A DNA stretch of 64,000 bases from an uncultured Caulobacterales bacterium (GTDB lineage Bacteria > Pseudomonadota > Alphaproteobacteria > Caulobacterales > Caulobacteraceae). Each line of letters begins with the position of its first letter. The first letter of the stretch is position 1. A program made the translations under genes and the position numbers. The DNA lies in the NCBI GenBank assembly GCA_903837135.1, contig CAILTK010000089.1, forward strand, positions 62,001-126,000, in the 5' to 3' direction. Shown piece after piece: positions 1-64,000 of the stretch. Under the pieces are notes generated by a model that was not told the origin of the DNA, searched no databases, and saw only the letters and a list, made by a program, of their open reading frames with translations.

Positions 1-966
1 TTGGCCGAGTCCGAGGCCGAACATGCCGGCGAACAGGATGGTCGCCTTCTCGAACCGCGCCAATAGTGGCGCGGCCAACGGGGCGCCGAGCAGCAGGCCG
101 CCGAACAGCGCCAAGGTCACGGTCTGCGTCTGGCCGGCGCTGATCTTCCAGAAGAAGGTGTTGGCGTGCAGCGTCAGGGCCGCATAGACGCCGATCGCGA
201 CGAAGAACAACAGGGCGCCGAAGAACAGGGTCCGGAACGAGCGGTTGCGGAATACCTCCGCCAGATCACGGAAAAGCCGCGCGCCGAGCGCGCCGTCGGT
301 GGCCGTCGGCGGGTGCTGCCGTTCGCGCGTCAGCCGGGTGATGAAGATCGCCAGCAGGGCGCCGGCGGTGAAGATCGCCGCCAGCGACAGGCCGAAGGGC
401 AGATAGGCGGCGCGGTCGGTCAGGCGGCCTTTGCCGAGGAAGACGCCGAATCCGAGGATCATCACCAGGAGGGCGCCGACCTGGCCGATGCCCCAGCGCC
501 AGCTCATCAGGCTGGAGCGCTCCTTGTAGTCATCGGTGAGCTCGGCTCCCACCGCCTGATAGGGCAGCACGAACAGGGACATGGAGATGCGCATGACGAT
601 CAGGAGGCCCGCCACCCACACGGCCAGGGCAAGCTGGCCGAGGCCGGACGGCAGGGCGAACACCAGCACGAAACAGACCGCCAGCGGGACGACGCCGGCC
701 AGCATGAACGGCAGCCGGCGGCCGAGGCGCGAACGCCAGCCGTCCGACAGGGTGCCGATCAGAGGGTCCATCACCGCATCGATGATCAGCCCCACCGACA
801 GGGCGACGCCGGCCAGGCCGCCCGCCAGGCCGCAGGCGGTGGTGACGTAGAACAGCAGGAAATAGGCGAGGGCGTTGTTGATCACCCCCTCGACCAACTG
901 GCCCGAGGCGTAGGCCGCCGTCAGCCCGAACCCGAGCCGACCTCGCTTCGCTCCGGTCGCCGCCAT
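1..966 (-). CDS. MFS transporter, GPH (glycoside-pentoside-hexuronide):cation symporter-like, 3' end truncated by window edge
   Basis: Reverse-strand reading from ATG at 966: MAATGAKRGRLGFGLTAAYASGQLVEGVINNALAYFLLFYVTTACGLAGG...SVGLIIDAVMDPLIGTLSDGWRSRLGRRLPFML; open to the window start. Confidence 0.85.
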   Translation of the reverse strand, partial: MAATGAKRGRLGFGLTAAYASGQLVEGVINNALAYFLLFYVTTACGLAGGLAGVALSVGLIIDAVMDPLIGTLSDGWRSRLGRRLPFMLAGVVPLAVCFVLVFALPSGLGQLALAVWVAGLLIVMRISMSLFVLPYQAVGAELTDDYKERSSLMSWRWGIGQVGALLVMILGFGVFLGKGRLTDRAAYLPFGLSLAAIFTAGALLAIFITRLTRERQHPPTATDGALGARLFRDLAEVFRNRSFRTLFFGALLFFVAIGVYAALTLHANTFFWKISAGQTQTVTLALFGGLLLGAPLAAPLLARFEKATILFAGMFGLGLGQ

Positions 967-968
967 CG

Positions 969-2624
969 CTAAACCACCGGCGTGAGGGTTTCCCACGCCA
1001 CCCGCTCCGCCTTGTGGCGGTCGGTCACCACCTGGCAGTCGGCGTCGATGACCATGGTGGCGCGGTCGGCGGCGGTGTAGGGGCGCCATTCGGGCTGGCC
1101 GTCGGCGACAGGGCGGCTGGTGTGGGCGAAGCTGGTCCAGAACTGGCTCATGTGCCGCGCGGCCTGGATGCGCTCAGGCCGGTCGCCGAGCAGGGCGGCG
1201 CCCACGGGATTGTCGAATACGAGCGCGATGTCGATGGCGTGCATGGCTCCGGCCTCGACGCCGACTCCCCCGACCTGAAGGCCCGGCAGCTTCAGGTTCG
1301 AGCGGTAGGCGAGGTTGTAATAATAGACCGGCGCGGCGTGCTGGGCCGCCTTGCGTTCGGCGATGGCCAGGGTTCCGAGGCCCATGATCCGCGCGCTCTG
1401 GATGGCGAGGTAGAGTTCGCTCGGCGTCGCGCCCGGCCGGTCCTGGCGGTAGGCGGCCAGGACGCCCTCGTAGGCCGGGCCGAGCTCGGGTTTGAGCCGC
1501 GCGCGCAACTGGGCCTCGTCGAGGCTGAAGGCCGCCTTGTCGCCGCCGGCCCAGGCGAAGAAGGTCGCCTCGCTGTCGATCCAGCCGGTGATCAGGGGTT
1601 TGTCGCGCGCGGTGGCGGGCGCGGCGGGATCGAACGGATGGTGTGGCAGGAGCTCGGAATCGAGGATCGGTCCCCACCCGCCGGGCGCGAAGTCGTCGAT
1701 GCCGCGCCAGCCGCCGGGCCCCGCCGGGTGCTGGGCGATCACGGTGTTCTGCGCCTTGAGGATGTCCGCGGCGGGGGCGGTGAGCAGGGTCTTCCAGTCC
1801 GCGGGCTGCAGGCCGAGGGCGGCCAGCACGAGGCGGGTGGTCTTGGCCGCGGTCTCCGCCGTACCGACGCGCGTGGCCGGACCGCTCTGGATCGCCGCCT
1901 TGGCGAACATCGGCGCCGCCGAGGGCATGGCGTAGAGGCAGGCGGTCTTGGCCCCGCCGCCGGACTCGCCGAACAGCATGACGTTGTCGGGGTCGCCGCC
2001 GAAGGCGGTGATGTTGTCCCGCACCCACTTCAGCGCCAGCCGGATGTCCCACATCCCCTGATTGCCCGACCGATCGTAGGTCCCGCCGCCGAGCTCGCCC
2101 AGATACAGGTACCCGAGCAGGCCGAGCCGGTGGTTGGAGGCCACCACCACCACGTCGTACTCGCGCGCCAGGTTGGACGCGTCCTGACTGGTCGACCCGG
2201 CCGACCCGGTGGTGAAGGCGCCGCCGTGCGAATAGAACATCACCGGCCGCTTGGACCCGGCCCCCGCCGGGGCCCAGATGTTGAGGAACAGGCAATTTTC
2301 GTCCGGCGCCGGTTCGTCGACGCCATGAAGTCCGCTGGCCGGCTGGATCGACGGCGCGCCCAGCGTCAGCGCATCGCGCACGCCGCGCCAGGGGGCGACG
2401 GGCGCGGCCGGGACAAACCGCCGGACGCCGGACACGTCGCCGCCGTAGGGTATCCCGCGATAGATCTCGACGCCGTGGCTGCGCAGGCCACGCAGGGTCC
2501 CGAGGGCGGTCAGGGTGGTGACGAATTCCGGCCTGGTCTCCGCCGCGCGCATTACGCCAGGGGCGGGGATCAGTCCGCCGGCGGCCGCGACCACGCCGCG
2601 GCGGGAAAGGCTGGAATGGGTCAC
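969..2624 (-). CDS. Type B carboxylesterase, secreted (Tat-like leader)
   Basis: Part of ORF 969..3839; likely GTG start VTHSSLSRRGVVAAAGG; contains ENCLFLNIWAP, FYSHGGAFTTGSAG, FGESGGGAK typical of carboxylesterase B. Confidence 0.9.
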   Translation of the reverse strand: MTHSSLSRRGVVAAAGGLIPAPGVMRAAETRPEFVTTLTALGTLRGLRSHGVEIYRGIPYGGDVSGVRRFVPAAPVAPWRGVRDALTLGAPSIQPASGLHGVDEPAPDENCLFLNIWAPAGAGSKRPVMFYSHGGAFTTGSAGSTSQDASNLAREYDVVVVASNHRLGLLGYLYLGELGGGTYDRSGNQGMWDIRLALKWVRDNITAFGGDPDNVMLFGESGGGAKTACLYAMPSAAPMFAKAAIQSGPATRVGTAETAAKTTRLVLAALGLQPADWKTLLTAPAADILKAQNTVIAQHPAGPGGWRGIDDFAPGGWGPILDSELLPHHPFDPAAPATARDKPLITGWIDSEATFFAWAGGDKAAFSLDEAQLRARLKPELGPAYEGVLAAYRQDRPGATPSELYLAIQSARIMGLGTLAIAERKAAQHAAPVYYYNLAYRSNLKLPGLQVGGVGVEAGAMHAIDIALVFDNPVGAALLGDRPERIQAARHMSQFWTSFAHTSRPVADGQPEWRPYTAADRATMVIDADCQVVTDRHKAERVAWETLTPVV

Positions 2625-2743
2625 GACGCGCTCCCGCAGTGGGCCGCCTCCTGTCGCAGCGACCGGGTTGGATCGCAAGGGGCGTGTGAGGCGCGACGCT
2701 TTCTCTGGCTTGCCCGGGGTTTCGACGATTTGCCTTGGCAAGC

Positions 2744-4459
2744 TCACCCGAAGTGGGTCGCGGTTCCCGCCACCATGTACCAGGTGACGAACAGGCCGCC
2801 GATCAGGCCGCCGGGGGCATAGCTTCCGGTGCGTCGCCAGGTGTGGACGGCGAGGAGGCCGAGACCGAGCAAAAGGGGCACGAACTGGATGGCGACGATG
2901 GCGTTCAGCGCCTCGAAGGCCAGCGGCAGGGCGCCGGTGGCGAACAGAAGCAGATACTGGACTCCGGTCAGCACGAAGAAGCCTGCCGCCAGGGCCCCGG
3001 CGGACCAGGCGTACTGGCTGGGCGGCGGCGCGACCGCCAGGGTGTCGAGGCCGCGGAAGGCGACCAGCACGAACAGGGTGAAGGGGATCAGATAGGACAG
3101 GGCGGCGATCGCCTGCCGCCCGCTGAGCGGCTTCAGCGCCACCACCCAGAACCTGAAGTCGACCTGCACCAGGCCGGCCAGCGCCGTGACGGCGTAAAGC
3201 AGCCCCACCACCATCACCGCCAGCAGCAGCGACAGGCCCCAGGGCTGCGGCGGCCGCTGCCGCTTCGGCCCGAGCAGCCGGCCGAACACCAACGCCAGCA
3301 CGACGTTGATCAACGCCCACAGCATCAGGATGTTGGTGATCCCCTGCGGGAAGACGGCCGACGGCTTGATCAGCGGCAGGGCCAGGGGCAGCAGATAGTA
3401 GGTCAGGGCCGGTGTGAAGGCGGTTAGCAGCCACAGTGTCCACCACCGGCCGCCGCGCGGTCGGGGCTCGGCCGCGGGCGCGGCGTGCAGGGCCTTGAAC
3501 GGCGCGACGCCGAGCAACAGGTCGAACAGGCCGAGCATCAGGGCGCCGGCGCCGATCAGGGCCAGGCCCGTGCCGATCTCCTTGCCCCACCAGACCTGAT
3601 CGCCGCGCGGGCGCAGCGTTCCGCCTTTCAATGTCAGGGCGAACCAGTCGGCCGCGTCGGCTACCGCCTCGCGCGAGAGGTGGTCTCCGGGATGGGTGGC
3701 GACCGGCTGGGTCAGCCGCCGCGCCGCGCCCTGGCCGACATCGCCATAGATGCGGCCGGTCTCGACCGGCGCCGTGGTTCCGAACAGGGCCTCGAGCTTG
3801 GGCGTCGATCCGACCGCGGCGGCGGTGGGCGCCGACCACATCAGCGGTGCGAACTCGTCATAGCGGCTGTAGACCACTTCGGTATTTCGCGGCCAGGTCG
3901 GTGTGCCGGTCTTGGCGAAAGGCGCGCCGGTGGAGGAGCCTTCGAGCACCAGGGCGCGGTAGGCGTCCGGCATGACCGCGGCGGCGGCGAGCACGGTCCA
4001 GCCGCCCATGGAGTGGCCCTCGAGGCCGATCTGATCCTTGTCAACGAAGGGCAGGGACCGCAGATAGGTCAGGCCCTCCGGGCCGCCGAAGCCCTTGGTG
4101 GCGGCCGCCCCGCCGCTGTAGCCGTGGCCGCGCTGGTCGAGCGCCAGCACCACATAGCCGCGCCGGGCGAACTCGATGGCGAAGGGGCTCTGTGTCTCGC
4201 GGGTATTGATGTAGCCGTGCACGGCGAGAATGCCCGGGGCGGGGGTCTGAGCCGTGGCGTTGCGCGGCTGGTAGAGCAGGGCGCTGAACGTGGTTCCGTC
4301 GGCGCCGGTGAAGCGCACGTCGGAGAGGCGAATCCCGCCCGACCGCTCGGTCAGTGCGGCGAGGGTCACGCCGATGACGACCAGCAGGGCGCCGAGCGCC
4401 AGCCAAAGCCCCGGCCGAAGCGTCGCCCGCGGCCCCACGCCTGCCTGTGCCGCCATCAT
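2744..4459 (-). CDS. Alpha/beta hydrolase with C-terminal multi-pass membrane domain
   Basis: 571 aa; PGILAVHGYINTRE, DQRGHGYSGG, GLEGHSMGGWTVL hydrolase motifs followed by several hydrophobic helices. Confidence 0.85.
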   Translation of the reverse strand: MMAAQAGVGPRATLRPGLWLALGALLVVIGVTLAALTERSGGIRLSDVRFTGADGTTFSALLYQPRNATAQTPAPGILAVHGYINTRETQSPFAIEFARRGYVVLALDQRGHGYSGGAAATKGFGGPEGLTYLRSLPFVDKDQIGLEGHSMGGWTVLAAAAVMPDAYRALVLEGSSTGAPFAKTGTPTWPRNTEVVYSRYDEFAPLMWSAPTAAAVGSTPKLEALFGTTAPVETGRIYGDVGQGAARRLTQPVATHPGDHLSREAVADAADWFALTLKGGTLRPRGDQVWWGKEIGTGLALIGAGALMLGLFDLLLGVAPFKALHAAPAAEPRPRGGRWWTLWLLTAFTPALTYYLLPLALPLIKPSAVFPQGITNILMLWALINVVLALVFGRLLGPKRQRPPQPWGLSLLLAVMVVGLLYAVTALAGLVQVDFRFWVVALKPLSGRQAIAALSYLIPFTLFVLVAFRGLDTLAVAPPPSQYAWSAGALAAGFFVLTGVQYLLLFATGALPLAFEALNAIVAIQFVPLLLGLGLLAVHTWRRTGSYAPGGLIGGLFVTWYMVAGTATHFG

Positions 4460-4553
4460 TCCCCTCCCGCCGGGCTGTACCGCCCGTTCGCGGCGAGGCT
4501 AGCGCGGTTTTTGGGCGCGCGGTAGCGGGCGCGACCAGGGCGGCCCCACAGCC

Positions 4554-6371
4554 CTAATACCCCACCGCTTCCCCGTCCTTGCGGTGGTCGGAGCCCGCCC
4601 GGTAGACCGGCTTGCCGTTGCCGGAGGGACCCGGCTGGACGGCGATGGCCTGGAAGCCGCCCATGGCGCTGCTGTCGGGCGGGGTCAGGTCGTGGCCCAT
4701 GGCGGTCAGGTCCTTGCCGACGAGGTCGTAGAGCTCCTTCTCCAGGGTCAGCTTGTTGGAGATCTGGCTGTGGCGGAAGCGGGCCATGTCGGTGGTCATC
4801 TGCAGGTTGGCGCCGAGGTCGAAGATGTCGACCAGGGCCTGGGCGTGGCCCTGGGCCTGCATGTCGCCGCCCATCAGGAGCATCGACATCAGGGGCTTGC
4901 CGTCCTCCATGACGAAGCCGGCGGCCAGGGTGTTGAACGGGCGCTTGTGCGGAGCGATGGCGTTGGGCGAAGCGGGATCCAGGCTGAACAACCCGCCGCG
5001 ATTATGCAGGATGAAGCCGTAGCCCGGCACGGTGAGGCCCGAGCCGAAGCCGGAATAGTTGGAGTTGACCCAGGCCACCATATTGCCCTGGCTGTCGGCG
5101 GTGGAGAGGACGATGGTGTCGCCGCCCGGCGGGGTGGGCGCGGGCGGCCCGGTGCGCGAGGCGTGATCGGGATCCACCCTGCCGCACAAGGCCTTGGCGT
5201 GGGCCTTCGACAGCAGCATTTCGACCGGAACCTTGACGAAGTTCGGGTCGGCGTTGACGGCGATCAGGTCGGCGTAGGCCAGCTTCTTGGCCTCGACCAT
5301 CAGATGCCAGTACTTGGGACTGCGCGGGCCGAGGCTGGCCAGGGTCTGGCCGGGCGCCCAGATCGGCGTGCAGGCTTCGAGCACATTGAGCATCTCGAGC
5401 GCCGCCCAGGCCTGCGACGGCGGCGGCAATTCGTAGAGGTCGTGGCCCTTGTAGACGATGTGCGCCGGCTCGACCCATTCGCCCTTGTAGGCGGCGAGGT
5501 CTTCGAGCGTCATGGTGCCGCCGACCGCCGTGGACTTGGCGACGATGGCCCGGGCGACCTCGCCCTTGTAGAAGGCGTCGGCGCCCTGGTCCTGCAACAG
5601 GTGGAAGGTGCGGGCGAGAGCAGGATTGCGGAAGATCTGGCCGGCGGCCGGGGGCTTGCCGTCGATGTACCAGGTGGCGATGGAGTCCGGGTCCTTGGCG
5701 CTGCAGCAGGCCTTGAGCGGCAGGGCGTTGGGCAGGCGCCATTCGAACGCCATCCGCTCGGAGACCGGAAAACCCTCCTCGGCGTAGGCGGCGGCGGGCG
5801 CGAGCACCTGCTTGAAGCTCATCGTTCCCAACCGGCTCAGCACCGCGTTCCAGCCCCAGACCGAGCCCGGCACCGTCACCGTCAATATACCGCCGCCCGG
5901 CATCCCCGAGCCCGGACCCCAGTTGGCCGGATCGGCGTGGTAGCCGAGGTCGGCGTAGTGCTGCACCGTGGCGCCCGACGGGGCCATGCCGCTGGCGTTC
6001 AGGGTGTAGAGCTTGTGCTCCTTGGCGATGTAGACGATCGCGAACACGTCGCCGCCGACGCCGACGCTCATCGGCTCCATCAGGTTCAGCATGGCGGCGG
6101 TGGCCACGGCCGCGTCGACCGCGTTACCCCCCTGTTTCAGGATCTGCAGGCCGGCCTGGGCGGCCAGCGGCTGGCTGGTGGTGACCAGGCCATGCTGGGC
6201 GAACACCTCGGCGCGCGACTGCGGTCCCCAGCCCTCGGTGCGGCTGCCACGCACGGCGGCGCAGGCCGGGGCGCTGGTGGGCGTGCTGCAGGTGGTGAAG
6301 GCGGGCGGTTCGGCGTGGGCGGGCGCGATCATCATCAGGCCGGCGAGCGCCGTCCACGCAAGGAATTTCAT
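4554..6371 (-). CDS. ggt: Gamma-glutamyltransferase family protein
   Basis: 605 aa with signal peptide; GGNAVDAAVATAAMLNLMEPMSVGVGGDVFAIVY; DTIVLSTADSQGNMVAWVNS around the expected autocleavage Thr. Confidence 0.9.
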   Translation of the reverse strand: MKFLAWTALAGLMMIAPAHAEPPAFTTCSTPTSAPACAAVRGSRTEGWGPQSRAEVFAQHGLVTTSQPLAAQAGLQILKQGGNAVDAAVATAAMLNLMEPMSVGVGGDVFAIVYIAKEHKLYTLNASGMAPSGATVQHYADLGYHADPANWGPGSGMPGGGILTVTVPGSVWGWNAVLSRLGTMSFKQVLAPAAAYAEEGFPVSERMAFEWRLPNALPLKACCSAKDPDSIATWYIDGKPPAAGQIFRNPALARTFHLLQDQGADAFYKGEVARAIVAKSTAVGGTMTLEDLAAYKGEWVEPAHIVYKGHDLYELPPPSQAWAALEMLNVLEACTPIWAPGQTLASLGPRSPKYWHLMVEAKKLAYADLIAVNADPNFVKVPVEMLLSKAHAKALCGRVDPDHASRTGPPAPTPPGGDTIVLSTADSQGNMVAWVNSNYSGFGSGLTVPGYGFILHNRGGLFSLDPASPNAIAPHKRPFNTLAAGFVMEDGKPLMSMLLMGGDMQAQGHAQALVDIFDLGANLQMTTDMARFRHSQISNKLTLEKELYDLVGKDLTAMGHDLTPPDSSAMGGFQAIAVQPGPSGNGKPVYRAGSDHRKDGEAVGY

Positions 6372-6708
6372 CGTCGGATCTCCAGCCGCGCCGCCAGTAT
6401 GGTCAAGCCGGGCGCCCCGGACAACCGCCCGGACGGGGGGCGATGGTGTGGCGCTGACGGCCGCGCAGATTCCGGCGTCGGCGCGCTCTCGCCCGATAAC
6501 GCCGTCAGGCTCCGCAGAAATACATATGTATTGTTCAGTAGTGGGAATTTATCCCGGAATTCGCATTGGCGGATCATGATTTCCGAGAATAGAAATGCCT
6601 AGAGCATGGGAATAATCAGCAAATGAGACGCGTAGATATTCCTTTGGATGCAGTGTTCGCGGTAAATAAAAGCGAACGCGTTGACGAATTTTCGATCGTT
6701 CAAGCGCG

Positions 6709-8574
6709 ATGACGCTTTCGCGCTCGTCCAAGTTGGTGGCGGGTTTCCTGATTTTGCTCGCGGTCGGCGTCGCGCTGGTGTCCACCAAGGCCATCCAGGA
6801 GATCCGCATCGGCAGCCAGGACTATGCCGAGATCATCGCCGACAAGGATTTCGCCGCCGACATCCTGCCGCCGCCGCTCTACGCGGTGGAGGCCTATTCC
6901 GAGGTCGGCCAAGTCATGCTGGATCCCGGATCGCTTCAGGTCCACCGCGCCCGTCTCGGCGAGCTCAAGAAGCAATTCGACGAGCGCCTGGCCTATTGGC
7001 GCGCCTCCAAGGCGGCCCCGGACGACATGAAGGCGAACCTCGAGGAGATGGCGCGCCAAGCCGAGCCGTTCTGGAGCGGCGTCGAGAGGGGCGTTCTACC
7101 CGCCTTGGCGAAAGGCGATCGGCCGGAGGCCGAGCGCGCCTACGTCGACGTGAGCAGAGCCTATCGCGCGCACCGCGCCAGCGTCGACAAGCTCGTCGTG
7201 CGCGCCGCTGCGGAAGAGACGACGGACGAAGCGCGCTCCAAGGCGAAGGGGCCCCCGTTCACGGCGGCGATCCTGATCGGATGCGGCGCCATCATCGTCG
7301 CGATGAGCGTGGTCGCCTGGTTGATGTCCAGCCAGGTGACGTCGGCGCTCACCGGGCTGTCGGCCAGCATGACCGCCCTGGCGAAGGGCGATCTCGGAGT
7401 CGAGATTCGCGGGGCGGCGCGCACGGACGAGATCGGCGCCATGGCCGGGGCGGTCACGATCTTCAAGGACAATGCGCACAAGGCGCTTTCGCTGGAGGCG
7501 CAGGCCGCCGCCGGACGATCCGCCGCGGACGCGGAGCGCAGCCGCGCCGAAGTCTTCCGCGCCGAGGCCGCGCAAAAGCAGGCCTCGGTGGTCGAAAAGG
7601 TGGGGACGGGGCTCGAGCGCCTGTCGGGCGGCGACCTGACGGTCCGGCTGACCGACGTTCCGGAAGACTATCTGCGGCTCAGGGACGACTTCAACAGCGC
7701 GATCGAAGCGCTGCAGAGCGCCATGGGCGAGATCTCGGCCAACGCCCAGAGCATGCATGCGGGGGCCGCCGGAATCACCGAAGCCGCCGACAACATGTCC
7801 CGCCGCACCGAACAGCAGGCGGCCGCCCTCGAGCAGACCGCGGCGGCGATGGACGAGATCACCGTCACGGTCAGGAAGACCGCCGAGGGCTCCGCCCAGG
7901 CCAGCACGGTGGTGGGCCGGGCCAGGATCGACGCCGAGCAGAGCGGCCAGGTCGTGCAGCAGGCCGTCTCCGCCATGGGCCAGATCGAACAGTCGTCGCA
8001 GAAAATCGGTCAGATCATCGGCGTGATCGACGAGATCGCCTTCCAGACCAATCTTCTGGCCCTGAACGCCGGGGTCGAGGCGGCCCGGGCCGGCGACGCC
8101 GGCCGCGGCTTCGCCGTGGTGGCCCAGGAGGTGCGGGCGCTCGCCCAACGCTCCGCGGAAGCGGCCAAGGAGATCAAGGCCCTCATCCAGGCGTCGAGCC
8201 AGCAGGTCGAGCAGGGCGTCGAGATGGTCGGCCAGACCGGGACCGCGCTTCGGGGGATAGTGGCGAAGGTGACCGAAATTTCCCGTCTGGTCGCCGACAT
8301 CTCGGTGTCCGCCCAGGAGCAGGCCTCCGGCATTGCCGAGGTGAACGTCGCCATCAATCAGATGGACCTCGTCACTCAGCAGAACGCCGCCATGGTGGAG
8401 CAGTCGACGACGGCCAGCCATGCGTTGTCGCGCGACGCCGGGGCGCTGGCCCAGTTGATCGGCCGGTTCGACACCGGCGCCGACCACGAGCGCCGCTCCG
8501 CCGGAGCGCCGGCCCACGGGGTCGTCGGCGCGGGGAGCCCTCTTGCAAAGCCATTCGCCCGCCGATCGGCATGA
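6709..8574 (+). CDS. Methyl-accepting chemotaxis protein (transmembrane, HAMP)
   Basis: N-terminal TM, second TM near aa 190, HAMP, conserved tip [54 protein letters not shown]. Confidence 0.93.
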
Positions 8575-8657
8575 CGCCGAGGCCGGCCCGAGCACCCGAG
8601 ACCCGGGAAAGGCGCCGGCCAACAACCGCGCCTCACCGTGCGATGAATACGCCAAGG

Positions 8658-8681
8658 CCGCCGGAGGCGTCCCTCCGGCGG
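8658..8681. terminator. Strong GC hairpin downstream of the MCP (possible terminator)
   Basis: CCGCCGGAGG-CGTC-CCTCCGGCGG, perfect 10-bp stem; no clear T-tract. Confidence 0.5.
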
Positions 8682-8714
8682 TGGCGGAACGGCTGCGCGG
8701 CAGCCGTCCAGGAG

Positions 8715-8879
8715 TCAGGCCGTAACGTCGACCTTGGAGCCCGTTCCCGCCGGCGGCTTGGCTTGAACCTGGGCCGCGTCGTCGCCGTCCCCGTCGTGCG
8801 GCGAGTCCGCCGGAGCGGCGCTTTTCGGCGGGGTGAGCAGGGCCGACGCTGTAGAGCTAGATAGGGAACTGATCGTCAT
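8715..8879 (-). CDS. Small hypothetical protein (54 aa)
   Basis: Own reverse-strand reading: MTISSLSSSTASALLTPPKSAAPADSPHDGDGDDAAQVQAKPPAGTGSKVDVTA*; preceded by a strikingly AT-rich putative promoter region (about 8880-9050). Not in the supplied ORF list (below its length cutoff). Confidence 0.45.
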   Translation of the reverse strand: MTISSLSSSTASALLTPPKSAAPADSPHDGDGDDAAQVQAKPPAGTGSKVDVTA

Positions 8880-9290
8880 TTTCTACAACTCCAGTAATTG
8901 CGGATTTTCCGCCGTTATTATTATGCTGTTGAAGTATTATCTGAGGATTAACGTAATAAGAATAGTAAACTGTACTTGTATCGAGCAATAGATCATCACG
9001 CTGACGCTTTTCGGGCGCCGCGCTCACGCAGATAATTTCTGCCTTGTTGTATGACGCCGCCGGCGCGGTCGAGCCGCAGGAAGACAGTCGATTTTCTTCG
9101 GCCGTCCTTGCGGCCCCGCCGTCGACACCGATCGATCCGGCCTGAGGCGCCGCCCTGGCGGCGGCGTCTTGCCCCTGTGACCGATCAACTCCGAACCCCG
9201 CCGTCGCGAAAGACTCCGCTTCCCCCACCGCCGCGGCGGGAGGCCGCCTCCGCCGCTCCGCCGCCGAGCCGCCGGATCGTACGCGAAGAC

Positions 9291-10670
9291 ATGGTTTCGA
9301 AACCGCTGACCCTCGCGCTGGCCTGCCTCGCGCTGGTCGTGGTCGGGATCGGCGCCCACACCTTCGCCCGGGCGGTGCTGATGCATCACCATCGCACCGA
9401 CGTCGGCGCCTATTTTCGGGCAGCCTGGGCGGTGAAGACCGGCCACGATCCGTATGCGATCCTCGACGATCGCGGCTGGCACTACATCTATCCGCCGACG
9501 CCGGCGATCCTCAGCGCCCCGTTCGCCCTGCCGCCGAGCGGCGTCACGGCGGGCGCCGGCCTGCCCTACGCTTGGTCGATCGTGATCTGGTTCGCCCTCA
9601 GTCTGGCGGCGGTGTGCGCGGGGCTGCACCTTCTGGCCGAGGCGATCGAGGAGACGTCGACCAGCGCCGTCGTGCGCCATCCCCGGCGGTTCGGACGGCG
9701 CTGGTGGCTGTTGCGGATCATTCCGCTCTCGGTGGCGGGCTTCGGGATCGGCAACACCCTGGAGCGGGGACAGGTGACGGGCTTTCTTCTGCTGTGCGTG
9801 TGCGGCATGACGGCCGCGCTGATCCGGAGGCGGGATCGGCGCGCGGGCGCCTGGCTGGCCGCGGCCATCGTCATCAAGATCTATCCGGCCTATCTGCTGA
9901 TGCAGCTGGTCTTGCTCCGCCGCCGGCGCGCGCTCCTGTGGTGCATGATCGGTCTGGCGGTCGGCCTCGCCGTGATCCCGATCGGCGTCATGGGACTGCA
10001 CCGGACGCTGGAGGGCTATGCGAGCCTGGGGCGGCTGGTCCTCGTTCCGGCCTTCTCCGGAGAGCTGAACGCGTCGCGGATGGACTATCTCGACGAGGCC
10101 AACGGCAACATCAGCTCGTTCAGGATCGCCCTGTTCCGGTTGGCCTATCCCAATCCCGCCTTCAGGCCGGCGAGCGCGCCGGCGGTGTTCCTGCTCGCTC
10201 ACGTCTATCTGAGCGTCCTCGTCACGGTAATCACGCTTTGGGCGGCGCGCCCGCGGCTTGCACGGCCGGCCGTTCCCGATCCGATCGAGACCACCCTGCT
10301 GGCGGGCGCCCTGACGGTCGGCCTCCTGCCGATGATACCTCTGTCGCGGGACCACTATTTCGCCCTGGCGGCCCCCCTGGTGTTGGGCCTTGTCGCCCAC
10401 GTCTGGGATCGGCGCGGACGCAGCGACCTCGGCGGTCGCTGGCCGATCCTGTTCGGGGTCGTGGCCCTGTTCTCCATCGTCTGGGAAGTCCCCGGTTTCG
10501 CCCGGCTCAAGGACTTCCAGCCCGTGGTCTATGACGAGCTTCTGCTGTGGGCCGCCGGCGTCGTGGCTGTGAGCCAGCGCTCCGAAACCAACCTCTCGTT
10601 CGTGCGGACCTCGAGCGGGGCGAAGCGCGCCGACGATCCGGTGTTGGGCGCTGCGGCGCCCCGCCGATAG
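9291..10670 (+). CDS. Polytopic membrane glycosyltransferase, GT87 (DUF2029)-like
   Basis: In ORF 9051..10670, start at MVSKPLTLALACLALVV; RADVGAYFRAAWAVKTGHDPYA-type N-terminus, multiple TM helices, IKIYPAYLLMQLVLLRRRRALL. Confidence 0.75.
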   Translation: MVSKPLTLALACLALVVVGIGAHTFARAVLMHHHRTDVGAYFRAAWAVKTGHDPYAILDDRGWHYIYPPTPAILSAPFALPPSGVTAGAGLPYAWSIVIWFALSLAAVCAGLHLLAEAIEETSTSAVVRHPRRFGRRWWLLRIIPLSVAGFGIGNTLERGQVTGFLLLCVCGMTAALIRRRDRRAGAWLAAAIVIKIYPAYLLMQLVLLRRRRALLWCMIGLAVGLAVIPIGVMGLHRTLEGYASLGRLVLVPAFSGELNASRMDYLDEANGNISSFRIALFRLAYPNPAFRPASAPAVFLLAHVYLSVLVTVITLWAARPRLARPAVPDPIETTLLAGALTVGLLPMIPLSRDHYFALAAPLVLGLVAHVWDRRGRSDLGGRWPILFGVVALFSIVWEVPGFARLKDFQPVVYDELLLWAAGVVAVSQRSETNLSFVRTSSGAKRADDPVLGAAAPRR

Positions 10671-10770
10671 CGCCGGGCGTCTCTTCTGAGCGCGGGCCTT
10701 CGGCGGGCCGAACTGAGAACACCGCCGAACTGAGCACAACTGTCACACACGTGTGCGAAGGGACGACGCC

Positions 10771-11379
10771 ATGGCTGCGCCCTACGAAGCCCGAAGTCGA
10801 TGGTTGGCGCAGCACGTGTTGCCGCACGAGGCGGCGATACGGTCGCGCCTGCGGTATCTGACGCGCCGGTCGGACTGCGACGTCGATGACATCGTGCAGG
10901 AGACCTACGCCATCCTGGCGCGTCTGGAGAGCGTGGAGACTATCCGCAATCCGAGGCATTACGCCCTGCAGGTCGCCACCTCGGTGTTTCTGCAGGACGT
11001 GCGACGCAAGAAGGTGGTGGCGATCGGGTCGATGTCCGACCTCGCATCGCTGGAGCCGATCGATGATCGCCCGTCTCCGGAACAGAACGTATCCGGTCGA
11101 CAGGAACTCCGGCGCGTCCAGGCTGCGATCAACCTGATGCCGTCTCAAATCCGCAAGGTGTTCTGGCTGCGCCGCGTCGAAGGCCTCTCGCAGCGCGAGA
11201 CCGCCCATCAACTCGGCCTCGCCGAGCACACGATCGAGAAGTACGTGTCCCGGGGGCTGCAAATCCTGCTCGCCCAATTTGAGCATGGCGGAAATGCGCG
11301 TGTTGATGCATCCAACTCGAAAGACACCAGGCTCGCAGCATCCGATTCAGTAGATGGTCAATCGAGAAACGGCTCGTGA
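10771..11379 (+). CDS. ECF RNA polymerase sigma factor (FecI-like), system 1
   Basis: DVDDIVQETYAILARL (region 2) and LSQRETAHQLGLAEHTIEKYVSRGL (region 4). Confidence 0.88.
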   Translation: MAAPYEARSRWLAQHVLPHEAAIRSRLRYLTRRSDCDVDDIVQETYAILARLESVETIRNPRHYALQVATSVFLQDVRRKKVVAIGSMSDLASLEPIDDRPSPEQNVSGRQELRRVQAAINLMPSQIRKVFWLRRVEGLSQRETAHQLGLAEHTIEKYVSRGLQILLAQFEHGGNARVDASNSKDTRLAASDSVDGQSRNGS

Positions 11380-12355
11380 TATCGACGCCGCCGCGCGCGA
11401 CTGGGCGGCGAAGGCGTTGCGTGGCCTTTCTGAACCGGAGCAACGGGGGCTCGATGGCTGGCTCGAGGGAGACCCCCGCCGCCTCGGCGCCTTTGTCCGG
11501 GCCCAGGCGGCTTGGATCCATGCCGAGCGCGCCACCGCCCTTGGCTCAGGCGCCGGCCTGACCGAAACCTGGGGTGAGGAGGCGGTCGGTCCTCCCCACG
11601 CCGCCGGGCGAGGCCTCGATCGTCGTGTCCTGATCGCCGGAGGCGGCGCGCTGGCGGCGTCCGTCGCCGGCGGCATGTTCCTGCTCGACCGACCCCTCTC
11701 GATCGAAAGCGGCGTGGGAGAAATCCGCAGCCTCACCCTCGCCGGCGGCTCCACGCTCACCCTCGACACGGAGACGCGCGTGACGATCGCCCGGGGATCG
11801 GGGGACCGCCTGCTCGACCTGGTCCATGGCAAGGTGTTCCTCAACATCCTCGGCGCCGGTCGCCCGTTCACGCTTTCGGTCGGCGGACTCGCCCTGCGCA
11901 TGGCGTCGGGCGCGTTCGGCCTGGAATCCCTTGGGGACGCGCCGCTGTCCGTCTTCGTCACCGCCGGCCGGCTCGCCGTCTCCCAACGCCGGGGGCTGTG
12001 GGGCCAGACCCGGGCGATCACGCTCCCCGCCAACAGCGCGTTCAGCCTGCCGGTCGGGGCGGATGTGGACACGGCGAAGGTTCGCGCCATGGACGCGGAC
12101 GATGTGGACCGGCTGCTGGCCTGGCGGGACGGCATGCTGTCCTTCGGCGACGTAGCCCTGGCGACCGCCGTCCGCGCGTTCGACCGATACGGACCCGTCC
12201 GCATCGTGATCGCCGACCCTCGCCTCGCGCAGCAGAAGGTCACGGGCCTGTTTAAGGCGAACGACCCCGATGGGTTCGCCACCGCCATCGCCTCGAGTTT
12301 CGGCGCGGCCGTCTCACGCGACGGGAACGTTCTTCGAATCTTCATAAAAAAATAG
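11354..12355 (+). CDS. FecR family anti-sigma/transmembrane regulator, system 1
   Basis: N-terminal DUF4880-like segment (AARDWAAKALRGLSEPEQRGLDGWLEGDPRRLGAFVRAQAAW), one TM, FecR-type periplasmic domain; overlaps the sigma gene. Confidence 0.88.
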   Translation: MVNRETARDIDAAARDWAAKALRGLSEPEQRGLDGWLEGDPRRLGAFVRAQAAWIHAERATALGSGAGLTETWGEEAVGPPHAAGRGLDRRVLIAGGGALAASVAGGMFLLDRPLSIESGVGEIRSLTLAGGSTLTLDTETRVTIARGSGDRLLDLVHGKVFLNILGAGRPFTLSVGGLALRMASGAFGLESLGDAPLSVFVTAGRLAVSQRRGLWGQTRAITLPANSAFSLPVGADVDTAKVRAMDADDVDRLLAWRDGMLSFGDVALATAVRAFDRYGPVRIVIADPRLAQQKVTGLFKANDPDGFATAIASSFGAAVSRDGNVLRIFIKK

Positions 12356-12441
12356 CCGCCGGCGTATCCGGAAGATCGAAGACCTCTGCATCCCTCATTC
12401 CGAAGCGGCGGCCACAGCAGGCGGCTTCGGGGGACCGCACA

Positions 12442-15400
12442 ATGAATTTCTCAGAGCTTGGGAATATCTCGAGGTTTGGCTCGGTGCTCTTGCCGGTGTT
12501 GGCCTGCATGGCGCAACCGGCCTTCGCCCAGCAACGAACGTTCGACGTTCCTGAACAACCGGCGGTGGCCGGCATCCGCGCCTTCGCAAAACAGGCGGGC
12601 GTCCAGATCGTGGCGCCGACGTCGGGGCTCGGCGACCAGAAGACTCACGGCGTCAAGGGGGCCTTCACGGTGGAGGAGGGGCTTGCGATCCTGCTCAAAG
12701 GCACCGGCCTGCAGATGGCGACGCACAGCAATGGCGTCGTCAGCCTCGCCGTCGCGCCCAAACCCGTCGCGCCGCCGGCCAAGCCGCGGCCTGGTCCGGT
12801 CAAACCTGCGGATGCGCCCGTCGGCGAAGTCGGCGGCGGGGCCGCCACGCCCGTCGAGACGGTCGTCGTCACCGGCACGCGCATCGCCCGGCCCGAGCTG
12901 CAATCGACGATGCCGATCGCGGTCATCCATTCGCAGGACGCCAAGGATTTCGCCCGCGACACCGTTTACGACGCGCTTCTCCTCAATCCGGCGATCGGGC
13001 CGGGGCTTGGGGAGATGAACTCGCTCGGGCAGGAGTACGACCAGGGCGTCGCCAACATCAACCTGCGCAACCTCGGCCCCAACCGCTCGCTGGTGCTCGT
13101 CGACGGCGAGCGTTGGGTATCGAGCGGCGCACGGACCTCGGCGGTCGACCTCAACACCATTCCCACCGCCCTGATCGACCGCTTCGAAGTGGTGACCGGC
13201 GGCGCGGCGGCCATCTACGGCGCCGACGCGGTGACCGGTGTCGTCAATGTCATCATGAAGACCAAACTGTCCGGCGTGGACATGTCCGCGACCAGCGGGA
13301 TCTCCTCGCGCGGCGACGCCAACCAGGACAACGTGTCGGTCGCGACGGGCGGTGACTACGCCGACGGGCGCGGCCATTTCGTCATCGGCGGCGACTATAC
13401 CTACACGGCGCCGCTGAGCGATGAGAGCCGCTATTCCGGCCGCGTCGCCTACTATCCGAACGCCGCCTATACCGGTCCGGGGTCCGGCGTGCCGGCGAAT
13501 CTCCTGTATACCAATATACGCCAGATAAACCGCTCGTCGGTTCCCACGTTTTGTCTTCCGAGCGGCACCGCGTGCAAGCAATGGTACCAGTTGCTGAACG
13601 GGGTGGTCACACCTGTTCCCCAGAGCAGCTATCAGGTGCTCGTCGCCGGTGAAGTCGGCGTGCAGAACGGCGGCCCCAGCAACGCGGGCAACGCCTTTGA
13701 GAACCTTCTCCTGCGGCCGGAGGCCCAAAAGGGATCGCTCTATGCGCACACCTCTTACGCCCTGACGCCCACCATAACCTGGAGCGGCATGTTCAGCTAT
13801 GCGCGCAGCGCCGACCAGGCGACGCCCGAGTGGCCGCAGATCCGCGACGACGAGCGCCCGACCAACTGGTGGGGAGGAACCACCGCCGAAATCGCCACGC
13901 TGACCAACCCCTATCTGCCGGCGTCGCTGCGGCAGTTCATGCTCGCCAACAATCTTACCTCGATCCCGCTCGACCGGACCTACCTCAATCTTCCGAGGGC
14001 GTACGAATATGACGACCGTGAGAACATCACCCTCGGCTCCAACCTCGACGGCAAACTGACGAACAGGCTCAATTGGCAGGCCTTCGTCCGCTACGGACAG
14101 GTTTCCGACGACATTGAAACCACCCACATGATCGGCAAGGCCGAATGGCTGAACGCCCGCAATACCCTCGCCGATCCGGTGACCGGACAGATCGAATGCG
14201 CGGACGCCACGGCCCGCGCGAATGGATGCCAGCCGCTCAACTTCTTCAGCACGGCGCCCTATAGCCAATCGCTGCTCAATTACCTTGAACGATCCCGCCA
14301 CGAATCCAATTTCAATTCCCTCCTGACGACCGGCGCCAGTATCAACGGAAGTCTGTTCAGCCTGCCCGCCGGCGACGTCTCCACCGCCGCGGGGTTCGAA
14401 TGGAGGCGCGAGACGCTGCGCACGCGCGACGACCCGGACACCGCCAAGCTGAAGGACGTCGTGTTCTCGCCGGGCGAAGACTACGCCTTGCATCCGGCGC
14501 TCGACGCGTCCCGCGACACCACCGAAGTGTTCGGAGAAGTGCTGGTTCCGGTGCTCAGGGACCTGCCGCTCGTCAAGCATCTGTCGGTAGAGGGCGCCTA
14601 TCGATATTCCCATTATAGCGACAGCCAGGACACCCATACCTGGAAGGCCGGCGGAACGTGGGAGCTCCTGCGCGGATTGACCTTGCGCGGAGATTATTCG
14701 CACTCCGTCCGCGTGCCTAATTTCGGCGAACTTTTCTCTCCGCCCAACACCGCGACCTACGGGAACATCCCCGACCCCTGTCAGTCCGCCTACATCAACC
14801 AGAATCCCAATTACAAAGCCAATTGTACGGCCGTCTTGAGCGGCCTGACCGTGCCGTTGCCCACCCCCAACCTCAACGCGCCGGTCGTCCACAGCGGCGG
14901 AAACCCGGACCTGACGCCGGAGACGTCCAACAGCTTCACCTATGGCGCGGTCTTCCAGCCGAGATTTGCGCCGGGATTCGACCTGACTATCGACTACTGG
15001 GACATCACGATCAGCAGCGTCATAACTCAGCTTCCCTATATTACGATCCTGAACAACTGTTATGGGGCGGCGGGTGGTCCGGGCCAATTCTATTGCAACC
15101 TGATTTCACGCGACACCCAGGGAAACGTGGTCAGCGTCCAGGCTCTCTACGAAAACCTCTCCGGCGAGCACGCCCGCGGCGTCGACTTCGGCGCGAACTA
15201 CCGGACGCCGGTGGCCGGCGGCCTGTATCGGGCCAGCTTCAACGCGACCTACCTGGCGCAGCAGACCATCGTGGCGGCGGTGGGTCAGCCCGGCGTGGAC
15301 TATGCCGGGGAGTGGGATTTTCCGCGCTTCAAATTCACCCTTCTCAACCAGTATTCGTTCGGGAAATTCTCCTTCGGGATCAACACCAGGTATATCAGTA

Positions 15401-15678
15401 GAAGCAAATACAACTCGACCGCCGTTTCCAATCAGATCTACCAGTATCCCTTCATCGGAGAGAAGATCTACAACGATCTGACGCTCACCTACCGTCCGGT
15501 CGAGCGATACGACGTGACCTTCGGCGTGAAGAATGTGGCGGACACGCAGGTGCCCCTCGAACTGCAGGCCAACAGCGTTTCTCCCCATTCCGCGGGCAGC
15601 TATTTCGGCGGCAGCGGGGCTGCGGACTATGACGCGATCGGGCGATATTTCTTCGTGAAGTTCAATGCCCACTTCTGA
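12442..15678 (+). CDS. TonB-dependent receptor with N-terminal STN (signalling) domain, system 1
   Basis: 1078 aa; signal peptide, STN-like segment (FDVPEQPAVAGIRAFAKQAGVQIVAPTSGL), VETVVVTGTRI TonB box, plug and barrel, C-terminal FVKFNAHF. Confidence 0.93.
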   Translation: MNFSELGNISRFGSVLLPVLACMAQPAFAQQRTFDVPEQPAVAGIRAFAKQAGVQIVAPTSGLGDQKTHGVKGAFTVEEGLAILLKGTGLQMATHSNGVVSLAVAPKPVAPPAKPRPGPVKPADAPVGEVGGGAATPVETVVVTGTRIARPELQSTMPIAVIHSQDAKDFARDTVYDALLLNPAIGPGLGEMNSLGQEYDQGVANINLRNLGPNRSLVLVDGERWVSSGARTSAVDLNTIPTALIDRFEVVTGGAAAIYGADAVTGVVNVIMKTKLSGVDMSATSGISSRGDANQDNVSVATGGDYADGRGHFVIGGDYTYTAPLSDESRYSGRVAYYPNAAYTGPGSGVPANLLYTNIRQINRSSVPTFCLPSGTACKQWYQLLNGVVTPVPQSSYQVLVAGEVGVQNGGPSNAGNAFENLLLRPEAQKGSLYAHTSYALTPTITWSGMFSYARSADQATPEWPQIRDDERPTNWWGGTTAEIATLTNPYLPASLRQFMLANNLTSIPLDRTYLNLPRAYEYDDRENITLGSNLDGKLTNRLNWQAFVRYGQVSDDIETTHMIGKAEWLNARNTLADPVTGQIECADATARANGCQPLNFFSTAPYSQSLLNYLERSRHESNFNSLLTTGASINGSLFSLPAGDVSTAAGFEWRRETLRTRDDPDTAKLKDVVFSPGEDYALHPALDASRDTTEVFGEVLVPVLRDLPLVKHLSVEGAYRYSHYSDSQDTHTWKAGGTWELLRGLTLRGDYSHSVRVPNFGELFSPPNTATYGNIPDPCQSAYINQNPNYKANCTAVLSGLTVPLPTPNLNAPVVHSGGNPDLTPETSNSFTYGAVFQPRFAPGFDLTIDYWDITISSVITQLPYITILNNCYGAAGGPGQFYCNLISRDTQGNVVSVQALYENLSGEHARGVDFGANYRTPVAGGLYRASFNATYLAQQTIVAAVGQPGVDYAGEWDFPRFKFTLLNQYSFGKFSFGINTRYISRSKYNSTAVSNQIYQYPFIGEKIYNDLTLTYRPVERYDVTFGVKNVADTQVPLELQANSVSPHSAGSYFGGSGAADYDAIGRYFFVKFNAHF

Positions 15679-15697
15679 AGACGCGGCCGTAAGGGGA

Positions 15698-16612
15698 ATG
15701 ACCGCAATGGCCCGTGCGCGTCGTCGGCGATGGGGCAGGGCCGCCCTGGCGGGGATCGGGGCGCTGCTGGTCGGCGGCTTCGCGCCGTCCCTGGCCGCCG
15801 AGGCGGCCAAGCCGCTCATCGTCGCCCATCGGGGCGGGGCGGCGCTGATGCCGGAGAACACCTTTCCGGCGTTCGACAACGCCGTCCGGCTCGGCGCCGA
15901 CCTGCTCGAATTCGACATGCAGATGACGGCGGACGACCAGCTCGTCATCTCCCATGACGGGACGGTCAACCCGACATTCTGCACCGCCGACCCGGGATCA
16001 GGCGTGACGCCAGGCCCGATCCGGGCGATGAGGCTGGCCGATGTCCTGAAGTTCGATTGCGGGGCGAGGCATCGCGCCATCTATCCCGCCCAGACGTCGG
16101 TCCCCGGAACGCCCATGCCGACGCCGGACGCCTTCTTCGAACGCTATGCGGGCGCGCCCGTGCAGTTCTACGGCGAAACCAAGATGCCGGGCGCCGGGGA
16201 GGGCGATGTCGATCCGGTGGCTTTCACCAGACTCGTCGCGGCGGTGGTGCGCCGATACGGGCTCGAGGACCGTTTCATCCTTCAGTCCGCGGACTATCGT
16301 ACGATCGACGCCATGCACGCGATCGATCCCCGCATCCGAACCTGCCTGCTTTATCCCTGGCTCGCCAAAACCGACTATCTCGACCTTGCCCGCAAGCACC
16401 ACGCCGTGTGCATGCTCCTGCGCCTGCAGGACGCCGACGCCGCCGAGGTCAGGCGGTTGCAAGCCGCAGGCGTGATGGTGTTTTCCGATGTCGTCGATGA
16501 CGAGGCGGGCTGGAGCCGATATCTGGCCCGCGGCGACGACGCCCTCTTCACCAACGACCCGGCGGGGCTGGCCGTCTTCCTGAAGCGCTCCCGTTCGCCC
16601 GGACGACGATAG
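15698..16612 (+). CDS. Glycerophosphodiester phosphodiesterase, secreted
   Basis: Signal peptide then LIVAHRGGAALMPENTFPAFDNAVRLGADLLEFDMQMTADDQLVISHDGTV, classic GDPD motif. Start could also be 15707. Confidence 0.92.
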   Translation: MTAMARARRRRWGRAALAGIGALLVGGFAPSLAAEAAKPLIVAHRGGAALMPENTFPAFDNAVRLGADLLEFDMQMTADDQLVISHDGTVNPTFCTADPGSGVTPGPIRAMRLADVLKFDCGARHRAIYPAQTSVPGTPMPTPDAFFERYAGAPVQFYGETKMPGAGEGDVDPVAFTRLVAAVVRRYGLEDRFILQSADYRTIDAMHAIDPRIRTCLLYPWLAKTDYLDLARKHHAVCMLLRLQDADAAEVRRLQAAGVMVFSDVVDDEAGWSRYLARGDDALFTNDPAGLAVFLKRSRSPGRR

Positions 16613-16698
16613 GCGACGACGACCTGGGATGGCGGCTTTGTGTACGCGCTGAAATCTCGTATGCCTGTGGCGGGCGGGTCGAAGAAGGTAACGGTTGA

Positions 16699-17217
16699 AT
16701 GGCGCCGCCGGACAGGCCCGCTCTGCTCTCCACCTATCTGGCGAGGCGCCCGGACCTGATCCGCTTCTTCACCGCGCGGCTCAAGTCGTCCGCGGCGGCG
16801 GAGGATCTGGTGCAGGAGATCTATCTGCGGCTCCAGCGCGCCGATCCGGGGGCCGTGCGCGACCCGACGGCCTTTCTCTATCGCACCGGATGGAACCTGA
16901 TGCTGGACCAGCTGCGCCAGCAGAGACGCGGGGCCGCGCGGGACGCGGCGTGGAGCGGGCTCGAGGTGGTCGGCGCCGGCGAGGTCGCGCTCGACCCGGC
17001 CCCGCTCGCCGATGCGGCGCTGGAGGCGAACGACCGGCTGCGCCGCCTGCTCATCCGCCTCGACACGCTTCCGGCGCAGACCCAGAGGGCTTTCCGGCTG
17101 CACAAGTTCGATGGGCTGTCGCACGCCGAGACGGCGGCGCGGCTGGGGATCTCCCGAAGCGCGGTCGAAAAGCACATCAGCGCCGCTTTGAAGCAGCTGG
17201 TGGAGGACGATCGGTGA
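16699..17217 (+). CDS. ECF RNA polymerase sigma factor (FecI-like), system 2
   Basis: AEDLVQEIYLRLQRADPGAVRDPTAFLYRTGWNLMLDQLRQQRR and LSHAETAARLGISRSAVEKHISAALKQL. Confidence 0.92.
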   Translation: MAPPDRPALLSTYLARRPDLIRFFTARLKSSAAAEDLVQEIYLRLQRADPGAVRDPTAFLYRTGWNLMLDQLRQQRRGAARDAAWSGLEVVGAGEVALDPAPLADAALEANDRLRRLLIRLDTLPAQTQRAFRLHKFDGLSHAETAARLGISRSAVEKHISAALKQLVEDDR

Positions 17218-17278
17218 GGGGGTCGTTGCGCCGTGGCGTCATAGGACGGATAGGGCTGTTCGTTTGGAGCCGGTGGCG

Positions 17279-18274
17279 ATGACCCACCAGGACGATGGGG
17301 TGAATGTGAGCGAGCTCGGAGGCGAGGCGAGCGACTGGTTCGTCCGGCTGCAGGCGGAAGACGCCGGCGCCGACGACTGGCTGGCGTTCGAGCGCTGGCT
17401 CGGCGAGGATCCGGCGCACGAGGCCGCCTTTCGCAAGGTGGAGGCCGCCTGGGTGGACCTCGACGCCGCGCCCTCCGCCGCCTCGCTCTCCGCCCATCCT
17501 GTCGGCCATACGGCGCAGATCATCCCTCTTCCGGTGCGCGCCCGGCCCGCGCGGCGACGCTGGCGCCTGCCGGTCGCCATCGCCGCGTCGGTGGCCGTCG
17601 TCGTGGGCGCCGCCGGTGTGATGACCGTGGTCTCCCCCCGCCGGGCGCCGGCGCCCGCGTCGGGTCTGGCCCGGGCCCGGGACATCCCGATTCCCGGCGG
17701 CGGTTCAATCCATGTCGACGCGGGGACGACGTTGAGCCTGCGGCGATCAGGGGCGCGGATCGAAGCCGCGATGGGTCCGGGACGGGCGCTTTTCACGGTG
17801 CCGCATGACCCACGCCGCCGCTTCATCGTCCGTGCGGGCGCGCAGACCATCACCGATATCGGCACTCGCTTCGACGTGCAGCGGGACGACATGCGCCTGC
17901 GCGTCGCGGTCGCGGACGGCGAGGTGGCGGAGTCCGACAGCGACCCCGACTACAATGTGCTCAGGGTGAGCGCCGGCCAGTCGGCGGTGAGCGGGCCGGG
18001 CGAAGGCGGCGCGCGGCTGCTCCTGGCCTCGGGTGCTCCGATCCAGAAGGTCTACGACCGGGCGACGCTCGGTCAGGTGGTCGGCGACCTGAACCGGATC
18101 TACGCCCGTCCGGTCAGACTGGCCCCGGGCTGCGCCGAACTCAGCTTCACCGGCGCCTTGATTATGGATTCACAGGACGCGGTTCTGCATAGACTGGCGG
18201 CTTTCCTGGATCTCGAGGTCGCACCGTCTCCCACCGCCGTCCTGCTCAGCAAAGCCGCTTCGACTCCCCGGTGA
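17279..18274 (+). CDS. FecR family regulator, system 2
   Basis: In ORF 17264..18274; EASDWFVRLQAEDAGADDWLAFERWLGEDPAHEAAFRKVEAAW (DUF4880), TM, FecR domain (IPGGGSIHVDAGTTLSLRRSGARIEAAMGPGRALFTV). Confidence 0.9.
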   Translation: MTHQDDGVNVSELGGEASDWFVRLQAEDAGADDWLAFERWLGEDPAHEAAFRKVEAAWVDLDAAPSAASLSAHPVGHTAQIIPLPVRARPARRRWRLPVAIAASVAVVVGAAGVMTVVSPRRAPAPASGLARARDIPIPGGGSIHVDAGTTLSLRRSGARIEAAMGPGRALFTVPHDPRRRFIVRAGAQTITDIGTRFDVQRDDMRLRVAVADGEVAESDSDPDYNVLRVSAGQSAVSGPGEGGARLLLASGAPIQKVYDRATLGQVVGDLNRIYARPVRLAPGCAELSFTGALIMDSQDAVLHRLAAFLDLEVAPSPTAVLLSKAASTPR

Positions 18275-20685
18275 TCCTGGGCCTGGGCGCCCGTGCGGCG
18301 CTGCTGCTTGCGCTCGCGGCGCCCGCGACCGCGTTCGCCGCCTCCGAGCTCAAGGGTTTCAGTATCGGGCCGGAGCGGTTGGATCGGGCCTTGATCGACT
18401 TCGCGCGGCAGGCGGGTCTCTCCCTGGCCGATCGCAGCGGGGCGGCGTGCGGATCCAGGCGGGTCGGCCTCGAGGGGCGATATACCCCGCGCGAGGCGCT
18501 GGATCGTCTGCTTCGAGACAGCGGCTGCGCCTACCGTTTCGCCGACGCTTCGGCGGTGATCGTCTATGCGGTCGCCTTGCCGTCGCCCCCCGCTCCAGCG
18601 CAAAAGGTCAGACCGCCGACGCCGTCGCCGGTAAGCGTCGAGCCCGATGAGATCACGGTGCTGGCCACGCGCCAACCGGCGCCGATCGCCCGCTCACCCT
18701 ACAGCGTCACCAAGATCGAGGCGGCGACGCTGACCGCGCTCGACATCACCGACGGCGCCGCCCTCGCGCCCCTGGTGGCCGGCATGACCGTCACCAACCT
18801 GGGGGCCGGCCGCGACAAGATCTTCCTGCGCGGCCTGTCCGACGGCGTGCTGACCGGTCGGACCCAATCCACCGTCGGCCTGTATCTCGACGATGTCGCG
18901 ATCAGCTACGACGCGCCCGACCCGGACCTGCGCCTGGTCGACATCTCCGCGGTGGAGGTCCTGCGTGGACCGCAGGGGGCCATCTATGGGTCGGGCTCGA
19001 TCGCCGGCATCGTCCAGTACCAGTCGCGCCAGCCCGATCTTAGAGACTACACCGCCGAGGTCTCAGCCGAGATCGGCGCCACCCAGGGCGGCGCGCCGAG
19101 CGCCGCGGTCGAGGGGGTTCTGAATCTGCCTCTGCTCAGCGACCGGCTCGCCCTGCGGCTGGTCGGATACCAGGAGGAGGACGGCGGCTACATCGACGAC
19201 ATGACGCTCGGGCGCAGGAACGCCGACCGGACGCGGCGGTCCGGCCTGCGCGCCATCGCGCTCCTGCATCTGGACCAGGGCTGGACCGTCAAGCTCGGCG
19301 GCGTCGTGCAAGCGCTGGATTCCGCGGACAGCCAGTACACCGCCGGCGGATCGCCCGCCTATCAGCGCGCGGCGAACCTGCTGGAGCCGCACGACAACGA
19401 CTTCAGCGAGGTCTACGCGGAGGTTTCGCGGCGGTGGCGCGGTGTGGCCTTCAAGTCGGTCACGGCGCTGATCCATCACCAGCTCGACACCCGCTACGAC
19501 GCGACCGACGCCCTGCCGCTGCTCGCTCCGGGCGTGGGCGGAATCGCCGCCTTCGACGACGGCGCGCGCAAGCACCTGTTGAGCGAGGATCTGTCCCTGG
19601 CGTCAGTGGGGGAACGGCGTCTGCAGTGGCTGATCGGCGCCTACTACCTTCGCGACAACGAAACCGATCATTCGCTGCTGAGCAGCCTCTCCAGCCCGAT
19701 GCTGGGCGCCCTCTACGGCGAAACGCGCAGGGACCTGCGGGAGGACTACGCCATCTATGGCGAGGCGACGCTGGCGCTGACGTCCAGGCTCTATCTGACC
19801 GCCGGGGCGCGACTGTTCCGGACCGATCTTCAGGTGGACTCCCGGACCGCCCCCGGCGCCGGCGCCGTCGATGTGGGCGAGCACGAGAAGGGCCTCGCGC
19901 CCAAGCTGGTGCTTCGCTACGACCTCGACCCGCGCCTGCTGGTCTACATCCAGGCGACCGAAGGCTATCGCGGCGGCGGCGCCAACACGGCGGGCCTGGC
20001 GCCGCCGTCCGCGGCGCCGACCGTGGCGGGGCAGGCCAGCCCATTCTATCGGGGCGACGAGCTCTGGAACTTCGAGGGCGGGATGAAGGCCAACGGCTGG
20101 GACGGCGCGGTCGAGGCGCATGTCGCGGTCTTCTACGACAGCTGGAGCCGGGTGCAGTCGGATCAGCTGCTGGCGTCCGGCCTTTCCTATACCGCAAATG
20201 TCGGCTCGGCCGACAACTGGGGACTGGAGGCCGAAACCGCGATCAGGCCTATGCGCGGCCTGGAGCTGCGCTCGAACCTGACGGTCAACGATCCGCACCT
20301 GGACGTCCGGGACTCGAACCTCGCGGTGTTCCGGGACGCCCTGCTTCCGGGCATCGCGCGGGTGTCGGGCGGGGGCGGCGTATTCTATACGGCGGCTCTG
20401 CCCTTGGGGCTGACGGGAGAGGCGGCGCTCCAGGCCAGCTATACCGGCCGCTCCCACGTCAGCTTCGACCCGACCGTCTCGAGCGTCATGGGCGGCTATG
20501 TCGCCACCCGCGGCGTGATCGGGGTGGGGAGGGACGGGTGGCGACTTCAGCTGACGGTGCAGAACCTCGCCAATCAGGGCGCCAACACCTTCGCCTACGG
20601 CAATCCGTTCAGTCAGCGCTTCGCCGCCCAGGTCACGCCCGAACGGCCGCGCACGGCGACCCTGCGGCTCAGCGCGAAATTCTGA
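18271..20685 (+). CDS. TonB-dependent receptor with STN domain, system 2
   Basis: 804 aa; STN segment (FSIGPERLDRALIDFARQAGLSLADRSG), EITVLATRQPAPIARSPYSVTKIEA box, VEVLRGPQGAIYGSGSIAGIVQY plug, C-terminal ATLRLSAKF; start overlaps the fecR stop (GTGA). Confidence 0.92.
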   Translation: MILGLGARAALLLALAAPATAFAASELKGFSIGPERLDRALIDFARQAGLSLADRSGAACGSRRVGLEGRYTPREALDRLLRDSGCAYRFADASAVIVYAVALPSPPAPAQKVRPPTPSPVSVEPDEITVLATRQPAPIARSPYSVTKIEAATLTALDITDGAALAPLVAGMTVTNLGAGRDKIFLRGLSDGVLTGRTQSTVGLYLDDVAISYDAPDPDLRLVDISAVEVLRGPQGAIYGSGSIAGIVQYQSRQPDLRDYTAEVSAEIGATQGGAPSAAVEGVLNLPLLSDRLALRLVGYQEEDGGYIDDMTLGRRNADRTRRSGLRAIALLHLDQGWTVKLGGVVQALDSADSQYTAGGSPAYQRAANLLEPHDNDFSEVYAEVSRRWRGVAFKSVTALIHHQLDTRYDATDALPLLAPGVGGIAAFDDGARKHLLSEDLSLASVGERRLQWLIGAYYLRDNETDHSLLSSLSSPMLGALYGETRRDLREDYAIYGEATLALTSRLYLTAGARLFRTDLQVDSRTAPGAGAVDVGEHEKGLAPKLVLRYDLDPRLLVYIQATEGYRGGGANTAGLAPPSAAPTVAGQASPFYRGDELWNFEGGMKANGWDGAVEAHVAVFYDSWSRVQSDQLLASGLSYTANVGSADNWGLEAETAIRPMRGLELRSNLTVNDPHLDVRDSNLAVFRDALLPGIARVSGGGGVFYTAALPLGLTGEAALQASYTGRSHVSFDPTVSSVMGGYVATRGVIGVGRDGWRLQLTVQNLANQGANTFAYGNPFSQRFAAQVTPERPRTATLRLSAKF

Positions 20686-20762
20686 TTTCGCAGGACGGTC
20701 GAGGCTGAGGGGCCGGCGTCGCCGCGGCGTCACTCCTGTGTCACCGCGTGTGGGAGGCGTGA

Positions 20763-20951
20763 ATGTCGATCCGTCAGTTCGTGGACGCCGGGCGAGCGCC
20801 GGACGCCGGGCGGCGATCCGCGGGCCCCCTTTCCACCCTGCGGCGGCTCGCGCTGGGGCTCGCGCTGTTGACCGCCATGACCGGACTGGCCGGCGCCTGG
20901 CTGCGCTTCGAACTCCCCGCCGCGATGGACGGCTATACCCTCAGCGACTAG
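20763..20951 (+). CDS. Small single-TM hypothetical protein (62 aa), possibly a remnant
   Basis: RBS-like GGGAGGCG before [65 protein letters not shown]; one hydrophobic helix. Confidence 0.4.
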
Positions 20952-21693
20952 GCGCGGACGAACCGGCCTGCAGGGGCGTCTCCACGATCTCCAAAAGCTC
21001 GGGAACGCCCTGCGGCAGGCGGTCCTCGGCCTTCCGCTCGCTGTAGCGATCCACGAGGTAGCCGGCGTGGTCGCGGGTCAGGAGGGTGAACTTGTAGAGC
21101 TCCTCCATCACGTCGACGACGCGGTCATAGTAGGCCGACGGCTTCATCCGGCCGGCCTCGTCGAACTCGTCGTAGGCCTTGGCGACCGAGGACTGGTTGG
21201 GGATGGCGATCATACGCATCCAGCGGCCGAGGACGCGAAGGGCGTTCACGGCGTTGAACGACTGGGAGCCGGCGTTGACCTGCATGACCGCCAGGGTCCG
21301 CCCCTGGGTCGGGCGCACCCCGCCGTTCTCCAGCGGCAACCAGTCGATCTGCGACTTGAAGATCCCCGTGATCGCGCCGTGTCGCTCGGGGCTGCACCAC
21401 ACATGCCCCTCCGACCAGAGCGAGGCCTCCCGCAACTCCTTGACCTTGGGATGGTCGGGGCTGGCGTCATCGGGCTGGGGCAGGCCGCGCGGATCGTAGA
21501 CGTAGGTCTCCGCGCCCATGCGACGCAGAAGCCGGTCGGCCTCCTCGACCAGAAGCCGGCTGTACGACCGCTCCCTCAGCGAACCGTAGAGCAGCAGGAA
21601 GCGCGGCGGATGCGACGCAGGGCTTACGGGAACGAGCCGATCGAGCGTGGGCGCGTCGAAAAACGCCGGCGCGAGGGCAGGAAAGTCCGTCAT
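20941..21693 (-). CDS. arsH: ArsH, NADPH-dependent FMN reductase / organoarsenical oxidase
   Basis: [48 protein letters not shown]...[32 protein letters not shown], canonical ArsH. Confidence 0.95.
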
Positions 21694-21713
21694 GCAAATT
21701 CCTGTGGTTTGAC

Positions 21714-21737
21714 TTCGATACTTCCGATATAGTCGAA
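21714..21737. promoter_or_regulatory. Candidate ArsR operator in arsH-arsR divergent region
   Basis: TTCGA-N14-TCGAA inverted arms in the 46-bp arsH/arsR intergenic space, abutting the arsR start. Confidence 0.45.
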
Positions 21738-21739
21738 AT

Positions 21740-22114
21740 ATGGAAATGAGAGAAGCCGCATCGACCCTTTCGGCCCTGGCGCACGAGGGACGCCTGTCGA
21801 TCTTTCGCCTGCTCGTCCGCGCGGGTCCGGGCGGCGTGAGGGCCGGCGAGATCGCGGCGGAGCTCGCCGCGCCGGCCAGCACTCTGTCGGCCAATCTCAC
21901 CGTCCTGTCGCATGCCGGCCTGATCGAGGGACGCCGCGAGGGGCGGGCGATTCGCTACGCCGCCCGCTACGGTCGGATGAGCGCGCTTTTGGCCTTCCTG
22001 CTCGACGACTGCTGCAACGGCCGGCCGGACGTGTGCGCTCCGCTGATGGGCATCGCCACCCGCGCGGCCTGCTGCGCGGATGACCCGGCCGAACACGATA
22101 TCGCCGCGTTATGA
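21740..22114 (+). CDS. arsR: ArsR family arsenic-responsive repressor
   Basis: Winged helix [20 protein letters not shown]...[31 protein letters not shown]-terminal Cys cluster [11 protein letters not shown]. Confidence 0.93.
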
Positions 22115-22812
22115 GCACGGGCTCGCTCGAGCCGCCGCTGCACCCCTTCAGCCTGGCGCGTCGGCTCGCCGCCGAGGCGCTGGGGACGGCGCTGCTGCTG
22201 GCGGTGGTGATCGGCTCGGGCGTGATGGGCGAGCGGCTGGCGGGCGGAAACGCGGCCATCGCCCTGCTCGGCAACACCCTGTCGACCGGCGCCGCCCTGG
22301 TGGTGCTGATCACCGTGTTCGGGCCGGTCTCCGGCGCTCACTTTAATCCCGTCGTCACACTGGTTTTCGCGGCTCGGCGCGAGATCGGCGCGGGTCTCGC
22401 GCTGCTCTACATGGCGGTGCAGGCGGTGGGCGCCGTGCTCGGCGCCTGGGCGGCGCACCTGATGTTCGCCGAGCCGGTGCTGCAGCTGTCGACCAGGCTT
22501 CGCGACGGGCCGGCCCAGGCGTTTTCCGAGGCGGTCGCCAGCTTCGGCCTGATCGCGACCATCCTCGGTTGCCTGCGGTTCCGGCCGGACTTCACCCCCG
22601 CCGTGGTCGGCCTCTACATCACCTCCGCCTACTGGTTCACCGCCTCGACGGCCTTCGCCAATCCGGCCGTGACGATCGCGCGGTGCCTGTCGGATACCTT
22701 CGCCGGGATCGCCCCGTCGTCCGTTCCGGCCTTCATCGCCGCCCAGATCGTCGGCGCCCTGGTCGCCGCCGGCGTTTTCGGTTGGTTGCTCAAGGAGACC
22801 CCCGCCGCATGA
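22111..22812 (+). CDS. aqpS: MIP/aquaporin family channel in arsenic operon (AqpS-like)
   Basis: SGAHFNPVVTLVFAARR and STAFANPAVTIARCLSDTFAGI MIP motifs; located between arsR and arsC. Confidence 0.88.
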   Translation: MSTGSLEPPLHPFSLARRLAAEALGTALLLAVVIGSGVMGERLAGGNAAIALLGNTLSTGAALVVLITVFGPVSGAHFNPVVTLVFAARREIGAGLALLYMAVQAVGAVLGAWAAHLMFAEPVLQLSTRLRDGPAQAFSEAVASFGLIATILGCLRFRPDFTPAVVGLYITSAYWFTASTAFANPAVTIARCLSDTFAGIAPSSVPAFIAAQIVGALVAAGVFGWLLKETPAA

Positions 22813-23219
22813 CTGAAGCCTACCCGGTCACGATCTACCACAACCCCGATTGTGGAACCTCCCGCAACGCCCTGGCGATCATCCGGGCGGCTGGGTACGC
22901 GCCCGCCGTCGTCGAGTATCTCAAGACCGGCTGGACCCGCGACCTTCTGGAGGCGCTGCTCAGCGATATGGGACTGACCGTCCGGGCGTTGCTGCGGGAA
23001 AAGGGGACGCCCGCGGCCGAGCTGGGTCTGCTCGATCCCTTGGTTCCGGACGCGGCGATCATCGACGCGATGCTGGCGCATCCGATTCTGGTCAACCGGC
23101 CGATTGTGGCGACCCCCCTCGGCGTGAAACTCTGCCGCCCGTCCGAGGTCGTCCTCACCTTGCTCGACCACATGCCCGACCGCTTCACCAAGGAGGACGG
23201 CGAGGTGGTGATGCTGTAG
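22809..23219 (+). CDS. arsC: Arsenate reductase (glutaredoxin-dependent)
   Basis: VTIYHNPDCGTSRNALAIIRAAG...YLKTGW...ILVNRPIVATPLGVKLCRPSE; overlaps aqpS by ATGA. Confidence 0.95.
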   Translation: MTEAYPVTIYHNPDCGTSRNALAIIRAAGYAPAVVEYLKTGWTRDLLEALLSDMGLTVRALLREKGTPAAELGLLDPLVPDAAIIDAMLAHPILVNRPIVATPLGVKLCRPSEVVLTLLDHMPDRFTKEDGEVVML

Positions 23220-23307
23220 GCCGCAGGCGTCGGAACAACATCGGCGCCGCTGTGTTGGTGAGGCTGGATGCGCCTGAGGGCGGCGGACGAAAGTGCGGCA
23301 GAGCGGC

Positions 23308-24423
23308 ATGAGCTATCCCTTCGACGCCCTCGTCCTGGTCCCTGACGACATCGACCTGTCGCGCTCGCCGCTGGCCGGCCAACTGCGCGTCGAGACCTAT
23401 GTGCTCGGCGCCTTCAACCCGGGGTTCACCCGCCTGCCGAACGGCAACCTCCTGATGATGGTCCGCGTGGCCGAGGCGCTGAAGACGCCGGTGTTCGACG
23501 GAAGCGTCCACGCCATCCGCTGGGACGACGGGCGCTATCTGCTGGACGCCTGGCCGCTCGACTTCGTCGACACCTCCGATCCGCGCAAGTTCATGCTGCG
23601 CGGCGGGGCCTGGCGGGTGATGGCGCTGACCTCCCTGTCGTGGCTTTTGCCGGTGGAGCTGTCCGCCGACGGGACCGAACGGGTGGCGATCCACTACGAC
23701 AAGGCGATCACGCCCTGCGCCAGCTTCCAGTGCTACGGGATCGAGGACGCGCGGATCAGCAAGGTGGGCGACCGCTACCTGATGACCACCTGCTCGGTCA
23801 GCCCGGAGCGCCACTCGACCACCCTCTACAGCTCGGACAACGGACTCGACTGGCGGTTCGAGGACATGGTGCTCGACCATCAGAACAAGGACATGCTGAT
23901 CTTCGAAGGGCAGATCGCTGGGAAATACTGGGCGCAGACCCGGCCGCTCGGCGACCTCTACTTCGCCTATCCGCCCAACAGCGAATGGCGCGCGGGACCC
24001 TCGATCAACCTCGCCAGCTCGCTCGACGGCCTCTACTGGAAGCCCTATCACAAGCCCGGCATCCGCCCGAACGCCACCACCGTCGCCACCGCGCGGATGG
24101 GCGGCGGCGCGCCGCCGATCCTGACCCCGGACGGCTGGCTGACCCTATGGCACGGGGTCGAGCCGAAGGAGATCGTCGGCATCTACCGCACCTACTGGTC
24201 GATCCTCGACAAGGACGACCCGTCGATCGTCGTCCGCACCCAGGACGCGCCCCTGCTCGAGGCCAGCGCCGAGCTGACCCGGCCGATCGAGCACCAGATC
24301 TACATCCGCGACGTGGTGTTCACGACGGGCGTCGCCGACGCCGGCGATCACTATGTGGTGGCCTCGGGCGAAGGCGACCTGGCCTGCCGCATCACCCATA
24401 TCCCGAAGTCGGCCTTCGCCTGA
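23308..24423 (+). CDS. Glycosidase/phosphorylase, GH130-like five-bladed beta-propeller
   Basis: FNPGFTRLPNGNLLMMVRVAE...YGIEDARISKVGDRYLMTTCSVSPE...MGGGAPPILTPDGWLTLWHGVEPKE resembles DUF377/GH130 proteins. Confidence 0.7.
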   Translation: MSYPFDALVLVPDDIDLSRSPLAGQLRVETYVLGAFNPGFTRLPNGNLLMMVRVAEALKTPVFDGSVHAIRWDDGRYLLDAWPLDFVDTSDPRKFMLRGGAWRVMALTSLSWLLPVELSADGTERVAIHYDKAITPCASFQCYGIEDARISKVGDRYLMTTCSVSPERHSTTLYSSDNGLDWRFEDMVLDHQNKDMLIFEGQIAGKYWAQTRPLGDLYFAYPPNSEWRAGPSINLASSLDGLYWKPYHKPGIRPNATTVATARMGGGAPPILTPDGWLTLWHGVEPKEIVGIYRTYWSILDKDDPSIVVRTQDAPLLEASAELTRPIEHQIYIRDVVFTTGVADAGDHYVVASGEGDLACRITHIPKSAFA

Positions 24424-24431
24424 GTCGGCCG

Positions 24432-24508
24432 CAGAGACCTTCTGGTCTCGATGCTGTCCGCTCCTCCCGGCAATCCGCAGGATGAGCGGAAGAAGAGGCA
24501 GGTCTCTG
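24432..24508. repeat. Nested inverted repeat with a degenerate copy of the dispersed palindrome
   Basis: Perfect 9-bp arms CAGAGACCT (24432-24440)/AGGTCTCTG (24500-24508); inside, GAGACC-TTCT-GGTCTC and CCGCTCCTCCCGGCAATCCGCAGGATGAGCGG. Confidence 0.65.
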
Positions 24509-24591
24509 TTTCCGGTTGTCCGACCTGGACGGCGGCAGGGGCCGCGCCCTAAGGTTCCGCCTGAAGCCGCACCGCGGCTTGGGGGATTTCG

Positions 24592-25920
24592 ATGCATCGA
24601 TCGATCGTTTGCGCACTCGCCGCCCTGGCCCTGTCCGGATCGGCGGGCCTCGTGTCGGCGAAGGACGCCGCGAGCGACAAGGCGGCCGTGGACGGAGTTC
24701 TGGCCTCCAGCTATCCCCACCTCGACGCGCTCTACAAGGACCTCCACGCCCATCCCGAGCTCGGGTTCCAGGAGGTCCGCACCGCGGGGCTGTTGGCGGC
24801 GGAGATGCGGGCGCTCGGGTTCGAGGTGAGCGAAAAGGTCGGCAAGACCGGCGTGGTGGCCGTCTATCGTAACGGCCCGGGACCGACCGTCCTGGTGCGC
24901 ACCGAGCTCGACGCCCTGCCGATGGAGGAGAAGACCGGTCTGCCGTACGCCTCGCGGGTCGAAGCGAGCTGGAACGGCCGGCAGACCTTCGTCGATCACA
25001 GCTGCGGCCATGACATCCACATGGCCGCCTGGGTGGGGACGGCGCAGGCGCTGGTGAAGCTGAAGGACCGCTGGCATGGGACGCTGGTGTTCATCGGCCA
25101 GCCGGCGGAGGAGGAGGTCAGCGGCGCCAAGGCCATGCTGGCCGACGGCCTGTTCACCCGTTTCCCCAAGCCTGACTACGGCTTCGCCCTGCACACCATG
25201 CCGGCCGCCTACGGGCTGGTGTCCTATCGTCCGGGGGTGTTGAGCTCCAACGCCGACGACATCGCCATCACCTTCAAGGGGCGCGGTGGGCACGGCGCCA
25301 GTCCGGACAAGACCATCGATCCGGTATTGATGGCGGCGCGCTTCGTCGTCGACGTGCAGGGGGTGGTCAGCCGGGAGAAGGATCCGCAGGCCGCGGGCGT
25401 GGTCACCATCGGCGCCATCCTTGGCGGCAGCGTCGGCAACATCATCCCCGATCAGGTGCTGATCCGCGGCACCATCCGCGACTATGACGAGACCACGCGG
25501 GCCAAGCTGATCGCCGGGGTGGCCCGCACCGCCAGGGCCGAGGCGATGATGGCCGGCGCGCCGGAGCCGGAGATCGTCATCGGCGCGCAGAAGGCCGATG
25601 CGGTGGTCAACGACCCTGGGCTCGCCGAACGCACCGGCCGGGTGTTCAGGGCCGCGTTCGGCGACAAGGCCGCGCCGGCGCCGGCGCCGATCACCGCCAG
25701 CGAGGATTTTTCGGCCTTCATCCAGGCCGGCATGCCGGCCCTCGACTTCCAGATTGGCGTCTACGACCCCAAGCGCGCGGCGGAGGCCGCTGCGGGCGGA
25801 CCGCCGCTGCCCTCCAACCACTCGCCCTACTTCGCCCCCGTGCCGGAGCCCACCATCAGGACCGGGGTCGAGGCGATGACGCTGGCGGTGATGGACGTGA
25901 TGCGGACGGGCGGTCGATAG
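24592..25920 (+). CDS. M20 family amidohydrolase (hippurate hydrolase/ama-like), secreted
   Basis: HAHPELGFQEVRTAGLLAAEM, RTELDALPMEEKTGLPYAS, DHSCGHDIHMAAWVG, GQPAEEEVSGAKAML. Confidence 0.92.
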   Translation: MHRSIVCALAALALSGSAGLVSAKDAASDKAAVDGVLASSYPHLDALYKDLHAHPELGFQEVRTAGLLAAEMRALGFEVSEKVGKTGVVAVYRNGPGPTVLVRTELDALPMEEKTGLPYASRVEASWNGRQTFVDHSCGHDIHMAAWVGTAQALVKLKDRWHGTLVFIGQPAEEEVSGAKAMLADGLFTRFPKPDYGFALHTMPAAYGLVSYRPGVLSSNADDIAITFKGRGGHGASPDKTIDPVLMAARFVVDVQGVVSREKDPQAAGVVTIGAILGGSVGNIIPDQVLIRGTIRDYDETTRAKLIAGVARTARAEAMMAGAPEPEIVIGAQKADAVVNDPGLAERTGRVFRAAFGDKAAPAPAPITASEDFSAFIQAGMPALDFQIGVYDPKRAAEAAAGGPPLPSNHSPYFAPVPEPTIRTGVEAMTLAVMDVMRTGGR

Positions 25921-26040
25921 GCCTCCGCGTCGACCAGATTGGGAGGACTTCCTTTCCGCATGGTCAGGCTTTGCAGCCGTGCGGCGGCGCTCTAGGTTTT
26001 GCACAACCGGCGCCCATGCCGGACGGGGAGAAAACCAGCA

Positions 26041-26417
26041 TGTTCTCGCACATCATGATCGGCACCAACGACCTGAAGCGGGCCAAGACCTTCTACGACG
26101 CCCTCCTGGGCACGCTCGGCGTGCCGCCGGCCCACGTCGATGGCCACCGGATCTTCTACATGACGTCCAAGGGGGTGTTCTCGGTATCCGAGCCGATCAA
26201 CGGCGAGCCGGCCACCCACGCCAATGGCGGCACCATCGGCTTCTCATGCGAGACCCCGGAGCAGGCCGACGCCTGGCACGCGGCCGGCATCGCCGCCGGA
26301 GCGACCCCGATCGAAGAGCCGCCGGGCATCCGCGCCGGTCCGGCCGGCCAGCTCTACCTCGCCTATCTGCGCGATCCCGACGGCAACAAGCTCTGCGCCC
26401 TGCATAGGGTGCAGTAG
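26041..26417 (+). CDS. VOC (glyoxalase/bleomycin resistance) family protein
   Basis: MFSHIMIGTNDLKRAKTFYDALLGTLG...YLAYLRDPDGNKLCALHRVQ. Confidence 0.9.
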
Positions 26418-26429
26418 CGGCGGCGAATG

Positions 26430-26555
26430 CTCTCCCCCCTTGAGGGGGAGAGGGCAGGGTGAGGGGGGGCGCGCGGCCGACAGGTTCTCGCCACGAGTTC
26501 GGCCGCCTGACGGCGGCCGCACCCCCATCCCCAACCCCTTCCCCTCAGGGGGAAG
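26430..26555. terminator. Palindrome-rich convergent intergenic element, probable bidirectional terminator
   Basis: CTCTCCCCC-CTTGA-GGGGGAGAG (26430-26452) and CTTCCCCTCAGGGGGAAGAG between two convergent genes. Confidence 0.6.
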
Positions 26556-26558
26556 AGG

Positions 26559-27008
26559 CTAAAACCGCAGGGTCTTCAACAGCAGGCTGGTTTCGGTGGC
26601 GGTGACGCCGGCGATCTCGCGAATGGCGTCCAGCGCGGTGGAGAAGCTCGGCAGGTCGGGCGTCTCCAGCTCGGCGACCAGGTCCCAGCGGCCGTTGGTG
26701 GTGTGCGCCGCCGTCACGGCCGGCACGCCGCGCAAGGCCATCTGCACCGCCGCCATGCGCTCGCCCTCGATCTCCAGGCACATCACCGCGCGCACCCGTT
26801 GCGCGTCGTCGGCGGCGTTCACGCGGATGGTGAAGCCGAGCAGGACGCCGGTGGCCAGCAAACGCTCGATCCGGTTCTGCACCGTGCCGCGCGAGACCTT
26901 GAGCGCCTTGGCCAGCTGGGCGGCCGGCGCCCGCGAGTCGGCGCGCAGCAGGGCGATCAGGCGCGTGTCGAGGTCATCCATGCGCAGATCGTCATACGAC
27001 CTGCGCAA
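26559..27008 (-). CDS. Lrp/AsnC family transcriptional regulator
   Basis: MDDLDTRLIALLRADSRAPAAQLAKALKVSRGTVQNRIERLLATGVLLGFTI plus RAM-type C-terminal domain. Confidence 0.92.
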   Translation of the reverse strand: MRRSYDDLRMDDLDTRLIALLRADSRAPAAQLAKALKVSRGTVQNRIERLLATGVLLGFTIRVNAADDAQRVRAVMCLEIEGERMAAVQMALRGVPAVTAAHTTNGRWDLVAELETPDLPSFSTALDAIREIAGVTATETSLLLKTLRF

Positions 27009-27103
27009 TTCGTCAATATGAGACCCATAGTTGCGCAGTCGGCCGGCTTTTCGCTAGCGAAGCCGCACCGCATCCTTCCCGGGTTCGCCCCCCAGGAGGC
27101 CCG

Positions 27104-27997
27104 ATGCATTCGCCCACCTTCCTCGTCGTCGACCCGGCCCATTTCGAGGTCAGCTACAGCATCAATCCGTGGATGGAGCCCGGCCGGTGGAGCGAAGACC
27201 CGGCGGGCCAGCGCCGGGCCGCGCGCGCCGGCTTCGCCGACCTGACCGGCGCCCTGCTGCGCGCCGGGGCCGCGGTCGAGGTGCTGCCCGGCGTGTCCGG
27301 TGCGCCGGACCTGGTCTTTCCCGCCAACGCCGGCGTGGTGCTCGACGGACGCGCCACCCTGGCCCGCTTTCGCCATCCCGAGCGCCAGGTCGAGGAGCCC
27401 GTGTTCCTTCAGGCGTTCGAGGCGCTGCGGACGCGCGGGCTGATCGGCGAGGTGATCGTCCTGCCCGACGGCTGTCTGCAGGAGGGGGCGGGGGATTTCC
27501 TCTGGGACGCCCATCGCGCCCTGTTCTGGGCCGGCCATGGCCCGCGCTCGAACCGGCGCGGCCTCGACGCCGTCGCCGAGGTGTTCGCCCGTCCGGCCGT
27601 GGCGCTGGAGCTGGCGACGCCGCAGTTCTACCACCTCGACACCTGCTTGTGCCCGCTGCCGGGCGGGGAGGTGCTCTACTATCCGCCGGCCTTCACCGCC
27701 GAGGGGCGCCGCGCCATCCGCGACCGGGTGGACGCGGATCTGCTGCTGGAGGCGTCGGACGAGGACGCGGCGCGGTTCTGTGTCAACGCCGTCGCCTTCG
27801 GCCGCGAAGTGGTGATGGCCCAGGCGGCCGACCGGCTGCGCGGCGTGCTCAGCGAACGCGGCTACCGGCTGAGCGAGGTCGACCTCGCCCCCTTCATCCT
27901 CTCGGGCGGCGCCGCCTACTGCATGACCCTTCGCCTCGACCGGGGCCTCGACCGGGCGTCCACGCCCGCCCTCGTCCTTCAGGAGCCTGCCGAATGA
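27104..27997 (+). CDS. Amidinohydrolase of the DDAH/arginine deiminase superfamily (CtlX-like)
   Basis: [82 protein letters not shown] (catalytic His and C-terminal Cys motifs). Confidence 0.82.
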
Positions 27998-29214
27998 CCG
28001 ACCTCGTCCTCGAGCGGCCGAGCGCCGCCGACCGTTTCATCGCCACCGAGGCGGAATACGGCGCCAGGAACTACAAGCCGCTCGACGTGGTGCTGACGCG
28101 CGGCCAGGGCGCCTATGTCTGGGACGTGGACGGGCGGCGCTATCTCGATGGGCTGGCCGCCTATTCGGCGGTGAACCAGGGCCACTGCCATCCCAAGATC
28201 CTGGAGGCGATGGTCGCCCAGGCCGGGCGGCTGACCCTGACCTCGCGCGCCTTCCGCAACGACCAGCTGGCGCCCTTCTACGAGGAGCTCTGCACCCTGA
28301 CCGGATCGCACCTGGCCCTGCCGATGAACTCGGGGGCCGAGGCGGTGGAGAGCGCGCTCAAGGTGTCGCGCAAATGGGGCTATGACGTGAAGGGCGTGGC
28401 GGCCGACCAGGCCGAGATCATCGTCTGCGCCGACAACTTCCACGGCCGCACCCTGGCCATCGTCGGCTTCTCCACCGATCCCGGCACGTACGGCGGGTTC
28501 GGCCCCTTCGCGCCGGGCTTCAGGATCGTGCCCTACGGCGACGCCGCGGCGCTGGAAGCCGCGATCACGCCCAACACCGTCGCCTTCCTGGTCGAGCCGA
28601 TCCAGGGGGAGGCGGGGGTGGTGATCCCGCCGGACGGCTATCTGCAAAAGGCGCGCGCGCTTTGCACCCGGCACAACGTGATCCTGATCCTCGACGAGAT
28701 CCAGACCGGGCTCGGCCGCACCGGCAAGCTCCTGGCCGAGGAGCACGACGGAATCGAGGCCGACCTGACCCTGGTCGGCAAGGCGCTGGGCGGCGGCTTC
28801 TATCCGATCTCCGCGGTGCTCTCCAACAAGGCGGTGCTGGGCGTGCTGAAGCCCGGCGAGCACGGCTCGACCTTCGGCGGCAATCCGCTCGCCTGCGCCG
28901 TGGCGCGGGCCTCGCTGAAGGTGCTGGTCGAGGAGGGGATGATCGACAACGCCGCCGAGGTGGGCGCGCGGCTGATGGGCAATCTGCAGGCGGCCGTCGG
29001 CGATCGGGTGAAACAGGTGCGCGGTCGCGGGCTGATGATCGCGGTCGAGCTGCATCCGGACGCCGGCGGGGCGCGGGCGGTGTGCGAGGCCCTGCGCGAG
29101 CGCGGCCTGCTCTGCAAGGAGACCCACGACCACACCATCCGCATCGCCCCGCCGCTGGTGATCACCGGGACCGAGGCCGACTGGATCGCCGACCAGTTCG
29201 ACCAGGTACTGTAA
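27994..29214 (+). CDS. rocD: Ornithine--oxo-acid transaminase
   Basis: [100 protein letters not shown] overlap with previous gene. Confidence 0.95.
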
Positions 29215-29280
29215 GCGCTGAGCGCCCGGAGTGTGCCCGTTTTGACGGAATCGCCTCCCCTTTGAATTCCCCTCTTCATC

Positions 29281-29303
29281 ATGCCCGGCCCCGTGACGGG
29301 CAT
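29281..29303. repeat. REP-like hairpin in convergent intergenic region
   Basis: ATGCCCG-N9-CGGGCAT (29281-29303), followed by ATCCAG (29302-29307)/CTGGAT (29330-29335). Confidence 0.55.
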
Positions 29304-29395
29304 CCAGGAGAGCGCCGCAGCCCGAAAGTCTGGATCTCCGCGACAAGGCCGGCGAAGACGGCCTGGAGGGTGGTTCCGTCTAAACGAGTCCCGCT

Positions 29396-31771
29396 CTAAC
29401 CGTTCGAGAACCTGAGCCGTCGGCGGCGTTCGGCGCCGCTCGGGGTTTGGCCGCGCCCCGAACGCGTGGGCGCGATCCACCGGGTGACGACATCTTCGAG
29501 CGGGATCGGCTGCGAGTAGTAGAATCCCTGGACGAAGCTGCAGCCCGCCTGGCGGACGAGTTCGAGCTGCGCCGTCGTCTCGACGCCCTCGGCGGTGGTG
29601 GTCATCTGCAGCGAGGCGGCGAGCCCGCTGATGGCGTTGACGATGGAGCGACAGTCCTCGCTGTCAGTCATTCCCATGATGAACGACTGGTCGATCTTGA
29701 TCTTGTGGAAGGGGAACAGCCGAAGGTGGCTGAGCGACGAATAGCCGGTGCCGAAGTCGTCGAGCGCGATGCGCACGCCGAGGGCGGCCAGTCGCTCCAG
29801 GGTCTCGAGATTGTTTCCTGACCCGTCCAGCAGCGCCGACTCGGTGATCTCGAACTCCAGCCGCGAGGGGTCCATCTCGCTGTGCGCCAGCGCGCGCATG
29901 ACCTCGGAAAGGAAGTGCGGCGAGGCGAGCTGGGTCGCCGAGATGTTGACCGCCACCGAGAGCGGCGCGGGCAGCGACTTCATCTGCGCGAGCGCCTGGC
30001 GGACCACCCACAGGCCGATGTCGTCGATCAGGCCGGAGCGGACCGCCACGTCGATGAACTCCCCAGGGGAGGTCAACCCGAGCACAGGATGCTGCCAGCG
30101 GATCAGGGCCTCGAACCCCCGCAGGTCGGCGGTTCGCGCGTCGACGAACGGCTGCAACAGGAGCCTGAACTCGTCACGCTTCAGCGCATGGCGCAGGCCC
30201 GCCTCCGTATCGCTGTCGGCCAGCAGCAGTTTCTCCATCTCGGCTTCGAACACGCGGCTGGTCCCGCGGCCCGCGGCCTTGGCGGCGTACAGCGCCAGGT
30301 CGGCATGCTTCAGCACGGTCGCCGCGTCGGTGTCCCGCGCGCTGAAGTGGCGCAGACCAAGACTGCAGCCGGAGTAGACCTTGTGCTGTCCGACCTGGAA
30401 GGGGTCGCGCATCCTCGCCAGCACCGTCACGCCGAGCGCCTCGACCTCCGCCGACGGCATGCTGCGTGGGGCGACGATGGCGAACTCGTCGCCGCCCAGC
30501 CGTCCGACCATGGCTGGGTAGGGGGCGCACAGGCTGAGGCGTCGGGCGACCGCCGACAGCAGGGCGTCGCCGGTGGGATGGCCGAGCGTGTCGTTCACGG
30601 TCTTGAAATGGTCGAGGTCGACGAAGATCAGACCGCCTGCGGACCCGCGGTCCGAGCCCAGTTCCTCCTCGAGCCGCCGGGTCAGGGACAGGCGGTTCGG
30701 CAACCGGGTCAGGGGATCGTTCATCGCCAGGTAGGCGATGCGCGCCGAGGCTTCTCTCTGCTCGGTGATGTCCGAAGCGACGCCGCGCCGGCCCTGGTCC
30801 TGCGCGCCGCGCGGCGGATGCCCGGTGAACGAGATCCATCGCTCGCCGTCCGCGACCCTGACGGCGACGCGCAGGTCGCGAAAGGCCTGGCCGCCGTCCA
30901 GCGCCGCACGCAGCGCCTCGGCCTCGGGCCCCGGTCGCAGGTGGGCGAACAGGTCGGTTCCCGACAACTCCGAAGGCGCGGCGCCCATCACCGCCGCGAA
31001 GCGGTCCGAGGGGGCGAGGATGGCGTGGCGGCGGTCGAGCTGCCAAAGCCAGTCGGAGGCGTCCGACTGGAAGTCGTGCAGCAGCATGCCGACGAGGCTG
31101 GTCTGGGTCTTCGCCTCCTCCTTGGCCAGGAGCTGGACGACGTAGAGGTCGCCGATCCACCGCACCCCGGCCACCAGCGTGACGAAGTAGCTGAGCAGCA
31201 GAAGCGCGAGGCCCACGAAGAGGGGGCGGCCATCCCAGTAGAGCACCGCGGCGCTCGCGACACAGAGAATCCCGGAAAAGATGAAGGCGGCGGACGACAC
31301 CGTCGCCAGCATGAAGGAGCCGCCGCACATCATGCCCACCATGACCACGGCGACGATCATCTTCTGCACCAGACTGGCCGGAGGGAAGACCGTCAGCAGC
31401 ATGACGGCCCAGGCCGCCGCGAGCAGCGCGGAGTCGCGGCCCACGCGGACGATCGCCCGCGCATTGCGCTCGTCGGGCTCCGGTCTGGACCCGCCGATCG
31501 CCCTCAGCGACGGCGTCGCCGCCATCAGCGAAATCACGGCGCACCACACCAGCAGGAAGACCCGATCCGGCGTGTCCCAGAGCACGATGAGCAGGATCAC
31601 GGCGTTGGCGATATTGGCCAGCGCCACCGCCGGCAGCAGCCGCTTGAACGCGGCGACCTGATGCGCGCGCACCCACCCGCGCTTGTCCGCGGCCACCGCG
31701 CGCAGGGGATCCAACGCCGAGAGCCACGACCGCGGGGTTCGCCACACCTGAGAGGAATCCAGAGTGTTCAT
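29396..31771 (-). CDS. Membrane-anchored PAS-GGDEF-EAL bifunctional cyclic-di-GMP protein
   Basis: Multiple N-terminal TM helices; MVGRLGGDEFAIVAP; GFEALIRWQHPVLGLTSPGEFIDVA; DDFGTGYSSLSHLRLFPFHKIKIDQSFI. Confidence 0.94.
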   Translation of the reverse strand: MNTLDSSQVWRTPRSWLSALDPLRAVAADKRGWVRAHQVAAFKRLLPAVALANIANAVILLIVLWDTPDRVFLLVWCAVISLMAATPSLRAIGGSRPEPDERNARAIVRVGRDSALLAAAWAVMLLTVFPPASLVQKMIVAVVMVGMMCGGSFMLATVSSAAFIFSGILCVASAAVLYWDGRPLFVGLALLLLSYFVTLVAGVRWIGDLYVVQLLAKEEAKTQTSLVGMLLHDFQSDASDWLWQLDRRHAILAPSDRFAAVMGAAPSELSGTDLFAHLRPGPEAEALRAALDGGQAFRDLRVAVRVADGERWISFTGHPPRGAQDQGRRGVASDITEQREASARIAYLAMNDPLTRLPNRLSLTRRLEEELGSDRGSAGGLIFVDLDHFKTVNDTLGHPTGDALLSAVARRLSLCAPYPAMVGRLGGDEFAIVAPRSMPSAEVEALGVTVLARMRDPFQVGQHKVYSGCSLGLRHFSARDTDAATVLKHADLALYAAKAAGRGTSRVFEAEMEKLLLADSDTEAGLRHALKRDEFRLLLQPFVDARTADLRGFEALIRWQHPVLGLTSPGEFIDVAVRSGLIDDIGLWVVRQALAQMKSLPAPLSVAVNISATQLASPHFLSEVMRALAHSEMDPSRLEFEITESALLDGSGNNLETLERLAALGVRIALDDFGTGYSSLSHLRLFPFHKIKIDQSFIMGMTDSEDCRSIVNAISGLAASLQMTTTAEGVETTAQLELVRQAGCSFVQGFYYSQPIPLEDVVTRWIAPTRSGRGQTPSGAERRRRLRFSNG

Positions 31772-32303
31772 CCGATCGGATTACGATCATCTGGTAATCG
31801 TCTTGCTAAGGTCGTTCGGAGACAGGAGTTGCTGCGGCGACCTGACGCTGTTCGTGGTTAAGCTGGCACAAATATGCCATCTATTGTCCAATATGGATTT
31901 TGCAATTCTTGCGCGAGAGCGATCGTTGTTCGAGAAGGGCCGCCATCGATAGATGGGGTTGGTTCGCGCCGGTCGCGGGAAAGCGTGGTCCGGCGGCGAG
32001 GTCCATCGGCGGAGCGGCGGTCGGTGTCTGAGCCTCGGGGACTCATCGGCGAAGCGGCGGACCGCGAGTTCACCGAACGCGCGGCGGGGTGAAAATTTTG
32101 GCTCGCGGCGCGCTGCGCTCCCGACGGATGAACCGGCCACACCGGACGGCTGGCGGTCGCGATGATCGATGGTGCGGACCGGTCAGGAGGCGGCAAATAC
32201 AGACGATCTCGCGATGTCGATCAGTCAAAGATTCATGGCGCCGGACACTTGCGACCCCTGGCCGACCGTGGTGTATTTCGCGGGCTGTACAGGGGGAAAT
32301 CGC

Positions 32304-33062
32304 ATGGCGACCGCTGCAATTCCTATGTTTTCGCCGCGCGAGGCGTCGGATCGAAATTTCTTTCTGCTGATCCTTGCCGCGATCTGGGGCGGCGTGCTCG
32401 CTGGATTCATTCCGGATTCGCTCGATCATTTCACGGGCAGACACGTGCCCTACGCGCTGATCGTGCACGTCCACGCGGTCAGCTATGTCGCCTGGCTGGC
32501 CCTGTTGACCACCCAGATGACGCTGATCCGCTCCGGCCAGGTGGCGATGCACAAGCGGCTCGGCGTGCTGGGCGTGGTGATGATCCCCTGGATGACGCTG
32601 ATCGGGCCGGCGGCCTTCCTCGTCATGGGACACTTGGAATATGGCACGCCCGACGGCGACGCGCCCTTCCTGATCCTGCCGGTGCTGAGCGTGGTCACCT
32701 TCGCGATCCTCGCCTTCGCCAGTCTGGCGCTTCGGGCCGACGCGGCGGTGCACAAGCGACTGATGCTGATCGCGACCCTGGTGCTGGCCGATGCGGGATA
32801 TTCCCGCTGGATCGGCCCGTTCCTGGGACCGTTTCTGGACAAGATGTACGGCCGCGGATTCCTCTCCTTCCATATACCGCATTTCATCGGTGCGGATCTG
32901 GGGATGGGCGCGATCATCGTCTACGACCTCGCGACCCGGCGCCGCGTGCATCCGATCGTCGGCGCTGCGGTGCTCTTCGCGGCGACCATGCAGGTTCTGA
33001 CCACCGTCATCTACCGCCTGCCCGCGTGGACCCCGATCGCGACGCACATTCTGGGGCATTAG
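32304..33062 (+). CDS. Multi-pass membrane protein of unknown function
   Basis: In ORF 32169..33062; start after AGGGGGAAATCGC; MATAAIPMFSPREASDRNFFLLILAAIWGGVLAGFIPDSLDH, several TM helices. Confidence 0.75.
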   Translation: MATAAIPMFSPREASDRNFFLLILAAIWGGVLAGFIPDSLDHFTGRHVPYALIVHVHAVSYVAWLALLTTQMTLIRSGQVAMHKRLGVLGVVMIPWMTLIGPAAFLVMGHLEYGTPDGDAPFLILPVLSVVTFAILAFASLALRADAAVHKRLMLIATLVLADAGYSRWIGPFLGPFLDKMYGRGFLSFHIPHFIGADLGMGAIIVYDLATRRRVHPIVGAAVLFAATMQVLTTVIYRLPAWTPIATHILGH

Positions 33063-33368
33063 GGCTGAAGCCGGTAGGGTCTCCGGCAAGGAGAGGCGTG
33101 AGCGCTCCAAGCGAAAAGTCCTGGCGCGTTCGCGTCGCCGAGGCGGAGGATCTCGAGTTTACCCGACGCGCGGGGGCGTCGGTCGCGACGGGCCGGAGGC
33201 GAGATGGCTCCATGCGGCGGCGACGCGAGCCATGACGTATGACTACAACGCCGCGGCCGCTCTGTTCTGAAATCGGCGCCAATCTACGCAATTCTACACA
33301 GCGCTTCGTTATTTCGAAGTTAGCGCTCGTCCGGATATCCAATATCGCAACCTAACCTCACAGGCGAC

Positions 33369-33391
33369 AGAGCATTCGAGGCAAATGCTCT
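33369..33391 (+). promoter_or_regulatory. Hairpin immediately upstream of MCP start codon
   Basis: AGAGCATT-CGAGGCA-AATGCTCT, 8-bp perfect stem ending 4 nt before the ATG at 33396. Confidence 0.5.
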
Positions 33392-33395
33392 GAGC

Positions 33396-35117
33396 ATGGA
33401 TAAGACGATGTTTCAAATGTCATCGAAGTCGAGCGCCAAAGCCAAGCTCAAAGCGTTGGACTCGCTGCGCGCGAATGTCATGATGGCCGACGAGAATTTA
33501 AATATAACATACATGAACAAGGCTCTCCTAAGCTTGATGCAGGAGGCTGAAGCCGAGCTTAGGGCGGAGTTGCCGAGATTTAGCGTTGCGAGCCTGATCG
33601 GCAGCAACATTGATATCTTCCACAAGAATCCGTCGCATCAGCGGATGATGCTTGATCGTCTGGCGGAGCCGTACGGCGCCACGATAAGGGTGGGGAGCCG
33701 TGTGTTTGACCTGATGGTCATTCCCATCATGCAGGGGCCGAAGAGAGCGGGCTTTGCCGTAGAGTGGGCCGACGCGAAAGAGCGGCTTCTCAACGTGAAT
33801 TACATCGCTCAGATCGCGGCCATCGGAAAATCACAGGCTGTCGTTGAATTTACGACGGACGGAACCGTCGTCAATGCCAACGATAAGTTCCTGGACGCCA
33901 TGGGATACAGTATAGATGAGATAAGCGGCCGGCACCACAGCATTTTTGTTGATCCGGCATTGCGTCACGGTCAGGAATACGCTGAATTCTGGACGCGCTT
34001 GGGGCGCGGAGAGTGCCAGGCCGGTGAGTTCAGGCGGTTTGGCAAGGGCGGTAGGGAGGTCTGGATTCAGGGCGCCTACAATCCAATTCTCGATGAAAAG
34101 GGTAAGGTTGTTAAAGTTGTCAAGTTCGCGACGGATGTCACCAGTCGCGTGCGGGCGGTCGGCGAAATCGCTGAGGGTCTATCAGACCTCGCCAAGAACA
34201 AGCTCACCCATCGACTGGAGCGGGCGTTCGACCCGGAGTTCGAGAAGGTTCGCGCCGACTTCAATTCGGCGATGGACCAGCTTCAGGCCACGATGAGCGC
34301 CGTCGCCGCATCGACGCGCGGCGTGAGCAACGGCGCGGGCGAAATCGCCAGCGCCTCGGACGACCTGTCGCGCCGCACCGAGCAGCAGGCCGCCAGTCTC
34401 GAACAAACCGCCGCCGCCCTGGATGAGATCACCGCCACTGTCAGACGCAGCGCCGAGGGGGCGAGGCAAGCCACCACGCTGGCCTCGACCACAAGGGAGA
34501 ACGCCGTCAGATCGGGGGAGGTGATGCGCGAAGCCGTCGCCGCCATCGGCGAAATCAAGGAGAGTTCGGACAAGGTCACGCAGATCATCGGCGTCATCGA
34601 CGAGATCGCCTTCCAGACCAACCTGCTGGCTCTGAACGCGGGGGTCGAGGCCGCCCGCGCCGGCGACGCCGGGCGCGGCTTCGCCGTCGTCGCCCAGGAG
34701 GTGCGGGCGCTCGCCCAGCGCTCGGCCGAAGCCGCCAAGGAGATCAAGGGACTCATCGCGAGCAGTTCCGAACAGGTGCAGCGGGGGGTTCGCCTGGTCG
34801 GCGACACGGGCGACGCCCTGACGGGAATCGTCGCCAAGGTGGCCGAGATGGACGGACTTATCGCGGAGATCTCGGTGTCGAGCCAGGAGCAGGCCTCCGG
34901 CCTCGCCGAGGTCAACGTGGCGGTGAACCAGATGGATCAGGTCACCCAGCAGAACGCGGCCATGGTGGAGGAGGCGACGGCGGCGGCGGCGAACCTGAAC
35001 ACCGAAGCCGGCGAACTCACGCGCCTTGTGACCCGTTTCGACACGGGCGACGGATCGGCTCGGCCTGAGCGCGCCCAGACCGCACGCCCCGCTCCCCTCC
35101 GGCCCCAGGCCGCCTGA
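33396..35117 (+). CDS. Soluble PAS-PAS methyl-accepting chemotaxis protein
   Basis: Two PAS-like segments, no TM, HAMP-like ALTHRLERAF region, conserved tip [46 protein letters not shown]. Confidence 0.92.
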   Translation: MDKTMFQMSSKSSAKAKLKALDSLRANVMMADENLNITYMNKALLSLMQEAEAELRAELPRFSVASLIGSNIDIFHKNPSHQRMMLDRLAEPYGATIRVGSRVFDLMVIPIMQGPKRAGFAVEWADAKERLLNVNYIAQIAAIGKSQAVVEFTTDGTVVNANDKFLDAMGYSIDEISGRHHSIFVDPALRHGQEYAEFWTRLGRGECQAGEFRRFGKGGREVWIQGAYNPILDEKGKVVKVVKFATDVTSRVRAVGEIAEGLSDLAKNKLTHRLERAFDPEFEKVRADFNSAMDQLQATMSAVAASTRGVSNGAGEIASASDDLSRRTEQQAASLEQTAAALDEITATVRRSAEGARQATTLASTTRENAVRSGEVMREAVAAIGEIKESSDKVTQIIGVIDEIAFQTNLLALNAGVEAARAGDAGRGFAVVAQEVRALAQRSAEAAKEIKGLIASSSEQVQRGVRLVGDTGDALTGIVAKVAEMDGLIAEISVSSQEQASGLAEVNVAVNQMDQVTQQNAAMVEEATAAAANLNTEAGELTRLVTRFDTGDGSARPERAQTARPAPLRPQAA

Positions 35118-35172
35118 GCGCCGGGCGGCCCCAGCGTCGAAGAGGCGCCCGGACGCGGCCCGCGCCGCAAGA

Positions 35173-35913
35173 CTAAGCGAAAATCCTCGCCACGTCCGCG
35201 TCGGTGAGGCGGCGCAGACGGCCGGGCTCCAGGTCGTCGGGAAGGTCGAGGGCGCCGATGCGGTCGCGGTGCAGGGCCTCGACGTGGTTGCCGACGGCGG
35301 CGAACATGCGCCGGACCAGATGGTAGCGGCCCTCGGTCACGGTGAGCCAGGCCTCCCGCTCGCCGAGTGGTTCGAGCACGGCCGGGGCCACCGGCTTGTC
35401 ATCCCCCTCCAGCAGGAGTTCGCCCCCGGCGAACAGCGCGTCCTCCTCGCCGTTCAACGGCCGGGCCAGGGTGGCGCGATAGCGCTTGCTCACCTTCTTC
35501 CGCGGCGAGATGATCCGGTGCAGGAGGTCGCCGTCGTCGGTGAGCAGAAGAAGGCCGGAGGTCTCCTTGTCGAGCCGGCCCACCGTCGACACGGCCGGCT
35601 CGCGACTGCGCCAGCGCGGCGGCAGCAGCGAATAGACCAGGGGGCCGGTGTCCTTGTGCGAACAGGTGACGCCCAGAGGCTTGTGCAGCAGGATCACGAA
35701 CCCCGGCGGCGGATCGAGCGGGGCGCCCTGGACCCGCATCCGCTCCGACAGGGCCGGGGTGATCGCCAGCTTCATGTCGGCGTCGCCGACCACGGCGCCG
35801 TCCAGCGTCACCGCCCCCGCGCGCACCAGACCCTGCACCTCGCGCCGCGAGCCATAGCCCATGTTGGCGAGCAGGCGGTCGAGCCTCAGGACAGCGGGTT
35901 TGGACTCGCTCAT
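35173..35913 (-). CDS. rRNA pseudouridine synthase, RsuA/RluB family
   Basis: LRLDRLLANMGYGSRREVQGLVRAGAVTLDG (S4), VGRLDKETSGLLLLTDDGDLLHRI catalytic motif. Confidence 0.93.
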   Translation of the reverse strand: MSESKPAVLRLDRLLANMGYGSRREVQGLVRAGAVTLDGAVVGDADMKLAITPALSERMRVQGAPLDPPPGFVILLHKPLGVTCSHKDTGPLVYSLLPPRWRSREPAVSTVGRLDKETSGLLLLTDDGDLLHRIISPRKKVSKRYRATLARPLNGEEDALFAGGELLLEGDDKPVAPAVLEPLGEREAWLTVTEGRYHLVRRMFAAVGNHVEALHRDRIGALDLPDDLEPGRLRRLTDADVARIFA

Positions 35914-36824
35914 CGACGGGCCTCGTAGACCTTGAAGCCGCCCGCCTCGGCGCGGCGCGTGACGCGGGCGAAGCTTTCCTCGAGCACCGCCTCGTAGGGC
36001 AGGTGCCGGTTGGCCACCATCCACAGCACCCCGCCGGTCTTCAGCAGGGCTCGCGCCCGGCGCACGAAGGCCTGGCCGAGCGCGCGGTCCTCGGCCCCGC
36101 CGTCGTGGAACGGCGGATTGCAGACCACGAAATCGAGCCCCTCCAGGTCCGGCGACGTGCGCGCGTCGGCCCAATGCAGCCGCGCGCGGGGATCCTGCAC
36201 ATTGCGCGACGCCGCGCGGACCGCCCGTCCGTCCAGGTCGACCAGGTCGAGTCCCGTCACCGCCGGCGAGGTCAGCACCTCGAGCGCCAGGACGCCGACG
36301 CCGCAACCAAGATCGGCGCCGCGCCCGGCCAGCGGCGGCAGGGCCGACAGGAGCACCGCCGTGCCGGGATCGATCCGGTCCCAGCTGAACACCCCGGGCT
36401 GCGTCCAAAGGCCGAGCGCGGGCAGTGACCGCGGCGCGCCGGCGTCGATCGCCGCCTCCAGGCCGCTCACGCCTTCGCTCTTACGGCAGACGCAGATCCG
36501 CTGGTGGCGCCGGCTGGCCTCCTCGACCGGGCAACTGAAGCCCGCCAGCTCCTTGCCGAGGCGCGCGCCGCCCTTGTCTTTGGGGGCCATTGCGGTGAGA
36601 ATCCCGCCCGGTTTCAGCGCCCGCAGCCCCAGGGCCAGGGCGTAGCGGCGCTCGATCGTGCCCGGCGGCGCCGCCATGACCACGGCGTCGAGGCTGTCCG
36701 GCGCGACGTCCTCGAGGCTCGCTGACCCCGGAGCCAGGGGCGAGACCTGCACGGCGTCGGCGGGCCAGTCGGCCAACTCGGGCGGGGGGGCGCCATAGAC
36801 GCAAGCGGTGGGGGGACGGATCAA
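35910..36824 (-). CDS. Class I SAM methyltransferase, RsmC-like (16S rRNA G1207)
   Basis: GRGADLGCGVGVLALEVL, VVCNPPFHDGGAEDRALGQAFVRRARALLKTGGVLWMVANRHLPYE; ATGA overlap with the next gene. Confidence 0.88.
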   Translation of the reverse strand: MIRPPTACVYGAPPPELADWPADAVQVSPLAPGSASLEDVAPDSLDAVVMAAPPGTIERRYALALGLRALKPGGILTAMAPKDKGGARLGKELAGFSCPVEEASRRHQRICVCRKSEGVSGLEAAIDAGAPRSLPALGLWTQPGVFSWDRIDPGTAVLLSALPPLAGRGADLGCGVGVLALEVLTSPAVTGLDLVDLDGRAVRAASRNVQDPRARLHWADARTSPDLEGLDFVVCNPPFHDGGAEDRALGQAFVRRARALLKTGGVLWMVANRHLPYEAVLEESFARVTRRAEAGGFKVYEARR

Positions 36825-36955
36825 GAGGGACCTACGACGGCGAAAGGCCGGGCATAGCGCCAGAACACCAAAAAGGGCAGGGCCATGCCGAGCTTTCCAA
36901 GCGGGCGGGTCCTGCTCTAGGCTCTGCTGGGCGGAGCGCCCCGGAGGCCAAGATC

Positions 36956-37804
36956 ATGTGCGACGACGACATCCACCCCTACAACGCGCCGGCGGTGTCG
37001 CGCCGGGCCTTCACCCTGTCGGCGGCGGCGATCGCCGCCATGAGCGCCGCGCCGGCCTTCGCGGCGGAAGAGGTCGTGTCCAAGGACGTGACGGTGAAGA
37101 CGCCCGACGGCGAGGCGGACGCCGTGCTGTTCTACCCGGCCAAGGGCAGGCATCCGGCCGTCCTGATCTGGACCGACGTATTCGGCCTGCGCCCCGCCTT
37201 CCGCGACATGGGCCGACGGCTGGCGGCGCAGGGCTACGTCGTCCTCGTGCCGAACCCGTTCTACCGGTCGATGAAGGCGGTGACCGAGCCGGACTACAGC
37301 GCGCCCGAGGTGCGCAAGAAATACTTCCCGCTGATGGCGACCCTCACCACCGAGACGACGATGAAGGACGGCCCGGCCTTCATCGCCTTCCTCGACGCCC
37401 AGCCGCAGACCGACACCAGGAGGAAGGCCGGCGTGCAGGGCTATTGCATGGGCGGCCCCTTGACCTTCCGCACCGCTGCGGCGGTTCCGGACCGGATCGC
37501 CGGCGCGGCGACCTTTCACGGTGCGGCCCTGGCGACCGACCAGCCGGACAGCCCGCACAAGCTTATTCCCAGGACCACCGCCCAGTTCTATTGCGGCGTG
37601 GCCGCCAACGACGACAAGGCCCAGCCCGACGCCAAGGACAAGCTCAAAGCCGCGTTCGCGGCGGTGAACCGCCCGGCGACCGTCGAGGTCTACGACGGTT
37701 GCAATCACGGCTGGTGCGTCAAGGGCGGCGCCGTCTACAACGAAGCCGGCGCGGAAAAGGCCTGGGCAGAACTCAGCGCGCTCTACCAGCGGACGCTGGT
37801 GTAG
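36956..37804 (+). CDS. Dienelactone hydrolase family protein with Tat-type leader
   Basis: SRRAFTLSAAAIAAMSAAPAFA leader; GVQGYCMGGPLTFRTAA nucleophile-Cys motif; YDGCNHGWCV His region. Confidence 0.88.
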   Translation: MCDDDIHPYNAPAVSRRAFTLSAAAIAAMSAAPAFAAEEVVSKDVTVKTPDGEADAVLFYPAKGRHPAVLIWTDVFGLRPAFRDMGRRLAAQGYVVLVPNPFYRSMKAVTEPDYSAPEVRKKYFPLMATLTTETTMKDGPAFIAFLDAQPQTDTRRKAGVQGYCMGGPLTFRTAAAVPDRIAGAATFHGAALATDQPDSPHKLIPRTTAQFYCGVAANDDKAQPDAKDKLKAAFAAVNRPATVEVYDGCNHGWCVKGGAVYNEAGAEKAWAELSALYQRTLV

Positions 37805-37933
37805 CGGGACGGCGACCAAGGCGATCCTCCCTGCAACCTTCACTGGCGCCGAAGGCTGGTTTAGAATACAATCCTGACTTGATCAGCGGCGGGGCGGGGC
37901 ACGCTTGGCGCGAGCTGACGGCGGGAGACCAGC

Positions 37934-39247
37934 ATGGGCCTCATGCAACACGCGTTCCGGATCTTGCGTGGCCGGCGGGGCCTGGCGCTCGTGCTGGCTC
38001 TGTCGTCGATCGGCCTCGACAGTTGCAGCAATCCGGTCAAGCCGATCGTCACGGCCGCCAGCGCGGCGGTGCAAGAGGCGACTCTCGCCATCGGCAACGC
38101 CGTCAACGCGCTCGGCGACCAGTCCGCCTCCTGGCAGGATGTGCTGAAGCAGCTCGAATCCGGCCTCAGCGCCGACGCCAAGAGCCTGATCGACAACGAT
38201 GTCCAGGGAATCGTGACGCGAACCGTCGATCAGGCAGGGGTCGAGTTCCGCTGCGACGTGAGCTTCGTCAACCAGCAGGTGGCCAACGATCTTCTGGCCC
38301 TGAAGGCGAAGCTGCTCGGCCAGGCGCCGCCCGTGGCGCAGCCGCAGGTCTGCCAGGGGCCCGAGTTCGTCGATCTGTCCAAGACGCTGACCACCGCGAC
38401 CTTCTACGGATACAACTTCGATCTGAAGTTCCCGTTCGAGGTCCGGGTCGTGCACGTCAACGGCTCGGAGACCATCGTCCCGGCGAGTTTCGTCAACATC
38501 CCGACCGCCTATGCGCTCAGCGTCACCCTGGCCGGTCTCGGCCTTGGGCCCGACACCCCCAGCATGACGCTCTACTGGAACGGCAAGCCCCTGCAGTCGA
38601 TCGGCATACTGACGCCCCAGGTCCCGCCGCCGGTCTGCGACACCAAGGTGGTGGAGCCCAACCGCGCCGAGGTGGGAACGATCGGCCCCTTCTTTCCGCC
38701 GCGGGTGAACAACGGCGGCGACAAGGATTTCGACGGGCACGGCCCGCGGATCCAGGTCGGCGCGCAGATCTCGAACACGGCGACCCAGGTCTCCGCGAGG
38801 CTCTACATGGATGCGCGAGAGACCCAGAAGGACTTCACCGAGGTGCAGGGCTACAGCACCTGGACCGTCGTCTTCACCGCCGACCCGGGCTATGTGATCG
38901 ACACGGTCAGTACGCCCACGTCCGTGTTCCCGCCGGCCTACGTCGATAACCACAACGGCACGACCGTGCAGCCGTTCAGGCTCGCCACCGGCGCCGGGGG
39001 GTTGGTGAACACCTTCCTGATCGTCGGCGACCAGGACGGGGACGACGTGGGGCGGGCCAGCGTCGCGGCGATGTTCAACCACCTCAGCATCGTCGAGCGG
39101 AAGTCGGGTGGCTGTGTCTCGGCGCAGATGCTGTCCAAGGCGATCGCCGCGGGCAAGGTCAGTCCGGCCTTGGCCAGCGCCGTGGCGGGCAAGCTCGCCG
39201 CGTCGAGGGCGCTCATCCAGGCCGCGGGCGTCAAAGCCGGTCCGTGA
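37934..39247 (+). CDS. Putative lipoprotein of unknown function (437 aa)
   Basis: N-terminal hydrophobic segment ending LALSSIGLDSC (lipobox-like); C-terminal NNGGDKDFDGHGPRIQVGAQIS...VGDQDGDDVG beta-rich domain. Confidence 0.7.
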   Translation: MGLMQHAFRILRGRRGLALVLALSSIGLDSCSNPVKPIVTAASAAVQEATLAIGNAVNALGDQSASWQDVLKQLESGLSADAKSLIDNDVQGIVTRTVDQAGVEFRCDVSFVNQQVANDLLALKAKLLGQAPPVAQPQVCQGPEFVDLSKTLTTATFYGYNFDLKFPFEVRVVHVNGSETIVPASFVNIPTAYALSVTLAGLGLGPDTPSMTLYWNGKPLQSIGILTPQVPPPVCDTKVVEPNRAEVGTIGPFFPPRVNNGGDKDFDGHGPRIQVGAQISNTATQVSARLYMDARETQKDFTEVQGYSTWTVVFTADPGYVIDTVSTPTSVFPPAYVDNHNGTTVQPFRLATGAGGLVNTFLIVGDQDGDDVGRASVAAMFNHLSIVERKSGGCVSAQMLSKAIAAGKVSPALASAVAGKLAASRALIQAAGVKAGP

Positions 39248-39283
39248 CGCCGGGCGCCGCGATGGGGGCTCCCGTTCAGGTCC

Positions 39284-40546
39284 TCAGGGCGCGGCGCCGA
39301 GGATCCTGAGCAACAGGACGCCGCCGACCAGGGACGTCACGGCCTGGGCCAGGTTTCGCGTCATCGGCAGGCCGCTGTCGAAGGCCTGGGCCCGCAGCAG
39401 TTCGACCTCGGCGTCGTAGGCCTTCGAGGCGAATTCCGACAGGGTCTCCGTCCGGCAGGCGAACAGGGCCAGGTGGAACTGGGCGATGGCGTTGCGCCGT
39501 CCCCGGCCCGCGTAGAAGTTCAGCATGCCGACCAGAACCCGCTCGAAGGCCGCGCCGCCCTGGCGGGCGCCCTCGTCGGCGATGCGCTGGGCCTCCGCGA
39601 GGGCGGCGTCGATGATCTGCTGGTAGGCCGCCTCCAGGATCGCCAGCTTGGAGGCGAAGTGATAGGTGGTGGCCGCCAGCGGCAGGCCGGCCCGTTCGGC
39701 GATGCTGCGGTGGGTGATGTCGGCCGCGTCGCTTTCGGCCAGCATATCCAGCGTCGCGCCGATGATCGCCGCCCGTCGCGTCGCCGAGCCTCGCAGGGCG
39801 CCGGTCCGGGACGCGGGCGGGGCGGGCGCATTCCCGGGGCTGTCCTGGGCGGCGCCTGGGGGGGGCTCCGCCGGGGCGTCCTGGAGCGCGCCTTGCGCTC
39901 CGCTCGCGGCGATCGCTGAAATCAGTCTCGCCAGCCAGACCTGTTCATCGGACGGCGCGTCGTCGAGGAGCCAGCCGATCCGGCGCCGAAGCCCCGCCAG
40001 GCCGGGGCCGCCCCCGTGCCGCGGACAGTGTCCGAGCAGCTCGCCGAGGACGAAGGCCGCTAGGTAGGTCCGTTGGGGATGGGCGGGATCGCCCGGCAGC
40101 ATGTCTTGGATCTTCCCGACGAGGCGGAGGAAGACGTCGCGATAGAGGGGCGCGTCGAGGCCCAGGGACGCGAACTCCAACAGGCCGGCGCCATGGGCGG
40201 ACGGCGAGGTCGCCAAGGCCTCGACGATGAGGGCGGCGGTCTCCACGGGACAGGCCAGCCCGGCCGGCAAGCGCTCGAGCTGGCGCGCCAGGCGGCCCAA
40301 CTGTCGCTCCATATCCTGCACGAGCCCTGCCGCGGCCTGTTCCAGAAGCTGTTCGCGGGTGGGGAAGTGGTGGGAGACCAGGGACTTGGCCAGGCGCGCC
40401 TCCGCGGCCACCGCGCCGAAGGTGACGGCGGCGGGTCCGCCGTCCCGCCACACGGCCGAGGCCGCCGCGGCGATGCGGCCGATGGCGGCCGTATCCGTCC
40501 CGCCGGACCGGCCGGCGCCCGTCATGTTCATTCCCGGATCATCCAC
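39284..40546 (-). CDS. Tandem TetR/AcrR-type transcriptional regulator (two TetR units in one chain)
   Basis: First HTH: AVWRDGGPAAVTFGAVAAEARLAKSLVSHHFPTREQLLEQA; second: ATLDMLAESDAADITHRSIAERAGLPLAATTYHFASKLAILEAAYQ. Confidence 0.85.
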   Translation of the reverse strand: MDDPGMNMTGAGRSGGTDTAAIGRIAAAASAVWRDGGPAAVTFGAVAAEARLAKSLVSHHFPTREQLLEQAAAGLVQDMERQLGRLARQLERLPAGLACPVETAALIVEALATSPSAHGAGLLEFASLGLDAPLYRDVFLRLVGKIQDMLPGDPAHPQRTYLAAFVLGELLGHCPRHGGGPGLAGLRRRIGWLLDDAPSDEQVWLARLISAIAASGAQGALQDAPAEPPPGAAQDSPGNAPAPPASRTGALRGSATRRAAIIGATLDMLAESDAADITHRSIAERAGLPLAATTYHFASKLAILEAAYQQIIDAALAEAQRIADEGARQGGAAFERVLVGMLNFYAGRGRRNAIAQFHLALFACRTETLSEFASKAYDAEVELLRAQAFDSGLPMTRNLAQAVTSLVGGVLLLRILGAAP

Positions 40547-40717
40547 ATCGTCACTCTACCCCGTCTCTCCGGCGTTGGCCTTCCCGCGCTTGCGCGCGCC
40601 ACGTTCCTTCCATGGCGAAGCTTTCATGTCGAAGCGGTATTCCTCATCCGACTACCCCAGACTGGACGTATGTATCAATTTTCTTCAACGGGGTCAAAAA
40701 AGACTAGGTGACCCGCC

Positions 40718-40733
40718 TGTCACGTATGTGACA
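40718..40733. promoter_or_regulatory. Palindromic operator candidate between tetR-like gene and TonB receptor
   Basis: TGTCAC-GTAT-GTGACA perfect inverted repeat in the divergent intergenic region 40547-40868. Confidence 0.55.
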
Positions 40734-40868
40734 CGCAAAACCTTTAACGAAGGCGAACGGATAGGGCCGTCGGCAAGCGCTTTTGGCGTGATCTGAACAC
40801 CTCCGGCGGCGAACAGAAGATCAAGACTGGACGACTGTACCGGTCTTTGGCGGCATCCTGGACGAGAT

Positions 40869-43013
40869 TTGAAACGGAGCGGGGCGATGATGGTCGGGGC
40901 GAACGGGATAGGGCGGCGGCGCGGTCTCAGAGGCGTGCTGTCGGCCGGCGCCGCGCTCGGCGCCCTGTCCGGGGGCCTGGCCGGCGCCCCGGGGGCCCTG
41001 GCGCAGGTGCAGACCGGTCCCATCGAAACCGGTCCCATCCAAACCGGGCGCCTTGAGACCGGCCCCATCGAATCGGTGGTGGTGACGGCGCTGAAACGGC
41101 CCCAGCAGATGCTGGCCGTTCCCGCCAGCATCGACGTGCTGAGCGACCGGGACCTGGCCCGCGATCAGGTGCTGAACATCGAGGATCTGGGCAGGATCGC
41201 GCCCAACGTGGCCGTGGCTCAGTTCGGCGACGGCCAGTACCGGTTGATCTATCGCGGCCTCGGCGCCACCGGAACGTCGGACAATGAGAACTTCAACGTC
41301 GCCTATGACGGGACGGTCGTGCCCTACGGCAACGCCTATCGGCTGCTCGACCTGCAGCAGGTGGAGATCCTGCGCGGGCCCCAGGGCACCCTTTACGGCC
41401 GAAACACCAACGCCGGCCTGATCAACATCGTCCCGAGGGACGGCAGCGTCCCCGCCCCGGCGACCGCGGACATCGTCTATGGCAGCTTCAACACGGCCGG
41501 TATTTCCGGCGCCGCCGGCGGCCCGGTGGGCGATTCAGGCCTGTTTTTCCGTGTGGCCGCGCGCGGCGAGCAGACCGATGGCTTCATCGACAATCGCGCC
41601 CTGCCGCGCGACCATACCGACCAGAGCAAGAACGGAACGGTGAGGGCCACAGTCGGCTGGGAGGGCGGCGCCTGGAAGGCCAAGATCGCGCTGACCTATG
41701 ATCGCTACAACGGCGACACCGACGACCTGACGCCGGCGACCACGCCCTATTCCAGCCCCGCGCCGGACGTGGGCAAGAGCAGCGGTCACCTCACCACGCC
41801 GATCATCACCCTGTCCTACAAGGGCGGCGACTACACCTTCACCTCGACCACCGCCTTCGCGGACACGGCCAGGGTCTTGACCTTCTCCTCGGTGATCGCG
41901 CCGATCCTCAACGGCCAGTCCGACCGCCGCGACACCCTGAGCCAGGAATTCCGCTTCGCGGGCGACGCCGACCTCTTCGGGCGGCCGACCAATTGGGTGA
42001 CCGGACTCTACCTGCTGAACGAAAACGACACCTTCGTCAGCACCCTCAACCTCACCCATCCGGTCAACCTGCCGCTGCTGTACCAACACCAGCACGAAAA
42101 CCTGCAATCCGAAGCCCTGTTCGGCGAGGCGGTCACCAGCTGGTCGGAGCACTGGAAGACCACCGTCGGCCTGCGGCTCGCCGACGAGCGCCAGTCTTAC
42201 GACTATGTGCTCAGCCGAACCGGCGCGGTGATGGGAGCGGACCAGTCCTATCCCACCGTGCAGCCGAAACTGGTGCTGGCCTACCTGCCCGACCGGCAAT
42301 CGCAGGTCTACGGCTCGGTCACGCGCGGCTTTCGGGCCGGGGCGGTGTTCGTCAACAACGCGCTGCAAAATCCCGGCGATCCCGGCTATAAGCCGGAGAA
42401 CACCTGGCAGTACGAACTTGGCTACAAGCGCGCCATGGATGGCGGGCGCCTGCAGTTTCAGGCCGATGTCTTCTACATCGACTGGACCGACCTGCAGGTC
42501 CAGCGCAGTATCCTGAGCGTCGCGCCGGCCGGGGTGTTCTCGGTCGTGGACAACGCCAGCAGCGCGCGCAGCTACGGCGGCGAGGGCGAAGCGACCTGGC
42601 GACCCCTGCGCGGGCTGCAACTCTACGCCAAGGGCGGCTACACCAACGCCAGGTACGTGGATTTCCGGCCCTCGCCCACCTTGAACTACAGCGGCCACCG
42701 CATCGAGGAGACTCCGGAGTTTTCGGCCGGCGGGGGCTTCGACTATCTGACGCCCGTGGGCGTGGAGGTGGCGGCGGACGTCACCCGCTACGGTTCGATG
42801 GCCTATGACGCGGCCAACTCCATCGAACAGAAACCCTATACTCTGCTCAACGCATCGGTGGCCTACGCCCTGGGCGATTGGCGCCTGTCCGTCACCGGGC
42901 GAAATCTTCTGGACGAACGATACGCCAACCGAGGTCTGACCTCGGGGGGGCAGGCCTATATCCACGCCGCCCCGCCGGCCAACGTGATGGCCGAACTGTC
43001 GCTTCGCTACTGA
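40869..43013 (+). CDS. TonB-dependent receptor
   Basis: ESVVVTALKRPQQMLAVPASIDVLSDRDL TonB box/plug; VEILRGPQGTLYGRNTNAGLINIV; C-terminal NVMAELSLRY. Confidence 0.94.
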   Translation: MKRSGAMMVGANGIGRRRGLRGVLSAGAALGALSGGLAGAPGALAQVQTGPIETGPIQTGRLETGPIESVVVTALKRPQQMLAVPASIDVLSDRDLARDQVLNIEDLGRIAPNVAVAQFGDGQYRLIYRGLGATGTSDNENFNVAYDGTVVPYGNAYRLLDLQQVEILRGPQGTLYGRNTNAGLINIVPRDGSVPAPATADIVYGSFNTAGISGAAGGPVGDSGLFFRVAARGEQTDGFIDNRALPRDHTDQSKNGTVRATVGWEGGAWKAKIALTYDRYNGDTDDLTPATTPYSSPAPDVGKSSGHLTTPIITLSYKGGDYTFTSTTAFADTARVLTFSSVIAPILNGQSDRRDTLSQEFRFAGDADLFGRPTNWVTGLYLLNENDTFVSTLNLTHPVNLPLLYQHQHENLQSEALFGEAVTSWSEHWKTTVGLRLADERQSYDYVLSRTGAVMGADQSYPTVQPKLVLAYLPDRQSQVYGSVTRGFRAGAVFVNNALQNPGDPGYKPENTWQYELGYKRAMDGGRLQFQADVFYIDWTDLQVQRSILSVAPAGVFSVVDNASSARSYGGEGEATWRPLRGLQLYAKGGYTNARYVDFRPSPTLNYSGHRIEETPEFSAGGGFDYLTPVGVEVAADVTRYGSMAYDAANSIEQKPYTLLNASVAYALGDWRLSVTGRNLLDERYANRGLTSGGQAYIHAAPPANVMAELSLRY
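41013..41072 (+). repeat. 4 x 15-bp in-frame tandem repeat just before the TonB box
   Basis: ACCGGTCCCATCGAA/ACCGGTCCCATCCAA/ACCGGGCGCCTTGAG/ACCGGCCCCATCGAA encoding TGPIE-TGPIQ-TGRLE-TGPIE. Confidence 0.85.
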
Positions 43014-43062
43014 ACAAGACGACCTGCGCGGGCGGCGCGCCCTTTCTCCCGGAGACGACACG

Positions 43063-45150
43063 ATGGCCAATCGGCGTGAGTTCCTGAAGACGTCCTCGGC
43101 TGTGCTCGGCGTGTTCGTCGCCGTCGCTGCGCCCGCCTTCGCCCCCGCCGTTCACGCCACTGAGAACGCCGCCGATAGCCGCTACCCCCAGGGCGTGGCC
43201 TCGGGCGATCCGACTCCGGATGGAATCGTGCTCTGGACCCGGGCGCAGCCGTCGGCCGGCGAAAGCGATGTTGCGCTCGTCCTGCAACTCAGCAGACGAA
43301 GCGACTTCAAGACCGTAGCCCTCGAAAAGTCGCTGAAGGCTTTGGCCGGCGTCGACCATACCTGCCGGGTGGTGGTCACCGGGCTCGAGCCTGCGACGAC
43401 CTACTACTACCGGTTCATCGACGACGCCCACAGGACCTCGACCGTTGGTCGCACGCGCACGGCCCCGGCTCCCACCGCCGACGTCGAGGCGCGGTTCGCC
43501 CTGGCTTCGTGCCAGAACTTCCAGACCGGTTACTACCACGCCTACCGCCGCCTTCTGGAGCAAGAGCGGACGGCGGGCCCGGAGGCGCGGATCGACTTCG
43601 TGCTGTTCGTAGGCGACTTCATCTACGAGATGATCTTTCCGGCGAGGATGGGCGTACCGACGCGGCCGCTGGCCTTCCCCGGCAAGCCGTGGGACGACCA
43701 CAACCAGAACTTCGGCCAGAAGATCGAACTGCAGTACGCCGAGACGGTGGACGAATACCGCTATCTCTATCGGGGATGTCTCGCCGATCCGTGGCTGCGG
43801 GCGGCTCGGCAGAACTGGCCCTTCATCTGCATCTTCGACGACCATGAAGTGGCCGACGACTATTGGCAGTCGATGACCGTCTATCAGCCGCCGGGCACGC
43901 CGACCCAGCGGCGCAAGGTGGCCGGCAACCAGGCCTATTTCGAATATATACCGACCATGCTGTCGGATCTGCCGCGTCAGAACCCGGCCTATGACTTCAA
44001 ACCGGTCCAGGTCCAGGATGTCCCGTTCGGCGCGGTCGACGACCTCAACCGCAGCACTGAGCCCAACAATCTGGCGGCGATCCACAGCATCAACATCACG
44101 CGGCGACTGCAATGGGGGCGACACCTCGACCTCATCCTGGCCGACAGCCGCTCCTATCGCTCCGAGCATCCCGTGCCCGGCTTGATCGGCCAAAAGCTGT
44201 CCTTCCATCCCCGGGCCCTGCTTCCCCGTGGGCTGGTCGAGGAGATGGACGCGGGCAGGACCGCCCACGGCGGGCATCCGCGCGAAACGGTCGAGGCGCG
44301 GGGCATGAGCTTCCCCAACGCCCGCAGGACCACGCCGGTCGGCACCATGTACGGCGCAGATCAGAAGGCCTGGGTGAAATCCCAACTGAAGGCGTCGACG
44401 GCCACGTGGAAGGTCTGCGTCAACTCGGTGCCGCAGACCCCGCTCAGCTTCGATTTCCGCTTCGAGGGGCGCTCGATCGCGCCGGACGAGGTGGTGATGA
44501 CCGACTCCTGGGAAGGCTATCCCGGCGAGCGCCGCGAAATGCTGGAGTTCGTGCGCGACAGCCGCATCGCCAACTACATCTCGCTCTCAGGCGATCATCA
44601 CATGCACTTCTGCGGCCTGCTGAGCCCCGATCGGGACGACGGCGGGGCGGGCGCGGTGGGGGTCGAGTTCGTCTGCGCGGGGATCAGTTCGGCCAGCTTC
44701 GGCGATGTCCTGCGCTCGTTCATGAAGGCCAAGGCGCCGGGGACCGAGGCCGAAACCCTGGTGGGGGGGCCGCCGGTCGCCGCCGGTCGCCCCGCCCTGC
44801 CGTGGACCGGCGTCACCGCCCTCTACGGCTGGGAGGAATCCCTGCGCTGCGCCAAGGCCTCCGGCCCCGCCGGCGCCGTCCGGCCCTCGGCGGGGCGTCG
44901 CCGGCAGACGCATATTCCCTACATGGATTCGGATTCCTACGGCCTGTGCGTGGCCACGGCCACGGCGTCGGACTTTCGGGTGGACTTCGTCACCTTCGAC
45001 CTGAAGCAGGTCTACACCGACTACGCCGAACCTGCCGAACCGCGCTACGTCGCGCGCTTCAACGTCCCGGTCCAGGCCGCAGGGGCGAAGGTGGTGCTGC
45101 AAGGCCCGACCTTCGCCGGCGAACCGCCCTTCCCCTATAGCAAAGCGTGA
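43063..45150 (+). CDS. phoD: PhoD-type alkaline phosphatase/phosphodiesterase, Tat-secreted
   Basis: NRREFLKTSSAVLG Tat leader; YPQGVASGDPTPDGIVLWTRAQP; FALASCQNFQTGYYHAYRRL; VLFVGDFIYE; CIFDDHEVADDYW. Confidence 0.93.
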   Translation: MANRREFLKTSSAVLGVFVAVAAPAFAPAVHATENAADSRYPQGVASGDPTPDGIVLWTRAQPSAGESDVALVLQLSRRSDFKTVALEKSLKALAGVDHTCRVVVTGLEPATTYYYRFIDDAHRTSTVGRTRTAPAPTADVEARFALASCQNFQTGYYHAYRRLLEQERTAGPEARIDFVLFVGDFIYEMIFPARMGVPTRPLAFPGKPWDDHNQNFGQKIELQYAETVDEYRYLYRGCLADPWLRAARQNWPFICIFDDHEVADDYWQSMTVYQPPGTPTQRRKVAGNQAYFEYIPTMLSDLPRQNPAYDFKPVQVQDVPFGAVDDLNRSTEPNNLAAIHSINITRRLQWGRHLDLILADSRSYRSEHPVPGLIGQKLSFHPRALLPRGLVEEMDAGRTAHGGHPRETVEARGMSFPNARRTTPVGTMYGADQKAWVKSQLKASTATWKVCVNSVPQTPLSFDFRFEGRSIAPDEVVMTDSWEGYPGERREMLEFVRDSRIANYISLSGDHHMHFCGLLSPDRDDGGAGAVGVEFVCAGISSASFGDVLRSFMKAKAPGTEAETLVGGPPVAAGRPALPWTGVTALYGWEESLRCAKASGPAGAVRPSAGRRRQTHIPYMDSDSYGLCVATATASDFRVDFVTFDLKQVYTDYAEPAEPRYVARFNVPVQAAGAKVVLQGPTFAGEPPFPYSKA

Positions 45151-45174
45151 GGCCCCGATCAGGCGAAGGGCGAT

Positions 45175-47436
<2,262 letters not shown>

Positions 47437-47622
47437 GGGCGGGGGACTAGCCGATTTGCGCGGGCGTGTCAGCGCGGGTGACGCGCATCGGCAGCCCGGG
47501 TCATGGATGAGGCGCCTTAGATAGGGGCGCCCGGCCGATCCCGCGAAGATTTCACTCCGGCGGATTGCAGCTGTCACAAGCGTCGCCGCAAGATGGAGGC
47601 TCCACACTCCTGGGAGGCGACC

Positions 47623-47925
47623 ATGTCGGTAAGCGGTGAGTACGAGATTACGGTGCATACCCCGAACGGTGATCGCGACGCCCACCTGTCGCTGCACGAG
47701 GATGGGGGCCACCTGACCGGCGAGCAATGCAACGACGGTCATTGCGCCCACATCGAGCACGGCCAGGTCCACGACGAGCATTTCGAGTGGACCAGCGAGC
47801 TGGCCGATCCGCACGCGACCCTGCACTTCACGGCCCAGTGCGACGATCACGCCTGCTCGATCATCTCGGGCGACGTCGACGCCGGCCCGCTCGGCAGCTT
47901 CCACTTCACCGGCAAGAAGGTCTGA
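47623..47925 (+). CDS. Small His/Cys-rich beta-strand protein, unknown function
   Basis: [70 protein letters not shown]...[29 protein letters not shown]. Confidence 0.7.
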
Positions 47926-47927
47926 GC

Positions 47928-47975
47928 CGGGACTGACGTTTCAGGGGGCTGACCTTTCGGGGGGCTGACGTTCAG
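47928..47975. repeat. Three imperfect 16-bp tandem repeats
   Basis: CGGGACTGACGTTTCA / GGGGGCTGACCTTTCG / GGGGGCTGACGTTCAG. Confidence 0.7.
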
Positions 47976-48033
47976 GCCGTGACCCGGCCGGCTCCGGATC
48001 GGGTGAAGTCGTCCGATCCGGATGGCAGGTGGA

Positions 48034-48681
48034 TCATGGCTTGGGCTCGTCTTTCGTCTCCGCCACATACGCCGGGTTCAGCGCGCCCAGGGCGGTGGCG
48101 ACGGGCAGCAGGGTGGGATAGAACTGGACGAAGGTGGTGTCGGCGGCGGCGTGGGTCTGGTGGCAGGCGTAGCACGACGCCGCGTAGGGGATCATCGCCG
48201 CCGGCGCATGATCTCCGCCGAAGCCGAAGAAACCCCAGCCGCCCTTGAACCGCGCCGTGTCCTTGACGTGCGCCTCCAGCCCCATGACCTCGCCGGTCTG
48301 GAACTGGCCCTGTCGGTTGATCGAGCCCTTGGTCCTGCCGGTGCGGTTCTCCAGCATCAGCACCGTCTTGTCGGGCCAGACGCCGGTACGCTTGAAGGCG
48401 GCGTAGGCGGCGCGAGGAACGAAGACGTTGTCGAACATGTGCATGCCGGCCACGGCCGGGGCTTCGGTATAGCTCATGTCGATCCCGGAACTCAGGAACA
48501 CCCAGTCGCGGTAGTCGGCGGGCAGGATCAGCTTGCCGGAGGCGTCGTACCGCGGCGCGCCGGATTGCGCGACGTCGGACTGCGGCGTCTCGGCGTGGAC
48601 GGTCATGCCGGCCAGGGCGCCGCACACGGCCAGGGCCGCGGTGGCGGCGACGCCGGCGCTGAACAGGGCGAGGGGTTTCAT
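48034..48681 (-). CDS. Cytochrome P460 family protein, secreted
   Basis: Signal peptide; LPADYRDWVFLSSGIDMSY...FDNVFVPRAAYAAFKRTGVWPDKTVLMLENR...CYACHQTHAAADTTFVQFYPTLL (CXXCH). Confidence 0.92.
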   Translation of the reverse strand: MKPLALFSAGVAATAALAVCGALAGMTVHAETPQSDVAQSGAPRYDASGKLILPADYRDWVFLSSGIDMSYTEAPAVAGMHMFDNVFVPRAAYAAFKRTGVWPDKTVLMLENRTGRTKGSINRQGQFQTGEVMGLEAHVKDTARFKGGWGFFGFGGDHAPAAMIPYAASCYACHQTHAAADTTFVQFYPTLLPVATALGALNPAYVAETKDEPKP

Positions 48682-48872
48682 CGGCGGTCTCCCAGAACGA
48701 GATCGCCAGCATAGCTTGGCGCGCCATGGCGCTCAGGACATTGTTCCCACCTTTTCAGACATCCTTGCATTTCTTCCCAGTCCGGGCAGGGAAGGCGGCC
48801 GCACCGCGGACGGAAGGGGTGGGGGAGACGCCCAGGCGTCGGCGCCGTCGACCCCGTCCGAACGCTTCGGGC

Positions 48873-48901
48873 CCACCTCCCCCGAACTCCGGGGGAGGTG
48901 G
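48873..48901 (-). terminator. Strong hairpin downstream of the hypothetical gene at 48916-49560
   Basis: CCACCTCCCCCG-AACTC-CGGGGGAGGTGG, perfect 12-bp stem; lies just after the gene's stop on the minus strand. Confidence 0.6.
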
Positions 48902-48915
48902 AGCTCAAGGTCGGT

Positions 48916-49560
48916 TCAGAGCGCCGCGGCTTGGCGTCCAGGCCGCTTGGCGGCCTCCATGCGGGCGACGAGGAGTTCGGTCTCCGGGGTCGAGGCGCGC
49001 GGACCGATCGCCAGCATGGCGTCGAGGGCGCCCGCGAGGGCGGCGAAGAAACCCGGCAGGGCGATCACGCTCATTCCGCTCTTCAGGTGTTCGGCGATGC
49101 GGATCAACTCGCGCACGGTGCGGGCGGTCTTCAGCGAATAGCGCCGCACCGTCCACGGCCCCAGCACCTCGCCGATCAGGAGATAGCCGTGGTGGCGGTC
49201 GGTGAAGCGGCGTTTGCGCTGCTTTTCGGGCGTCAGGGCGGTGAGGTGGGCGCGCAGGACCTCCACCCGCGCCGCCTCGTCCGCCGCCGTTCCCCGCGCG
49301 CCGGCGAGACGGGTGACGAAGGGCAGAAGGAGCTTCATCCGCAGCTCCGCGTCGGTGATGCTGTCGTTGAGCCAGACCGAGAACTCGCCGATCACCGGGC
49401 AGAAGCAGGAGGGCAGCTCGCGGGCGTGACCGACGCGTTGATAGCCGAACCCGGCGGCGACGATGGCCGCCTCGTTGATGCAGGTGCCGCCGTCCGGCCC
49501 CGGGAAGTCGTGCGACCCGTAGAGCAGCTTCCAGTTCAGGATATGGGAAAAATCGTCCAT
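48916..49560 (-). CDS. Conserved-looking hypothetical protein
   Basis: MDDFSHILNWKLLYGSHDFPGPDGGTCINEAAIVAAGFGYQRVGHARELPSCFCPVIGEFSVWLNDSITDAELRMKLLLPFVTRLAG; coherent composition, no recognised catalytic motif. Confidence 0.75.
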   Translation of the reverse strand: MDDFSHILNWKLLYGSHDFPGPDGGTCINEAAIVAAGFGYQRVGHARELPSCFCPVIGEFSVWLNDSITDAELRMKLLLPFVTRLAGARGTAADEAARVEVLRAHLTALTPEKQRKRRFTDRHHGYLLIGEVLGPWTVRRYSLKTARTVRELIRIAEHLKSGMSVIALPGFFAALAGALDAMLAIGPRASTPETELLVARMEAAKRPGRQAAAL

Positions 49561-49738
49561 GGCGTACTCCGACCCGTGCACAAGGGCACGACCCAGACGC
49601 CTCGGCTCGGCGCCTGTCCGCGCTTCAAAGGCAGAATACCACCGGATTTCGAACAGGAATGAGGCGATCCCGCGCGCGGGTTTCGATCCCTGGAAAAACC
49701 GTCTAACTCTGCATGCGGAGACAGGGGAGCACGGGCGG

Positions 49739-51127
49739 ATGCGGGCGGTGGCGATCGGTGTTTTGGCGGCGGCGCTCGCGGGGGCTGCGGGGGCGGCGCC
49801 GGCGGCGCATCCGGCCGCGGACGCGCAGGCGCTCGACCTGGCCAAGCAGGCCATCGCCCTGCGCTCGGTCGAGGGGCCGGGCAACCGTACGCCCGAGGTC
49901 GCGACCCTCTACAAGTCGGCCCTGGTCGCCGGCGGCTTCGCGGCGCAGGACATCACCATCACGCCGATGGGCGACACCGCCTATCTGATCGCCCGCTGGC
50001 CGGGCTCGGACCCGGGTCTCAAGCCGCTGGTGATCTCCGGGCACATGGACGTGGTCGAGGCCAAGCCGGCCGACTGGAAGCGGGATCCGTTCACGCCGGT
50101 GGTGGAGAACGGCTATCTCTACGGCCGCGGCGCCACCGATATGAAGCTCGACGGGACCATCGCCATCGCCTCGCTGATCGAGCTGAAGCGCGAGGGCTAC
50201 AAGCCCCGGCGCACCATCATCATCGAGTTCTCCGGCGACGAGGAGACGGCCATGCGCACCAGCGCCGCGATCGCCGAGGCGCTCAGCAACGCCGAGCTCG
50301 TGCTCAACATCGACGGCGGCGGCGGCGTGCTGAACGAGGCCACGGGTGCGCCCGAGTACTTCACCTGGCAGGGGGCGGAGAAGACTTACGCGGACTTCAC
50401 GCTGACGGTGACCAATCCCGGCGGCCACTCCTCGGCCCCGCGCAGGGACAACGCCATCGATCAGCTGGCCGCGGCGCTGGTGCGCATCCAGGCGCATCAG
50501 ATCAAGCCGGAGCTCAGTCCGCTGACCCGCGAATATTTCGTGCAGGCGTCCAAGTACGAGGAGCCCGCGATCGGCGCGGCCATGCGCGCCTTCGCCGCCG
50601 ACCCCACCGACAAGCAGGCCATCGCCGTGCTGAGCGCCAATCCGGCCACCGTGGGCAAGATCGGCACCACCTGCGTGGTCACCATGATCAGCGGCGGTCA
50701 CGCGCAGAACGCCCTGCCGCAGCGGGCGACGGCGAACGTCAATTGCCGGATCTTTCCGGGACACTCACGGTCCGAGATCCTGGCCGAACTGAAGGCGGCC
50801 GCCGCCGAGCCGGCGGTGATCGTGACGGACGCGACCGAAGGCTCGGTCGCCAACGACGCCTCGCCGATGCGGCCTGATTTCGTGGCGGCGGTGACCAAGG
50901 CCATGGGCGTCGCCTATCCCGGCGTGCCGGTGTTCCCGAGCATGGCGTCGGGCGCCAGCGACAGCATGTGGTTCCGCTATCACCACGTGCCGAGCTATGG
51001 CGCGAGCCCGGTGTTCATCAAGGACTCCGACGACTTCAGCCACGGCCTCAACGAGCGCACCCCCGTGGCCAGCATTCCGCCGGCGATCACCTACTATCTG
51101 TCGTTGGTTCCGGATCTGTCGAAGTAG
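49739..51127 (+). CDS. M20/M25/M40 family metallopeptidase, secreted
   Basis: LVISGHMDVVEAKPADWKRDPFTPVVENGYLYGRGATDMKLDG; EFSGDEETAM; C-terminal DDFSHGLNERTPV. Confidence 0.92.
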   Translation: MRAVAIGVLAAALAGAAGAAPAAHPAADAQALDLAKQAIALRSVEGPGNRTPEVATLYKSALVAGGFAAQDITITPMGDTAYLIARWPGSDPGLKPLVISGHMDVVEAKPADWKRDPFTPVVENGYLYGRGATDMKLDGTIAIASLIELKREGYKPRRTIIIEFSGDEETAMRTSAAIAEALSNAELVLNIDGGGGVLNEATGAPEYFTWQGAEKTYADFTLTVTNPGGHSSAPRRDNAIDQLAAALVRIQAHQIKPELSPLTREYFVQASKYEEPAIGAAMRAFAADPTDKQAIAVLSANPATVGKIGTTCVVTMISGGHAQNALPQRATANVNCRIFPGHSRSEILAELKAAAAEPAVIVTDATEGSVANDASPMRPDFVAAVTKAMGVAYPGVPVFPSMASGASDSMWFRYHHVPSYGASPVFIKDSDDFSHGLNERTPVASIPPAITYYLSLVPDLSK

Positions 51128-51147
51128 AACCTGCGATCTTAAGATTA

Positions 51148-51319
51148 AACGCGGAGATCTCGAAGATATGTGCAGAGAACTCTGAGGATTTCGCAATAAA
51201 ATCACGCTCATCCCGGCATTGGCTTCGCCGCCCTTCGGGTTGCCGGGATGAGCGGAATTTCTATTGTTGATGGATTCTGTCTCCGCCTGCTCCGTGCGAC
51301 TCTCCGCGATCTCCGCGTT
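51148..51319. repeat. MITE-like composite palindromic element
   Basis: Outer arms AACGCGGAGATCTCG (51148-51162) and CGCGATCTCCGCGTT (51305-51319), 14/15 complementary; inner REP hairpin at 51205-51254. Confidence 0.6.
51205..51254. repeat. Dispersed palindrome, copy 1 (long loop)
   Basis: CGCTCATCCCGGCA-N22-TGCCGGGATGAGCG, perfect 14-bp stem. Confidence 0.85.
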
Positions 51320-51515
51320 GATCCTGCAGTCCTTCGGATCGGGCGGTTTCGGGCGCCAATGCGCCTGCTTCGCGAGCGACTTAGCCAGATGAACACGGCT
51401 GGGGGCCGCGCAAACACGCACCCAGCGGGGGTATTTTCCGCGCCGGCGGATCGGACTTGCCCGCGGGAGTTTGACCCTCCAAACCTCACGCTCCACGGGT
51501 CAGAGGTCGGGCTGC

Positions 51516-52559
51516 ATGCGCAAGAGTTGGCTGGTCGTCTCCCTGTTGCTTTCGCTGGCGCCGGCGGCGAGCCGGGCCGCGTCCTGGTCGCCCCCGCGCA
51601 CGCCTGACGGCGTTCCCGACCTGCAGGGCGTGTGGACCAATGCGTCGGCGACCAAGCTGACGCGCCCGCCGTCGGTCAAGACCCTGGTGGTCGGCGACGC
51701 GGAGGCCGAGCGGATCGCCAAGGCCAACCCACAGGTGCGCTATCAGCAGATGGATAGCGGCCCGGCCGATCCGGCCCATCCGGCCTCCGCCGCGGAGGAC
51801 GTCGGCAAGGGCTATAACGGCTTCTGGCTCGATCCCGGCGCCACCCTCGGCAAGGTCAAGGGCGAATGGCGGACCTCGTGGATCGTCGATCCGGCCGACG
51901 GCCAGCTGCCGTTCTCGGAGGGCGGCAAGGCCCTGCTGGCCAAGGCCCAGGCCTACGCCCGCGCCGCCGATGCGCCGGCCGACCCCGAGCGGCTGCAGCC
52001 CTGGGACCGCTGCCTGATCGGCTCGCGCGGATCGGGCGGGCCGGCCATGCTGAACAACCTCTACAACAACAGCTACCAGATCGTGCAGACCAAAGGGGCG
52101 GTGGCCATCGTGGTGGAGATGGTCCACGACGTGCGCATCATCCCCCTGTTCGCCGACAGGGCGGCGGCGGAGGCCGGCCGGCGGCCGGCGGCGCTGCAGC
52201 CCTGGCTCGGCGACAGCGTCGGCTGGTGGGACAAGGATACGCTGGTGGTGGAGACCACGCATGTGAACCATGAGCAGGGGCGTGCGGGCCCGGTGTTCCT
52301 GACCCCCGAGGGCCGGGTGACCGAGCGCTTCACCCGCACGGGACCCAAGGAGATTCTCTACGAATTCCAGGTCGAGGATTCGACCTACTACAGCCGGCCC
52401 TGGCGCGCCGAGATGAGCTTCACCCCGCAGAAGGGCCGGCTGTTCGAGTACGCCTGCCACGAGGGCAACTACGCCCTGCCGGACATCCTCCGCGGCGCCC
52501 GGGTGGCCGACCGCAAGGCCGGCAAGGCGGCGCCCTCGACCGGCGACGGCGCGGAGTGA
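51516..52559 (+). CDS. Secreted hypothetical protein (PDLQGVW family)
   Basis: Signal peptide MRKSWLVVSLLLSLAPAASRAASW then SPPRTPDGVPDLQGVWTNASATKLTRP; coherent ORF. Confidence 0.8.
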   Translation: MRKSWLVVSLLLSLAPAASRAASWSPPRTPDGVPDLQGVWTNASATKLTRPPSVKTLVVGDAEAERIAKANPQVRYQQMDSGPADPAHPASAAEDVGKGYNGFWLDPGATLGKVKGEWRTSWIVDPADGQLPFSEGGKALLAKAQAYARAADAPADPERLQPWDRCLIGSRGSGGPAMLNNLYNNSYQIVQTKGAVAIVVEMVHDVRIIPLFADRAAAEAGRRPAALQPWLGDSVGWWDKDTLVVETTHVNHEQGRAGPVFLTPEGRVTERFTRTGPKEILYEFQVEDSTYYSRPWRAEMSFTPQKGRLFEYACHEGNYALPDILRGARVADRKAGKAAPSTGDGAE

Positions 52560-52586
52560 CTTGGCCAACCGGGTTCGAATGCTTCT

Positions 52587-52618
52587 CCGCTCATCCCGGC
52601 ATTCGCCGGGATGAGCGG
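52587..52618. repeat. Dispersed palindrome, copy 2 (also likely bidirectional terminator)
   Basis: CCGCTCATCCCGGC-ATTC-GCCGGGATGAGCGG, perfect 14-bp stem, between convergent genes. Confidence 0.9.
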
Positions 52619-52638
52619 GTGTTTGGATATTCCGTAAT

Positions 52639-54063
52639 TCAGGGATCCCGGGCGATCACCAGGTCGCCCGCCTTCAGCGCCGTGACCGCGCCGTCCTTGC
52701 GCACCACGTCAAAGCCGAGGTTCATGGCCAGAACCATCAGGTGGTCGGCGCTGGTCGGCACCACCTCCAGGCGCTCGCCGGCCCCCTGCCGGCCCCACAG
52801 CTTGCCGTCGGCCATCTCGACACTGAACAGACCGTGGCCGTAGCGCCCGGCGAAGGCCCGCATCTGCGCATCGGTCAGCGACGCCGCCGCGATCAGTTTG
52901 GGCTCAAGGCCCTTCCAGCCGTAGGCGCGGGCGACGGCCTGGACCAGCGGCTGGATCACCGCCATGCCGCTGTCGCCGTTGGCCATGACGACCACGCCGC
53001 GGCCGCCGGTGAGCCAGCCGACCAACTGCGCCTTGAACCCCCAGTCGTCGCCGCCGTGCGAGAAGCGCAAGGAGTCGCCCTGGCCGTCGACCTGGATCCC
53101 GAGACCCCAGCCGCCGAGCCCGGGCGTCACCATCGCCCGGGCGGTGGCCTGGTTCAACAGCGCCTGCGAGCCGCCGTCGTAGGCGTGCTGCAGGGCGATC
53201 ACCCATTTCGCCAGGTCGGTCGGCGTGGTCCACAGCCCCGCGGCGGCCATCTCGGGATAGGTGTGGGCGCGACCGACCACCGGGGCGCCGGAGGATAGAT
53301 AGCCCGCGGCCCCGTCGTGCCTGTCGGCGGGGAGGGGTTGTTCATAGGTGCTCGCGCCCATGGCCAGCGGCGCGAACACCCGCTTGTCCATCAGGTCGGG
53401 AAAGTCCTGGCCGGTGGTGTCGGTCATGATCAGCTGGGCGATGGTGATGCCGCCGCCGGAATAGCTCCAGGCCGTGCCGGGCGTGTGGTCGACCACCACC
53501 GGGGCGGTGTTGGCCGGCGGCTTGCCTTCCAGCACCTGGACCACCGTCGGGACCGGGGCCCCGGCGGCGTACCCCGGAAACCCGTGCACGGTCAGGCCGG
53601 CGGTGTGGGTCAGGAGACCGCGCAGCGTGACCGGCTTTTCGGCGGTCAGCGGGCTGGCCGGTATGCGCCAGCTCTTCAGCTCGGTGTTGGCGTCGGCGTC
53701 GAGGTCGAGCAGGCCTTCCTGCACCAGTTGCAGGGCGGCGCTGGCGGCGACCGGCTTGCTGATCGACCCGGCCTGGAACACCGTCGCCGGGGTGGCCCGG
53801 ACCTTGCCGGCCACGTCGGCGTAGCCGTAGGCCCGGGCCCAGACGATGCGGCCGTGGTCGATCACCGCGATGCTGACCGCCGGCACGTGGTGCGCGGCCA
53901 TCGCCTCGGCCAGGCTTGTCGACGGCTCGATCCGGCCCTGAACCTGCACCAGGGGGCGAAGGTCGTGCTCGATCCGGGCGATGTGCGGATCCTCGGCCGC
54001 CAGGCCCGGCGCCGCGAGCACGAGCCAGGCCATCGTCGTTGCGCAGACGTCACGCGTTCTCAT
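52639..54063 (-). CDS. Serine hydrolase, class C beta-lactamase fold
   Basis: VFQAGSISKPVAASAALQLVQEGLLDLDADANTEL (SxxK); WSYSGGGITIAQLIM (YSN-type loop); signal peptide. Confidence 0.9.
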   Translation of the reverse strand: MRTRDVCATTMAWLVLAAPGLAAEDPHIARIEHDLRPLVQVQGRIEPSTSLAEAMAAHHVPAVSIAVIDHGRIVWARAYGYADVAGKVRATPATVFQAGSISKPVAASAALQLVQEGLLDLDADANTELKSWRIPASPLTAEKPVTLRGLLTHTAGLTVHGFPGYAAGAPVPTVVQVLEGKPPANTAPVVVDHTPGTAWSYSGGGITIAQLIMTDTTGQDFPDLMDKRVFAPLAMGASTYEQPLPADRHDGAAGYLSSGAPVVGRAHTYPEMAAAGLWTTPTDLAKWVIALQHAYDGGSQALLNQATARAMVTPGLGGWGLGIQVDGQGDSLRFSHGGDDWGFKAQLVGWLTGGRGVVVMANGDSGMAVIQPLVQAVARAYGWKGLEPKLIAAASLTDAQMRAFAGRYGHGLFSVEMADGKLWGRQGAGERLEVVPTSADHLMVLAMNLGFDVVRKDGAVTALKAGDLVIARDP

Positions 54064-54183
54064 GCCGGATCCTCCACCCTCTCCAGCAGATAACGACGGG
54101 TTCGCCCCGTCTGGCAACGCTTGAGGCCCGTCGCATTGACGAGTCGGCGCCCACGACTAAGGTCTCGGCAAAGGAGCCTCGGC

Positions 54184-55395
54184 GTGCACACTTGGTTCGA
54201 CGACCTCGACGCCGCGGGCCGTCGCACCTTCTGGGCCTGTTTCGGCGGCTACGCGCTCGATGCGCTCGACGTGCAGGTCTACACCCTGGTCATTCCGGTG
54301 CTGATCCAGGTGTGGGGCCTGACCAAGGGACAGGCGGGACTCTTGGCCACCGTCACCCTGGTGCTGTCGGCCGTGGGCGGCTGGGGCGCGGGGCTGCTGG
54401 CCGACCGGATCGGCCGGGTGCGGACCCTGCAGATCACCATCGCCTGGTTCGCCCTGTTCACCTTCCTGTCGGGGCTGACCCAGACCTATCCGGAGCTGAT
54501 GATCACCCGCGGGCTGCAGGGTCTGGGCTTCGGCGGCGAGTGGGCCGCGGGGTCGGTGCTGATCGGCGAGGTGGTCGCTGCGCGACATCGCGGCAAGGCG
54601 GTCGGCCTGGTGCAGAGCGCCTGGGCGCTGGGCTGGGGCGCAGCGGTTCTGGTGGCCACCGTCCTGTTGTCGGTGCTGCCGCGGGACTATGGCTGGCGCG
54701 CGGTGTTCATGGTCGGCCTCCTGCCGGGGTTCGCCGTGTTCCTGGTGCGCCGGTTCGTGCCCGAACCCGAGGTCTACCGGCGCACGGAGACCCGCGCGCC
54801 CTGGTTCGCCATCTTCAGTCCCGCCCTGCTCAGCATCACCCTCAGGGGCAGTCTGATCGCCATCGGCGCCCAGGGCGGCTATTACGCCATCACCACCTGG
54901 CTGCCGACCCTGCTCAGCACCGAACGGCATCTGTCGGTGGGCGGCGCCGGCGGATATCTGGCGGTGGTGATCGGCGGCTCGTTCGTGGGCTATCTGTCGA
55001 GCGCCTGGCTCAACGACGCGGTCGGGCGGCGGCGCACCTTCCTGATCTTCGCGATCGGTTCGCTCCTGCTGGTGCTGGCCTATACGCGGCTGCCCCTGTC
55101 CAACGCCCTGGCCCTGCCGCTCGGGTTTCCGCTGGGGTTCTTCGCCTCGGGCATCTTCAGCGGCATGGGGCCGCTCTATACCGAGCTGTTCCCGACCGCC
55201 GTGAGGGGCTCGGGGCAGGGATTCTGCTACAACGCCGGCCGCGGCGTCGCCGCCCTGTTCCCGGCCCTGATCGGCTGGGTCTCCGCGCACGCGCCGCTCG
55301 GCGAGACCATCGGCCTGTTCGCCGGGGGCGCCTACGGCCTCGTGATCGTCGCCGCCTTGCTGTTGCCGGAGACGCAGGGTCGGGCGTTGGCTTGA
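54184..55395 (+). CDS. MFS transporter (MHS/aromatic acid:H+ symporter-like)
   Basis: ALDALDVQVYTLVIPVLIQVWGLTKGQAGLLATVTLVLSAVGGWGAGLLADRIGRVRTL; RGLQGLGFGGEWAAGSVLIGEVVAARHRGKAVG; likely GTG start. Confidence 0.9.
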   Translation: MHTWFDDLDAAGRRTFWACFGGYALDALDVQVYTLVIPVLIQVWGLTKGQAGLLATVTLVLSAVGGWGAGLLADRIGRVRTLQITIAWFALFTFLSGLTQTYPELMITRGLQGLGFGGEWAAGSVLIGEVVAARHRGKAVGLVQSAWALGWGAAVLVATVLLSVLPRDYGWRAVFMVGLLPGFAVFLVRRFVPEPEVYRRTETRAPWFAIFSPALLSITLRGSLIAIGAQGGYYAITTWLPTLLSTERHLSVGGAGGYLAVVIGGSFVGYLSSAWLNDAVGRRRTFLIFAIGSLLLVLAYTRLPLSNALALPLGFPLGFFASGIFSGMGPLYTELFPTAVRGSGQGFCYNAGRGVAALFPALIGWVSAHAPLGETIGLFAGGAYGLVIVAALLLPETQGRALA

Positions 55396-55480
55396 GCGCG
55401 CCGGAGGGCCGTGTCGCCCGTAGGAACTCGGAAAGTAATTCAAGTTAAGTTGTATGCGGAGTTTCCTGGAGGCGGCTTAG

Positions 55481-57979
<2,499 letters not shown>

Positions 57980-58083
57980 GCGACGGATCGCCGAACGCCG
58001 GCCTCTTGACGATCGTCCCGGAAGGGTAGGCTCTCTGGTGTCCGGCGGCGATTGTGAGAGACGCCGCGACAGGGAAAGCGCCG

Positions 58084-59241
58084 ATGTCCGACACCATGAC
58101 CGCCTCCGCAACGGCCAACACCGAGGTCTCCGGCTTCGCCGACGCGCGCTACGCCGCCGTCGAGCAGGTGTTCCGCTCCCAGCTCGACAGCGGCGAGGAT
58201 GTGGGCGCCTCGTTCTGCGCCACCGTCGAGGGGGAGGTGGTGGTCGACCTGTGGGGCGGCTGGGCCGACGAGGCCCGGACCCGGCCCTGGGAAAAGGACA
58301 CCATCGTCAACGTCTACTCGACCACCAAGACCATGACCGCGCTGACGGCGCTGCTGCTGGCCGACCGGGGCGCGCTCGATTTCGATGCGCCGGTGGCCCG
58401 CTACTGGCCGGCGTTCGCCGCCAACGGCAAGGCGGAGGTCAAGGTCAGCCAGCTGATGGCGCATTCCTCCGGCCTGTCCGGCTGGAAGGAGCCGATGACG
58501 GTGAACGACCTCTACGACTGGGACAAGGCCACCAGTCTTCTGGCGGCCCAGGCCCCGTTCTGGGCGCCCGGGACGGCCCCGGGCTACCATGCGGTCACCC
58601 AGGGCTATCTGGTCGGCGAGGTGGTGCGGCGGATCACGGGCAGGTCGCTCGGCACGGTGTTCCGCGAGGAGATCGCCGAACCGCTCGGAGCGGACTTCCA
58701 CATCGGCCTGCCGGCGTCCGAGGACCACCGGGTCGCCGACCTGATCCCGCAGCCGCCGCCGACCGAGCCGCCCGCCTCGCCGCCGGGCGAGCTTCTGCTC
58801 AACATGATGCTCAACCCGGCGGTCAGTCCGCTGGAGACCCGCACCCGGGCCTGGCGCGGCGCGGAGATCCCCGCCGCCGGCGGGACCGGCAACGCCCGCT
58901 CGATCGCCCACATCCACATGCTGCTGGCGAACGGCGGCGTCGCCAAGGGCAGGCGGCTGATGTCCGAAGCCGGCTGCCGCCGGGCGCTCGAGCTGCAGGT
59001 CGCGGGGACCGACCTGATCCTGGGGCTTGAGGCGCGTTATGGGCTGGGCTTCGGGCTCGCGCCGATGATCCCGCTGCCGGGTGAGGACTGCGTGTTCTGG
59101 TGCGGCTACGGCGGCTCGCTGGTGATCATCGACATGGCCCGCCGCGCCACCTACGCCTACGCCATGAACCGGATGGGAACCGCCATCATCGGCGACCCGC
59201 GCGCCCTGGCCCTGGCGCGGGCGGTGTGGGAGGCGGTGTAG
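58084..59241 (+). CDS. Serine hydrolase, beta-lactamase/EstB-like
   Basis: IVNVYSTTKTMTALTALLLADRGALDFDAPVARYWPAFA (STTK); GYHAVTQGYLVGEVVRRITG. Confidence 0.92.
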   Translation: MSDTMTASATANTEVSGFADARYAAVEQVFRSQLDSGEDVGASFCATVEGEVVVDLWGGWADEARTRPWEKDTIVNVYSTTKTMTALTALLLADRGALDFDAPVARYWPAFAANGKAEVKVSQLMAHSSGLSGWKEPMTVNDLYDWDKATSLLAAQAPFWAPGTAPGYHAVTQGYLVGEVVRRITGRSLGTVFREEIAEPLGADFHIGLPASEDHRVADLIPQPPPTEPPASPPGELLLNMMLNPAVSPLETRTRAWRGAEIPAAGGTGNARSIAHIHMLLANGGVAKGRRLMSEAGCRRALELQVAGTDLILGLEARYGLGFGLAPMIPLPGEDCVFWCGYGGSLVIIDMARRATYAYAMNRMGTAIIGDPRALALARAVWEAV

Positions 59242-59355
59242 GGGCGGCTATTGAGGCTCATTCTTCGAGCCGCTTCACGCCGAACACGCCGCAACCGGCC
59301 TTCGTCATGCCGAGTAATACCAGTCATCGCAAAGAATGACCTATCTCACTCTATT

Positions 59356-59387
59356 CCGCTCATCCCGGCATTCGCCGGGATGAGCGG
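59356..59387. repeat. Dispersed palindrome, copy 3 (identical to copy 2)
   Basis: CCGCTCATCCCGGCATTCGCCGGGATGAGCGG, between convergent genes. Confidence 0.9.
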
Positions 59388-59470
59388 GAGAAGAGTCCTG
59401 CACATGGATGGTTGGTATAAGTCGGCGTGGCCGACGACGGTTGGTGATGAGGCGATACCCGCGCCTCGGA

Positions 59471-60124
59471 TTAATTCGCTCCAGCAGCGCGTGTGAACAC
59501 CGCCCGCTGGTCGGCGAAGGCGCGCTGGTAGGCGGGGCGGGCTTCGCCGCGGGCGATGTAGGCGCCAAGGTTCGGGTAGTCGTTCAGCAGCGTCGACGCG
59601 CTCAGCCGGCGCAGCACGGTGACCATCAGGAGATCCCCGGCGCTGAACGCGCCGTCGAGCCAGTCGGCGTCCCCGAGCCGGGCGGACAGCTGACTCAGCC
59701 GGCCGCGGACACGCTCGTCGAGCATGGGCAGGCGCGCCGCGTACCAGGGCGCGTCGCTCTCCACGATGCTCGCCATGCCGCGCTCGACGATCGGCGGCTC
59801 CACGGTGTTGAGGGCGGCGAACATCCAGCCGATCGCGCGCGCCCGGGCGTTTCCCTCGTCCGGCAGCAGGCCCGGGTAGCGGGTGGCGACATGCAGGATG
59901 ATCGCGCCGGACTCGAACAGGACCAGATCGTCTTCCTGATAGGTCGGGATCTGCCCGAACGGATGCAGGGCGAGGTGCGCGGGGTCTTTCATCGCCGCGA
60001 ACGACAGAAGGCGAACGTCATAGGGCTGGCCGACTTCCTCCAGCGCCCAACGCACCCGCATGTCGCGCGCCAGCCCCCGCCCGCGGTCGGGCGATCGTTC
60101 GAAGGCGGTGAGGGTGATCGTCAT
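59471..60124 (-). CDS. Glutathione S-transferase family protein
   Basis: MTITLTAFERSPDRGRGLARDMRVRWALEEVGQPYDVRLLSF...HPFGQIPTYQEDDLVLFESGAIILHVATRYPG. Confidence 0.93.
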   Translation of the reverse strand: MTITLTAFERSPDRGRGLARDMRVRWALEEVGQPYDVRLLSFAAMKDPAHLALHPFGQIPTYQEDDLVLFESGAIILHVATRYPGLLPDEGNARARAIGWMFAALNTVEPPIVERGMASIVESDAPWYAARLPMLDERVRGRLSQLSARLGDADWLDGAFSAGDLLMVTVLRRLSASTLLNDYPNLGAYIARGEARPAYQRAFADQRAVFTRAAGAN

Positions 60125-60252
60125 TGCAGGCCTCCGCTGATTTGCACCGCGATCCGCCGTCGGGTCGCCCAGCTCTATGACGCCCGACCAGTCCAATCGC
60201 CTATACCTTGACCTTGACCGGCGCATGGGCGACCCAAGCGTGGGGGAGCGCA

Positions 60253-60888
60253 ATGTCAGAACCGCCCGTACAGACCAGCGTCGACGACGTGCATGCCCAT
60301 GCCCACAAGACGGGACATCGGTGGGTGGACATGGCGATCGCGGTGTCGGCCATCACCATCTCGGTCATTTCGCTGTTCGTGGCCATCGAGCACGGCAAGA
60401 CCGAGGAGAAGCTGGTCGCCGCCAACTCCTGGCCCTTCCTGGTGTTCCAGACTACCGACAACGGCTTCGCCACCGACTCCCGCACCCTGAACTTTCGGCT
60501 GCAGAACAGCGGTGTTGGCCCGGCTCGGGTCCGCTCTTTCAAGGTCACTCTCGACGGGCGGTTGGTGCACAACCATGCGGAGCTGATGGCGCGGTGCTGC
60601 GGCGTGGCCACGGCGAGTCTGGAGCAGCAGTTCGCGATGGGACTCATCAGCCAGAACGACGCCGTGGGCGTGCTTCCGGCCCGCGACGGCGTGAACGTCC
60701 TGGCCTGGCGCGAGCGGCCCGGTCACGAGCAGATCTGGAACAGCCTGAATGCGGCTCGCCAAAGGCTCCGCTTCGAGGCCTGCTATTGTTCCGTCCTCGA
60801 CGAGTGCTGGACCAGCGATCTGACGTCGACCTCAAATCCGCATCGCGTCGAGCAATGCCCGATCGACACGGACGGCTATTCCGACTGA
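60253..60888 (+). CDS. Single-TM protein of unknown function
   Basis: MSEPPVQTSVDDVHAHAHKTGHRWVDMAIAVSAITISVISLFVAIEHGKTEEKLVAANSWPFLVFQTTDNG...; TM anchor plus beta-type domain. Confidence 0.75.
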   Translation: MSEPPVQTSVDDVHAHAHKTGHRWVDMAIAVSAITISVISLFVAIEHGKTEEKLVAANSWPFLVFQTTDNGFATDSRTLNFRLQNSGVGPARVRSFKVTLDGRLVHNHAELMARCCGVATASLEQQFAMGLISQNDAVGVLPARDGVNVLAWRERPGHEQIWNSLNAARQRLRFEACYCSVLDECWTSDLTSTSNPHRVEQCPIDTDGYSD

Positions 60889-60896
60889 CGGCTCGG

Positions 60897-62216
60897 CTAA
60901 TCCAGCTCCGCCAGCACACGCCGCAGGGTAGCGAGCAACTGGTCGATCTCGGCCTCGCTGATGATCAGGGGCGGGGAGAGGGCGATGGTGTCGCCGGTGA
61001 TGCGGATCAAGATTCCCTGCTTCAGCGCCTCGACCATGGCGGCGTAGGCGCGGGCCCCGACGGCGCCCGCGCGGGACCGCAGGTCGATGGCGCCCATCAG
61101 GCCGAGGTTGCGGATGTCGGTCACGTGCGGCGCGTCGCGCAGGCCGTGCAGGGCGTCGGCGAAATAGCTTTCAAGCGCTGCAGCGCGGGTGAGCAGGCCC
61201 TCGCGCTCATAGACGTCGAGGGTGGCCAGGGCCGCGGCGCAGGCGACTGGATGACCCGAATAGGTATAGCCGTGGAAGAACTCGATGGTCTCCGGCGGAC
61301 CCTTCATCACCGCGTCGTGCAGGGCGCGGTTCACGAACACCGCCCCCATCGGCAGGGCGCCGTTGGTGATGCCCTTGGCCGTGGTCATGATGTCGGGCGT
61401 GACGCCGAAGCGCTGGGCGGCGAAGGGCGCCCCCGTCCGTCCGAAGCCGGTGATCACCTCGTCGAAGATCAATAGGATGCCGTGCCTGGTGCAGAGCGCG
61501 CGCAGCCGCTCGAGGTAGCCCACCGGCGGGGGCAGTACGCCGGCCGAACCGGCCACCGGCTCGACGATCACCGCCGCCAGGGTTTCGGCCCCGTGCAGGG
61601 CGACCAGACGCTCGAGTTCGTCGGCCAGGTCCGCGCCATGCTCCGGCTGGCCGCGCGAGAAGCCGTTCACCGCCGGCAAATGGGTGTGCGAAAGGTGGTC
61701 GGACGGCAGGAGCGGGAACAGGCGGCGGTTGTTGACCAGCCCGCCCACCGAGATGCCGCCGAAGCCGACGCCGTGGTAGCCCTTCTCGCGCCCGATGAAC
61801 TTGCTGCGCTGGCCTTCGCCGCGCGCCCGGTGATAGGCGATGGCGATCTTGAGCGCGGTGTCGACCGATTCCGAACCGGAGTTGGTGAAAAAGACCCGGT
61901 CCAGGCCTTCGGGCGCCAGCCTGGCCAGCCGGCTGGCCAGGGTGAAGCCCAGCGGATGGCCCATCTGGAAGCCCGGCGCATAGTCGAGCTCGAGCAGCTG
62001 GCGGCCCACCGCCTCGGCGATCTCGGGCCGGCCGTGACCGGCGTTGACGCACCAGAGGCCGGACACCCCGTCCATCACCGGCTGGCCCTCGGGCGTGCGG
62101 TAGAACATGCCGCTGGCGGAGGCCAGCATGCGCGGGGCGGCTTTGAACTGGCGATTGGCGGTGAACGGCATCCACCAGGCGTCGAGGTCGAGCGTGTTGC
62201 GCAGGATGGCGTTCAC
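60897..62216 (-). CDS. Class III omega-aminotransferase (beta-alanine--pyruvate-type)
   Basis: NTLDLDAWWMPFTANRQFKAAPRMLASASGMFYRTPEGQPVMDGVSGLWCVNAGHGR; LIFDEVITGFGRTGAPFAAQRFGVTPDIMTTAKGITNGALPMGAV. Confidence 0.93.
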   Translation of the reverse strand: MNAILRNTLDLDAWWMPFTANRQFKAAPRMLASASGMFYRTPEGQPVMDGVSGLWCVNAGHGRPEIAEAVGRQLLELDYAPGFQMGHPLGFTLASRLARLAPEGLDRVFFTNSGSESVDTALKIAIAYHRARGEGQRSKFIGREKGYHGVGFGGISVGGLVNNRRLFPLLPSDHLSHTHLPAVNGFSRGQPEHGADLADELERLVALHGAETLAAVIVEPVAGSAGVLPPPVGYLERLRALCTRHGILLIFDEVITGFGRTGAPFAAQRFGVTPDIMTTAKGITNGALPMGAVFVNRALHDAVMKGPPETIEFFHGYTYSGHPVACAAALATLDVYEREGLLTRAAALESYFADALHGLRDAPHVTDIRNLGLMGAIDLRSRAGAVGARAYAAMVEALKQGILIRITGDTIALSPPLIISEAEIDQLLATLRRVLAELD

Positions 62217-62283
62217 GGCGGGCTCCTTCAGAGATGGGGAATAGGGTGCACGCGGCGGACAGGCGTCGCAAGCACCGGAGGCG

Positions 62284-63621
62284 TCACGGGCGCGGAAACC
62301 CGGCGACTGCGTTCAGCCGCGCCCAGGAAAGCGCCATCGACCGGCTCGGACGCCGGGCCGCGACGCGGTTGGTGGAAAGGGCGGCGCGCCAGCGGGCTTC
62401 GGCGGCCTCCGCCTCGGCCCAGCAGGCCGCGACGGCGCCGGCGAGCGCCGCCTCGTCCGCGATCCAGGCGGCGTCCATGCGGGCGCGGAAGCCGGCCTCG
62501 AGGGCGTCGCGCTCGTCGGCGATGAGGCGCAGGGCGGCGGGCATGTCGTCGAGCGCCGCGCGATGCAGGCGTTCGTGGCGCCACCACAGGCTTTCCACAT
62601 CGGCGTGGTCGGTGGGCGCCGGGCCGAACCCGGGCGATGGAAGCCCGATCACGACGGGCTTGAACAGGCTGAGGCAGGGCGCGGACGTGCCGGTAACCCA
62701 ATGGGTGATCCGCCCCGGCGTGAGGTCCGAAGCCATGGAGGCGACGCTCTGGCTCCGCCGCGCGCCGGGGCCCGCGTGCATGCAGATCGAGCGCTGCAGG
62801 GTCTTCGACGGCGACCAGTCCGGATCGCCGTCGGCCTCCGGCCCGTGGTCGCGCAGCACGCCCAGGAGGTCGGCCAGCCCGATCCGGCCGGCCCTGGGCG
62901 AGAGCAGGGCGGTCGCCCGCGCGCAGCGGCCGCGCCCGAAGCTCACGGCGTCGCGGACCGGATCGATCAGCCGTTCGGCGAGATCGAACCGTCCCTCCGC
63001 ATCGGTCCAGCCTTCGCGCGTCGCGTGGGACCGCAGGTCCGCGCTCATGGCCGTCGGGGCCCTGCCGATGCTGAGGGCGTTGGACAGGGCGCGCACCCCT
63101 TCGATCCGCTCCACCGCCCACCAGCGGCCCACCGTCTCGAGCACGAAGGCCTCGCGCGGGTCGGCGATGACGAAGCCGTTGTGATAATAGAACCGGCCGA
63201 GATGGCCGCAGTCCCCGCCCTGGCCGTGGCGTTCGAGCAGGCCGGTGATCACCCCTACCGCCTCGGCCGCGCTCGCCGCCCGCTCGAGGCCGAGCCGGAC
63301 CAGGTCCATGCCGGTCAGGGCGCGGCGGCGGGCGGCCGGGACGTGCGCATGCATGGCCTCGTTGCCGATCGTCACGCCGTGTTCGTTGACGCCCATCTCC
63401 GCGCCCCACATCCAGAACGGCCGGCTGACCAGGCAGGCGTGGGTCTCGGCCGCCTGGTCGATCTCGATGTAGGTGGCGCGCAGCCGCGATCCCGGCGCGC
63501 GCCGCCGGCGCGGGATGATCTCCAGCGCCTGGGCCTCGTTGCGCTCCCGGTCGCTGTTCTTGGCGAACAGCAGGGCGCCCGACGCGGTGACGGCCGGCGT
63601 CGCGGCCAGGGTGTCGCACAT
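62284..63621 (-). CDS. Peptidase family C69 / secernin-like dipeptidase
   Basis: MCDTLAATPAVTASGALLFAKNSDRERNEAQALEIIPRR with Cys-2 as potential Ntn nucleophile; VNEHGVTIGNEAM; GMDLVRLGLERA. Confidence 0.88.
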   Translation of the reverse strand: MCDTLAATPAVTASGALLFAKNSDRERNEAQALEIIPRRRRAPGSRLRATYIEIDQAAETHACLVSRPFWMWGAEMGVNEHGVTIGNEAMHAHVPAARRRALTGMDLVRLGLERAASAAEAVGVITGLLERHGQGGDCGHLGRFYYHNGFVIADPREAFVLETVGRWWAVERIEGVRALSNALSIGRAPTAMSADLRSHATREGWTDAEGRFDLAERLIDPVRDAVSFGRGRCARATALLSPRAGRIGLADLLGVLRDHGPEADGDPDWSPSKTLQRSICMHAGPGARRSQSVASMASDLTPGRITHWVTGTSAPCLSLFKPVVIGLPSPGFGPAPTDHADVESLWWRHERLHRAALDDMPAALRLIADERDALEAGFRARMDAAWIADEAALAGAVAACWAEAEAAEARWRAALSTNRVAARRPSRSMALSWARLNAVAGFPRP

Positions 63622-63648
63622 GGCCGCAGAGTGCCCGCATCGACGGGG

Positions 63649-64000
63649 TCAGAGCAAGGCCGCCGCCTTCTGCAGGGCGATCCACAGGCCGAGGGCGAAG
63701 GGAATTCCCACCGCCAGCCAGGCAAGCCCGCCGATCAGGCCGAAACGGCCTCGCGCCGCCGTGTCCGCAGTCCCCGCGGCCGACGCGGACTGAACCGTGT
63801 CCGCCCGGGCCAGCTCCTCCGCCGACATCTGGCGTTTCGGGTCCACCGGCCGGATCAGCAGATCACAGATCAGGCCGACGAACAGCAGGCCCGCCATCAG
63901 GTAGAGGGTGCCGTCATAGACGAGGGCCTTGGCCACGCCGTGGTCGAGCTGGGTCTGGCGCGCGGCGGCGATCAGCATGGGGCCGGCGACGCCCGCCACC
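63649..64000 (-). CDS. C-terminal part of MFS transporter (OFA/oxalate-formate-like), truncated by window end
   Basis: VAGPMLIAAARQTQLDHGVAKALVYDGTLYLMAGLLFVGLICDLLIRPVDPKRQM; open at the window edge. Confidence 0.7.
   Translation of the reverse strand, partial: VAGVAGPMLIAAARQTQLDHGVAKALVYDGTLYLMAGLLFVGLICDLLIRPVDPKRQMSAEELARADTVQSASAAGTADTAARGRFGLIGGLAWLAVGIPFALGLWIALQKAAALL

Follow-up and report, generated by a model that had tools for sequence, protein, structure and literature searches.

Two sigma-FecR-receptor modules flank a GDPD gene

The window, that is, the whole 64-kb stretch of DNA analysed here, contains seven consecutive genes in the order sigma1-FecR1-TBDT1-GDPD-sigma2-FecR2-TBDT2. 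The original prediction of two sigma-FecR-receptor sets around a glycerophosphodiester phosphodiesterase (GDPD) is borne out, with all seven genes found at the expected place on the plus strand. These genes, their left neighbour and the receptor STN domains are as follows.

9291–10670, plus strand: GT87-family membrane glycosyltransferase, left neighbour of module 1 (PF09594, E = 3e-18)
10771–11379, plus strand: sigma1, FecI-like ECF sigma factor of module 1 (PF08281, E = 1e-12; TIGR02937, E = 2e-18)
11354–12355, plus strand: FecR1, membrane anti-sigma factor/sigma regulator (PF04773, E = 3e-8)
12442–15678, plus strand: TBDT1, 1078-residue TonB-dependent transducer of module 1 (barrel, E = 1e-31; plug, E = 7e-17)
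12601–12747, plus strand: N-terminal STN of TBDT1, residues 54–102 (E = 1.6e-5, 25.1 bits)
15698–16612, plus strand: GDPD, predicted periplasmic (PF03009, E = 2e-29)
16699–17217, plus strand: sigma2, FecI-like ECF sigma factor of module 2 (PF08281, E = 7e-15; PF04542, E = 6e-13)
17279–18274, plus strand: FecR2, membrane anti-sigma factor/sigma regulator (DUF4880, E = 9e-14; PF04773, E = 2e-11)
18271–20685, plus strand: TBDT2, 804-residue TonB-dependent transducer of module 2 with STN, plug and barrel
18451–18564, plus strand: STN of TBDT2, residues 61–98 (E = 1e-5, 25.7 bits)

The sigma1 start was placed at the ATG at 10771, with an alternative GTG at 10753. An alternative ATG for the GDPD lies at 15665, from which the gene overlaps the TBDT1 stop, and the TBDT2 start overlaps the FecR2 stop. 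Module 1 has a single TBDT and a SusC/SusD-type pair is absent, all genes between 9 and 21 kb being otherwise assigned.

Both STN matches score slightly lower than the Pfam cut-off of 28.4 bits. The FecA model NF041676 aligns from residue 19 of TBDT1 and residue 14 of TBDT2, and the alignments of both receptors with the solved transducers FecA and FpvA begin at the N-terminus, which supports these matches; the STN-like domains originally noted on both receptors are therefore real but weak. In FecR1, no DUF4880 domain was detected even at E 0.05, and the N-terminus resembles DUF4880 by eye. Module 1 contains the FecIRA parts, namely a FecI-like ECF sigma, a FecR-domain regulator and an STN-bearing TonB receptor, and module 2 contains them together with a conserved promoter-like element ahead of the regulator and receptor genes. 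From these parts, FecIRA-type ligand-triggered sigma release and receptor induction are predicted in both modules.

The GDPD fits the PF03009 family, which has a TIM-barrel fold with HRG, E-x-D and HD catalytic motifs, and its HRGG, PENT, ExD and HD motifs are intact in all four orthologues. The N-terminus is signal-peptide-like by eye, suggesting a periplasmic location. The structure model matches GlpQ-type GDPDs (3ch0, E = 1e-18; B. subtilis GlpQ 5t9b, E = 3e-18). It is possible, if doubtful, that the target of module 1 is one particular phosphodiester of a sugar or lipid (xanthosan-, opine- or lysophospholipid-like) and not generic glycerophosphodiesters. GDPD-fold enzymes include phospholipase D-type members, which also appear among the fold matches here, and Xanthomonas XanT-XanP combines a TonB-dependent receptor with a phosphodiesterase for one sugar phosphodiester (PMC12807533). 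However, the closest profile and fold matches of the GDPD are GlpQ-type glycerophosphodiesterases, and no feature of the locus points to another substrate. The enzyme could also have a role in carbon use or in lipid turnover. This genome has three further GDPD loci, two of which likewise adjoin TBDTs, one of them arranged as LysR-TBDT-MFS-GDPD-GDPD.

The GDPD is linked to TBDT1-type receptors in other genomes

Three other loci were found independently by GDPD sequence, in a genus of the same family, in Sphingomonas quercus and in a Sphingomonadaceae metagenome genome. In all three (L009, L010 and L011), the GDPD lies immediately 3' of a TBDT1 orthologue accompanied by a sigma and a FecR. Absence of the GDPD from orthologous loci, which the original prediction had named as counting against it, was therefore not seen. 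The GDPD-TBDT1 pair occurs at four loci in all, window included, and spans two or more bacterial families. None of the 17 next-closest GDPD loci, taken as controls, has a sigma/FecR module beside the GDPD (3/3 versus 0/17, exact P = 1/1140). A TBDT was detected nearby in one of the 17 (L118), using our own profiles, which are insensitive to distant receptors, and Pfam on large ORFs that looked possible. When the family, order, class and two further families were searched for further GDPD orthologues, only one more was found, and a search of the whole class with a TBDT1 profile at E ≤ 1e-180, a cut-off that would drop moderately distant relatives too, gave no further locus.

In the trees, the linked GDPDs form one clade (support 100/99). 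For TBDT1, the receptors from the window, S. quercus and G097 cluster together at 100/100. Sigma1 falls in a clade (99/98) with the sigmas from the GDPD loci of G097 and L010 and from a third S. quercus module. The sigma and FecR that adjoin TBDT1 in S. quercus diverge from sigma1 and FecR1. A second phosphoesterase is present in two of the three other loci: in S. quercus the GDPD is followed by PhoD, in L010 by a type I phosphodiesterase. In addition, a TBDT1 relative in G092 that lacks the GDPD adjoins a PF04185 phosphoesterase. In Novosphingobium MBES04, a distant STN-bearing TBDT1 homologue (32%) with sigma and FecR is followed by an amidase, so the range of this receptor family as a whole extends beyond phosphodiesters.

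The best-known FecI/FecR/STN-receptor sets serve iron carriers (PMC9249621), and both modules might be ordinary FecIRA iron-carrier systems with the GDPD as a chance passenger. We consider this improbable. For module 1, it is at odds with the GDPD placement at all three other loci in at least two families, with the extra phosphoesterases, and with the location of the control GDPDs outside such modules. No iron gene turned up among the window neighbours examined, and the partners of module 1 in relatives are phosphoesterases.

Module 2 is widespread and separate

TBDT2 relatives are found in 65 of 149 family genomes, and nearly all of the 64 genomes other than this one lack TBDT1. At 14 sampled loci, sigma and FecR adjoin TBDT2 in 12 and a GDPD in none; sigma2 is up to 63% identical to TBDT2-adjacent sigmas of other family genomes. 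The nearest solved relatives of TBDT2 are siderophore/metallophore receptors, FyuA (pesticin receptor), FpvA, FoxA and CntO, which speaks for the iron-carrier interpretation. In one relative the gene next to TBDT2 encodes a VIT-family transporter, in another a protein with a look-alike N-terminus, which can be read in the same direction. Module 2 would be a distinct, common surface-signalling module whose ligand differs from that of module 1; the best guess is a metallophore, and iron is a reasonable reading. The original idea that both modules sense phosphodiesters and not iron is thus favoured for module 1 by its phosphoesterase partners, but it does not extend to module 2, given the missing GDPD and the relatives of its receptor.

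Recent duplication, raised originally as one origin of the two sets, was rejected by sequence identity and phylogeny: the sigmas are about 26% identical and fall in separate clades. TBDT1 and TBDT2 are alignable over about 240 residues only, at 27% identity. Module 1 is rare and its GC3 is lower; it was probably acquired and inserted between the motif-bearing GT87 gene and sigma2.

A promoter-like motif marks module 2 and the GT87 gene

The promoter-like motif of module 2 is TGAGG-N17-CGTC. A 31-bp matrix, built from eight training sites in eight relatives, gave three leading matches in the window.

9141–9171, plus strand: motif upstream of GT87 (score 20.0, best in the 64-kb window)
17213–17243, plus strand: motif between sigma2 and FecR2, overlapping the sigma2 stop (score 19.7, second best)
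20704–20734, plus strand: motif directly after TBDT2 (score 15.3, third best)

Among sites held out of the training, 10 of 11 relatives had the motif at the sigma2-FecR2 position, and it was observed with the module 2 group alone. GT87 is a putative sigma2 target. The only same-strand ORF close downstream of the 20704 motif has 62 residues (20763–20951). No sigma-70 promoters were found within 8.8–21 kb, and a Pho box search gave two matches in 64 kb at three mismatches, which is chance level, neither of them near the modules. By eye, no convincing shared box pair was seen upstream of sigma1 and TBDT1 at the four loci.

The cross-talk proposed originally is possible, given the sigma2-type site upstream of GT87 and module 1. 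A stronger version, in which the locus is one wired unit, would have sigma2 drive GT87 and, by read-through, module 1, and module 1 transcribe sigma2, again by read-through, which would place phosphodiester uptake under the joint control of two ligands. The GT87 stop is about 100 bp from sigma1, the gap between GDPD and sigma2 is 86 bp, and no terminator-like site was found in either gap; across 8.8–21 kb such sites are no more frequent than expected by chance. Sigma2 also lacks here the upstream sigma2-type site that is present in eight relatives, and the S. quercus GDPD locus is likewise abutted by a TBDT2-type module, in divergent orientation. However, the receptor and sigma trees led us to reject co-inheritance of both modules with S. 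quercus. They group its neighbour module with an unlinked homologue inside a sphingomonad clade, which means that the adjacent arrangement does not reflect shared inheritance. With TBDT2 relatives so common in genomes without TBDT1, and with read-through unproven, we find the wired unit unlikely. We give similarly little credence to a wiring in series, in which the module 2 ligand would prime module 1 through the 9141 site and module 1 would transcribe sigma2. Envelope glycosylation and the scavenging of organic phosphorus would then be controlled jointly by a phosphodiester and a second signal.

Module 1 as a putative organic-phosphate uptake locus

We favour, with reasonable though not high confidence, a joint reading in which module 1 is a surface-signalling uptake locus of glycerophosphodiester type, probably inserted, and module 2 is separate. 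Starting from the observed gene order, domains, GDPD-TBDT1 co-conservation and motif conservation, we infer the ligand, the signal flow and the direction of regulation as follows. TBDT1 would bind and import an organic phosphodiester of the glycerophosphodiester type, and the loaded receptor would signal through its STN domain to FecR1, which would release sigma1 and raise TBDT1 and GDPD expression. The periplasmic GDPD would cleave the diester to glycerol-3-phosphate and an alcohol for phosphorus (and carbon) nutrition. Sigma2, acting through TGAGG-N17-CGTC, would drive FecR2-TBDT2 and the envelope glycosyltransferase gene. Since module 1 seems to detect, take up and cleave diesters that contain phosphate, a FecIRA-like scheme is probably used here for phosphorus.

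The customary reading of ECF/FecR surface signalling in Proteobacteria is iron sensing, and a GDPD-linked form conserved in Alphaproteobacteria would widen the range of such signalling to include foraging for organic phosphate, paralleling the Flavobacterium systems. Module 1 offers a compact four-gene set for asking whether bacteria sense phosphodiesters at the cell surface and not just a low internal phosphate level. The sigma2 motif could be used to map a large group of receptor modules in Caulobacteraceae that has apparently gone unstudied.

Comparison with known systems

Both modules resemble FecIRA of E. coli ferric citrate uptake (PMC9249621) in the sigma-FecR-receptor order, the receptor STN and the FecR domain, and module 2 does so in the conserved promoter-like motif before FecR2-receptor. 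Unlike FecIRA, module 1 includes a phosphodiesterase, and no adjoining iron gene was seen. CUT loci (carbohydrate utilisation, TonB-dependent receptors; PMC1790865) likewise combine a receptor, a dedicated hydrolase and a regulator for a non-iron nutrient, but differ in substrate class and regulator type. In sphingomonad organophosphate uptake (PMC7142613), a TonB system is tied to a phosphotriesterase and to phosphate nutrition; that system acts on triester insecticides with another enzyme, and the searched text of that paper does not mention FecR or sigma factors.

The closest known systems are XanT-XanP of Xanthomonas and the phosphate utilisation systems (PUS) of Flavobacterium. In XanT-XanP, a TonB-dependent transporter is paired and co-transcribed with a phosphodiesterase, and uptake and use of the phosphodiester have been demonstrated (PMC12807533). 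In contrast to module 1, XanP is a 2H-phosphoesterase and the nearby regulator is ROK-type, not ECF/FecR (PMC12807533). The F. johnsoniae PUSI-III cluster a TonB-dependent outer-membrane transporter with an ECF sigma and/or FecR and a phosphoesterase, as seen here, and are strongly induced by Pi depletion; in PUSII, FecR is joined to a PhoA carrying pf13653 (GDPD_2) (PMC8115612). The ECF and FecR genes of Flavobacterium organophosphate clusters are Pi-induced (PMC8115612), which makes the earlier premise of iron-only FecIRA signalling too narrow. Unlike PUSI and II, which have SusCD pairs (PMC8115612), our locus has no SusD-like gene; it comes from a different phylum and carries a stand-alone GDPD directly after an STN-type receptor. 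The combination that characterises PUS, a secreted phosphoesterase with a transporter and ECF/FecR, is provided here by the GDPD, with PhoD or a type I phosphodiesterase added in relatives.

The GDPD is linked to module 1

Seven closely packed genes on one strand run from sigma1 to TBDT2, and the gene coordinates confirm the positions of this row in the original prediction:

10771-11379, plus strand: sigma1
11354-12355, plus strand: FecR1
12442-15678, plus strand: TBDT1
15698-16612, plus strand: GDPD; an alternative ATG upstream at 15665 overlaps the TBDT1 stop
16699-17217, plus strand: sigma2
17279-18274, plus strand: FecR2
18271-20685, plus strand: TBDT2

The STN-like N-termini proposed for both receptors were also borne out. 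Their Pfam STN matches are weak, slightly under the cut-off, and plausible; FecA profile matches reach the N-terminus of both proteins, and alignments with the solved transducers FecA and FpvA likewise start there. The catalytic motifs of the GDPD are kept in four orthologues, and a structure comparison matches the model predicted for it (mean pLDDT 77) with GlpQ-type enzymes.

Searching by GDPD sequence alone, we found an orthologue in one of the 149 family genomes besides this one. The 398 order and 385 class genomes yielded no additional orthologue; in the class set, identity to the remaining matches does not exceed 41%. A contig scan added a Sphingomonas quercus orthologue (70% identity) and one from a Sphingomonadaceae metagenome genome (49%). 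A TBDT1-type receptor directly precedes the GDPD, with sigma and FecR upstream, in all three of these loci, so the synteny expected for the GDPD is retained. The 17 control loci, annotated around the GDPDs next in similarity within the class, contain no sigma/FecR module, and a TonB-dependent receptor is present in one of them. The difference in sigma/FecR linkage (3/3 vs 0/17, the window itself excluded) has an exact probability of 1/1140, and the GDPDs linked to TBDT1 form a single clade (100/99). Judged from sequence comparison, the GDPD is part of module 1.

The S. quercus locus additionally carries a second TBDT1 copy without STN and a PhoD phosphatase, and L010, another of the three loci, a type I phosphodiesterase. 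In the relative G092, a TBDT1 homologue without GDPD or sigma/FecR is followed by a PF04185 phosphoesterase. A more distant homologue (32%, STN kept) on a Novosphingobium MBES04 plasmid (L089 5025-11871) follows sigma and FecR and precedes an amidase, which suggests that the gene downstream of the receptor may mark the substrate class; these sigma, FecR and receptor genes are annotated merely as hypothetical proteins. Three sigma/FecR/TonB-receptor modules lie within ~19 kb round the S. quercus GDPD locus (L106 2-18960), and the third of them has a sigma and a FecR closer to sigma1/FecR1 than those adjoining the GDPD-linked receptor.

Other receptor-phosphoesterase neighbourhoods occur in this genome. 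At 40869-45150 of the window, a TonB-dependent receptor with no STN detected precedes a PhoD-like phosphatase (E=6e-67); the pair has a minus-strand TetR regulator gene upstream. Two further GDPD loci adjoin TonB-dependent receptors (L110 5488-9477 and L112 3080-9920; contigs C7 and C69), one of them in the order LysR-like gene-TBDT-MFS-GDPD-GDPD, an arrangement resembling an operon for uptake followed by cleavage in the cytoplasm.

Module 2 is unrelated and widespread

Identity between the two sigmas is 26%; for the receptors, the alignment is confined to ~240 N-terminal residues (~27% identity). Sigma1 groups with the sigmas of the G097 and L010 GDPD loci (the two besides S. quercus) and of the third S. 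quercus module (99/98); TBDT2 groups with homologues of the same genus (99/99). Recent duplication, which the original prediction had raised for phylogenetic checking, is excluded by the low identities and separate tree groups.

With this genome counted, 65 of 149 family genomes have TBDT2 matches (E<=1e-80); both other searched genomes of the genus are among them. Sigma2 and FecR2 lie beside TBDT2 in 12 of 14 retrieved loci, one locus being truncated by a contig end, and a GDPD in none of the 14. By its distribution, module 2 is common and independent; phosphodiester sensing, predicted for both modules, is thus supported for module 1 and not for module 2. In relatives, TBDT2 is accompanied by a T_hemolysin/AMP-binding operon (with a haem-oxygenase-like gene in one locus), by glycosyltransferases and, at one or two loci, by a VIT-family transporter.

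In eight relatives, TGAGG-N17-CGTC lies upstream of sigma2 with invariant spacing, reading away from it. Applied to the stretch between sigma2 and FecR2, a matrix trained on these sites detects a match in 10 of 11 relatives (probability per site x gap length <=0.01). The three best matches in the window are:

9141-9171, plus strand: sigma2-type motif before GT87
17213-17243, plus strand: sigma2-type motif at the sigma2 stop
20704-20734, plus strand: sigma2-type motif after TBDT2

At >=16.5 bits, the window has two matches, against a mean of 0.17 with column-permuted matrices. In the window, no site was found in the sigma1-FecR1 or FecR1-TBDT1 stretch, nor directly before sigma1 or sigma2. GT87 fits as a putative module 2 target, because the motif-bearing neighbours in relatives include GT2/GtrA glycosyltransferases. 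Directly behind the third motif lies a 62-aa ORF (20763-20951) with one hydrophobic stretch and no homologue among the relatives' motif-bearing targets. Several relatives (loci L074, L076, L078, L080, L084 and L087) have the motif in front of a T_hemolysin (PF12261) operon, which also encodes an AMP-binding enzyme and, in some loci, a haem-oxygenase-like or SDR protein; in L074 the operon is found on the opposite side of TBDT2. These genes may form a small-molecule pathway associated with the receptor module.

Origin and proposed working of module 1

Module 1 is sporadic (TBDT1 in 3/149 and GDPD in 2/149 genomes). The window GDPD and its S. quercus orthologue share 70% identity, as against only 57% for SecA of this genome and Sphingomonas parapaucimobilis, and GC3 is 0.75-0.85 in module 1 genes and mostly 0.85-0.94 in other window genes. 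Both lines fit, short of proof, horizontal acquisition and insertion between GT87 and sigma2. The SecA comparison speaks against a Sphingomonadaceae host. A TBDT2-type module also adjoins the S. quercus GDPD locus; joint inheritance of both modules with that arrangement is contradicted by the trees.

Gene order, domains and co-conservation are the observed basis of the mechanism. Most likely, TBDT1 would import an organic phosphodiester and signal through its STN domain and FecR1 to sigma1, and the GDPD, in the periplasm, would hydrolyse the imported diester. A role in phosphorus rather than carbon nutrition is suggested by the PhoD and phosphodiesterase partners. Since neither gap (GT87-sigma1, GDPD-sigma2) contains a terminator-like site, read-through cross-talk between the circuits is possible.

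Comparison with known systems

Flavobacterium phosphate utilisation systems are Pi-induced clusters in which phosphoesterases occur with ECF/FecR regulators and with TonB-dependent or SusCD transporters; PUSII has a PhoA carrying pf13653 (PMC8115612). XanT-XanP is a demonstrated TonB-dependent phosphodiester uptake system with a dedicated phosphodiesterase (PMC12807533). In the literature searched, no paper mentions glycerophosphodiester phosphodiesterase, TonB-dependent receptor, FecR and ECF sigma factor together. The Flavobacterium phosphate utilisation system is the nearest known kind; compared with it, the module 1 locus belongs to another phylum, lacks SusD, and has an STN-type receptor and a stand-alone GDPD.
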